Source of the DNA: an uncultured Flavobacteriales bacterium
GTDB taxonomy: Bacteria > Bacteroidota > Bacteroidia > Flavobacteriales_D > CAJJDF01
Length of the DNA: 43,173 bases
Direction: 5' to 3'
NCBI GenBank assembly: GCA_905182785.1
Contig: CAJJDF010000009.1
Coordinates: 1-43,173, forward strand
In this document: piece after piece, positions 1 to 43,173 of the stretch
Layout of the letters: the number at the start of each line of letters is the position of its first letter
How positions within the stretch are numbered: position 1 is the stretch's first letter
Program-made: the position numbers and the translations under genes
The notes under the pieces: generated by a model
Seen by the model: only the letters and a program-made list of their open reading frames with translations
Told to the model about the DNA's origin: nothing
Databases searched by the model: none

Positions 1-492
1 TACTTTAGATCCATTTTGTGAAGTCCATGTTGTAGAGGTAACGTCACCAAAAGGGTGGTTGCTTCGTTTATTATTCACATAATAATCCGATGGAACTACG
101 TGGTGAACATCTGTTTTCATTGGACTATTGCTGCTAAATACACTTTGAGGCATTAAGTGTTCTCTGTTGTAGCAAGTTCCTTCAGGTCCATTGCTTCCGC
201 ATTGGTCTGATTGGTAAGTATAGTTGTAACTATCTACTCCTGTTGGATTTTCTGAATACATATCCATAATAGTGTTGTCATTTTCATAATGCTTATCCCT
301 ATCTGTAGTGTTATATGCTGTCCAGAGTTGACTATAGCTTTTAGAAATATGTCCGCTAGTAATAATTCCGGCTAATGCTGTTTTTAAAGGGTAACCCGTT
401 AGTCCTGCTGCTGCATTGTAATATCCTGGAGGAATTTGGGTAAATGCTGTTATTGAAAAAAGTAAAATCAGTGTAGTAAAAATCGTTTTCAT
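1..492 (-). CDS. Secreted endonuclease I family nuclease (3' end beyond window)
   Basis: The first 164 codons of a minus-strand gene are present; the rest lies before position 1. The ATG at 492 is followed by a Sec signal peptide of about 20 residues (MKTIFTTLILLFSITAFTQ), so the product is exported. The body carries the signature of the endonuclease I (EndA/NucM) family: NREHLMPQS near residue 118, then a conserved DVHHVVPSDYYVNNKRSNHP stretch and FGDV. In this family the His of the REH motif belongs to a beta-beta-alpha metal active site that cuts DNA or RNA non-specifically. Bacteroidota members are usually secreted and often end in a type IX sorting domain, which cannot be seen here. It is the last visible member of a minus-strand row, but 110 bp separate it from pyk, so it is probably transcribed on its own. 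A role in extracellular nucleic acid degradation is inferred from the family. Confidence 0.88.
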   Translation of the reverse strand, partial: MKTIFTTLILLFSITAFTQIPPGYYNAAAGLTGYPLKTALAGIITSGHISKSYSQLWTAYNTTDRDKHYENDNTIMDMYSENPTGVDSYNYTYQSDQCGSNGPEGTCYNREHLMPQSVFSSNSPMKTDVHHVVPSDYYVNNKRSNHPFGDVTSTTWTSQNGSKV

Positions 493-584
493 CTTTATTT
501 TTTTTAAATCTGTTCCCAGAATAAAGTATTCATAATTATCGTACCAGAGAGAAGATACCGTTTGTTTCTTCTTTGCTTTTTTTA

Positions 585-601
585 ACACAAAGTCTTTGTG
601 T
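585..601. repeat. 17-nt palindrome between pyk and the nuclease gene
   Basis: ACACAAAG and CTTTGTGT are perfect complements around a single T, just past the pyk stop codon. No T-tract follows on the minus strand, where A residues follow instead, so it does not look like a standard terminator. It could be a protein-binding palindrome or an RNA 3' end structure. Confidence 0.4.
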
Positions 602-602
602 A

Positions 603-2021
603 TCAATCTATATGGCTCAACTTAAGCATGTTTGTCTTTCCGCTCTCTTCTAGAGGAATACTTGCTGTGTTAATTATTAAATCACCTTCTTTTAAGTAAC
701 CTTCTTTTTTTAGCATGTAATGGATGTCTGCAATCGTGTGGTCTGTACTAACCATTTTGTCGTAGTAAAAAGTTTTTACTCCCCACACCAAACTCAGTTT
801 TGTCAGTAATTCTTTGTTCCCTGAGAATACATAAATGTGTGCTTTAGGTCTTTTGCTCGATATTTTGAAAGCTGTATAGCCAGAAAATGTCATGGTTACA
901 ATTGCTTTGGCATTTGTCTTGTCTGCCAAGTTACTTGCATTAAAACAGATGGAATCTGTAATAAATCGTTCTGGATTTTTGTCTGGATTTTCCTCGTTTG
1001 GTTCTTCCGTGATGTGATAAGTTCCTGTTTCTTCCAGTATTTTTACCATGGCTTTTATCACGTGGTTTGGAAATTTCCCTACCGAAGTTTCTCCGCTCAG
1101 CATTACTGCATCTGCTCCGTCAAGCACGGCATTGGCCACGTCATTTACCTCAGCTCTTGTAGGAGTAGAAGACTCTATCATGCTTTCCATCATCTGGGTA
1201 GCAATTACAACTGGTTTAGAATATTTAATGCATTTATTTACAATCATTTTTTGAACCAAAGGAACTTTTTCCATAGGAATTTCGACTCCTAAATCTCCTC
1301 TTGCAACCATTATTGCATCAGCATGTTTTATGATTTCATCAATGTTTTCAACTGCCTCTGGTTTTTCTACTTTGGCAATTACTCTAGCTTTTTTATTTTT
1401 GGCTGCGATTAATCCTTTCAGCTCTATAATATCTCTTGCTGTCCTTACAAACGAAAGTCCAATCCAATCTATGTTATGTTCTAAAGCAAATTCTAAATCG
1501 GCTAAATCTTTTTCGGTTAAAGAGGGCAATGAAATAACCGTGTTTGGCAGGTTTACACCTTTGTTTGATTTAAGTAACCCTCCTTGAGTAACTTTTGCTT
1601 TTACTGTGTCTTTTCCGTTGGTTTTTAGAATTTGCATTTCTAACTTTCCGTCATCCAATCTTATGAATTCTCCTTTTTTTACGTCTTTTGCAAAATCTTT
1701 ATAGTTCATATATACCAAGTCTGCATTTCCTATGCATTCTTTGTCGGTAAATGTGATTTCTTTTCCTTCTACCAAAAGTGTGTTTTCCGCCATTATTCCA
1801 ACCCTAAGTTTTGGCCCTTGTAAATCGCCTAACGTAGCAATGTGGGTTCCGTTCTCTCGGTTAATTTCCTTGATGTTGTTTAATACTTTCAAGTGATCTT
1901 CGTGAGATCCATGCGAAAAGTTTAATCTACAAACGTTCACTCCGTCATTTATGATAGATTGCAAGTTTTCTTTTGACTCTGTTGCTGGACCTATGGTCGC
2001 TATAATTTTTGTTTTTCTCAT
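603..2021 (-). CDS. pyk: Pyruvate kinase
   Basis: The 472-residue product converts phosphoenolpyruvate and ADP to pyruvate and ATP, the last step of glycolysis, in the cytoplasm. The length is usual for bacterial PK. Landmarks in order: KIIATIGPA at the N-terminus, RLNFSHGSH (about 33-41) of the substrate site, GDLQGPKLRVG (about 66-76) leading into the B domain, IAKVEKPEAVENI (about 216-228) with the catalytic lysine, MVARGDLGVEIP (about 238-249) with metal ligands, and ATQMMESM (about 276-283). The C-terminal domain is complete. The gene follows the IPExxxVDY-type gene by 11 bp, so the two are probably co-transcribed. No allosteric-site assignment can be made from sequence alone. Confidence 0.97.
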   Translation of the reverse strand: MRKTKIIATIGPATESKENLQSIINDGVNVCRLNFSHGSHEDHLKVLNNIKEINRENGTHIATLGDLQGPKLRVGIMAENTLLVEGKEITFTDKECIGNADLVYMNYKDFAKDVKKGEFIRLDDGKLEMQILKTNGKDTVKAKVTQGGLLKSNKGVNLPNTVISLPSLTEKDLADLEFALEHNIDWIGLSFVRTARDIIELKGLIAAKNKKARVIAKVEKPEAVENIDEIIKHADAIMVARGDLGVEIPMEKVPLVQKMIVNKCIKYSKPVVIATQMMESMIESSTPTRAEVNDVANAVLDGADAVMLSGETSVGKFPNHVIKAMVKILEETGTYHITEEPNEENPDKNPERFITDSICFNASNLADKTNAKAIVTMTFSGYTAFKISSKRPKAHIYVFSGNKELLTKLSLVWGVKTFYYDKMVSTDHTIADIHYMLKKEGYLKEGDLIINTASIPLEESGKTNMLKLSHID

Positions 2022-2032
2022 TGTCTTTTTTA

Positions 2033-2446
2033 CTAAAAGAGTAAATTCTCTTTGGATTTCAAGGTAGAAACGTCTACCTCAAATGCTGTTAACACAACAT
2101 TAATTTTTCTGATTTTTACAAGCATTTCTCTAGCTTCATATTCATTAAAGTCATAAAGAATTAAAAAATAATCGGCTGCTTTTGTTTCTGAAACCAGAAA
2201 CCTTCCATTTGATTTATTAGAAATTAACCTTACGTCTTGTTCTTCTTCCTTGTTTTTATAAAAATACATTGAAAAAACTGCATTTCCTCCTTTTTTGGTT
2301 GCAAATAAAACGTCATCTTCTTTATTGAGGTCAATTCCAAAAACTTTATTCAGTTCCCAGGATACTCTATAGTCTTTTGCATGACTGCTAATCCCAATTA
2401 ATTGGAAGTCATACTCAAACTCTGTAAGTAATATTGTTTTTGCCAT
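2033..2446 (-). CDS. IPExxxVDY family protein, function unknown
   Basis: A 137-residue cytoplasmic protein with no signal peptide or membrane segment. The opening (EFEYDFQLIGISSHAKDYR) and a later ADYFLILYD segment match what I recall of the small IPExxxVDY family, which in Flavobacteriia is commonly encoded next to pyruvate kinase. The defining IPE..VDY segment is degenerate here and reads ETKAADY. The gene lies 11 bp upstream of pyk in the same orientation, and I infer an operon. The family has no established biochemical function; its conserved neighbourhood suggests a link with central carbon metabolism, but that is only association. Confidence 0.65.
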   Translation of the reverse strand: MAKTILLTEFEYDFQLIGISSHAKDYRVSWELNKVFGIDLNKEDDVLFATKKGGNAVFSMYFYKNKEEEQDVRLISNKSNGRFLVSETKAADYFLILYDFNEYEAREMLVKIRKINVVLTAFEVDVSTLKSKENLLF

Positions 2447-2480
2447 TAGTGGGTGAAATTACGAAAATTAACGCACAAAT

Positions 2481-2509
2481 AAATAGTCGTAATTTTATTG
2501 TGACTATTT
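2481..2509. repeat. Inverted repeat upstream of the IPExxxVDY-pyk operon
   Basis: AAATAGTC (2481-2488) and GACTATTT (2502-2509) are perfect 8-bp arms separated by 13 bp, about 35-63 bp before the start codon at 2446. The position suits an operator or a leader hairpin. No strict TAnnTTTG element was found beside it. Confidence 0.3.
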
Positions 2510-2631
2510 ATAGTTACTTATGTGAAACTCCGCCTAAACAAAAGAGTGTTGTTCCTAAGGTTAAGGTTGTTTTTTATAAATTTAAAACGAAATTATTATT
2601 CATTTAATAGTTCTAGATCGTTTTCATGAGT

Positions 2632-2665
2632 TAAAAAAAAGAGCCACAATAAAATTGTGGCTCTT
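2632..2665 (-). terminator. Rho-independent terminator of typA
   Basis: Read on the minus strand, the typA stop codon is followed by a perfect 10-bp stem, GAGCCACAAT and ATTGTGGCTC, with a 3-nt loop and a run of eight T residues. This is the clearest canonical terminator in the window. It separates typA from the IPExxxVDY-pyk operon. Confidence 0.9.
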
Positions 2666-2687
2666 AAACTCTAAATTGATTTGAAAT

Positions 2688-4490
2688 CTAGTTTCTCCCT
2701 GATCTTTTTCTTTCAGATTCACTCAATAAGATTTTTCTTAGTCTTATGCTTAATGGAGTTACTTCCACTAATTCATCTTCTTGGATATACTCTAAAGCTT
2801 CCTCTAAAGAGAAAATAATTGGTGGAGCTAATTTTACTTTATCATCAGCACCAGAAGAACGCATGTTCGACATTTTCTTTGTCTTCGTTACATTCACTGT
2901 TAAATCATTATCTCTAGAGTTTTCTCCAATTACTTGACCTGCATAAATTTCTTCGTTTGATTTAACGAAAAACTTACCTCTGTCTTGTAAGTTGTTTAAT
3001 GAGAATGGAATTGCTTTCCCTTGTTCTAATGAGATTAAAGAACCAGCCGATCTTCCAGGAATTTCTCCTCTGTATGGTGCAAATTCTTTGAATCTGTGAT
3101 TCATAATTGCTTCTCCTGCAGTTGCAGTCAACAAATAGTTTCTTAATCCAATAATTCCTCTTGATGGAATAATGAAATCAATAGTAACTCTATCTCCTTT
3201 AGGAACCATGTTTAACATTTCTCCTTTTCTCATAGAAACCATTTCAATTGCTTTTCCAGAAACATTTTCTGGTAGGTCAATTGTCAATTCTTCAATTGGT
3301 TCGTGTTTCTTTCCGTCTATTTCTTTTATAATTACTTGTGGTTGACCAATTTGTAATTCATATCCTTCTCTTCTCATTGTCTCAATCAATACAGACAAGT
3401 GAAGAATTCCTCTTCCAAATACCATGAATGAATCAGCAGAACCTGTGTCTTTTACTTGTAAAGCCAAGTTTTTCTCAAGCTCTTTGTCCAATCTATCTTT
3501 GATGTGACGAGAAGTAACAAATTTACCTTCTTTACCAAAAAATGGTGAGTTGTTGATGGTAAACATCATACTCATTGTTGGCTCATCAATCTTTATCGTT
3601 TTTAATGCTTCAGGGTTTTCTATATCTGCAATTGTATCACCAATTTCAAATCCTTCTACTCCTACTATTCCACAAATGTCTCCTGTTTGAACTTCAGTTA
3701 CTTTTAGTTTCCCCATTCCTTCGAATACGAAAATCTCTTTCACTTTAGATTTTACAATACTTCCATCTCTTTTTACCAAAGAAACATTTTGTCCTTCTTT
3801 TATTGTTCCTCTTTGTAATCTTCCTACAGCAATTCTTCCTACGTAAGCAGAATAATCAAGAGAAGTAATCAGCAACTGAGTGTTTCCTTCATCAAATACT
3901 GGAGTTGGAATGTGTTCCAACACACAATCCAATAATGGTGTAATGTTATCAGTTGGCTCTTTCCAATCAGTACTCATCCATCCGTTCTTTGCAGAACCAT
4001 AAATTACTGGAAAGTCTAGTTGTTCTTCACTAGCTCCTACACTAAACATCAAATCAAATACGTTTTCGTAAGCGATATCTGGTGTACAGTTTTCTTTGTC
4101 TACTTTGTTTACAACTACAATAGGTTTTAGTCCCGCTTCAATTGCTTTTTGCATCACAAATCTTGTTTGTGGCATTGGTCCTTCAAAAGCATCTACTAAT
4201 AGTAAAACTCCATCAGCCATGTTCATCACACGCTCTACTTCTCCACCAAAATCACTATGGCCTGGCGTATCAATGATGTTAATTTTTACTCCTTTGTAGT
4301 TTACCGATACGTTTTTTGCTAAAATCGTAATCCCTCTTTCTTTTTCAAGGTCATTACTGTCCATGATTAATTCTCCTGGAGTTTCGTGATCTGAAAACAA
4401 TTTCCCTGCTAAAATCATTTTATCTACTAGTGTAGTTTTCCCGTGATCTACATGGGCAATGATTGCAATATTCTTTATTTCTTGTGACAT
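2688..4490 (-). CDS. typA: Translational GTPase TypA/BipA
   Basis: The 600-residue GTPase binds the ribosome and is associated with stress adaptation and large-subunit assembly. The G domain is intact: AHVDHGKTT (P loop, about 13-21), the RGITI switch segment (about 53-57), DTPGH (G3), NKVD (G4, about 130) and GSAK (G5). EF-G-like domains 2, 3 and 5 follow, then the TypA-specific C-terminal part with [20 protein letters not shown] (about 440-460) and a basic end. The length fits the family (about 600-610). The gene stands alone, with a TACCTTTG promoter element at 4511-4518 and a perfect terminator at 2632-2665. Confidence 0.97.
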
Positions 4491-4510
4491 AAAATCAATT
4501 AAATTTTGTG

Positions 4511-4518
4511 CAAAGGTA
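4511..4518 (-). promoter_or_regulatory. Putative -7 element of typA
   Basis: The minus strand reads TACCTTTG, matching the Bacteroidota primary-sigma -7 consensus TAnnTTTG, 20 bp before the typA start codon. No TTG was found at the expected -33 spacing, so the match is half of a promoter. Confidence 0.4.
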
Positions 4519-4629
4519 GTGTATTTGTTTAGAATTGCTGTAAATAGACTGTTAATTCTGTTATTTAAGTTAAAAACTTGACCAAAAAAAGAGTTAATCC
4601 CCTTAAATCAAGACTTTTTTTAAAATAAA

Positions 4630-6564
4630 TTAAGCAGGAGTTACCCAATCTCCATATTCTTTAATCAAGCCTATTAATTCATCCAGAGCATCTTCTTCAG
4701 GAATGTTTTTCTTTACTACCGTTTTTTCTTTGTACAGAGTAATTTTTCCCTTTCCTGTTCCTACATAACCATAATCGGCATCAGCCATTTCTCCTGGTCC
4801 GTTTACAATACAACCCATAATTCCAATTTTCAATCCTTTTAAGTGATTGGTTTTGGCTCTTATTTTTGCTGTTGTTTCTTGCAAATCGAACAAAGTTCGC
4901 CCGCAAGAAGGGCAAGAAATATAATCGGTTTTAGAAATTCTAGTTCTTGTTGCTTGCAGAATTCCAAATGCGGTATCGTTCAAAAATAAATCTCCTCCGC
5001 AATTTTCGGCAGCTATATAAATTCCATCTCCTAATCCATCAATTAACAATCCTCCCATATCTACCGAAGCATCTATTTGTAATTCTTCTTGAGATAAATC
5101 TCCATAAGCTCTCCCTATTACAACTGGGGCCTTGCATTTGTTTTGCATCAAAGAATTAAATGTCATTCTCTGCTCTGCTAATCCGTGTTTGTTGTAGGTA
5201 CCTATGATTAAAACTACTGTTTTGTCTTTATTCAACTTCTCGAATAATTCATCCGTAAAATCTGCTAACAAAACAGACACAAAGTTTAGCTTTTCATGCT
5301 TTTCACAACCTGATAAATATTGTTTTACATCTAAAAAAGGGAATCTATTTGGTCTACTTTTTTCTTCTAGCCAAGTGTTGTATTCGTGAATTAGCCCTAG
5401 CGTTCCTGGTATTTCAAAGTCTACTGTGTTTTTGTTTGTAAATACGTAGTCACAAGCTTTGTCGGTAATATTCCATTTATCAAGAGGAACAGAATAATTA
5501 TAACCTAAGGCGAAAAATGAAGCTTTTTTTATTTCTTTTTTTAATGAAAAATCAGCCACCACAACAGGCACGTGTTTGCTTCCTATGTTTTTTATGGTGT
5601 GTGTTTTTCTCCTTGTATATTCGTAAGGATCTATGAAAGATTGAGAAACAATTTCTATCGGATCGTGGTCTTCTCTGTGCGCATATCTTTTCACTAAATT
5701 TTGTGCTACAGGAATTTCTGCTTCAGCAGATTCGGTAAGGGAAACACGAATGGTATCGCCAATTCCATCTTCCAATAAAACTCCTATCCCTATCGCAGAT
5801 TTTATTCTTCCGTCTTCTCCTTCTCCAGCTTCGGTTACTCCCAAGTGAAGTGGGTAATTCATTCCTTGTTCTATCATGGCTGCTACCAATAATCGGTAAG
5901 CTTGCACCATTACTTTTGGGTTACTTGCTTTCATAGAAAGCACCAGCTCGTAATAGTTGTTTTTTTCACAAATATGAATAAACTCCATGGCAGACTCTAC
6001 CATTCCTAATGGCGTATCACCATATCTACTCAATATTCTATCAGATAAAGAGCCGTGATTGGTTCCTATTCGCATTGCAACTCCATTTTTCTTGCATTTT
6101 AAAACTAAAGGAGTAAACTTTTCTTCTATTCTATCCAATTCAGCTTGATACGACTCATCTGTATAATCATATTCATTAAATTGTTTTTTATCGGCATAAT
6201 TTCCTGGGTTTACCCTTATTTTCTCAACAATATCTGCGGCAACTTCTGCGGCATTAGGAGTAAAATGAATGTCTGCAACCAAAGGAATGTCATATCCTTG
6301 TTTGATGATTTCATCTTTTATTACCTGTAGGTTTTGAGCATCTTTTTTGCTTGGAGCAGTTAATCTCACTATTTCACAGCCTGCTTTTGCCAAACTAATC
6401 GTTTCTTCTACCGATTTTTTTGTGTCCATAGTGTCGGCCGTGGTCATAGATTGCACACGAATAGGATTGTCTCCTCCCACTCCAATTTTTCCTACCATTA
6501 CTTCTCGTGTTGTGAATCGCGAGTATTGGGTTAAACTGTTACAGTAAGGTTTTTCTTTGCTCAT
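4630..6564 (-). CDS. ispG: 4-hydroxy-3-methylbut-2-enyl diphosphate synthase, long form with internal insert
   Basis: The 644-residue [4Fe-4S] enzyme reduces methylerythritol cyclodiphosphate to HMBPP in the non-mevalonate isoprenoid pathway. The N-terminal TIM barrel contains IRVQSMTTADTMD (about 34-46) and VADIHFTPNAA (about 96-106). The C-terminal domain carries the cluster cysteines, in CPSCGRT (about 545-551) and GIMGCIVNGPGE (about 582-593), followed by the usual glutamate. At 644 residues it is much longer than the roughly 370-residue E. coli type; the extra central segment (roughly 290-500) is the insert known from plants, Chlamydia and Bacteroidota. The ATG directly follows the TAA of the response regulator gene (TAAATG), which predicts translational coupling. 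Confidence 0.96.
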   Translation of the reverse strand: MSKEKPYCNSLTQYSRFTTREVMVGKIGVGGDNPIRVQSMTTADTMDTKKSVEETISLAKAGCEIVRLTAPSKKDAQNLQVIKDEIIKQGYDIPLVADIHFTPNAAEVAADIVEKIRVNPGNYADKKQFNEYDYTDESYQAELDRIEEKFTPLVLKCKKNGVAMRIGTNHGSLSDRILSRYGDTPLGMVESAMEFIHICEKNNYYELVLSMKASNPKVMVQAYRLLVAAMIEQGMNYPLHLGVTEAGEGEDGRIKSAIGIGVLLEDGIGDTIRVSLTESAEAEIPVAQNLVKRYAHREDHDPIEIVSQSFIDPYEYTRRKTHTIKNIGSKHVPVVVADFSLKKEIKKASFFALGYNYSVPLDKWNITDKACDYVFTNKNTVDFEIPGTLGLIHEYNTWLEEKSRPNRFPFLDVKQYLSGCEKHEKLNFVSVLLADFTDELFEKLNKDKTVVLIIGTYNKHGLAEQRMTFNSLMQNKCKAPVVIGRAYGDLSQEELQIDASVDMGGLLIDGLGDGIYIAAENCGGDLFLNDTAFGILQATRTRISKTDYISCPSCGRTLFDLQETTAKIRAKTNHLKGLKIGIMGCIVNGPGEMADADYGYVGTGKGKITLYKEKTVVKKNIPEEDALDELIGLIKEYGDWVTPA

Positions 6565-7734
6565 TTATTTTGTAGGATTAGCGTATAACTTAATTTCGTC
6601 TCCTTGTATTTCGTTTCCACATAAGATTATCAAACGCTCTACTATGTTTCTTAATTCTCTTATGTTTCCTGTCCAGTCTATCTTTTGTAATTCTCTTATT
6701 GCATCTTTAGAAAATGATTTTGTTGGAATGCTTTGCTCTTTACAAATTATTCCCAAAAAGTGATTGGCCAATAATGGAATATCATCTTTTCTTTCATTAA
6801 GCGAAGGTACATGAATTAGAATTACTGCTAATCTGTGGTATAAATCTTCTCGAAATGTCTTTTCTGTAATTTCTTCTTTCAGATTTTTGTTGGTTGCAGC
6901 AATAACTCTAACATTTACTTTAATGTCTTTATCTCCACCAACACGAGTAATTTTATGTTCTTGTAATGCTCTCAATACTTTAGCTTGTGCAGATAAACTC
7001 ATATCTCCTATTTCATCCAAAAATATAGTTCCTCCTTCTGCTTGTTCAAACTTTCCTTTTCTTTGTTTTATTGCCGATGTAAATGCTCCTTTTTCGTGCC
7101 CAAACAATTCACTTTCAATTAATTCAGCAGGAATTGCAGCACAATTTACTTCAATAAATGGCGCTTTTACTCGGCTGCTTTGTTCGTGTAATTGCCTTGC
7201 AACCAGCTCTTTCCCGCTTCCGTTCCCTCCTGTAATTAATACTCTTGCGTCAGATGGAGCAACTTTTTCTATCATTTTTTTAATGGCAATAATCGCTTTG
7301 GATTCACCAATGATATCTGTTGTTTTTCCTTTGTGGATTTTTCGTTTTAGTACTTTGGTTTCTTCTACCAAATCACTTCTTTCAAATGCATTTCTAATGC
7401 TAACCAAGGTTCTATTCAAATCCAGTGGTTTTTGAATAAAATCATAAGCTCCTTTTTGTAAGCACTCTACAGCTGTGTCAATCGTTCCATGACCAGAAAT
7501 CATAATAACAGGAGAATCTACTCCTGTGGATTGCAGTTTTTCTAAAACCTCAACTCCGTCCATCTCTGGCATTTTTATATCGCAAAGAATTACGTCATAT
7601 TTGTTTTTTGAAGCTAACTCAAAACCCACTTTGCCATTTTCAGCAGTATCTACTTGGTATTTTTCGTTTTCAAGGATTTCTTTCAGTACACTTCTAATTG
7701 GTCTTTCGTCATCTATGACTAGTATTTTGGTCAT
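6565..7734 (-). CDS. NtrC-type response regulator, receiver plus AAA+, no DNA-binding domain
   Basis: The 389-residue protein has a receiver domain (1-120; acidic D8/D9, phospho-acceptor D52 in ILCDIKMPEMDG) and a sigma-54 interaction AAA+ domain (about 140-365). Walker A reads GGNGSGKE (usually GESGTGKE), Walker B is GGTIFLDEIGDM, and the arginine-finger region FREDLYHRL is present. The sigma-54 contact loop reads GAFTSA, not GAFTGA. The protein ends about 20 residues after the AAA+ lid (IRELRNIVERL), so the C-terminal Fis-type helix-turn-helix is absent. I recall flavobacterial homologues of similar length, so this may be a lineage form and not a truncation. No partner kinase is adjacent; ispG follows as TAAATG. 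Confidence 0.88.
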   Translation of the reverse strand: MTKILVIDDERPIRSVLKEILENEKYQVDTAENGKVGFELASKNKYDVILCDIKMPEMDGVEVLEKLQSTGVDSPVIMISGHGTIDTAVECLQKGAYDFIQKPLDLNRTLVSIRNAFERSDLVEETKVLKRKIHKGKTTDIIGESKAIIAIKKMIEKVAPSDARVLITGGNGSGKELVARQLHEQSSRVKAPFIEVNCAAIPAELIESELFGHEKGAFTSAIKQRKGKFEQAEGGTIFLDEIGDMSLSAQAKVLRALQEHKITRVGGDKDIKVNVRVIAATNKNLKEEITEKTFREDLYHRLAVILIHVPSLNERKDDIPLLANHFLGIICKEQSIPTKSFSKDAIRELQKIDWTGNIRELRNIVERLIILCGNEIQGDEIKLYANPTK

Positions 7735-7871
7735 TGGTTTTCTTTTTTTAACTTCACAAAGTATAAAAATAAAGTTTTGTGCCGAGTATCTCCAATAAAA
7801 ATAGATTAAATGTTGTTAATAAGGTGTAACTAAATAACTATTTAAAGTTACAAGATTAAAAAAAGAAAGAT

Positions 7872-9416
7872 ATGAAGTTTGTTAGATTGCTATTTCTGTT
7901 CTTTCCCTTTGTTTATTTAGGGCAAATTCCTAATTGTGTTCCTATACGTGGAGAGTATTTGTGGATGAGCGAAACGGAAGTGAGTAATCACAATTATCAT
8001 GTGTTTTTATCTTCTATTTCTGAAAAAGATAGTTTGAAAAACCTTCCAGATTCTGAAATGTGGAGTAAAAGATTTAGAGCTAAAATGCCAATGGAAAAGT
8101 ATTATTTTCATCATCCAGCTTATACAGATTATCCATTAGTAAACATTACCTACGAAAATGCAAAATCATATTGTAAATGGCTTACAGAAACTTTAAATCA
8201 CAATTTTCTAAATCAAAAAGTACTAGTTCGTTTACCAACTGAAAATGAATGGAAAGAGGCTGCAAAAGCAGGGAATAGATATGCTTTTTATCCTTGGGGA
8301 ACTCATTCTATGCGAATTGAGGAAGGAAAACATCAAGGGAGAATGAGAGCTAATTTCGTTAGGGGTAGAGGTGATTTCTTGGGTGTTTCTGGCAGATTAA
8401 ATGATAATGCTGATTTAACTGCTCCTGTAAACTCTTATTGGCCAAATGATTTTGGGCTTTACAACATGAGCGGGAATGTGAGTGAAATGGTTGCCGAAAA
8501 AGGATTGGTGAAAGGGGGAGGTTGGAGAAATAGAGCAGATTATTTAAGAATTGACAAGCAACAATATGTTTATTCTGCCTCGCCTGAAGTTGGATTTAGG
8601 TATGTTGTGGAAGTGATTGAAATACCTCAGCCTAAGAAAAAACCAAAACCTCTTAGTCTGAATAAAAAATTCTTTAAACAGTATTTTACTGAAATAAATG
8701 ACACACTTTCTTTTGGAAAATATGAGGTGACTAATGAATTATATAGAATGTATAAAGAAGATTTCATTAAAAATAAAGCTATTTATACAGAGTCAATCAA
8801 AGACTCTCTTTGGTTCGATTTATTTCCATACAGTCAGTTCTGGATGACGAACTACAGTTCTCATTCGAATTATAATAATTATCCAGCTGTAAATATTAAA
8901 TATTGGGAAGCCGAACAATTTGCCTTTTGGTTAGAGGTTAATTATGAACGCGTTTTCAATAAAAAAATTGAAATCCGCTTGCCGACATTACAAGAATGGG
9001 AATTAGCTGCAAGCGGGGGATTAAAAAACTCTTCTTATCCTTGGGGTGGTCCTTATGCTAGAAATTCAAACGGCTCGTTCTTGGCAAACCACAACCCAAA
9101 AATGAGTGAAAGCGAAAATGTGAATGGATATGATACTTTGTCTCTTAACAACTTTTTTCAAAATCACTTTACCGATTTAGAAGATTTTGACGGAGAGGCT
9201 GTTTTAGCTCCTGTTAATTCATATCATCCTAACGGATACGGATTATATAACATAGCTGGAAATGCTGCTGAAATGGTATTGGATTCTAATTATACAAAAG
9301 GTGGTTCTTGGAAAAGTAAAAGCTATTTCTTGCAAATAGATTCCAAAGAAGATTGGGACAAAGAAGCTAATCCTTTTACTGGGCTTAGGGTTGTAATGGT
9401 TAAAAAAGAGAATTAA
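7872..9416 (+). CDS. Exported protein with two tandem SUMF1 (formylglycine-generating-enzyme-like) domains
   Basis: 514 residues with an N-terminal signal peptide (about 17 residues, ending near YLGQ). Two SUMF1/FGE-sulfatase folds follow. Domain 1 (about 25-255) has RLPTENEWKEAAKAG, YPWG, YNMSGNVSEMV, KGGGWRN and VGFRYV. A linker PQPKKKPKP follows, then domain 2 (about 270-512) with IRLPTLQEWELAASGG, YPWG, YNIAGNAAEMV, KGGSW and TGLRVV. The cysteines of true formylglycine-generating enzymes are not in evidence, so a structural or binding role is more likely than sulfatase activation. In Bacteroidota such non-enzymatic copies include GldJ and GldK of gliding and type IX secretion, but those have one domain and no clear orthology is claimed. 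Its last 4 bp overlap the convergent Spy-like gene. Confidence 0.85.
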   Translation: MKFVRLLFLFFPFVYLGQIPNCVPIRGEYLWMSETEVSNHNYHVFLSSISEKDSLKNLPDSEMWSKRFRAKMPMEKYYFHHPAYTDYPLVNITYENAKSYCKWLTETLNHNFLNQKVLVRLPTENEWKEAAKAGNRYAFYPWGTHSMRIEEGKHQGRMRANFVRGRGDFLGVSGRLNDNADLTAPVNSYWPNDFGLYNMSGNVSEMVAEKGLVKGGGWRNRADYLRIDKQQYVYSASPEVGFRYVVEVIEIPQPKKKPKPLSLNKKFFKQYFTEINDTLSFGKYEVTNELYRMYKEDFIKNKAIYTESIKDSLWFDLFPYSQFWMTNYSSHSNYNNYPAVNIKYWEAEQFAFWLEVNYERVFNKKIEIRLPTLQEWELAASGGLKNSSYPWGGPYARNSNGSFLANHNPKMSESENVNGYDTLSLNNFFQNHFTDLEDFDGEAVLAPVNSYHPNGYGLYNIAGNAAEMVLDSNYTKGGSWKSKSYFLQIDSKEDWDKEANPFTGLRVVMVKKEN

Positions 9417-9868
9417 TTTCTCATTTTTTTTGGGCGTCTATTGTGAGGTGAGAATATTTTATGAAACTGTGTTGATAGCTCGTTAAATTTTTCTTTCTGC
9501 TCCTCTCTGCATATTTTTTTTATATTAGAAAAATGAATGATGTGCGCTTGCTCCATCTCTTCAAATTTATCTCCAATTAAATTAATTATTGAATCTTTAA
9601 ACACTTGGCTTTCATTGATAAATTCTTTGTATAAAATTATTTTATTCACCCTTATTTCTTTTTGTAAAGACATTATTGTGTTCCTGTCTTCAAGAATTAA
9701 AGTCCTGTATTCTTTTATTTGACTCTCGTCAAAATCGAGCTTCTCAATTATAATCTCTTTGGGCGATTTGTGGTTGCTTCTATTTGGGTTTCCAAAATAA
9801 AGAAAGGCCATTAATACTATATTTAATAGTACCAATAGGGCTGTAACTATTTTTGTTCTATTATTCAT
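9413..9868 (-). CDS. Membrane-anchored Spy/CpxP-like periplasmic protein of a sigma-factor operon
   Basis: 151 residues: one N-terminal membrane anchor (about 7-25), then a highly charged, all-helical periplasmic part. The late segment ICREEQKEKFNEL resembles the LTxxQ-type repeat of Spy/CpxP and heavy-metal-sensor proteins, which bind unfolded proteins or metal in the periplasm. The start overlaps the end of the anti-sigma gene by 8 bp, so translation is probably coupled. The order sigma, anti-sigma, Spy-like is a common Bacteroidota arrangement in which the third protein senses envelope state; that role is inferred here. Identification rests on composition and context more than a firm motif. 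Confidence 0.6.
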   Translation of the reverse strand: MNNRTKIVTALLVLLNIVLMAFLYFGNPNRSNHKSPKEIIIEKLDFDESQIKEYRTLILEDRNTIMSLQKEIRVNKIILYKEFINESQVFKDSIINLIGDKFEEMEQAHIIHFSNIKKICREEQKEKFNELSTQFHKIFSPHNRRPKKMRN

Positions 9869-10118
9869 ATCCTATAAATGTTGACTCGTTTATAGAGAAG
9901 GGATTAACCTCTTGGTTTGCTTTATTACTATTCTTTGTGTTGTTGTAAGTTGTTAATGTTCCTGCATTTACAAACAATAGGGCAAAGGCAAATACCAAGG
10001 CATAATTTCCGTTTCTTTTTTCTGTTATTCGTTTCGTTTCTATTTTATTTTTAATCCCTTCTAGTAAAGAGTCGGGGATAGAAACCTTTTCTATTTTATT
10101 TAAATAATCTTGTTCCAC
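9861..10118 (-). CDS. Small single-pass membrane protein, probable anti-sigma factor
   Basis: 85 residues: a charged cytoplasmic N-terminus (about 1-38, including IEKVSIPDSLLEGIKNKIE), one membrane segment (about 40-58) and a short periplasmic tail. It starts 3 bp after the sigma factor stop codon and overlaps the Spy-like gene by 8 bp. Size, topology and position fit an anti-sigma factor holding the ECF sigma at the membrane. There is no zinc-binding HxxxCxxC motif, so it is not a ZAS-type anti-sigma and the call depends on context. Confidence 0.55.
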   Translation of the reverse strand: MEQDYLNKIEKVSIPDSLLEGIKNKIETKRITEKRNGNYALVFAFALLFVNAGTLTTYNNTKNSNKANQEVNPFSINESTFIGYE

Positions 10119-10121
10119 TAT

Positions 10122-10619
10122 TTATAATTTTTCTTTTAACTTTTTTCTTGCTCTCGTTAATAATGATTCCACCGCTTTCTCATTCATTTTCATTACAGTT
10201 GCAATTTCTTTTTGTGGAATCCCTTCAATTGTTTTTAGAATTAAAGCCGTTTTTTGTTTTTCGGGCAACTTATTTATCTCTCTAAATATCTTCTCCATTT
10301 CCTCTTTACTTTCCAATTTAGCGCCAGGGTGATTAAAATCTTTACTGTCGTAATCTTCGTTTTCTCTAGTAAAAAATAATCTGTATTTTCTGTTTTTAGA
10401 TTTTATTACGTCTAAACAATGGTTTATTGTTATTCTGTATATCCATGTTTTTAGACTAGATTTATTATTAAATCCTTCTAACTTGGTGTGAATTTTTACA
10501 AAAACATCTTGGGTAGCCTCTTTTGAATCTTCTATGTTTTGTAAATAACTTAACGAAAGATTATAAACCAATTGTGAGAATTCGTTATAAATCTCAAGAA
10601 ATTGCTTTTCGTTTTTCAT
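10122..10619 (-). CDS. ECF-type RNA polymerase sigma factor
   Basis: 165 residues with the two ECF domains. Sigma-2 (about 8-75) includes LVYNLSLSYLQNIEDSKEATQDVF and the SLKTWIYRITINHCLD stretch of regions 2.3-2.4. A linker leads into sigma-4 (about 108-165) with LPEKQKTALILKTIEGIPQKEIA, then MNEKAVESLLTRARKKLKE, the helix-turn-helix that reads the -35 element. It is first in a three-gene operon with a probable membrane anti-sigma and a Spy-like protein, pointing to an envelope stress or metal signal. A housekeeping-type promoter lies at 10720-10748 with a leader of about 100 nt. The regulon cannot be read from this window. Confidence 0.92.
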   Translation of the reverse strand: MKNEKQFLEIYNEFSQLVYNLSLSYLQNIEDSKEATQDVFVKIHTKLEGFNNKSSLKTWIYRITINHCLDVIKSKNRKYRLFFTRENEDYDSKDFNHPGAKLESKEEMEKIFREINKLPEKQKTALILKTIEGIPQKEIATVMKMNEKAVESLLTRARKKLKEKL

Positions 10620-10719
10620 TAAATCAATAAAGATAATTCGCTAATAAGGTTTAGACGAAATTTAATTTAATATCCTTCTTGTAAAAGTGATTAAATTAAT
10701 TTGTTGATTTCACTATTTG

Positions 10720-10748
10720 CAAATATAAATTGGGATAGTGTTTTCCAA
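10720..10748 (-). promoter_or_regulatory. Predicted promoter of the ECF sigma operon
   Basis: On the minus strand a TTG (10746-10748) is followed after 18 bp by TATATTTG (10720-10727). This matches the Bacteroidota housekeeping promoter TTG-N17-23-TAnnTTTG in both boxes. It lies about 100 bp before the sigma factor start and implies a leader of about 95 nt. Confidence 0.55.
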
Positions 10749-10866
10749 TTCAACAATTCTAAGAACGGTGAACAAACTCACCAAAAATTAAGGTGATTTC
10801 TTTTTTAAGTCAACTGCAGCTATTTTGGAATTGCCTCAAGTCGTTCTAATAAACTCATAACTCATT

Positions 10867-10898
10867 GTATTTCTTCTTGTCAACACAAGAAGAAATAC
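10867..10898. repeat. Perfect 14-bp hairpin
   Basis: GTATTTCTTCTTGT and ACAAGAAGAAATAC enclose the loop CAAC. CTCA and TGAG extend the pairing past a mismatch. It lies about 45 bp downstream of the DUF1573 stop codon, where a terminator would be expected, but no T-tract follows on either strand. It may act as an RNA 3' end stabiliser or a factor-dependent end. Confidence 0.6.
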
Positions 10899-10943
10899 TG
10901 AGTAAAATTATAGTTCCATATGCTTACGAATAATTTTTTATTA

Positions 10944-11546
10944 TTACATTGCTGCTGCATCCAAAGGCGAAATTGGCTGAGGCTTAGGTGCATTTGGATC
11001 TGCTTGAATGTCTCCAGTAATTGTCAAGATAGAGTTGGCTGGATTTGTATTGGCAGTTACAGTAACTTGTTTTGTTTGTTTTCCTGATTGTCCATTTGGC
11101 TTGTATACCACTTTAATTTCTCCTTTGTCTCCTGGTAAAATTGGTTCTTTTGGCCATTCTGGAACTGTACACCCACAAGATCCTTTTGCATTAGAAATTA
11201 CTAAAGGTTCTGTTCCTGTATTAGTAAACACAAAAGTATGTGAGTTTGAAGAGGTTGACAATACTTTCCCAAAATCTTTCTTTGATGTTGCAAAATTAAT
11301 TCCTGTTTTAGGAATATCTGGCATTCCTTGAGTTATTGGCTGAGGCTGAGCTCCAGAGTTTTGTTGTGGCAAAGTACTAGGAAAGTTTGCTCCTTCATTA
11401 TCGGTAAGCTGACTTGGATTTGACACTTTAGGGTCTAAAGCCGTAATTGTTCTTCCTTCGTCAGAAGTAATGATTTTATAAGTGTTAAATAGTGTAAGCA
11501 GTCCTATTACAGATATTGCTCCAATTATTATATTCTCTTTTTTCAT
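10944..11546 (-). CDS. DUF1573 domain protein, membrane-anchored
   Basis: 200 residues: an N-terminal membrane anchor or uncleaved signal (about 5-26), a Pro/Gln-rich linker (about 45-80), then a DUF1573 domain (about 85-185). That Ig-like domain is marked by DFGKV, FVFTNTGTEPLVISNAKGSC, GCTVPEWPKEPILPGDKGEI and VVYKPNGQSG. The CGCT motif has two cysteines of unknown role. The tail is Pro/Ala-rich. The protein is probably periplasmic. DUF1573 proteins are abundant in Bacteroidota and uncharacterised. The gene follows the S41 protease by 61 bp with its own TATATTTG element, so it may be transcribed separately. Confidence 0.85.
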   Translation of the reverse strand: MKKENIIIGAISVIGLLTLFNTYKIITSDEGRTITALDPKVSNPSQLTDNEGANFPSTLPQQNSGAQPQPITQGMPDIPKTGINFATSKKDFGKVLSTSSNSHTFVFTNTGTEPLVISNAKGSCGCTVPEWPKEPILPGDKGEIKVVYKPNGQSGKQTKQVTVTANTNPANSILTITGDIQADPNAPKPQPISPLDAAAM

Positions 11547-11580
11547 AGGTTATTTGGTATTGATTTTTTTAATTGATTAA

Positions 11581-11588
11581 CAAATATA
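11581..11588 (-). promoter_or_regulatory. Putative -7 element of the DUF1573 gene
   Basis: The minus strand reads TATATTTG (consensus TAnnTTTG) 34 bp before the start codon. No TTG was seen at -33 spacing. Confidence 0.35.
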
Positions 11589-11607
11589 AAAAATAAAAAG
11601 GTTTAGT

Positions 11608-13212
11608 TTAAAAAATTCTGTTTTTAGCCAATTTTAGTTTTTTATACCTTCCGTCTTTCAATACATTAATTCCTTCTTGGTACACTGGATTCAGTTCATT
11701 GAAAATTTCATAAAACTCACTAAACCCCCAAGTATTTTGAGCAATCAGTGCTTTTAATCTTATGGTAATTGCTTTTTCTGCCTTAAGAAATTGGTCTTCT
11801 TTGTATTCTAGTTTATTGTTTTTTGCATATTCTATCATTTCAATGGTGACTTGCTTTAAATCAAACTTTTCTTTAAAGTCTGCAAAACTTGGATAATCAT
11901 CCATCAACTGATCTCTGTTTTCATTTACATACTCCAAGGCAAATCTATTCATGATTCCTTTTCTTACCAAACTATTAAAATATGCAGAAGTTCCTGTTGT
12001 GTCTATTGACACAAAAACATCTGGAGTAATTCCTCCTCCAGCATATACTTCTCTTTTCTTTATTAATGTTTTGAAAATTAAAGAGTCTGGGGTTTTTATA
12101 CTATCCTGAGAGAAAGACTCTCCATTCAAATACCTCCCATATTTCTCTTTTCTGTATGCTTTTGCCCCTTTTTCATACGACTTTTGAATACACCTTCCTG
12201 AGGGTGTGTAATATCTTTGAGTTGTAATTCTTACCTTAGAACCATCCGGTAAATCTACTGGTCTTTGAACCAATCCTTTTCCAAAAGTCCTTCTTCCCAC
12301 AATGGCTCCTCTGTCCCAGTCTTGGATTGCTCCAGATACAATTTCACTTGCTGAAGCAGAACTTTCATTCACCAAAACCACCAAGTTCCCTTTTACGTAT
12401 TCTCCTCTTTTTGTAGAGGTGTAATCTTTTCTTTTATAACTTCTTCCTTTTGTGTAAACAATCAATTTTTCTCTGGTTAAGAACTGATCAACAAGATTGA
12501 ATGAAACATCTAAGTATCCTCCCCCATTGTTTTGTAAATCAAGAATCAATGATTTCATTCCTTTTTCTTCCAGTTTTTCAAGAGCCATTAAAAACTCCCC
12601 TACGGTTGTTCTCGCAAATGCATTGATTTTAATATAACCAATTTCATCGTCTATCATGTATGAAGCATCTACACTGTAAATTGGAATTTTATCTCTTGTA
12701 ATTTCAAAATCTATTAAGTCTTCTTCTCCTTTTCTTTGGACACTCATTGTTACTTTTGTACCCTTTTTTCCCAATAATCTGTTTCTAACTCCTGTATTGG
12801 ATAAGCCTACTCCAGCTACGGTTTCTTCGTCTATTTTTATGATTTGGTCACCTGCAGAAACTCCAACTTTTGCCGAAGGGCCTCCTGGAATTGCTTGTAC
12901 AACCATTAATGTGTCGTTCAATATTTGAAAACGAACTCCTACGCCTTCAAAATTTCCTTTGAGGGGGGCTTCTACGGCTTCTACTCTTTTGGCAGCAATG
13001 TAAGCAGAGTGAGGATCTAGTTTTTCTAACATTGCTTTAATTGCAACATCTACTAGTTCTGCCGAGTTGGTAGAGTCAACATAGAGTTGCTCTATGATGT
13101 CTATCATTTTTGCGAGCTTATAGGTTGTCTTATTTTTATCCTTTTCTATTTGCCCTAAACTTATGTTTGTTGTTGCAAAAATTAGTGTCGCAACTGCTAT
13201 TATTATTTTCAT
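11608..13212 (-). CDS. C-terminal processing peptidase, S41 family (CtpA/Prc-like)
   Basis: 534 residues with a signal peptide (about 1-20, ending SLGQ), so it is periplasmic. It holds an N-terminal helical cap, a PDZ domain (about 85-175; VRFQILNDTLMVVQAIPGGP, AGDQIIKID) and the S41 catalytic domain. The catalytic serine sits in SSASASEIVSGAI (about 285-290) and the lysine in RRTFGKGLVQ (about 310). YTPSGRCIQKSYEKGA is typical of Bacteroidota carboxy-terminal proteases. The C-terminal 130 residues are helical. It probably trims or degrades exported proteins. It lies 9 bp after the MORN-type gene in the same direction, so the two are likely co-transcribed. Confidence 0.93.
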   Translation of the reverse strand: MKIIIAVATLIFATTNISLGQIEKDKNKTTYKLAKMIDIIEQLYVDSTNSAELVDVAIKAMLEKLDPHSAYIAAKRVEAVEAPLKGNFEGVGVRFQILNDTLMVVQAIPGGPSAKVGVSAGDQIIKIDEETVAGVGLSNTGVRNRLLGKKGTKVTMSVQRKGEEDLIDFEITRDKIPIYSVDASYMIDDEIGYIKINAFARTTVGEFLMALEKLEEKGMKSLILDLQNNGGGYLDVSFNLVDQFLTREKLIVYTKGRSYKRKDYTSTKRGEYVKGNLVVLVNESSASASEIVSGAIQDWDRGAIVGRRTFGKGLVQRPVDLPDGSKVRITTQRYYTPSGRCIQKSYEKGAKAYRKEKYGRYLNGESFSQDSIKTPDSLIFKTLIKKREVYAGGGITPDVFVSIDTTGTSAYFNSLVRKGIMNRFALEYVNENRDQLMDDYPSFADFKEKFDLKQVTIEMIEYAKNNKLEYKEDQFLKAEKAITIRLKALIAQNTWGFSEFYEIFNELNPVYQEGINVLKDGRYKKLKLAKNRIF

Positions 13213-13221
13213 GTTCCTTTT

Positions 13222-14190
13222 TTATTGTCCAATTATTGGCTCTCCAAATTTATTGTATTTCTTCTCTTCTTCTACCTTGTCTTTTTTGTAAAAAATCTCG
13301 CGCTTTAATTTTCCATTGTTATGGTATTCTTTCCATTCCCCGTGTTTTTTGCCTTTATTATAGTTTTCAATTTTTCTTGGCGATCCGTCTTCAAAGTTAA
13401 AAATCCATTCGCCATCTGGCTCTCCTTTTTTATAAAATGTTTTGTAGGCAATGCTTCCGTCATCAAAATAGGAATTATCTACTCCTTCAATTTCTCCTTC
13501 TTGGTAGTTTTTTTCAATTATTAACACACTATCTCGAGTGTATTTCAAATAAGGACCATTAAATTTATTCTTTTTATAAGTCACTCTTTTTTTAATCGAG
13601 CCATCCTTGTAAAACTGTTCAAAAGTTCCATTCTTCACTTCCATTAAGTAGTTTTCTGTCTTCTTTTTTATTCCATTTGGGTAGTAATAACTTTGCTTTC
13701 CATGTTTGTTTCCAAAAGAGTAATTGTTTTCCCACATTAAGGTAGAGTCTTTTTCCCAAAACTGCCATTTCCCATGTGGTTTTCCTTGCGCATAATTTAG
13801 GTGAAGCCATTTTACTCCATCGTCATAAAACTTATAAAGTGGCCCGTCTTCTTTTCCATTTATATACGTTATTTGCATTTCTAACTGATTGTCATCATAA
13901 AAAGTCGCGCAGGATCCTGTAAATGGTTTTTTTCCTTTTCCCGTTTGGCTATAGGCTAATTGGGAGGTTGGGTCTATCTCTAAATCATCTTTACAATTAC
14001 AAATTTTTTTTTGTGGACCTCTTTTTTCGTGCACTTTCTGTGGCTCCGTAATGATTGTGTCTTTTTTTAGAGAGCGAGCTGGAGGTCCTTCTCCACCTCT
14101 GTATATTCTCCTTTTTTGAGAATAAGAAAAGTTACTTCCTAAGAGGATTAGAAAAGCTGTAAATAATAAGATTGAAATAAATTGTTTCAT
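13222..14190 (-). CDS. Exported MORN-type (YwqK-like) repeat protein
   Basis: 322 residues with a signal peptide (about 1-24, ending NFSYSQ). From residue 90 on it consists of short repeats of the form 'YyxxGxxxxxxxYxxGKxhGxwxxyyxdG', for example GKPHGKWQFWEKDS, NKHGKQSYYYPNGIKK and GKKHGEWKEYHNNGKLKR. These belong to the MORN_2 class, often labelled YwqK antitoxin-like in databases although no toxin partner is visible. The protein is presumably periplasmic or on the cell surface. Gap of 9 bp to the S41 protease downstream. A longer relative is encoded at 38395-39930. Confidence 0.8.
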   Translation of the reverse strand: MKQFISILLFTAFLILLGSNFSYSQKRRIYRGGEGPPARSLKKDTIITEPQKVHEKRGPQKKICNCKDDLEIDPTSQLAYSQTGKGKKPFTGSCATFYDDNQLEMQITYINGKEDGPLYKFYDDGVKWLHLNYAQGKPHGKWQFWEKDSTLMWENNYSFGNKHGKQSYYYPNGIKKKTENYLMEVKNGTFEQFYKDGSIKKRVTYKKNKFNGPYLKYTRDSVLIIEKNYQEGEIEGVDNSYFDDGSIAYKTFYKKGEPDGEWIFNFEDGSPRKIENYNKGKKHGEWKEYHNNGKLKREIFYKKDKVEEEKKYNKFGEPIIGQ

Positions 14191-14248
14191 ACAAATTCTT
14201 TGTGTTTTAGTTACATAAACTATAACAAAAACAGTGTAATTTAATAAT

Positions 14249-15346
14249 TTATAAATAATTAACAGGATTTGTGGTTATAGTCGTTTTAATAAACTCGACT
14301 CTATTGAATTCTGGAGCCAAGATGTCATGAAATAAATCTATGGTAAATTGCTCGCTTTCGAAATGCCCAATGTCTGCAATTATAAGTTGATTTTGTGCAT
14401 CAAAAAACTGATGATACTTGTAATCTCCTGTAATAAACACATCTGCCTTTTGGCTTATTGCATTGTTAAGCAAGAAACTTCCCGAACCACCACAAATTGC
14501 TATTTTTTTTACTGTTTTTTTTTGAATATTTGTGTGACGAACGCAGTCTGTTTTCATTTTTGTTTTCAATGATTTTAAAAACTCCAAAGTGTCTATTTCT
14601 TTTTCCAATTCGCCAATCATTCCTGAGCCAATTTGTTGATTTGCGTTAGTAATAGGAATAATTTCATGAGCAACTTCTTCGTAGGAATGAGCTTTTTTTA
14701 CCTCAACCAATAATTTATTAATTTGATGATTAACAGCTAAAACTTCTATTTTTATTTCGTCCTCTGTGCTTAACTCTCCTTTTTCTCCGTAAGATGGATT
14801 TGAATTTTCACTAGGTAGGTAAGTTCCTTTGCCTTCTGTATTAAAACTACAGTTAGAATACTCGCTAATGTTTCCTGCTCCGTTTTCAAATAAATTATTT
14901 CTTACCGCGTCCGCATTATCTGGTTTGCAGTAAATCACTAATTTACTCATTATATCTATTTTTGGCGCCAAGATTTTTGTGTTGGTTAATCCTATTGCAT
15001 TCGCCATTTTTTGGTTTACTCCGTTTTTCAATACATTGTCCAAATTGGTATGGCATGCGTAAATTGCAATGTCGTTTTTTATAGCTTTTAAGATTGTTTT
15101 TTCAATGTAGTTTTTACCTGTCAAAGATTTTAAACCATTAAAAACAATAGGATGGTGAGCAATTACCAATTCACACCCTTTTTCTATGGCTTCATCAATA
15201 ACAGACTCAATACTGTCCAAACACAATAAAACTTTTGTAACTTTTTTGTTTCTATCTCCAACAATTAGTCCGCTATTATCGTAAGACTCTTGGAAAGAAA
15301 GTGGGGCAACTTGTTCTAAATAGCTTGTTATTTGATGTAGTTTCAT
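14249..15346 (-). CDS. Nif3-like dinuclear metal centre protein (NIF3/YqfO family)
   Basis: The 365-residue product has the two Nif3 halves with metal-binding His and Asp/Glu residues: ELVIAHHPIVF (about 59-69), ACHTNLDNVLKNGVN (about 96-110), then near the C-terminus GDYKYHQFFDAQ and ADIGHFESEQ. Between them lies a PII/CutA-like insert (about 130-235), as in YqfO-type members of about 370 residues. Members form toroidal hexamers; the cellular function is unsettled, and annotations as GTP cyclohydrolase I type 2 are not proven for this clade. It probably starts a minus-strand row with the MORN and S41 genes, with a 58-bp gap. Confidence 0.92.
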   Translation of the reverse strand: MKLHQITSYLEQVAPLSFQESYDNSGLIVGDRNKKVTKVLLCLDSIESVIDEAIEKGCELVIAHHPIVFNGLKSLTGKNYIEKTILKAIKNDIAIYACHTNLDNVLKNGVNQKMANAIGLTNTKILAPKIDIMSKLVIYCKPDNADAVRNNLFENGAGNISEYSNCSFNTEGKGTYLPSENSNPSYGEKGELSTEDEIKIEVLAVNHQINKLLVEVKKAHSYEEVAHEIIPITNANQQIGSGMIGELEKEIDTLEFLKSLKTKMKTDCVRHTNIQKKTVKKIAICGGSGSFLLNNAISQKADVFITGDYKYHQFFDAQNQLIIADIGHFESEQFTIDLFHDILAPEFNRVEFIKTTITTNPVNYL

Positions 15347-15376
15347 TGTTCAAAATAATTATCCCTAAATATAAAG

Positions 15377-15420
15377 ATTTCAAACTTATAGAAAGGTTAA
15401 TTGGGTTTCTTGTTTGAAAT
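15377..15420. repeat. 9-bp inverted repeat upstream of the Nif3 gene
   Basis: ATTTCAAAC (15377-15385) and GTTTGAAAT (15412-15420) are perfect complements with a 26-bp spacer. They lie 31-74 bp before the Nif3 start at 15346, so a regulatory site or hairpin is possible. The surrounding 255-bp gap holds no gene. Confidence 0.25.
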
Positions 15421-15601
15421 AAATTATTGTTTTTACTTAAACGTAACAATTTATTTTCTTAACGTAAATTTCAAAAGGTCGTTTTTGCCTGCTCCACCTG
15501 TTTTGGATAACTCGACTAATCTTTTGGTTCAAAATGAATAAAAATGCTCGTGTTAAGATTCTCTTTTTTTAAGTAAATAAAACGGTGGGAGATTATCGAA
15601 A

Positions 15602-16036
15602 TTACTTCACTCCTGTACTTCCAAAACCTCCTTCTCCCCTATTTGTTTCTGATAATTCTGAAACTGGAATCCACTCTGCTTGATCATATTTTGCTATGAT
15701 TAATTGTGCGATTCTCTCTCCATCTTCTACCACAAAATCTTCGTTACTCATGTTAATCAAGATTACTCCAATATCTCCTCGGTAGTCGGCATCAATTGTT
15801 CCTGGCGCATTTAATACGGTTACTCCTTTCTTGTAAGCCAATCCACTTCTTGGGCGAACTTGAGCTTCGTAACCATCTGGTAAAGCAATTTGCAATCCTG
15901 TTGGCACTAGTTTTCTTTCAAGAGGTTTTAATGTGAATGATTCTTCCAAGTTTGCTCTCAAATCTAACCCTGCAGATTGTGAGGTTGCGTATTGTGGTAA
16001 TTCATGTTTTGAATTATTTATGATTTCTATTTTCAT
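15602..16036 (-). CDS. dut: Deoxyuridine 5'-triphosphate nucleotidohydrolase
   Basis: 144 residues; hydrolyses dUTP to dUMP and diphosphate, keeping uracil out of DNA and feeding thymidylate synthesis. All five trimeric-dUTPase motifs are present: AGLDLRA (about 23-29), [11 protein letters not shown] (about 62-72), [15 protein letters not shown] (about 79-93, with the catalytic Asp), GERIAQLI (about 106-113) and the C-terminal [10 protein letters not shown] that closes over the substrate. The start overlaps the flippase stop as ATGA, indicating translational coupling at the end of the hydratase/flippase/dUTPase row. Confidence 0.97.
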
Positions 16037-17535
16037 TCTTTATTTTTTAAAAGGCTTTTAATATCAATCCCTTCAAGCTTGTAGATAAACCACAAATAAA
16101 ATGAGAATAAGAAAGTATTAAAAGATAAAATTATTAAAATGTTATCTGGAAATATTATTTTGAAACCAACACTTATTCCATAAAGTGCGATTGCGAAAAG
16201 GAGAAAGAATCCTGATCTTCTTAAATTATATGGGATTGGATAGTGTTTTTGACCCAAATAATAAGAAACCAACATCATTCCGCCATAAACCAAAAGTGTG
16301 GTCCAGGCTGAGGCAACATATCCTAAAATTGGGATAAAGATTACATTTAAAACAATTGTAACTATTGCCCCTCCAATAGCAATGTAGGCACCAAACTTAG
16401 TTTGTCCAGAGAGTTTATACCAAATGGATTGGTTGTAATAAACACCAAGAAAAATATTGGCAATAAGCAAGATTGGAACTACATGAAGACCTTCCCAGTA
16501 TTCTTTCTTTGGCAACAACCATTTGAAAACTTCTAAATACATTAAAATAAATAAAAACATAACAGACACAGCAAGTACAAAGTAATTCATGACAGTTCTG
16601 TAGGTTTCGTTTGCGTTTTTTTCTTTGGCTCGAGCAAAGAAAAAAGGTTCGGCTGCATACCTAAATGCTTGTATAAACAAAGAAATTAAAATTGATAGTT
16701 TGTAAACCCCAGAATAAATTCCTACTTGTTGTTTTGCAAATACAACTCCGTATTCGGGCTCTAACACTCTTCTTAATAAAATTCTATCGAATGTTTCGTT
16801 TATTATTCCTGCAAAACTTCCCAACATTAAGGGTAGCGAATAAATCAGCATATTCTTAAGCAGCTTCATGTTCATCTGCCATTTTACCTTTATAAACTCT
16901 GGGTACAACAAAATAATTTTCACTCCTGTTGCTAGTAAATTGGAGATAAAAATGTATCCAATTCCAATTTCTGGCCTGTAAAGCAGTTCTACTAAAGCCG
17001 TTTTATTTCCGTGGTCAAAACTTGTTTTTGCGTAGGCGATAAAAAGCAGGTTGAAAAAAATGTTTGTCCCAATATTTATCAAGTTTATTTGAGCAAACTT
17101 TTTTGCTTTGTTTTCGTTTCTCAACTTTGCCATTGGAATAGATGCAAAGGCGTCTAACCCGAGAATTAAAGCTAAATATATTATGAAATCTGGACGAGAG
17201 GCGTATCCTATTAAATTGGCTATAGGTTGAGTAAAAAGAAATCCTAAGAGGATAAACAATCCGCTGAAGGTTGCAATAAAAGTTAAGGCCGTACTGTACA
17301 CACTGTCTTTGTTTTCTTCCGTTTTAGAAAACCTAAAAAAGGCTGTTTCCATTCCAAAACCTAGCAAAACCATAAAAAAAGCAACATTGGCATACAATTC
17401 AGATACCTCTCCGTATTGTGCAGTGCTAAAACTCGTTACATAAAGTGGTGTGAGCAGAAAATTTAGTATACGGGCAAACATACTACTTACTCCATAAATA
17501 GCTGTTTGCCCTGCAAGTTTTTTAATTACACTCAA
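16033..17535 (-). CDS. Polysaccharide/lipid-linked oligosaccharide flippase (Wzx/MATE-like)
   Basis: The 500-residue integral membrane protein has about 14 hydrophobic segments and the N-terminal pattern of polysaccharide biosynthesis exporters ([23 protein letters not shown], written here as the family's N-terminal signature region). The central charged loop [21 protein letters not shown] is also typical. Such proteins flip undecaprenyl-linked sugars across the inner membrane. No glycosyltransferase cluster surrounds it, so the substrate is unknown. It lies 11 bp after the enoyl-CoA hydratase gene and overlaps dut by 4 bp; this operon mixes unrelated functions. Confidence 0.88.
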
Positions 17536-17546
17536 GTGTGTTGTTT

Positions 17547-18323
17547 TTATTTAAAATCCGCTTTTCTTTTTTCCATAAAAGCTGTGGTTCCTTCTTTAAA
17601 ATCGTCTGTTCCAAAACAGTTTCCAAATTCTTCTATTTCTGTGTCAAATCCATTTACTCCGTCTTCGTAGTTTGCATTCACTGCTTTGATAGCAAATGAG
17701 ATTGCTGAAGAAGAATTTCTGCAAATTTTTGATGTAATTTTGTTGCACAATTCCATCAATCCTTCTGGAGTTGTTACGTGATTTACTAATCCCAATTTGT
17801 ATGCATCTTCTGCTGAAATCATTCCTGCTGTAGCAATCATTTCCATTGCTTTTCCTCTTCCTACTAGTTGTGCTAATCTTTGTGTTCCTCCGTATCCAGG
17901 AATTACTCCAAGGGACACTTCTGGTAATCCCATTTTTGCATTGTCAGAGGCAACACGGATATGAGCCGCCATTGCTAACTCTAATCCTCCTCCAAGTGCA
18001 AATCCATTAATGGCCGCAACTACTGGAGTAGATAAGTTTTGTAACAAATCAAATAATTTGTCGTGCCCACCTTTACTTAGTTTTTTTCCTTCTTCTACGC
18101 TAAAAGCTGCAAATTCTTTGATGTCGGCTCCAGCTACAAATGCTTTTTCGCCACTCCCTGTCAAGATAATCGCTTTTATTTCTTTGTCCGCTTCCGCTCG
18201 TGATAATGCTTGTGATAATTCATTAATCGTTTGCGAATTTAAAGCGTTAAGCTGTGATGGTCTGTTTATAGTTATAACTCTTGTTGAGTTTGAGTCTTCA
18301 ATTAGTAAATTGGTATATGCCAT
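17547..18323 (-). CDS. Enoyl-CoA hydratase/isomerase family protein
   Basis: 258 residues, a full-length crotonase. AFVAGADIKEF (about 61-71) and FALGGGLELAMA (about 103-114) form the oxyanion hole and supply the first catalytic Glu. The second Glu lies in LPEVSLGVIPGYGGTQRL (about 131-148). Both glutamates expected of true enoyl-CoA hydratases are present, supporting hydration of trans-2-enoyl-CoA in fatty acid oxidation or butanoate-type metabolism; substrate chain length cannot be told. It is first in the row with the flippase and dut, with a TAACTTTG element 22 bp upstream. Confidence 0.92.
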   Translation of the reverse strand: MAYTNLLIEDSNSTRVITINRPSQLNALNSQTINELSQALSRAEADKEIKAIILTGSGEKAFVAGADIKEFAAFSVEEGKKLSKGGHDKLFDLLQNLSTPVVAAINGFALGGGLELAMAAHIRVASDNAKMGLPEVSLGVIPGYGGTQRLAQLVGRGKAMEMIATAGMISAEDAYKLGLVNHVTTPEGLMELCNKITSKICRNSSSAISFAIKAVNANYEDGVNGFDTEIEEFGNCFGTDDFKEGTTAFMEKRKADFK

Positions 18324-18337
18324 GTTTTTTATTTTGA

Positions 18338-18371
18338 ACTTTGACCAAAGTTAATAGTTTCGTAACTATTA
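18338..18371. promoter_or_regulatory. Divergent control region with two stacked inverted repeats and a -7 box
   Basis: The minus strand reads TAACTTTG at 18346-18353 (consensus TAnnTTTG) ahead of the hydratase gene. The same bases form the right part of AACTTT-gacc-AAAGTT. Directly beside it, TAATAGTT-tcgt-AACTATTA (18352-18371) is an 8-bp perfect hairpin followed on the plus strand by six T residues, 51 bp before the histidine kinase start. It may act as an operator for both divergent genes, or as an attenuator in the kinase leader. Confidence 0.35.
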
Positions 18372-18421
18372 TTTTTTGTGAAGAAGAATAAATTGTAAAC
18401 AAAAAAAGATAACTTTATTAC

Positions 18422-19432
18422 ATGAAACTATCGCCAGTTATATCCTTTTCTATCCTTGTTGGGTTTACAGCTTCTTTGCTGGTTTTAACGGTTGGCTATT
18501 TCTTGAATCCAGATTTTATTACAACTCCTTCTCTCTATTTTTATTCTATAATTGCTGGAGTTATTATTTCACTTACCTCCTATTTTGTTTTTAAAGTTTA
18601 TATTAAAAATCAATTTAAAAAAATATATGCCTCTATAGATCAGGTTTTTGACAATACAACAGAGGATTCTGGGAATACAACACAAGAAAAAATAGAAAGT
18701 TGGATTGCAGAAAGATCTAAAGAAGTAAAAGAATTGAAAACTACCGAAGCTTACCGAAGAGAGTTTTTTGGAAACTTGGCGCATGAGCTCAAAACACCTG
18801 TTTTTAGTGTGGAGGGATATATTCTTACTTTATTGGAGGGCGGATTGGAAGACGAAAATATTAACAGAAAATTTCTTGAAAAAGCCGCTAAGGGTGTTGA
18901 TAGAATTACGAAAGTGATTCAAGACATGGATACGATTACAAAAATAGAATCGGGAGAATTGAAGCTTAATTTTAAAAAAGTAGGTTTGTTTGATTTGGTT
19001 AAAACCGTAATCTCCGAATTAGAGGATATTGCAGAAACAAAAAAAATTTCTGTGGTGATGGAAAAGCCTAATGTGATCGAGCTTTTTGTTTCTGGAGACA
19101 AATTAAAGTTAGAACAAATCTTTACTAACCTAATTGCCAATTCTATTTATTATGGAGATCAAGACGGGAAAACAACAATTACAATTAAAGAGTTAAGAAA
19201 TAAAATAGAAATTACAGTTAAAGACAATGGAATAGGTATTCAAAAAAATCATTTGCCTCGTTTGTTTGAGCGTTTTTATAGAGTAGAAAAAAGTAGGGAC
19301 AGAAACCAGGGTGGTTCAGGAATTGGACTTGCGATTGTAAAACATATTATTGAAGCGCACAATCAATCAATTACAGTCGAAAGTGACCTGAATAAAGGAA
19401 CAGGCTTTACTTTTAGTTTGGATAAATTTTAA
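18422..19432 (+). CDS. Sensor histidine kinase (PhoR-like), orphan
   Basis: 336 residues: two N-terminal membrane helices (about 7-28 and 38-60) with almost no periplasmic loop, a short linker, then the DHp domain with phospho-acceptor His in FGNLAHELKTPVFSVEGY (about 117-134). The HATPase domain follows: N box QIFTNLIANSIYYG, G1 VKDNGIGI, F box LFERFYRVEKSRDR, G2 GGSGIGLAIVKH. All catalytic boxes are intact. The DHp sequence resembles PhoR-type kinases of Flavobacteriia. No response regulator is adjacent, so its partner is elsewhere. The minimal loop suggests sensing within the membrane or via another protein. Confidence 0.93.
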   Translation: MKLSPVISFSILVGFTASLLVLTVGYFLNPDFITTPSLYFYSIIAGVIISLTSYFVFKVYIKNQFKKIYASIDQVFDNTTEDSGNTTQEKIESWIAERSKEVKELKTTEAYRREFFGNLAHELKTPVFSVEGYILTLLEGGLEDENINRKFLEKAAKGVDRITKVIQDMDTITKIESGELKLNFKKVGLFDLVKTVISELEDIAETKKISVVMEKPNVIELFVSGDKLKLEQIFTNLIANSIYYGDQDGKTTITIKELRNKIEITVKDNGIGIQKNHLPRLFERFYRVEKSRDRNQGGSGIGLAIVKHIIEAHNQSITVESDLNKGTGFTFSLDKF

Positions 19433-19436
19433 TTGA

Positions 19437-20036
19437 TTACAAATCTAAAGACAACTGTTCTGGCAATAACCTAAAAGTCATTCTGTGGTAATCGGTAGTT
19501 CCGTGATTACGAATTCCTTCTCTATGTGCTCTGGTTGGGTAGCCTTTATTTTTATGCCAATCGTAAACAGGAAACTCTTCGTGATATTGTTTCATAATAT
19601 CATCTCTGTAAGTTTTTGCAAGGACTGATGCTGCAGCAATGGGCATAAATTTAGCGTCTCCTTTTATAATACACACATGATCAATTTCCTTGTACTTATT
19701 AAATCGATTTCCATCAATTAACAGCAAATTAGGGTGCTTTTTAAGTTGATCTACTGCTCTGTGCATTGCTAAAAAAGAAGCATTCAAAATATTTATTTCA
19801 TCAATTTCTAAAGGAGAAACAACTCCAACAGCCCAAGCGATGGCTTCTTTTTCAATGATTGGCCTTAGTAAATCTCTTTGTTTTTCGGTTAGTTTTTTGG
19901 AGTCATTAAGTAATTCGTTTTTGAATTTTTTTGGTAAAATTACTGCTGCTGCAACTACTGGACCAGATAGACATCCTCTTCCTGCTTCGTCACATCCCGC
20001 TTCTATTTTTGATTTGTCGTAGTGTAATTTCAGCAT
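19437..20036 (-). CDS. rnhB: Ribonuclease HII
   Basis: 199 residues; cleaves RNA in RNA-DNA hybrids, notably single ribonucleotides in DNA. The DEAGRG catalytic motif (about 16-21), the LLIDGNRF segment with another active-site Asp (about 105-112) and [13 protein letters not shown] with the last Asp (about 136-148) are present. Length is usual. The stop lies 4 bp from the convergent histidine kinase stop; upstream, the glycosyltransferase gene ends 2 bp before this start, so the two are co-transcribed. Confidence 0.96.
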
Positions 20037-20038
20037 TA

Positions 20039-21169
20039 TTATTTGTTTTCAAACACCTCAATAATGGTTTCCCAAACTTTATCTGCCGTATTTTGCCAAT
20101 TGAAAAGTTTAGCCCTTTCCTTCCCTTTTTCAATCAATTCTTTTCGCAAAGATTCGTCTTTATAAATTCGCACCATTCCGTTTTTGATATCTTCTATAGA
20201 AAATGGATTGACATAAATAGCAGCCTCTCCTCCAACCTCAGGTAACGAAGTGGCATTGGATGCAAGAATTGGCAATTCACACCTCATTGCTTCTACTAGT
20301 GGGATTCCAAACCCTTCGAAATAGGAAACGTAAGTCAAAGCTAATCCTGAGCAATAAATATTATTCAGTTCCGTAGATTGAACATGCCCAGTAAACACAA
20401 CCTCTTTTTTGAAGTTTAAGCTGTCGAAACAATCTTTAATTTCCTGATTCCACCAATATTTCTCACCAACCATAAGTAGTTTGACGTCTGATTTTGTTTG
20501 GTTTTTGAATACATCAAAAGACTTAAAAAGATTAATTATGTTTTTTCTTGGATGCAAAGCGCTTACGAATAAAAAATAGGGTTTTCCATTCGTAAATTTA
20601 CTTCTTGTTGCGGCTTTTAACTCTTCATTTATTGGATTAAAAAAGTCTCCTATTCCATTGTGAGCAACCGTGATTTTCTCTTCATTTATACCAAAACTTT
20701 TTACAATATCTTGTTTAGAATACTCAGAAACAGTAACAATTTTGGCTGCTTTTTTTGCAAATTTTGGAAAGAAATAATTGACGTATTTTCTATTGAAAAA
20801 AGGAATGTCATCCGGAAAGTGAACAAAACTTAAGTCGTGAATTACTGGTATTTGTTTTACCTCTGACCCTAAACTTAAATAACCGTCTGGGGATAAAAAC
20901 AGATCTATTTCGTTTTGTTTCAATGCTTTTTTCACTCCAAACTCAAACCATAAATAATATAAAAATGGATGTCTCGCTGGAGGGTTTATTACGATTGGAG
21001 TTACATTGTTTGCATAAATAAACTTCTCGTCATATTTTCTGTCAAAAAAGAAGAAGAATTCGTTCTCGGGATGTTGCGTTACAATTCTCTTTATTACTTC
21101 ATGAGTAAACCACCCAAAACCTTCTAGTTTTGTGGGTAATAAAAACCTTGTATTTACAGCAATCTTCAT
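20039..21169 (-). CDS. Glycosyltransferase, GT4 family (GT-B fold)
   Basis: 376 residues with no signal peptide: an N-terminal Rossmann-like domain (about 1-175) and a C-terminal GT4 nucleotide-sugar domain. The latter shows [15 protein letters not shown] (about 195-209), [17 protein letters not shown] and the EX7E-type motif in [20 protein letters not shown] (about 285-304), followed by [20 protein letters not shown]. It is most similar in pattern to mannosyl- or rhamnosyl-transferases acting on surface glycans, but donor and acceptor cannot be assigned. It is followed after 2 bp by rnhB. A possible promoter lies at 21230-21260 inside the end of ald. Confidence 0.92.
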
Positions 21170-21229
21170 TCGTGTACTAAGATAAAATTTAATTAGTGAT
21201 TTTCAATTTGAACCGATTAGAAAATTTAA

Positions 21230-21260
21230 CAAAATTACAAAGCCATCAATAAAAGCTCAA
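21230..21260 (-). promoter_or_regulatory. Predicted promoter of the glycosyltransferase-rnhB pair
   Basis: On the minus strand TTG (21258-21260) precedes TAATTTTG (21230-21237) by 20 bp, matching both Bacteroidota promoter boxes. It overlaps the 3' end of ald; the TAA of its -7 box is the ald stop codon. The start codon is about 60 bp further. Confidence 0.4.
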
Positions 21261-22449
21261 TGTTTTTAAACGGTAAATTAAAAGCTTCTCCTAGTGTTGG
21301 GCTTGTTAAAGTTCCTTTATAAACGTAAACTCCGTGTCTAAAACCAGTGTTTTCTCTAATTTTTTTGGCTATTCCTCCTCCGTTTGCAATATCAAGTAAT
21401 AAAGGGGAAAAAATATTACTCAAAGCAAAAGAAGCTGTTCGAGAAACCGAAGAAGCAATATTTGGAACACAATAATGGATTACTCCGTTCTCTACAAAAG
21501 TGGGAGAGTTGTGATTGGTAACTCGAGAAGTTTCAAAACACCCTCCTTGGTCAATACTTACATCCACAATTACAGAACCTTCTTTCATTTGAGAAACCAT
21601 GTTTTCGGTAACTACACAGGGTGTCCTCCCATTCACTGCACGCAATGCGCCAATGGCTACATCTGCTCTCATCAATGCTTTTTCGAGTACTTTTGGATTT
21701 ACAATAGAGGTCCAAACTGTGGTGTTTAAATCATTTTGTAGTCTTCTTAATTTATACACATTATCGTCAAAAATCTTTACTGAAGCTCCGAGTCCAATAG
21801 CTGATTTTGCTGCAAATTCCCCTACAGTTCCTGCCCCTATAATTACAACTTCTGTGGGCGAAACTCCTGCAATCCCTCCTAATATTGTTCCTCTTCCTTC
21901 GTTTAAGTTACTTAAGTAGTGAGAAGCGATAGAAACTGCTCTAATTCCAGCAATTTCGGACATAGAACGAATCACTGGATACACATCTTCTTCGTCTTTA
22001 ATAAAATCCCATGCAATGGCTGTGATTTTTTTTCTCATCAACATTTCTAACGTGTTTTTTGGATGAACAGAAAGTTGGATAGCTGCAAACAAAGTTTGAT
22101 TTCCCGGCATCATTTCTATTTCTTCTTTGGTCGGTGGAGCCACTTTAATTATTATATCTGCTTTAAAAACTTGTTCTACACTGTAACAAATTTCTGCTCC
22201 CACTTCACTGTAATCTTTGTCTGGAAAGTTTGCGTTTTGACCTGCGTTTGTCTCCACACAGACTCTGTGTCCGTTATTTACAAGCAATGAAACAGCCTCT
22301 GGAACTAAAGAAACTCTATTCTCCTGAAAAGAGGTTTCTTTTGGTATCCCAATGAATAGTTTTTTATTCAATGAGCCTATTCTCTGTAATTTCTCTTGAG
22401 GTATCATTAACGCCTCTTTGGCTAGGGATTTTAAAACATCAGACGACAT
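21235..22449 (-). CDS. ald: Alanine dehydrogenase
   Basis: 404 residues of the alanine dehydrogenase / transhydrogenase-alpha superfamily; interconverts L-alanine with pyruvate and ammonia using NAD. Key segments: IGIPKETSFQENRVSLVPEA (about 33-52) with the substrate Arg, the nucleotide-binding GAGTVGEFAAKSAIGLG (about 206-222), SVIVDVSIDQGGCFETSR (about 295-312) and YCVPNIASSVSRTAS (about 328-342). Length and the single-domain layout favour Ald over a split transhydrogenase. It follows tsaE by 2 bp, an arrangement I recall from other Bacteroidota, and is likely translated from the same mRNA. Confidence 0.9.
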   Translation of the reverse strand: MSSDVLKSLAKEALMIPQEKLQRIGSLNKKLFIGIPKETSFQENRVSLVPEAVSLLVNNGHRVCVETNAGQNANFPDKDYSEVGAEICYSVEQVFKADIIIKVAPPTKEEIEMMPGNQTLFAAIQLSVHPKNTLEMLMRKKITAIAWDFIKDEEDVYPVIRSMSEIAGIRAVSIASHYLSNLNEGRGTILGGIAGVSPTEVVIIGAGTVGEFAAKSAIGLGASVKIFDDNVYKLRRLQNDLNTTVWTSIVNPKVLEKALMRADVAIGALRAVNGRTPCVVTENMVSQMKEGSVIVDVSIDQGGCFETSRVTNHNSPTFVENGVIHYCVPNIASSVSRTASFALSNIFSPLLLDIANGGGIAKKIRENTGFRHGVYVYKGTLTSPTLGEAFNLPFKNIELLLMAL

Positions 22450-22451
22450 AA

Positions 22452-22871
22452 TTAACTGGTTATTTTAATGGTTCTTATTTTACCTTGTTGTTCAATATTC
22501 ACTTCTACGTATGTTCCAGGAATAAAGTTTAGTGTTTTTTCTGGCCATTCAATAAAACAAACTGAATTGCTGTCCAAAATTTCTATTATTCCAATGTCTA
22601 ATAATTCTGCTTCGTCATTAATTCTGTATAAGTCAAAATGAAAAATTGAATTATTCTCGTTATCAAGATACTCATTTACTATGGAATATGTAGGGCTAGA
22701 AGTGTGTTCTTTTACTCCCCTTTTTTTGCAAACCAAATTAATTAGCGTAGTTTTTCCTGCACCCATTTCGGCATTGAAACAAAAGTGGGTTTCTGTAGCA
22801 CAAAGTTTAGCAAGGTAAATAGCAACCTCTTCCAATTCTTTTTCTTGTTTTATTATGAATTTTTTTTCCAT
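22452..22871 (-). CDS. tsaE: tRNA threonylcarbamoyladenosine biosynthesis ATPase TsaE
   Basis: 139 residues; the ATPase subunit that works with TsaD and TsaB to make t6A37 in ANN-decoding tRNAs. Walker A is AEMGAGKTTLINLV (about 39-52). The family's HTSSPTYSIVNEY (about 62-74) follows, then FHFDLYRINDEAELLDIGI (about 84-102) and FIEWPEK (about 114-120). Complete. It is first gene of a pair with ald; a TATTTTTG element lies at 22925-22932. Confidence 0.95.
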   Translation of the reverse strand: MEKKFIIKQEKELEEVAIYLAKLCATETHFCFNAEMGAGKTTLINLVCKKRGVKEHTSSPTYSIVNEYLDNENNSIFHFDLYRINDEAELLDIGIIEILDSNSVCFIEWPEKTLNFIPGTYVEVNIEQQGKIRTIKITS

Positions 22872-22924
22872 GTGTCAGGATGCTTTTCCAAGCCTTATTT
22901 AAAATAAACTATTATTTAATATAA

Positions 22925-22932
22925 CAAAAATA
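22925..22932 (-). promoter_or_regulatory. Putative -7 element of tsaE-ald
   Basis: The minus strand reads TATTTTTG (TAnnTTTG) 53 bp before the tsaE start. No TTG at -33 spacing. Confidence 0.3.
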
Positions 22933-23141
22933 CTATAAATTATAAAACTGAAGAAGATTGATGTCCTTTTAAGAACATAAAGTGACAGGTGTCGATACGG
23001 TTAGTCTGAAAGCCAGTTGTTTTATTATAAAATACTGGTCTTTTGTCGTTTATTGTTATAATAAGCTGTTTTCTGTATCAGTAAATTGAAAAATACACTT
23101 TATTATTAATAATCTTTTTGGTATAGTTTTACAGTATAATT

Positions 23142-23633
23142 AACAACCAAAAACGACTATTTCCTCTAATCTTAATAATTCTTGTATACTGTTCTATAAA
23201 TGGATTTAATAAAAGAAAGTACACAAAAGGAGGGTGTAAACAATTAGTATCTAATTATTCTTATGGCTCTTCAAAAAAATAAGTGAATAATACGCTTATA
23301 ATTCTAATGAATTATAAGCTAAGGATAGCTGGTCTAAAGAAAAGAAAGCTGATTAGAAAAACAAAAAAAAGATAAGTTCTCTTAAAGCTAAAAGTTTAAA
23401 TGAGGTTAGTAATCATAAAGACGGTTTAAAAAACTCAAAATATAGGTGGTTCAAAAAATGGGGAAGCTCCTTGCGGTAAAGTCTGTTTAATTCTTTTATT
23501 GGGTGGTTTACTTGGAATTATAGTTGCTATACTCGTGATGACCTTGGTTTTATCTTTGGAAGTTTTTTTTGAGGGTTTGTTTAGGGGCGCTTTCTATTAT
23601 TATTATTATTATTTTTGGCTAGTATCTCGTTAG
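23142..23633 (+). pseudogene. Decayed small lipoprotein gene (several frameshifts)
   Basis: Three plus-strand reading frames carry consecutive pieces of what looks like one protein. Piece 1 (open 23127-23282) reads KRLFPLILIILVYCSINGFN followed by KRKYTKGG: a lipoprotein signal with a lipobox Cys and a KRKYTKG motif that I recall at the N-terminus of Bacteroidota hypothetical lipoproteins. It lacks a start codon and ends in TAA. Piece 2 (open 23357-23479) reads ISSLKAKSLNEVSNHKDGLK. Piece 3 (open 23430-23633) reads GGSKNGEAPCGKVCLILLLG and continues as a hydrophobic segment, with a (TAT)6 run giving six Tyr. The order signal, charged linker, hydrophobic end is that of an intact gene. Decay is more likely than sequencing error because start and frames are both lost. 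Confidence 0.5.
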
Positions 23634-23681
23634 ATGCAAGCTCTAATAATTTGGAGAAACTTGTGGCGTTAAGCTTCTTGG

Positions 23682-26600
23682 CTATAAAACTGGTGTTAAA
23701 CTTTCTATTGCTTGCGAGATAGAGTTCATTTCAGAATAAATCAATCTTAGTTTGTTGTTCTTTTCGCTCATTTTACAATTTCGTGAATTTAATTGAATGT
23801 AGCTAAGAACCTTTGTAAATCTATCCGATTCGAAATAATCGGCTTGATTTCCAGAGGGAAAATAACAAATCATTTTCTCTTGTTTCAAGACAATTTTATG
23901 AAAACCAATTGCTTTCGCAAGCCATTTCAATTCTATTGTTTTCAATAGTTCTGTTGTTTCTTGAGGTACTTGTCCAAATCTATCTTTCAAATTTGAGGCG
24001 TACTTTTTTAGCTCTTCTGTTGTTTTTATTTGTTCCAAATCTTGGTACAAAGAAAGTCGTTCGGCAATATTATTGACATACGTATCTGGAATTAATAATT
24101 CTAAATCTGTTTCAATCTGAAAATCTTCTACTCGATAAAATTTATCGTTTTTCTCGTCTTTAAATAATTCTTTAAACTCATTATTCTTAAGCTCGTTTAT
24201 CGTTTGGCTCAGTATTTTCTGATACGTAGCAAATCCTATTTCATTGATGTAACCACTTTGGTTTGCACCCAATAAATCTCCTGCTCCACGAATATCCAAA
24301 TCCTTCATTGCTATATTAAAACCACTTCCCAGCTCACTGTTTTGCTCAATGGCATTCAGCCTTTTGGTTGCGTCATCACTCAACATGTGGCGAGGAGGAG
24401 TAATCATATAACAAAATGCTTTTTTGTTGGATCTACCAATTCTTCCTCTCATTTGATGCAAATCACTCAGTCCAAAATTATTCGCATTATTGATTATCAT
24501 TGTATTTGCATTAGGGACATCAATTCCTGATTCTATAATAGAAGTTGCTACCAAAACATCATACATTCCGTTTACAAAGTCCATTAACACAGCTTCCATT
24601 TTTTGCCCATCTAAACGTCCGTGAATAATTCCAATCTTAGCGTCTGGAACTAACCTTTGTATCATTCCCGATACTTCCTGGATGTTTTGAATTCTATTGT
24701 TTACAAAATAAGCCTGCCCTCCTCTTTGCATCTCATAAGAAATCGCATCCCTAATACTCTCTTCGTTAAACACCTGCAAAACAGTGTCAATGGGTTGTCT
24801 ATTAGGTGGCGGAGTATTAATTACTGATAAATCTCTTGCCCCCATCAATGAAAACTGAAGTGTTCTTGGAATTGGTGTTGCTGTTAAGGTTAGGGAATCA
24901 ACATTCTCCTTCATTGTTTTGAGTTTGTCTTTTACTCCTACTCCAAATTTTTGTTCCTCATCCACAATCAACAGCCCTAAGTCTTTAAATTTTACACTTT
25001 TTCCGGCCAACTTGTGAGTTCCAATCAAAATATCAATCTCTCCTTTTGCCAATTTTTCTAGAGTCTCTTTTACCTTTTTTGTTGATTTAAAACGATTCAA
25101 GTAGTCTACTTTACAAGGAAAATCTTTCAACCTTTCGTTAAAACTTCGGTAATGTTGTAAACTTAAGATTGTGGTAGGAACTAAAATTGCTACTTGCTTG
25201 CTGTCTGCCACTGCTTTAAAAGCTGCTCTTATAGCAATTTCTGTTTTTCCAAATCCTACATCTCCACACACCAACCTGTCCATAGGAATTTCTTTCTCCA
25301 TGTCTTCTTTTACAGCAACAGTAGCTTTGAATTGGTCTGGAGTGTCTTCATACATAAACGAAGCTTCTAACTCGTGTTGCAAATAAGTGTCTGGAGAAAA
25401 GGCAAATCCTTTTTTCATTTTTCTTTTCGCATAAAGCTTAATCAAATCAAAAGCAACTTCCTTTACTCTCTTTTGGGTTTTATCTTTTAATGCTTTCCAG
25501 TTTGGAGTTCCTAGCTTATTTATTTTAGGTTGTTTTCCGTCTTTCCCTGCAAACTTAGAAATCCTGTGAAGCGAGTGAATACTAACGTACAAAACATCTC
25601 CTCCTCCATATATTAATCGGATTGCTTCTTGTTCTTTTCCATTAACATCTATTTTTTCCATCCCAGAAAAAGTTCCAACTCCATGATCTATATGAACAAT
25701 GAAATCTCCTTTTTTTAGTCCGTAAATCTCTTTAAGGCTTACAGCTTCCTTGGATTGTTTATACCCTTCTTTTAATCTGAATTTGTGATAACGTTCAAAT
25801 ATTTGATGATCGGTATAGCACACGATTTTCAAATCATTGTCTATAAAACCTTCTCTTATACTGGTGTGAATCGGAACAAAATCTGCTTCTTTTTCAATGT
25901 CCTCAAAGATTTCTTCGAGTCTTTGAATTTGGTTTGGATTATCCGAAAAAATGTAATTTCCGTATTCTGCTTGCGTATTTTCTTTTAGGTTTTGAGCTAG
26001 TAAATCGAATTTTTTATTGAAAGCTGGTTGAGGAGATTGGTGGAAATTTAGTGAATTTGTCCCGAAATAATTTTCAGTTCCAAATTCTACAATATTAAAT
26101 TCTTTCAATTCTCTTTCAAGCTCAGTAGGACTAATGTACATTTCGCTTGGAGCTAACCTTTGTAGCTCTGTATCTAATTGCTCAAAAGTGTAGCGTGCTT
26201 TTTTAAATCCTTCCTCAACTTTCTTTTTTGCGATAGAAAAAGATTTTATCCAAACGTTAGAATTAGCAGAGATAAACTCGAAAAATGAACTGCGTGAAGC
26301 TTCTAATAACTCTCTTTGAACATTGGGCGTCACCGTGATTTTTTTGTGCGTATTAATGGATAATTGGTCTGCTATATTGAAACTTCTTATTGAGTCTATT
26401 TCGTCTCCAAAAAACTCAATTCTGAACGGATAATCAAACGAGAAAGAAAAAACATCTACAATTCCTCCACGCACAGAAAACTGTCCTGGTTCGTATACAT
26501 AGTCTACTTTATCAAAGTGTTGTTCTATGAATAATTCATTCAAAAAATCGATAGAGTAGGAGTCCCCTACGTGAATATCTAACGTGTTTTTTTTTAGTGT

Positions 26601-27023
26601 TTTTTTTGTAATTACTTTCTCAACCAAAGCTTCTGGGTAAGAAACAACAACCGTGTTTTTTCTGTTTTTAGAAATCGCATTTAATACTTCTGTTCTTAGT
26701 AGAACATTCGCATTATCGGTATTTTCTATTTGATATGGTCTTCGGTAAGATGCAGGATAAAAGAAATATTTTTTATTAGCTTTTTCAGGGTTTATATTTT
26801 CTAATGTGTTGAAAAAATAAACTGCTTCTTCCTTATCTGAAAAAATAAATAATTGAAGATTTTCAATTTCTTGGATTGCTGCAGAAGAAATAAAAGCCAA
26901 AGAAGAACCCACCAAGCCTTTGGTAAAGACACTAGAAGACTTCTTCGCTAACTCTTTTTTGAGTTCGAATACTTTTTGAGAACCTTTGTATTTCTCTATA
27001 ATTAAAGACGAATCTTGCTTCAT
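23682..27023 (-). CDS. mfd: Transcription-repair coupling factor
   Basis: The 1113-residue translocase removes RNA polymerase stalled at DNA lesions and recruits UvrA. In order: UvrB-like N-terminal module (about 1-400) with RRPYQIENTDNANVLLRTE and YVYEPGQFSVRGGIVDVFSF; the RNA-polymerase-interacting CarD-like domain with GDFIVHIDHGVGTFSG (about 435-450); RecG-like helicase with Walker A GDVGFGKTEIA (about 584-594), DEEQ (about 687-690), TATPIPRT and the TRG-type motif; and a C-terminal domain, somewhat short of E. coli Mfd (1148 residues). All helicase motifs are intact. It stands alone, divergent from the DUF4175 gene with 115 bp between. Confidence 0.97.
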   Translation of the reverse strand: MKQDSSLIIEKYKGSQKVFELKKELAKKSSSVFTKGLVGSSLAFISSAAIQEIENLQLFIFSDKEEAVYFFNTLENINPEKANKKYFFYPASYRRPYQIENTDNANVLLRTEVLNAISKNRKNTVVVSYPEALVEKVITKKTLKKNTLDIHVGDSYSIDFLNELFIEQHFDKVDYVYEPGQFSVRGGIVDVFSFSFDYPFRIEFFGDEIDSIRSFNIADQLSINTHKKITVTPNVQRELLEASRSSFFEFISANSNVWIKSFSIAKKKVEEGFKKARYTFEQLDTELQRLAPSEMYISPTELERELKEFNIVEFGTENYFGTNSLNFHQSPQPAFNKKFDLLAQNLKENTQAEYGNYIFSDNPNQIQRLEEIFEDIEKEADFVPIHTSIREGFIDNDLKIVCYTDHQIFERYHKFRLKEGYKQSKEAVSLKEIYGLKKGDFIVHIDHGVGTFSGMEKIDVNGKEQEAIRLIYGGGDVLYVSIHSLHRISKFAGKDGKQPKINKLGTPNWKALKDKTQKRVKEVAFDLIKLYAKRKMKKGFAFSPDTYLQHELEASFMYEDTPDQFKATVAVKEDMEKEIPMDRLVCGDVGFGKTEIAIRAAFKAVADSKQVAILVPTTILSLQHYRSFNERLKDFPCKVDYLNRFKSTKKVKETLEKLAKGEIDILIGTHKLAGKSVKFKDLGLLIVDEEQKFGVGVKDKLKTMKENVDSLTLTATPIPRTLQFSLMGARDLSVINTPPPNRQPIDTVLQVFNEESIRDAISYEMQRGGQAYFVNNRIQNIQEVSGMIQRLVPDAKIGIIHGRLDGQKMEAVLMDFVNGMYDVLVATSIIESGIDVPNANTMIINNANNFGLSDLHQMRGRIGRSNKKAFCYMITPPRHMLSDDATKRLNAIEQNSELGSGFNIAMKDLDIRGAGDLLGANQSGYINEIGFATYQKILSQTINELKNNEFKELFKDEKNDKFYRVEDFQIETDLELLIPDTYVNNIAERLSLYQDLEQIKTTEELKKYASNLKDRFGQVPQETTELLKTIELKWLAKAIGFHKIVLKQEKMICYFPSGNQADYFESDRFTKVLSYIQLNSRNCKMSEKNNKLRLIYSEMNSISQAIESLTPVL

Positions 27024-27138
27024 TTAATTCTTTGATTCGTAAATGTAATAAATTCGATTTTTAATGTCATCTTATCTGTTGTTTTTTAAAGTGAAATAAT
27101 TAAATATAAATTCTTAATTTTACGTTAATTAAAACTAA

Positions 27139-30100
27139 ATGAAAGAACAGCAACATATTTTACTCAAAAAACTGGATGAATTCGTTCGTAAGTATTATAA
27201 AAACAAACTCGTAAAAGGTTTGATTTATACGTTCACTATTGTGTTCTTGTTTTTTATTTCTTTGGTTGTTTTAGAATATTTTGGAAACTTTGGTTCCAAA
27301 GCTAGGACGGGTTTATTTTTTGCATTTTTAGGTGTTGCACTTGTTACTTTTGTTAATTACATAACTATTCCATTGGTAAGGTTGTTCAAACTAGGAAAGT
27401 TTATTGATTACGAAACGGCTGCACAAATTATTGGAACACATTTTGAATCAGTAAAAGATAAATTGCTGAATACTTTACAGCTGATTAAAAATAATGAAAA
27501 TACGGATAGTGACCTTGTAGAAGCCGGTATCAATCAAAAAATAAATGAATTAAAGCCTGTCCCTTTTGCAAAAGCGATTGATCTTTCAAAGAACAAAAAG
27601 TACTTGAAATATGCTGCAATTCCTTTGTTCTTATTTTTTGTAATCCTGTTTATGAACGCTAGTATCATAAAGGATGGGACAAAGAGGTTTGTAAATTATA
27701 GGCAAGAATTTGCACCAGAAGCTCCTTTTGTTTTTCAAGTTATGAATGAAAACATGCAGGTAGTCGAGAATGAGGATTTTAATCTTTTAGTGAAATTAAT
27801 TGGGCTAGAACTTCCGAACGAAGTAGTCTTAAAAGTAAAAAACAACTCGATAAAACTGCGTAAGAAAAGTAAATCTGAATTTGAATATACTTTTAAAAAC
27901 ATTCAAGAAAAGAAAGTGTTTAGTCTTGAGGCGGCTGGATTTTCTTCTATTCCTTATGAAATAACTCCTATTATAAAACCCGTAATTATGGGGTATAAAG
28001 TGGAGGTAGATTATCCTTCTTATACTCGTTTATCAGATGTAACTTTAGAGAGTGTGAATAGCCTTTCTGTTCCTCAAGGGACAAGATTAAAATGGGTATT
28101 CAAAACCAAAAACACTTCTCAAATTAATTTTTCGGAAAAAGGAAAAGTTATTCAATTAAATGAGTTTGCTAAAAACCGCTTTAGCACTGAAAAAGTGGTA
28201 AGAAAAAACGCTTCTTTTATACTTAGTGTTGCTAATAAATTTATGAAAAACAGGGATTCTATTGTTTTTGACATCTCAACCTCTTTGGATCAAAACCCGT
28301 CCATATTTGCTGATTCTAAAGCCGACAGTTTAAATGAAAATTTACTCTATTTCACGGGTAAGATTAGTGATGATTATGGGTTTTCTAATTTTGTTTTTAA
28401 ATATAGAAAGTTTAAAAATGATTCAATAGAAAGTAGGGGTAAATTTACGGCTAAAGCTGTTGGTTTTAATAGTTTTTATAATCAATCTCAATTTTACTAT
28501 CTGTGGGATGTGGATGAGGTAAATTTGAAATTAGGCGAGTCTTTGGAGTATTATTTTGAAGTGTGGGATAACGACAGGGTGAATGGGGCGAAATCGGCAA
28601 GAACTCAATTAATAAAAATAAAGGCACCAACCAAAGAAGAGCTGGAAAAGAACCAAGAGGAGAAGGGTGAATCGATTAAAGATAAGCTTGAGAAAAATAT
28701 TAAAGATGCTGAGAAATTACGTCAAGAAATAAAGAAAATGACAGAGTCCATTCTGAATAAAAAGAACATGGATTGGCAGGACAAGAAGAAGATGAAAGAA
28801 TTACTGTCTAAACAAAAACAGCTAAACGAACAGAACAAAGATATCCGAAAAAAAACTCAAGAAAAAAACAAAGAAGAACAAAGGTTTAGTGAGCCAAACG
28901 AAGCGCTTATAAAGAAGCAAGAAAAGCTTGATAAATTAATGGCTGAGTTAAAGAATGAAGAGCTGGAAAAGTTGATGGAGAAGATAGAAAAAATGATGGA
29001 GAAGATAGACAAATCTAAACTTCAAAAATCATTGGAAGAAATGGATAAAGAAAACTTAGACATGAAAAAAGAGATGGAAAGAACTCTTGAAATGTTTAAG
29101 CAGATGGAAATGGATGAAAAGTTAGATGAATTTGCAGAGGAAATGGAAAAACTTGCAGAGAAACAGGAAGAATTGGCTGAAAAGAAAGAAGAAGAAAACA
29201 CATCTGAAGAACAAGAAAAACTGAACGAAGAGTTTAAAAAAGCTGAAGAAAAACTAGATGAATTAAAAGAAAAGAACGAAGGTCTTGATAAGAAAAAGGA
29301 TCTAAACGAAATTGAAGAGGAAAAGGAGGGGGCTAAAGACGACATGGAGGAGAGTAAAGAAAGTTTGGATAAAAACGAAAAGCAAGGTGCTCAGAAAAGC
29401 CAAAAAGGGGCAGCAAAAAAAATGAAAAGTGCTGCAGCAAAAGCTAAAAGTATGAAAAGTAGCAGTGCTGAAAGTGCTGAAGAAAACATGGAAGATTTAC
29501 GTGCTTTGTTAGAAAACTTAATTGCTCTTTCTTTTGACCAGGAAGAGGTTTTATCTGATTTGAAAGTAACAAATACTAATGACCCTAATTATGTAAGGCT
29601 TGGTCAAAAACAGGTTAAGCTAAAAGATGACGCTAAAATGATTGAGGATTCTTTATTTGCTTTAAGCAAAAGAATAGAACAGATTGCGCCTATTGTAAAT
29701 AAAGAAATGAATAAAATAAATGATGGAATAAAACAATCATTGAGGGATATTGGAGAAAGAAGTACAAACAGAGCAACTCAAAACCAACAATTGGCTATGA
29801 CTTCTATTAATAACTTAGCATTATTACTGGATGAGGCTTTGAAAGAAATGCAAAAACAAGCATCTGAAGAAAAAAAACCAGGTAGCGGAGAATGTAACAA
29901 CCCTGGAGGTAGCAAACCTAAACCTGGAATTCTTCCTGGAATAAAAAAGGCAAAAGGAGAGGCAGGAAAGGCTTTAGGTAAATTGAAAAGTAAACTTGGG
30001 GAAAAAGGAAAGGCATCTGAAGGGGAAGGTAAAAACAGTAAGGAGTTGGCAAGAATGGCAGCAGAGCAATCTATGTTAAGAAAAGCATTGGATGAAATGA

Positions 30101-30456
30101 GCCAAGAGCTTAATAAAGACGGAAGTGGGCTTGGGAATGAATTAAAGAAAATAGAAATAGAAATAGAAAAAGTTGAAGAGGATATTATTAATGATAACAT
30201 TACTAATCAAACAATTACAAGACAAAAAGAGATCTTAACTAGGCTTTTAAAGTCAGAAAAAGCAATTCGAGAAAGAGAGTTTGATGAAAAAAGAGAGTCT
30301 AGTTCAGTAAAAACACTTAGATTTAGTAACCCAAATGAATTTTTGGAGTATAATAGAAGAAAAGAGATGGAATTAGAGCAATTAAAGACTATTCCACCCT
30401 CCTTAATTCCTTATTATAAAAATAGAGTGAATGATTACTTTAATCAAAGCAATTGA
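27139..30456 (+). CDS. DUF4175 family membrane-anchored coiled-coil protein
   Basis: 1105 residues. The N-terminal part has three membrane segments (about 22-45, 52-75 and 152-172). An extracytoplasmic beta-rich part follows (about 175-510), then a long Lys/Glu-rich coiled coil (about 512-770), a Ser/Ala/Lys stretch, and a C-terminal region with NNPGGSKPKPGILPGI (about 920-935). This is the layout of the DUF4175 family, recurrent in Bacteroidota and of unknown function. It heads the row with an RsbW-like ATPase, ybeY and mnmG; its stop lies 1 bp before the ATPase start, so it is co-transcribed with translation genes. Extensive charged repeats make the middle part hard to align. Confidence 0.85.
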   Translation: MKEQQHILLKKLDEFVRKYYKNKLVKGLIYTFTIVFLFFISLVVLEYFGNFGSKARTGLFFAFLGVALVTFVNYITIPLVRLFKLGKFIDYETAAQIIGTHFESVKDKLLNTLQLIKNNENTDSDLVEAGINQKINELKPVPFAKAIDLSKNKKYLKYAAIPLFLFFVILFMNASIIKDGTKRFVNYRQEFAPEAPFVFQVMNENMQVVENEDFNLLVKLIGLELPNEVVLKVKNNSIKLRKKSKSEFEYTFKNIQEKKVFSLEAAGFSSIPYEITPIIKPVIMGYKVEVDYPSYTRLSDVTLESVNSLSVPQGTRLKWVFKTKNTSQINFSEKGKVIQLNEFAKNRFSTEKVVRKNASFILSVANKFMKNRDSIVFDISTSLDQNPSIFADSKADSLNENLLYFTGKISDDYGFSNFVFKYRKFKNDSIESRGKFTAKAVGFNSFYNQSQFYYLWDVDEVNLKLGESLEYYFEVWDNDRVNGAKSARTQLIKIKAPTKEELEKNQEEKGESIKDKLEKNIKDAEKLRQEIKKMTESILNKKNMDWQDKKKMKELLSKQKQLNEQNKDIRKKTQEKNKEEQRFSEPNEALIKKQEKLDKLMAELKNEELEKLMEKIEKMMEKIDKSKLQKSLEEMDKENLDMKKEMERTLEMFKQMEMDEKLDEFAEEMEKLAEKQEELAEKKEEENTSEEQEKLNEEFKKAEEKLDELKEKNEGLDKKKDLNEIEEEKEGAKDDMEESKESLDKNEKQGAQKSQKGAAKKMKSAAAKAKSMKSSSAESAEENMEDLRALLENLIALSFDQEEVLSDLKVTNTNDPNYVRLGQKQVKLKDDAKMIEDSLFALSKRIEQIAPIVNKEMNKINDGIKQSLRDIGERSTNRATQNQQLAMTSINNLALLLDEALKEMQKQASEEKKPGSGECNNPGGSKPKPGILPGIKKAKGEAGKALGKLKSKLGEKGKASEGEGKNSKELARMAAEQSMLRKALDEMSQELNKDGSGLGNELKKIEIEIEKVEEDIINDNITNQTITRQKEILTRLLKSEKAIREREFDEKRESSSVKTLRFSNPNEFLEYNRRKEMELEQLKTIPPSLIPYYKNRVNDYFNQSN

Positions 30457-30457
30457 A

Positions 30458-30874
30458 ATGGATAACACACTAATAAAAAATACAATAATTCTTGATTCAA
30501 ATCAAGAAAGCATAAATAAAGTAACAAGTTACATTGATTCTATTTATAGCTCTTCTAAAAATGACATAAGTGATACTTATGGAAATGTAATTATTGCAAT
30601 AACAGAAGCGGTAAATAATGCTGTAAATCACGGAAACAAAGCAGATTCTACTAAAAAAGTAACAATCTCCTGTAAAAAAACAGATGAAAAACTTTATTTT
30701 ACCGTAGAAGATGAAGGAGATGGTTTTGATTATGAAAATGTTCCTGACCCAACAGATCCTGAAAATTTACATAAATTAAATGGGAGGGGAATTTTTCTAA
30801 TGAAAAATTTAGTAGATGAAATTTACTTTCATGAAGAAGGAAGAGAAATTGAATTAATATTCAAAATAACATAA
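30458..30874 (+). CDS. RsbW-like ATP-binding protein (histidine-kinase-like ATPase fold)
   Basis: 138 residues from the ATG at 30458, which lies 1 bp after the DUF4175 stop. An alternative ATG at 30431 would add nine residues and overlap DUF4175 by 26 bp; I prefer 30458 because MDNTLIKNTIILDS is a natural family start. The GHKL ATPase boxes are clear: N box AITEAVNNAVNHGNK (about 50-64), G1 VEDEGDGFDYENVPDP (about 87-102) and G2 LNGRGIFLMKNLVDE (about 111-125). Members include anti-sigma kinases (RsbW, SpoIIAB), but in Bacteroidota stand-alone copies have no proven partner, and none is adjacent. Confidence 0.88.
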   Translation: MDNTLIKNTIILDSNQESINKVTSYIDSIYSSSKNDISDTYGNVIIAITEAVNNAVNHGNKADSTKKVTISCKKTDEKLYFTVEDEGDGFDYENVPDPTDPENLHKLNGRGIFLMKNLVDEIYFHEEGREIELIFKIT

Positions 30875-30875
30875 C

Positions 30876-31295
30876 TTGGAAAATATTTCTTTTTTCTCAG
30901 AAGATATTGATTTTCAAATCAATAATATTGAAAACAACACCAGCTGGATTAACTCCATCATTTCTAATTACTCGAAAATCTCTGGGGAATTAACGTATAT
31001 TTTCTGTTCAGATGACTATCTATTAAAGCTAAATATTGAACATTTAAATCACGATACACTTACCGACATTATCACATTTGATTATACTAAAACTGGTATA
31101 ATATCTGGAGATATATTCATTAGTATAGACAGAGTGACTGAAAATGCAAAGTCATTTCTAGTTCCCTTTCAGGAAGAATTGAACCGAGTTATGGCACATG
31201 GGGTCCTTCATTTAATTGGATTTAAAGATAAAACCTCGAAAGAAAAAAAGAAAATGAAGGAAGCAGAAAATCTTGCCTTAGAAAATCTAAAATAA
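30876..31295 (+). CDS. ybeY: Endoribonuclease YbeY (rRNA maturation)
   Basis: 139 residues starting with TTG at 30876, directly after the ATPase stop with a 1-bp gap; no ATG lies nearby in frame. The UPF0054 metal site reads HGVLHLIGFKD (about 108-118): two His, and Asp in the third ligand position where E. coli has His (HGxLHLxGYDH). I recall that substitution as usual in Bacteroidota. The upstream segment LTDIITFDYTKTGIISGDIFIS also fits the family. The enzyme takes part in 16S rRNA 3' maturation and ribosome quality control. Third gene of the row DUF4175, ATPase, ybeY, mnmG. Confidence 0.93.
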   Translation: MENISFFSEDIDFQINNIENNTSWINSIISNYSKISGELTYIFCSDDYLLKLNIEHLNHDTLTDIITFDYTKTGIISGDIFISIDRVTENAKSFLVPFQEELNRVMAHGVLHLIGFKDKTSKEKKKMKEAENLALENLK

Positions 31296-31334
31296 CGCAA
31301 GCAACAGAATTAAACTACTAACGACTTTATTGAG

Positions 31335-31359
31335 TATCTTTGTACAAAATACAAAGATA
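31335..31359 (+). promoter_or_regulatory. Palindrome with -7 element at the mnmG start
   Basis: TATCTTTGTA (31335-31344), loop CAAAA, and TACAAAGATA (31350-31359) form a perfect 10-bp inverted repeat whose last base is the A of the mnmG ATG. The left arm contains TATCTTTG (TAnnTTTG). It could be an internal promoter covered by an operator, or a start-codon-proximal RNA hairpin. There is no TTG at -33. Confidence 0.4.
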
Positions 31360-33233
31360 TGCATCAAAAATATGACTTAATTGTAATAGGAGGAGGGCAC
31401 GCAGGGTGTGAAGCTGCTGCTGCTGCTGCGAACTTAGGCTCGTCCGTATTACTTATTACAATGAATATGGAGACAATTGCGCAAATGTCTTGTAATCCTG
31501 CTATGGGAGGAATTGCAAAAGGACAAATTGTGCGTGAGATTGATGCGTTAGGCGGATATTCAGGGATAATTACAGATAAAACAGCTATACAGTTCAAGTT
31601 GTTGAATAAATCTAAAGGGCCTGCCATGTGGAGTCCTAGAGCACAAAGTGATCGAAAAAGATTTGCCGAAGAATGGAGAATGGCACTAGAAAACACACCA
31701 AATGTAGATTTCTGGCAAGATACTGTTACAGACTTAATTATTAAGAATAATAAAATTGAAGGAGTAATGACGGGGTTAGGAATATCAATATATTCTCATT
31801 CTGTTGTTGTAACAGCAGGAACTTTTTTGAATGGAAAAATTCACTTAGGAGAAAAACAATTTGGAGGAGGTAGGGCAGGGGAAAAAGCCTCTACTGGAAT
31901 TACAGAACGATTAGTTTCTTTAGGATTTGAAAGTGGCAGAATGAAAACAGGAACTCCGCCAAGAGTAGATGGAAGATCCTTGAATTTTGCTAAAATGGAA
32001 GAGCAACCTGGAGATCTAAATCCAGGAAAATTTTCTTTTTCTACGGAAACTAGCCCTTTAAAAAAACAAAGAAGTTGCCACATTACATATACTAATCCAG
32101 CTGTACATGATGTTTTAAGAACAGGATTTGAAAAATCTCCTCTTTTCAATGGGAGGATTATTGGCTCTGGGCCAAGATATTGTCCATCTATTGAAGATAA
32201 ATTAGATCGTTTTGCTGAGAGGAATAGGCACCAAATTTTTGTAGAGCCAGAAGGATGGAGCACTTGTGAAATTTATGTAAACGGATTCTCTAGCTCTTTG
32301 CCAGAAGACGTTCAATTTAATGCTATGAGATTAATTCCTGGTTTTGAAAATGTGAAGATGTTTAGGCCTGGTTATGCAATAGAATATGACTACTTCCAGC
32401 CCACACAACTGAACTATACTTTAGAAACTAAATTAGTTGAAAATCTATATTTTGCCGGCCAAATAAATGGCACAACAGGTTACGAAGAGGCTGCTTGCCA
32501 AGGCTTAATGGCAGGAATAAACTCACACAACAAGAAATACGAAAAAGAGCCCTTTGTTTTGTCAAGAGCAGAATCTTACATTGGTGTTCTGATTGATGAT
32601 TTAATAACAAAAGGAACGGACGAGCCCTATAGAATGTTTACTTCTAGAGCTGAGTACCGCTTACTTTTAAGGCAAGATAATGCTGACATCAGGCTAACAG
32701 AAAAAGGATATAAACTTGGCTTAGCTTCTCAAAAAAGAATGGATAGGATAGAGGAGAAAATTAACGAAACGAACTCTCTTATGAAATTATTAAGAGAAAC
32801 AAGCGTAGACCACAATTTAATTAATCCAATTTTGGAAAGAAAAAAAAGCTCGCCAATTTCTCAAAAAATGAAGTTTGACAAAATAATTAGCAGACCAAAT
32901 ATTTCGGTGAAAGAAGTAATTACTACCTCAGACACAATTACAGATAAGGTTAATTCTCTTTCTGGGCTAAAAGAAGAGGTGGTAGAGCAGGCTGAGGTTC
33001 AGATAAAGTATGAGGGCTATATTGCTAAGGAGCAAAACGTAGCCGAAAAGCTTATCAGGCTAGAGGGGACTAAAATACCTTCAGACCTTAACTATTCAAA
33101 ACTAAGCTCTCTTTCTACAGAAAGTAAAGAAAAGCTTAGCAATGTTTCTCCAAAAACGATTGGCCAAGCTTCTAGAATTTCAGGAATAAAACCTTCAGAC
33201 ATTAATATCTTATTAATTTATTTAGGGCGCTAA
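31359..33233 (+). CDS. mnmG: tRNA uridine-5-carboxymethylaminomethyl synthesis enzyme MnmG (GidA)
   Basis: 624 residues, full length. With MnmE it modifies U34 of tRNAs reading NNA/NNG codons, using FAD, NADH and methylene-tetrahydrofolate. FAD site VIGGGHAGCEAAAAAANLG (about 9-27); family signatures SCNPAMGGIAKGQIVREIDA (about 46-65), TGTPPRVDGRS (about 195-205), GPRYCPSIEDK (about 269-279) and the second FAD segment FAGQINGTTGYEEAACQGL (about 365-383). The C-terminal helical MnmE-binding domain is complete. Classic position near parS: two parS-like sites lie just past the stop codon. Confidence 0.97.
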   Translation: MHQKYDLIVIGGGHAGCEAAAAAANLGSSVLLITMNMETIAQMSCNPAMGGIAKGQIVREIDALGGYSGIITDKTAIQFKLLNKSKGPAMWSPRAQSDRKRFAEEWRMALENTPNVDFWQDTVTDLIIKNNKIEGVMTGLGISIYSHSVVVTAGTFLNGKIHLGEKQFGGGRAGEKASTGITERLVSLGFESGRMKTGTPPRVDGRSLNFAKMEEQPGDLNPGKFSFSTETSPLKKQRSCHITYTNPAVHDVLRTGFEKSPLFNGRIIGSGPRYCPSIEDKLDRFAERNRHQIFVEPEGWSTCEIYVNGFSSSLPEDVQFNAMRLIPGFENVKMFRPGYAIEYDYFQPTQLNYTLETKLVENLYFAGQINGTTGYEEAACQGLMAGINSHNKKYEKEPFVLSRAESYIGVLIDDLITKGTDEPYRMFTSRAEYRLLLRQDNADIRLTEKGYKLGLASQKRMDRIEEKINETNSLMKLLRETSVDHNLINPILERKKSSPISQKMKFDKIISRPNISVKEVITTSDTITDKVNSLSGLKEEVVEQAEVQIKYEGYIAKEQNVAEKLIRLEGTKIPSDLNYSKLSSLSTESKEKLSNVSPKTIGQASRISGIKPSDINILLIYLGR

Positions 33234-33239
33234 TGTATT

Positions 33240-33255
33240 TGTTCCACGTGAAACT
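33240..33255 (+). other. parS-like site 1
   Basis: TGTTCCACGTGAAACT differs at two positions from the bacterial ParB-binding consensus TGTTTCACGTGAAACA and keeps the central CACGTG. It starts 7 bp after the mnmG stop codon, and gidA/mnmG is a classic parS neighbourhood. Binding by ParB is inferred. Confidence 0.75.
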
Positions 33256-33261
33256 TTTTAC

Positions 33262-33308
33262 AAACCCTCTTTTTTGTTTCACGTGGAACATAAAAGAGGG
33301 TTTTTCTT
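33262..33308 (+). terminator. Rho-independent terminator of mnmG with a parS-like loop
   Basis: AAACCCTCTTTT (33262-33273) pairs perfectly with AAAAGAGGGTTT (33292-33303), followed by a T-rich run (TTTTTCTTT overlapping the stem end). The 18-nt loop contains parS-like site 2. Position just after mnmG fits the end of that operon. Confidence 0.75.
33275..33290 (+). other. parS-like site 2
   Basis: TGTTTCACGTGGAACA has one mismatch to the ParB-binding consensus. It is the reverse complement of site 1 at 15 of 16 positions, with 19 bp between the two. Confidence 0.8.
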
Positions 33309-33563
33309 TATAAAGTAATAACAATATTTTGTTTTTTTGGTTAATGTGTTGCTATATAGTTGTTTATATGCTAGGCGGGGAGAAAATAAATAGCTCGTTT
33401 AAAAAAGGTTCTCCTTTTTTAGGGTAAAGAAGCTTTAGCTGAGTTAAAAGTCGCTTAAATAGGCTGGTTTTTAGTTTGGTCAGCTTTGAAAAGCATAGCT
33501 TACTTCTGATTCGTTTTATTTCTTTAAACTCTGAAAAGTTCGCAATATATTAAACTTATTTTT

Positions 33564-35816
33564 TTATTTGGATGAATTATCTCGCCTTCTTTTTCTATTT
33601 TTAAAAAATAAAAATAATGGAGTGAGGATAATAAGACTCATTATAGAAAAAAAACAAGTAAGAATAATGTTGTTGTTTTTATTACTTTCGGCTTGTTTTA
33701 AATTCATTTTATTTATTGTGCTCTGGTTTGTAGGAGTCCAATTGTGTTTAATTGTTGTGTTTACTAATTCAATTATATTTGAGTTATTTAATAGCGTTTC
33801 GTCTAAATAAACATAGTCTATAAACTCTTCTTCTGAAGAATATAACTCAATTTTATTTCTCTTTTTAATTTTAAAAAGTCCGAATTGAGAGTTTAATATT
33901 TCATTATTGCTTTGTGTCGTATCTTTAAAAAAAGTATAATAAGAGTGCGCTTGAATTAATGTATTCTCTTTAATTATAGTTTTCTTGTCGCCATTTATAA
34001 AAACCCAATTAGAAATATTAACGACAGAATCCGTTGCGTTAAATATTTCCAAATAGCTTGATAATAGGTTGTCCTTATAGCCAACTTCATTAATGAAAAT
34101 TTGATTTCTATATTTACTATTTCCTTTTTTTATAAAAAAAGCCGAAACCACGGTGTTGTTTTTTAAGCGTATTTTATCCGTTATGTTTATTGTATCATTT
34201 GACCAATGTGAAAATTCATAACCGAATTTTGGTTCGGCATTTAGCTTATAATTAATAGTGCTAAAATAGGTTCCAGTAAAACCAGAATCAACTTGGTAGC
34301 TATCAAAAAAAACAGATCCTTGATTTGAATTATGATTAAACTGAATAATAAAAGAGGAGTCTAGTTGAAATTTCTCTTTTAAAAAAGAAAATAAATAACC
34401 GGGTCTTCTTTCGGCAAAATCAATTATATAATTAACGTTATTTTCCCAGCCTGTTGGCTTTCTTTTCCATTTTCTAAAATGATAAGGGATCTCTGGCTTT
34501 AAATTGTTTGCTATTGCATTAATGTGGTTAACCACATTATCTGGTTTAAAAGTAGTGTTTAGGTAATGTGTGAATTTTTGAATATACCTTTTTTTTATTG
34601 ATTCGTTTTTTAATAATTTTCTGATTATCAGAGAAGACCAAGAAGGAAAAGGCCATAATTCTGAGCTGTATTCGGTAAATCTTATAAGCGTATTTTCCTC
34701 GACTCCATTCGTTTTTCTAAGGCCAAAACCAAAATCTGTATCGAACAAAATCCATCTCCATTTTGCTCCATATTTTCTTTCTCTCCAATATCTTATATTT
34801 CCTCCAGCGTCAATATTACTTATGTAAACCTGAGCAATATTGTAGTCTAAATAGTTGTCTATATCTATTAGTTTAGACAACTTAACCACATTAGAATCTT
34901 GTTTTAAATCAGATTTTTTAATGAATTTTAAAATTCTATTATAATTCAACCTTCCGTAATGTTGCACATCACTTCTGTGCTTCATAATTGCAATACTATC
35001 TTTATCTAATTTAAAGTGTTGCTTTATAAAGTGTTCGTTTATTTTTTCGCGAATATGGTAAATTCCCCAATAGTCTCCGTTCAGATAAACAATACACGAA
35101 CGATAGGCTTGTGTTTCAATATTAAAATTCTTAACCAAGCTAGTCATCATTATATCTCTAAAATGAGTACTACAAAAGTCAGAACCAGAATTTCTTAATA
35201 CAACTGATTTATATTTTTTAAACGGTAAATCCGGAAATAAAGGGTATTTAATTTTCTCTTTTCCGTATTTCTTTCTTGCATGAAGAGAAAAGGATTTTTG
35301 TGGCAACATAGCACTAAATTGTCCAAATATTTTAATTCCTAATTTTTGATTAAACCCTACTTTGTTGTTAGTATCAATAAACTCTAAATAAGCTGTTCTT
35401 TCCCAGTTTTTATGAAAGTTTGCTCCTTTATAGGGTGAGATTTTTGATGCATTTAGCCCTTTAACATATATGCCTTTTAAGGAGTCATAAAGATCTGAGG
35501 GTTTAACTGTTATACATATAATTGGTAAGTTTATTTTACGTCCTGGAAATAGAAAGTTCCTTGTATATCCTATTAAGGTATTTCTATTTTTAACTCTTAT
35601 TGTTGTTGATTTTTTTAGAGGTATTGGTTCTTTATATTCTATACTTGGATAATCTCCATTCTTAGAATAATAGATTTTATCCTTATTTAGGTTTGAAATA
35701 TTTAATAAAATAGAATCGCTATAAACTCCTGAAGTGTGTGAAAATATAATAGTATCCTTATTACTCTGAGAAATAGAATAACTGGTTACTATTAAGAAAC
35801 AGAACAGTAGTTTCAT
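33564..35816 (-). CDS. CotH kinase family surface protein with chitobiase-like, repeat and lamin-tail domains
   Basis: 750 residues. Signal peptide (about 1-17, ending SISQ); chitobiase/hexosaminidase C-terminal-like domain (about 22-90; SGVYSDSILLNISN, IYYSKNGDYPS); CotH domain (about 100-470) with WRWILFDTDFGFGLRK (about 355-370) carrying the kinase-like Asp residues; a divergent InlB-type repeat (about 490-565; GYEFSHWSND); a lamin-tail domain (about 570-690; INEVGYKDNLLSSYLEIFNA and ISNWVF). Near the C-terminus are a hydrophobic segment (about 717-737) and a basic tail KNRKRRRDNSSK. CotH proteins are known as secretory or spore-coat protein kinases; substrate unknown here. No type IX sorting domain is seen. 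Last in the row rpiB, M28 peptidase, CotH (33-bp gap). Confidence 0.85.
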   Translation of the reverse strand: MKLLFCFLIVTSYSISQSNKDTIIFSHTSGVYSDSILLNISNLNKDKIYYSKNGDYPSIEYKEPIPLKKSTTIRVKNRNTLIGYTRNFLFPGRKINLPIICITVKPSDLYDSLKGIYVKGLNASKISPYKGANFHKNWERTAYLEFIDTNNKVGFNQKLGIKIFGQFSAMLPQKSFSLHARKKYGKEKIKYPLFPDLPFKKYKSVVLRNSGSDFCSTHFRDIMMTSLVKNFNIETQAYRSCIVYLNGDYWGIYHIREKINEHFIKQHFKLDKDSIAIMKHRSDVQHYGRLNYNRILKFIKKSDLKQDSNVVKLSKLIDIDNYLDYNIAQVYISNIDAGGNIRYWRERKYGAKWRWILFDTDFGFGLRKTNGVEENTLIRFTEYSSELWPFPSWSSLIIRKLLKNESIKKRYIQKFTHYLNTTFKPDNVVNHINAIANNLKPEIPYHFRKWKRKPTGWENNVNYIIDFAERRPGYLFSFLKEKFQLDSSFIIQFNHNSNQGSVFFDSYQVDSGFTGTYFSTINYKLNAEPKFGYEFSHWSNDTINITDKIRLKNNTVVSAFFIKKGNSKYRNQIFINEVGYKDNLLSSYLEIFNATDSVVNISNWVFINGDKKTIIKENTLIQAHSYYTFFKDTTQSNNEILNSQFGLFKIKKRNKIELYSSEEEFIDYVYLDETLLNNSNIIELVNTTIKHNWTPTNQSTINKMNLKQAESNKNNNIILTCFFSIMSLIILTPLFLFFKNRKRRRDNSSK

Positions 35817-35849
35817 TTTAATTAAATTATATCATGTTTTGATTACAAA

Positions 35850-37358
35850 TTAATCAATTATTAATCTTGCCGGTTTATTTGCAACCTCCCAAGCAGTGTA
35901 GAATACCAGTTTAGTGATTTTTTCTACCTTATCAAACATTATTTTATCTATCTCATCAGTTGCTTTGTGATAATCTTCATGAACACCACTAAAATAAAAA
36001 ATAACTGGAATGCCTTTTTGTGCAAAATTATAGTGATCTGACCTATAATAAAATCTATTTGGATCGTTTTCTTCGTTAAACGTATAATCTAACTCTAAGT
36101 TAGAATATGTTTTATTTGCCGCTTCACTTACTTCGTGTAGTTCTCTACTTATTTTATCTGCTCCAATTAAGTAAACATAATTTGGATGTGTGTGGTTTTC
36201 ATCCAATCTACCAATCATATCAATATTTAAATCTACAATAGTATTTGATATAGGAAAAACAGGGTTTTCTGAATAATATTTAGATCCCAACAGACCTTTT
36301 TCTTCGCCCGATACGGGCATAATTAAAATACTCCTTTTTGGTCCATTCCCATCATTTTTAGCTTTTTGAAATGCCTCTGCTAATTCTAATAAAGCAACCG
36401 TTCCTGTTCCATCGTCATCTGCCCCATTATAAACTTCTCCGTTTTTTATACCTAAATGATCGTAGTGTGCGGTAAGTATTACAATTTCCTTTTTTAATTC
36501 TGGGTCAGTCCCTTCTACAAAGCCCAGAACATTACTTGTGTTTACAATGCCGTTTTTGTTTGTATAGTCTAACAAAAAGCTATTATAATTAGGTTGGTTA
36601 ATCAGGCTTGCTCCTGATTCTATACTAGTGATAACGTCTTTTTTTAATTCCTCAGAAATAAACAGAAATAATGTGTTCCCTTTTTCTTTTTTCTTCTTTT
36701 TTGGAACCAGTTTTAAAGAAGATTTATTTAAAAAATGATCTAGCCTTCTAAGGTTACTCCTAAAGTTTTTTGACGTAAATAAAACAGTTTTTACTCCTTT
36801 ATCTTTTGCTATTTGTAGTTTCTTTCTCCAGTTCCAGTTCTCGTAATTTTCTAGGGTATCAAGGCTAATTAATACTGTTTTTCCTTGGATTGATTTAGAT
36901 TTATAATCGTCTCTATTTTTATCAAAAATTCCATAATTCAAATCAATAATTTCATTTGTATTAACCTTAAATCCTTTCATGTTTATTAAGGAATTAAAAA
37001 AATAAAAATCTTTAGAAAACTCATACTTATTTCCATGTAGACTAATTTTTGCATCTGGGATAAATGTTTCTAATAAAGGAAAGTTTTGAAAATAACTTCC
37101 ATTATTTCCTGGAGCTATACCATCTTTTTTAAATTCATTTTTTAGGTATTCAGCAGTCATTATCTGACCTTTTTTTCCTGTTTCCCTTCCTTCATATTCG
37201 TCTGAAGCTATAACAGAAAGGTGTTGTTTTAACTCTTTAGCTGTAATTGAATTTGCATATTCCTCTACTTTCGGATTCTTTTTTATTTTATATGCGTTCT
37301 TATATACAGAACAAGAAAATGAAAAAAAGAATGCTGTTAGTAATAAGATATACTTCAT
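35850..37358 (-). CDS. M28 family zinc aminopeptidase-like lipoprotein
   Basis: 502 residues. Lipoprotein signal with lipobox FSFSC (Cys16). A PA-like insert lies at about 130-270. The M28 metal centre is complete: TAHYDHLG (about 295-302), GADDDGTGTVALLE (about 310-323), SGEEKGLLGS (catalytic and metal Glu), NLDMIGR-type Asp in LNIDMIGRLDEN, and RSDHYNFAQKGIPVIFY (last His). It probably releases N-terminal residues from peptides at the outer membrane or in the periplasm. Starts 2 bp after the rpiB stop and is followed by the CotH gene after 33 bp. Confidence 0.92.
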   Translation of the reverse strand: MKYILLLTAFFFSFSCSVYKNAYKIKKNPKVEEYANSITAKELKQHLSVIASDEYEGRETGKKGQIMTAEYLKNEFKKDGIAPGNNGSYFQNFPLLETFIPDAKISLHGNKYEFSKDFYFFNSLINMKGFKVNTNEIIDLNYGIFDKNRDDYKSKSIQGKTVLISLDTLENYENWNWRKKLQIAKDKGVKTVLFTSKNFRSNLRRLDHFLNKSSLKLVPKKKKKEKGNTLFLFISEELKKDVITSIESGASLINQPNYNSFLLDYTNKNGIVNTSNVLGFVEGTDPELKKEIVILTAHYDHLGIKNGEVYNGADDDGTGTVALLELAEAFQKAKNDGNGPKRSILIMPVSGEEKGLLGSKYYSENPVFPISNTIVDLNIDMIGRLDENHTHPNYVYLIGADKISRELHEVSEAANKTYSNLELDYTFNEENDPNRFYYRSDHYNFAQKGIPVIFYFSGVHEDYHKATDEIDKIMFDKVEKITKLVFYTAWEVANKPARLIID

Positions 37359-37360
37359 AA

Positions 37361-37783
37361 TTAAATTTTATTTACTCTTCTTTCGTGTCTTCCTCCTTCA
37401 AACTTGGTGTTAATAAATGTCTCTACAATTTGTAATGCTAAATTTTCTGATATAAAACGAGCAGGAATTGCTAATACATTTGCATTATTATGTTCCCTTG
37501 CTAATTTGCAAATTTCTGTATTCCAGCATAGTGCACTTCTTACATCTTTGTATTTATTTACAGTCATATTAATCCCATTTCCACTTCCGCAAATAGCGAT
37601 TCCCATGCTATAATCTTTATTTTGAATAGCGTTTCCTACCTTATGCGCATAATCGGGATAATCAACACTATCTTCTGAAAACGGTCCAATATCTTCAAAT
37701 CCAATGTTTTTTTCTTTAAGAATAACTTTAATTTTTTCTTTTAAATCATACCCTGCATGATCAGATCCTAATACAAAATTCAT
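37361..37783 (-). CDS. rpiB: Ribose-5-phosphate isomerase B
   Basis: 140 residues; interconverts ribose-5-phosphate and ribulose-5-phosphate in the pentose phosphate pathway. The RpiB/LacAB motifs are clear: GSDHAGYDLKE (about 6-16), DYPDYAHKVG (about 41-50), AICGSGNGINMTVNK (catalytic Cys65 and phosphate loop), LCWNTEICKLAREHNNANVL (about 85-104) and the terminal FEGGRHERRV. Full length. First gene of a three-gene row; two 12-bp direct repeats lie 32-64 bp upstream. Confidence 0.96.
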   Translation of the reverse strand: MNFVLGSDHAGYDLKEKIKVILKEKNIGFEDIGPFSEDSVDYPDYAHKVGNAIQNKDYSMGIAICGSGNGINMTVNKYKDVRSALCWNTEICKLAREHNNANVLAIPARFISENLALQIVETFINTKFEGGRHERRVNKI

Positions 37784-37814
37784 ATTACTATATTGTTTTA
37801 AAGTGGTTTAATTT

Positions 37815-37847
37815 GGTTATAAACATAAAGTTTATGGTTGTAAACAT
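37815..37847. repeat. Two 12-bp direct repeats with 21-bp period upstream of rpiB
   Basis: GGTTATAAACAT (37815-37826) and GGTTGTAAACAT (37836-37847) match at 11 of 12 bases and start 21 bp apart, two helical turns. This is the layout of a tandem regulator-binding site. It lies 32-64 bp upstream of the rpiB start codon. Confidence 0.4.
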
Positions 37848-38375
37848 TGAAAATATATTTATTTTTAGTTCTCTTATTATTAATGTTTTATAGTTTAATC
37901 TTATTAACCGTTAAAAAGTTAAGAACTATTATTTGTATTCATATCTTATAAAAAAAAATCTTTCTATTTACAATTATTATTGCAATTGAAAATATTATCC
38001 TAATAACAAAATAAAATTATAAGGTATTTATGCTTATGTTTTCAATAAATAAAGATAGCTTAAATTATAAAATTTAGTTAACAAAAACTAAAATCTATAG
38101 TAAATGGTAATTGTGATAAATGAATCAAATAATTATTAAATTAATTAATTAACAACTGATAATTAATATTTTAAAATAAAAAAAAGAATGTTAGGTTTAA
38201 GTTAATTGATTGTTTAAAAGTTATGAAATTTAATTAAAGCAAATTAAATTAACTTTTTTTGTTCACAGAATTAACAGCTCTTATAATAATAACATATTCT
38301 TTAATTAAATTATTTAATATATATATAACTAAACTGAGAAAGTAATTGATAGAAAAGAATAGAAAAAAATTGAAG

Positions 38376-38383
38376 TATCTTTG
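38376..38383 (+). promoter_or_regulatory. Putative -7 element of the second MORN-type gene
   Basis: TATCTTTG matches TAnnTTTG but lies only 11 bp before the ATG at 38395, implying a very short leader. The nearest upstream TTG (38346-38348) is 27 bp away, outside the usual range. Confidence 0.3.
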
Positions 38384-38394
38384 GAAATAGAAAT

Positions 38395-39930
38395 ATGAAA
38401 AATAAAAGTAAAAATATAATTTTAATTACAGCATTGGTTTTTGTCTGCCATAGTTTTTATTCACAAAATATTAACCCAAACGGGTTCAATACTTTTCGGT
38501 ATGAAAATGATTCAATTTCGGCTGAAGGGTTTTTAAAAAACGGAAAACCAAACGGTTATTGGAAGAACTACGAAAAAAATGGATTAATAAAATCAGAGGG
38601 AAATCGAAAATTTTTTATGCTTGATAGCACTTGGAAATTCTACAAAAAAGGGTTTTTAAAAGAAGTTGTTAACTACGAAAAAAATAAAAGAAATGGAGAT
38701 TTTTTAGAATTTATAGATTCTGGTTTAATTTACTCTAAATCAGTATATAAAAACGACACATTACAAGGAGAACAAAAAAAATATTATTCTTCAGGAGAAT
38801 TACAATTTTTGTATTTCTATTTGAATGGGAATTACCACGGAAAAGCATATGAACTTGATAAAGACTCTGTTGTTATTTCAATTTTTAATTACAATAAAGG
38901 AAAACTTATTAGAAGAGAAAAGATAAATAGATTTGACCGAAATAATAATAAAACGGGAGTATGGAAAAAATATAGTGCAAGTGGTATTTTAATTGAAGAA
39001 GGAGCTTACAAAAACGGAAAAAAAAACGGAATATTTAAACAATATAAATATAATGGTGAGCTTAATGAATTAAAAAAATACAATATGAATGAACTAAAGC
39101 AAGATGCTGAAGAACTTAAATTTGTAGAACTATATAAAGAATATTATTCAACAGGTGAATTACATTTCACAATTGCAAAAAATAATAATAGAAAAAGACA
39201 AGGAATAACACAAGAATATAAAAAAAATGGAGATGTAATTATTACAAAAATTTTTAAGAATGACACTTTATTTGCAGAAGGAATAATTGATAAAGAAGGG
39301 TTAAGACAAGAAAAATGGAAGTTTTATTACGAAGGAGAAAAAATAATAGGAAAAGGAAAATATAACAATGACCGAAAAACAGGCACATGGTACTATTATT
39401 ATAGAACTGGAGAATTAGAGCAAGAAGGAAAATTTAATAAAGGAAATCATTCAGGAAAATGGGTGTGGTATTACAAACATAAATCAAAACATAGAGAAGA
39501 ATATTACCGAAACGGAAAAGAAGATGGTGAATTTATAGAATACAGTGAAGAAGGAAAAATTTTAACAAAAGGGGATTATTTAAATGGATTTAAAGACGGG
39601 AATTGGTTTTACCAGGTTGGAGATCATACTGAAATTGGAAAGTATAGTGATGGAGAAAAAGAAGGAGAATGGCTTCATTATTACGACAATAAGCAAATTT
39701 ATTTTAAAGGAAAATATAAAAATGGTAAACCCGTAGAAAAACATAATTATTATCATTATAACGGAAATAAAAAATGGATTGGAAATTATAATCTTGGAAA
39801 AAAGGAAGGAAAATGGGTTCGATATAACGAAAATGGAGAAATACTAGTTATATTTATTTATAGAAATAATGTTTTGATAAAAACAGACGGAAAAAAAATA
39901 AAACCGGCATTTAAAGAAGAGATAGAATAA
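38395..39930 (+). CDS. Exported long MORN-type (YwqK-like) repeat protein
   Basis: 511 residues with a signal peptide (about 1-24, ending SFYSQ). The whole mature part is a chain of about 20 short Tyr/Gly/Lys-rich repeats such as NGKPNGYWKNYEKNG, YKNGKKNGIFKQYKYNG, DRKTGTWYYYYRTGELEQEG and LGKKEGKWVRYNENGEI. These are MORN_2-type units, the same class as the 322-residue protein at 13222-14190 but longer and more regular. Composition is extreme (Lys, Asn, Tyr, Glu). It is flanked by AT-rich gaps, with its own terminator right after the stop codon, so it is a single-gene unit. Function unknown. Confidence 0.82.
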   Translation: MKNKSKNIILITALVFVCHSFYSQNINPNGFNTFRYENDSISAEGFLKNGKPNGYWKNYEKNGLIKSEGNRKFFMLDSTWKFYKKGFLKEVVNYEKNKRNGDFLEFIDSGLIYSKSVYKNDTLQGEQKKYYSSGELQFLYFYLNGNYHGKAYELDKDSVVISIFNYNKGKLIRREKINRFDRNNNKTGVWKKYSASGILIEEGAYKNGKKNGIFKQYKYNGELNELKKYNMNELKQDAEELKFVELYKEYYSTGELHFTIAKNNNRKRQGITQEYKKNGDVIITKIFKNDTLFAEGIIDKEGLRQEKWKFYYEGEKIIGKGKYNNDRKTGTWYYYYRTGELEQEGKFNKGNHSGKWVWYYKHKSKHREEYYRNGKEDGEFIEYSEEGKILTKGDYLNGFKDGNWFYQVGDHTEIGKYSDGEKEGEWLHYYDNKQIYFKGKYKNGKPVEKHNYYHYNGNKKWIGNYNLGKKEGKWVRYNENGEILVIFIYRNNVLIKTDGKKIKPAFKEEIE

Positions 39931-39966
39931 AATAATATTCTAATTTTATTAGAATATTATTTTATT
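39931..39966 (+). terminator. Terminator of the second MORN-type gene
   Basis: AATAATATTCTAAT and ATTAGAATATTATT form a perfect 14-bp stem around TTT, starting at the base after the TAA stop codon, followed by TTATT. The stem is AT-rich but long. Confidence 0.6.
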
Positions 39967-40099
39967 AGAATTTTATAAATGTTAGATACATTTATAAAAT
40001 TAAATATTGTTACAGAACTAACTAAAATATAATGAAACGATTAACACTAATAAAATACACAGAGATGTATAAAAATTAGAATTAAGAGAAAAATAAAAA

Positions 40100-40107
40100 T
40101 ATATTTG
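40100..40107 (+). promoter_or_regulatory. Putative -7 element of the TerB-like gene
   Basis: TATATTTG matches TAnnTTTG, 22 bp before the ATG at 40130. No exact TTG at -33; a TTA sits at 21-bp spacing. Confidence 0.35.
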
Positions 40108-40129
40108 TAAAAATTTAAAAAAAAATAGA

Positions 40130-40552
40130 ATGTCAATATCAGATGCGTACCAAGGAGGACAACAAAAGATGAATATTTCTCACTTAGAAAACTTAGTAGA
40201 AGTTGCACTAACAGATGGAGAATTAGTGGAGGAAGAAATATTATTATTAGAAAAGTTTGCAAAAAGACTTAGTATATCTAATAATGAATTAAAGGATTTA
40301 ATTTATAACTCAGGAAAACATCCAATAAATCCCCCTGTTGATAGAGAAGATAGATATAAAAGATTTTTTAGACTTATTCAAATGATGCTCTCTGATGGAA
40401 TTATTGGAGAAAAGCAAGACAAGTTGATTCATAGATTTGCAATTGGTTTGGGGTACTCGGAAGAAAGAACAGAAGAGATTTACGACCAAACGATAGAGTT
40501 TGTAAAAAACAAAGTAGACTTTGATGACGCTTTTAAAAAAATTACTCACTAA
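40130..40552 (+). CDS. TerB-like protein
   Basis: 140 residues, soluble and mostly helical. Two acidic repeats resemble the TerB/tellurite-resistance fold: LENLVEVALTDGELVEEEIL (about 19-38) and LIQMMLSDGIIGEKQDKLI (about 84-102). In TerB these DGx-E loops bind metal ions. TerB-like proteins occur alone in many bacteria with no tellurite role shown, and no terC, terD or terZ gene is near. The ATG at 40130 is used because the TATATTTG element lies just upstream; an internal ATG at codon 14 is possible. Confidence 0.65.
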   Translation: MSISDAYQGGQQKMNISHLENLVEVALTDGELVEEEILLLEKFAKRLSISNNELKDLIYNSGKHPINPPVDREDRYKRFFRLIQMMLSDGIIGEKQDKLIHRFAIGLGYSEERTEEIYDQTIEFVKNKVDFDDAFKKITH

Positions 40553-40554
40553 AA

Positions 40555-40585
40555 ATAAAAAAAGGATTAAACTTAGTTTTTTTAT
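40555..40585. terminator. Possible bidirectional terminator
   Basis: ATAAAAAAA (40555-40563) and TTTTTTTAT (40577-40585) can pair across 13 bases between the convergent TerB-like and PKD genes, and overlap the stop codon of the latter. The stem is pure A/T and weak. Confidence 0.25.
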
Positions 40586-43173
40586 CTAATAAGCGTAACA
40601 TGACCCTTTTTATAATGGCTATTTCCTATGTTATCTTTTGCTTGAATTACAAAAATATAAACCCCAATAGGGCAATTTTTTCCATTGTGTTTTCCATTCC
40701 ATCCTTCTGTTTCATCACTAGTTTCGAAAATAAGTTCTCCCGACCTACTGAATATTTTTAAATGAAAATCATTTATTTCATATCCTTTTACTATAAATAA
40801 TTTATTAAAATCCTTGTCAGGAGTAAAAGCATTGGGAGCATATAAAGTGAATTCATCTTTTACATAAATAGTTTGAGAAGTAGAATCGACACAACCAAAA
40901 GCAGAATAAGCATACAGAACTGTTGTGTAATAACCTACAATATTTGGAAACATATGTGTTGGAAAATCATCAGTGGCAGTTGTTCCATCTCCAAAATCCC
41001 AAAAATAACTTAAGGCTCCATTAGTTTTATTATCAAAAAACACTTCTGGTCTAAAAACAGAAACAACAGACGGAGCTGTTAAAAAATCAGCAATAGGTTT
41101 TTGATAAATAATAAGCGGAGCAAGTAAAGAATCGTAAAACACACAACCATCACTAGAAGTTGTTTTTAGTTTTATAGTATAACTACCAGCAGAATCAAAA
41201 AAATGAGAAGGGTTTTGAATAAAAGCCTTGTGTCCACAACCAAAGGTCCATTCCCAACTTACAATAGTTGTAGGAGGCACAATGACCGAACTGTCATAAA
41301 AAACAACTGTTTCATCCTCGCAATACCCAAAAAACTGTGGACCATAATTGAAAGCAGGAACAGGCAAATAAGAAACTAAAATAGTCGTATCATTCAAACA
41401 ACCATGAACAGAAGTAATGGTTAATTTCACACTATAACTTTGTGTATTTCCAAGATATTGGTGATTAGGATTTTGTAAAGATGAATTAGTTCCATCTCCA
41501 AATTCCCAATACCACGCAACAATAGAATCGGGAGATTGTATTGTAGAAACATCTTTAAAAGAAATAGTATTCCCTACACAAACCGAATTATAAGTGAAGC
41601 CAACAACAGACTCAGTGTTTATTGTAAGGTTTTTAGAAATAACATCATTACACCCCGAATCACTAGTCACCTGTAAGTTTACCAGGTAAGTACCGGGCGA
41701 ACCATATGCATTAAATGGATTTTTAAGAGTATCGGCATTTCCGTCTCCAAAACTCCAATTCCATTGAGAAATAGACCCGACAGAAATAGTAGATGAATCA
41801 TAAAAATTAGTAGGAAAACCGAGACAAATATTTTTTGTAAAGTCAAATTTTGCAACCGGTAAAGCATTTACCACAACACTACTTGAATCCGTATCTATAC
41901 ATCCTTGATTAGAAATAATTGATAAAGCAACTCTATAAACTCCAGAAGATGCATATGTGTGAATAGGATTATTTATACCAGAAGTATTTCCGTCACCAAA
42001 AACCCAAGAGGTATTAATTATTGCGGCACCAGAAGAAGTTGAGTTATTTACAAACTGAACAGAAGTTCCTTCACAAATAGGAGTAGAAACCACGAAAGAA
42101 GCATCAACACCACCAAATACGGTAATGTATTTTATAGACTGTGCTTCACATCCATTTACACCACCTTTTATGTTTAAAGTAGCTGTATACAACCCTGCTG
42201 TTGCATATACATGAGTTACTGAAGAGCCAGACGTACTGTCGACAGGAGAAAAGTCTCCAAAATTCCATTTCCAAAACCCAGGAGCTCCAGAAGATGCATC
42301 ATTAAAAGTTGTTGCTAAACCAACACAAACAGTATCATGAGTAAAGTCAGCAAAAGGGATTGAGTTTACCAGAACAGGTTTTGTAATACTGCTATCACAA
42401 CCTCCATTATTTGTAACTGTTAATGTAACAAGATAAACACCTGGTGTTGCATAAGTATAAGACGGATTATTTACAATAGAAGAGTTTCCATCCCCAAAGT
42501 CCCAAAAATAAGAGGTTATTGGTTGAATATTTGTTGTAAGGTTATTAAACATCATACCACCCCCAATACAAATTGTATCTGCAGTAAAGTTTGGAACAGG
42601 AATAGAATTAACAAAAATTACATGAGAAATGGTATCTGAACAACCAGAGACATTTGAAACAATAAGTGTTATAGTATAATTTCCTGTAGCTGTATAAATA
42701 TGAGTAGGGTTTTGAATAGCAGCAATATTTCCATCACCAAAACTCCAATTCCAAGCACTTGGTGTTCCTGAACTAGAATCGGTAAAATTTATTACTCTTC
42801 CCACACAAGCCAAAGAAGAATGAAATTGAGCAGAAACAATTGGTAAAACTAATATCGTTTTACTTGAACTGTCGCTACACCCAAAAGGTGTTTTTACGTT
42901 AAGAATGGCCCTAAAACTACTATCAACACCATAAACATGAGTAGGATTTTGAACTGTAGAAGTGTTTCCATCTCCAAAACTCCAATCCCACGATAAGTTC
43001 GATCCAGAAGATAAATCAGTAAATAAAGTAGGGTTATTCAAACAAATAGTATCTGCCATAAAGGTTGAAACAGGGTTTGGCAGTACAATTACTGTGTCGT
43101 AAAAATCACTAATACAACCAAAGCTATTTTTTACTTGCAGTTTTATTTGAAACAAACCAGCAGCTGTATATAC
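40582..43173 (-). CDS. PKD-repeat surface protein with type B T9SS sorting domain (5' end beyond window)
   Basis: At least 863 codons are open to the window edge; the true start lies beyond 43173. The visible part has nine complete PKD domains of about 80-95 residues, each with a W-x-FGDG motif, an NP-x-H-x-Y turn and a final GC, plus the tail of another at the edge. The C-terminal 85 residues are a gliding-motility-associated (CHU_C, type B) sorting domain: LYAPNAFTPDKDFNKLFIV, FSRSGELIFET, GWNGKHNG and GVYIFVIQAKD. The protein is therefore exported by the type IX system to the cell surface or medium. Repeat 8 has FGCG in place of FGDG. A role in adhesion or gliding is inferred. Confidence 0.9.
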   Translation of the reverse strand, partial: VYTAAGLFQIKLQVKNSFGCISDFYDTVIVLPNPVSTFMADTICLNNPTLFTDLSSGSNLSWDWSFGDGNTSTVQNPTHVYGVDSSFRAILNVKTPFGCSDSSSKTILVLPIVSAQFHSSLACVGRVINFTDSSSGTPSAWNWSFGDGNIAAIQNPTHIYTATGNYTITLIVSNVSGCSDTISHVIFVNSIPVPNFTADTICIGGGMMFNNLTTNIQPITSYFWDFGDGNSSIVNNPSYTYATPGVYLVTLTVTNNGGCDSSITKPVLVNSIPFADFTHDTVCVGLATTFNDASSGAPGFWKWNFGDFSPVDSTSGSSVTHVYATAGLYTATLNIKGGVNGCEAQSIKYITVFGGVDASFVVSTPICEGTSVQFVNNSTSSGAAIINTSWVFGDGNTSGINNPIHTYASSGVYRVALSIISNQGCIDTDSSSVVVNALPVAKFDFTKNICLGFPTNFYDSSTISVGSISQWNWSFGDGNADTLKNPFNAYGSPGTYLVNLQVTSDSGCNDVISKNLTINTESVVGFTYNSVCVGNTISFKDVSTIQSPDSIVAWYWEFGDGTNSSLQNPNHQYLGNTQSYSVKLTITSVHGCLNDTTILVSYLPVPAFNYGPQFFGYCEDETVVFYDSSVIVPPTTIVSWEWTFGCGHKAFIQNPSHFFDSAGSYTIKLKTTSSDGCVFYDSLLAPLIIYQKPIADFLTAPSVVSVFRPEVFFDNKTNGALSYFWDFGDGTTATDDFPTHMFPNIVGYYTTVLYAYSAFGCVDSTSQTIYVKDEFTLYAPNAFTPDKDFNKLFIVKGYEINDFHLKIFSRSGELIFETSDETEGWNGKHNGKNCPIGVYIFVIQAKDNIGNSHYKKGHVTLIR

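Follow-up and report, generated by a model that had tools for sequence, protein, structure and literature searches.

The CotH-family protein encoded at positions 33564–35816 on the reverse strand of the window (the whole 43,173-nucleotide stretch analysed here, contig C9 of a 2.32-Mb Flavobacteriales genome in 73 contigs) is, as judged from its sequence, an exported kinase-like protein that probably ends in an ordinary membrane anchor. In the reading that we consider best, with a probability of roughly 0.6, the protein is a single-pass protein of the inner membrane with type I orientation, and its periplasmic CotH domain is most likely a Ser/Thr kinase. Its topology and placement in the inner membrane are what we infer, as are activity, substrates and phosphate donor: Sec export would proceed through the N-terminal signal peptide until the C-terminal helix halts transfer, leaving the basic tail in the cytoplasm and hence placing the chitobiase-like, CotH, InlB-like and lamin-tail domains in the periplasm. 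There, the CotH domain would most likely phosphorylate Ser/Thr residues on exported proteins or on components of the envelope, much as Fam20C acts in the Golgi.

The gene begins with ATG and encodes 750 residues. A signal peptide without a lipobox was read from the sequence at approximately residues 1–17 (MKLLFCFLIVTSYSISQ; 35766–35816, reverse strand; putative cleavage site). By eye, no lipobox cysteine follows it at the N-terminus MKLLFCFLIVTSYSISQSNKD, and the N-termini are alike across the 20 members of our alignment (window protein included). The multi-domain layout proposed in the first-pass annotation is present: Pfam searches place a chitobiase-like domain (CHB_HEX_C_1) at residues 28–77 (27.6 bits, cut-off 22), the CotH kinase domain (PF08757) at residues 161–475 (34392–35336, reverse strand; 189.2 bits, cut-off 23.8) and a lamin tail domain (LTD) at residues 569–669 (33810–34112, reverse strand), the last scoring just over its cut-off (34.6 versus 34.3 bits) and also recovered as a lamin Ig fold aligning to the model at Z 10.8. 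The InlB-like repeat (Flg_new_2) is weak and lies under its cut-off (19.9 versus 23.6 bits). PF08757 and LTD are each matched by all 20 aligned members at E ≤ 0.01, the LTD check having covered 20 of the 26 proteins compared below (window protein plus relatives) together with L035, with L017, L022, L025, L026 and L028 outside it.

The C-terminus consists of IILTCFFSIMSLIILTPLF followed by LFFKNRKRRRDNSSK, and thus displays the hydrophobic stretch and basic end that had been noticed at first pass. The hydrophobic segment spans 19 residues (717–735; 33612–33668, reverse strand) with a mean Kyte–Doolittle value of 2.42, the best segment within residues 46–680 reaching 0.87; the tail LFFKNRKRRRDNSSK (33567–33611, reverse strand), predicted to be cytoplasmic, carries a net charge of +6. 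In an AlphaFold model built from the 20 aligned members (mean pLDDT 82.9), one helix of middling confidence (10-residue means of 70–77) occupies residues 706–741, and confidence falls below 50 at residues 743–750. Hydropathy and model together match the type I single-pass pattern: N-terminal signal, one C-terminal helix and positive tail.

This terminus is shared by the closest relatives. When the window protein was compared with the 25 distinct relatives nearest to it among the matches listed (after dropping L003, a copy of the window, and L006, a copy of L034, and leaving out a split gene in G101), 24 of the 26 proteins ended in a lone hydrophobic helix, which stays hydrophobic in these 24 while its sequence diverges. 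The two exceptions are L026, which is truncated, and L035, which keeps the helix (residues 740–758) and continues into a fused protein; our script scored the latter as lacking a helix, since the 45 residues at its end come from the fusion partner. In the source genome, a survey of chosen stretches plus the window took in 852,065 of 2,321,485 bases (37%) and missed ORFs cut by stretch ends; among the 584 ORFs there that reach 150 residues, only 5, window protein counted, have a lone C-terminal hydrophobic segment at a threshold of our own. A feature present in 5 of 584 genomic ORFs, yet in 24 of the 26 proteins made up of the window protein and its closest relatives among the matches listed, is therefore not there by chance. 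Gene and tail are also kept in all six genomes of the window's family.

The membrane side of the tail is indicated by charge and by the fused protein. All 20 aligned members carry a net positive charge (+2 to +7) beyond the helix, and in 17 of them this charge exceeds that of the 15 residues before it, with one tie and two in which the larger charge lies before the helix; L028, which lies outside this set, ends in NLANYIGRDIT with no net charge. In L035 (4995–7991, forward strand), the CotH helix runs in frame through a basic linker and a second signal-peptide-like segment into a further protein, whose counterpart in L060 has its own gene immediately downstream (L060:9995–10669). If the fused part is exported like its free L060 relative, then the CotH helix must end on the cytoplasmic side, subject to the fusion coming from one MAG, in which a sequence error is possible. 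The fused protein bears a signal peptide and is barrel-like by eye, and its L060 counterpart matches no Pfam family at E ≤ 0.01. From conservation, charge and the L035 fusion we infer the stop-transfer arrangement that the first-pass annotation had suggested, with the kinase-like domain in the periplasm. Its C-terminal helix probably keeps the window protein in the inner membrane, and since the closest relatives among the matches listed share this feature, the end resembles a common membrane anchor more than a tag for sorting.

The kinase assignment draws on both fold and active-site residues. The model superimposes on Bacillus cereus CotH (5jd9/5jda) with Z 33.2 and an r.m.s.d. of 2.2–2.3 over 328–329 aligned residues, far above the next row, PI4KIIα (Z 13.2); 4kqa, a Golgi casein kinase, is a weak match (Z 10.1), tied with PI3K and HipA rows. 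This CotH match in the PDB came via structure and via a lipoprotein paralog of the source genome: by sequence, the window protein alone retrieved nothing at E ≤ 10, and a search with the alignment gave two matches, both to the chitobiase-like region. Among 41 aligned CotH sequences, D336 and D359 are kept in all 41 and E257 in 40; the DTD residues that had been called conserved at first pass are indeed so, D359 without exception and D361 in 38 of 41. Bacillus subtilis CotH, which works in the spore coat, is a Ser/Thr kinase whose D228Q and D251A forms are reported to be inactive, and Fam20C, the Golgi casein kinase of the secretory pathway, is described as its distant relative, all according to an excerpt of PMC7821199. 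D336 and D359 are spaced by 23 residues, exactly as are D228 and D251 of the B. subtilis protein, and an equivalent Asp pair is seen when the lipoprotein CotH of the source genome (L063) is aligned to 5jd9. Indirectly, through this spacing and the L063–5jd9 alignment, D336 and D359 would be the counterparts of D228 and D251 and the likely catalytic Asp pair. Given the fold match and the invariant Asp pair, the kinase site of the window protein is probably intact. The protein differs from Bacillus CotH in being exported, and in carrying chitobiase-like, InlB-like and lamin-tail domains together with a membrane helix.

The same type I anchor might instead carry a CotH domain that is not a protein kinase in vivo, using a different donor or reaction (AMPylation, say, or the phosphorylation of a lipid or glycan) or serving chiefly, together with the lamin-tail and InlB-like domains, as a scaffold for binding. 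This is possible, at odds well short of even. The general view is that the periplasm contains no ATP, in which case a kinase located there would have to use a different donor or have a different activity; the resemblance of the fold to lipid kinases such as PI4KIIα points the same way. Against this stand the invariance of both Asp residues, the Ser/Thr kinase activity ascribed to B. subtilis CotH in the PMC7821199 excerpt, and the distance by which 5jd9/5jda outscore every other row.

That the tripartite end is a sorting signal, near whose helix an exosortase-, sortase- or rhombosortase-like enzyme would cut to send the protein surface-ward, is improbable. PEP-CTERM, LPXTG and GlyGly-CTERM tails have the same layout of a helix plus a basic tail, and a few members give weak matches to sorting-tail models: GG_III-CTERM in 3 of 20 (best E 0.0027), LPXTG_anchor in 2 of 20 (best E 0.007) and Loki-CTERM in 1 of 20 (E 0.12), the first two of which we take to be what helix-plus-basic tails give. 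Unlike proteins with these tails, the 20 aligned members have no shared pre-helix motif, as none of their columns after W693 is invariant or nearly so. Nor was an exosortase or sortase detected in the source genome, where Exosortase_EpsH (PF09721) and sortase (PF04203), models run against this genome only, had no match at E ≤ 1 and the exosortase models TIGR04178 (exo_archaeo) and TIGR04128 (XrtF) none at E ≤ 0.01. Exo_archaeo does match in 14 of 24 gene-carrying genomes, and XrtF is over its cut-off in only 4, but 10 carriers match neither (one of them, G104, being only 74% complete), and these 10 include all six genomes of the window's family. Since the family genomes keep the tail, it persists where no such enzyme is detected. 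Rhombosortase is over its cut-off in none of the 24 genomes, and weaker matches to it turn up in all 24 and likewise in each of 14 controls, a pattern to be expected from ordinary rhomboids.

A sorting enzyme would also be expected, in the first-pass annotation's reasoning, to serve other proteins with the same tail, and the survey of 37% of the genome revealed no such group. Only one other surveyed protein (L080:3264–4985) combines such a segment with a hydrophobic N-terminus and a tail that is clearly basic; it is an ABC_transp_aux protein, presumably of GldG type, and so gives no sign of a shared tag; a further one with a hydrophobic N-terminus (L090:11061–11621) is lipoprotein-like, its terminal segment being followed by KN only. 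The sorting-enzyme interpretation of the tail thus finds neither an exosortase or sortase in the source genome nor companion proteins in the surveyed part.

The ends of the tails merit a separate remark. Five other members of the window's family (L044–L048) end in RxxSSTE or RGATE, and the window protein, whose corresponding end lies at 33567–33590, has NSSK instead; a conserved motif may be present at the C-terminus of the tail. For the RxxSSTE/RGATE ends, an overlap with the start codon of a following gene was considered and rejected, because the next gene of at least 80 residues is convergent in 5 of 6 family loci; in L044 no such gene is visible before the contig end.

That the helix is a roleless tail, free to decay, is very improbable: the tail letters do vary, and the reading frames of L026 and G101:C28:45150–47259 are truncated or split, but the helix remains hydrophobic in 24 of 26 proteins among the matches listed despite sequence divergence.

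The C-terminal anchor had initially been described as standing in place of a T9SS tag. The source genome is rich in such tags (70 matches to TIGR04183 over cut-off), and T9SS domains (TIGR04183, TIGR04131, CHU_C) are absent from the window protein, with no match to these models at E ≤ 1 in the 20 aligned members. As history, however, the replacement is not borne out by a quick tree of 41 CotH sequences, in which eight rows without the helix form one branch (support 96). Four of these (L037, L039, L041 and L042) have a T9SS domain over cut-off and two (L040 and L043) have no match; L036 is cut off by a contig end, and L038, identical to L039 in the CotH region, was left out of the T9SS scan. 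The four tagged proteins resemble the window protein in their CotH domain (~30–32% identity) but are longer (1163–1508 residues) and end in TIGR04183 domains over cut-off. Because their branch is distinct, there is no sign that the window protein ever exchanged a T9SS tag for its helix. The helix label requires 4 changes on this tree against a shuffled mean of 10.6, the root being set by midpoint only and 13 of 37 inner forks being open; a second helix-ending group (L029, L030, L032 and L033) has proteins of ~635 residues.

T9SS tags, lipoprotein anchors and C-terminal helices all occur among CotH proteins of relatives. A survey of 30 CotH loci scored the longest frame of each, which in several was not the CotH gene. 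The two other CotH proteins of the source genome are, by eye, tandem lipoproteins (L063:7808–9142 and 9162–10502, reverse strand); they share with the window protein a CotH domain over cut-off, but differ in having a lipobox cysteine by eye, no C-terminal helix and no lamin-tail match. This pair adjoins a 241-residue protein with a signal peptide by eye. Within the window itself, 40582–43155 (reverse strand) encodes an 857-residue protein that combines PKD repeats with a type B T9SS sorting domain (TIGR04131, at 44.6 bits over a cut-off of 35), and a GldK/GldJ-like protein at 7872–9416 (forward strand) scores 257 bits, under the GldK cut-off of 350, and is perhaps a divergent paralog.

The CotH gene is the third in a probable operon. 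Upstream of it, across a 33-base gap, lies its probable operon partner, an M28-family peptidase that is a lipoprotein by eye (35850–37358, reverse strand), preceded by an rpiB-type isomerase (LacAB_rpiB; 37361–37783, reverse strand) which, by Pfam and gene order, is the probable first gene. All six loci of the window's family keep the order rpiB, M28, CotH, two of them with an extra gene inserted before CotH, the L045 copy of which matches PMT_2. Across 20 loci, the rpiB cluster is found in 11, MORN in 10 and M28 in 8; five have two further genes upstream, one sigma-factor-like by eye and the other bearing a CHU_C domain in L055, the single copy examined. A MORN-repeat protein is encoded divergently from the operon in the window (38395–39930, forward strand). 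Gene neighbors were considered as a clue to substrates, and in these 20 loci none points to any.

Among the matches listed in a search of the open-access literature, no paper had a title concerning a membrane-anchored CotH of the Bacteroidota. Tentatively, and at rather long odds, the protein may represent an order-wide, inner-membrane-tethered kinase that phosphorylates exported periplasmic proteins in Gram-negatives, a bacterial counterpart of Fam20C. Fam20C is eukaryotic and acts in a lumen supplied with ATP; its bacterial counterpart, if real, would require an unrecognized phosphate donor or an ATP supply outside the cytoplasm. Exported bacterial kinase-fold proteins pose the question of which substrates and which donor they use, and a conserved, anchored CotH would direct the search for both to the side of the inner membrane that faces the periplasm. 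Even in a genome rich in T9SS tags, moreover, a tail made of a helix and basic residues need not imply a sorting enzyme.
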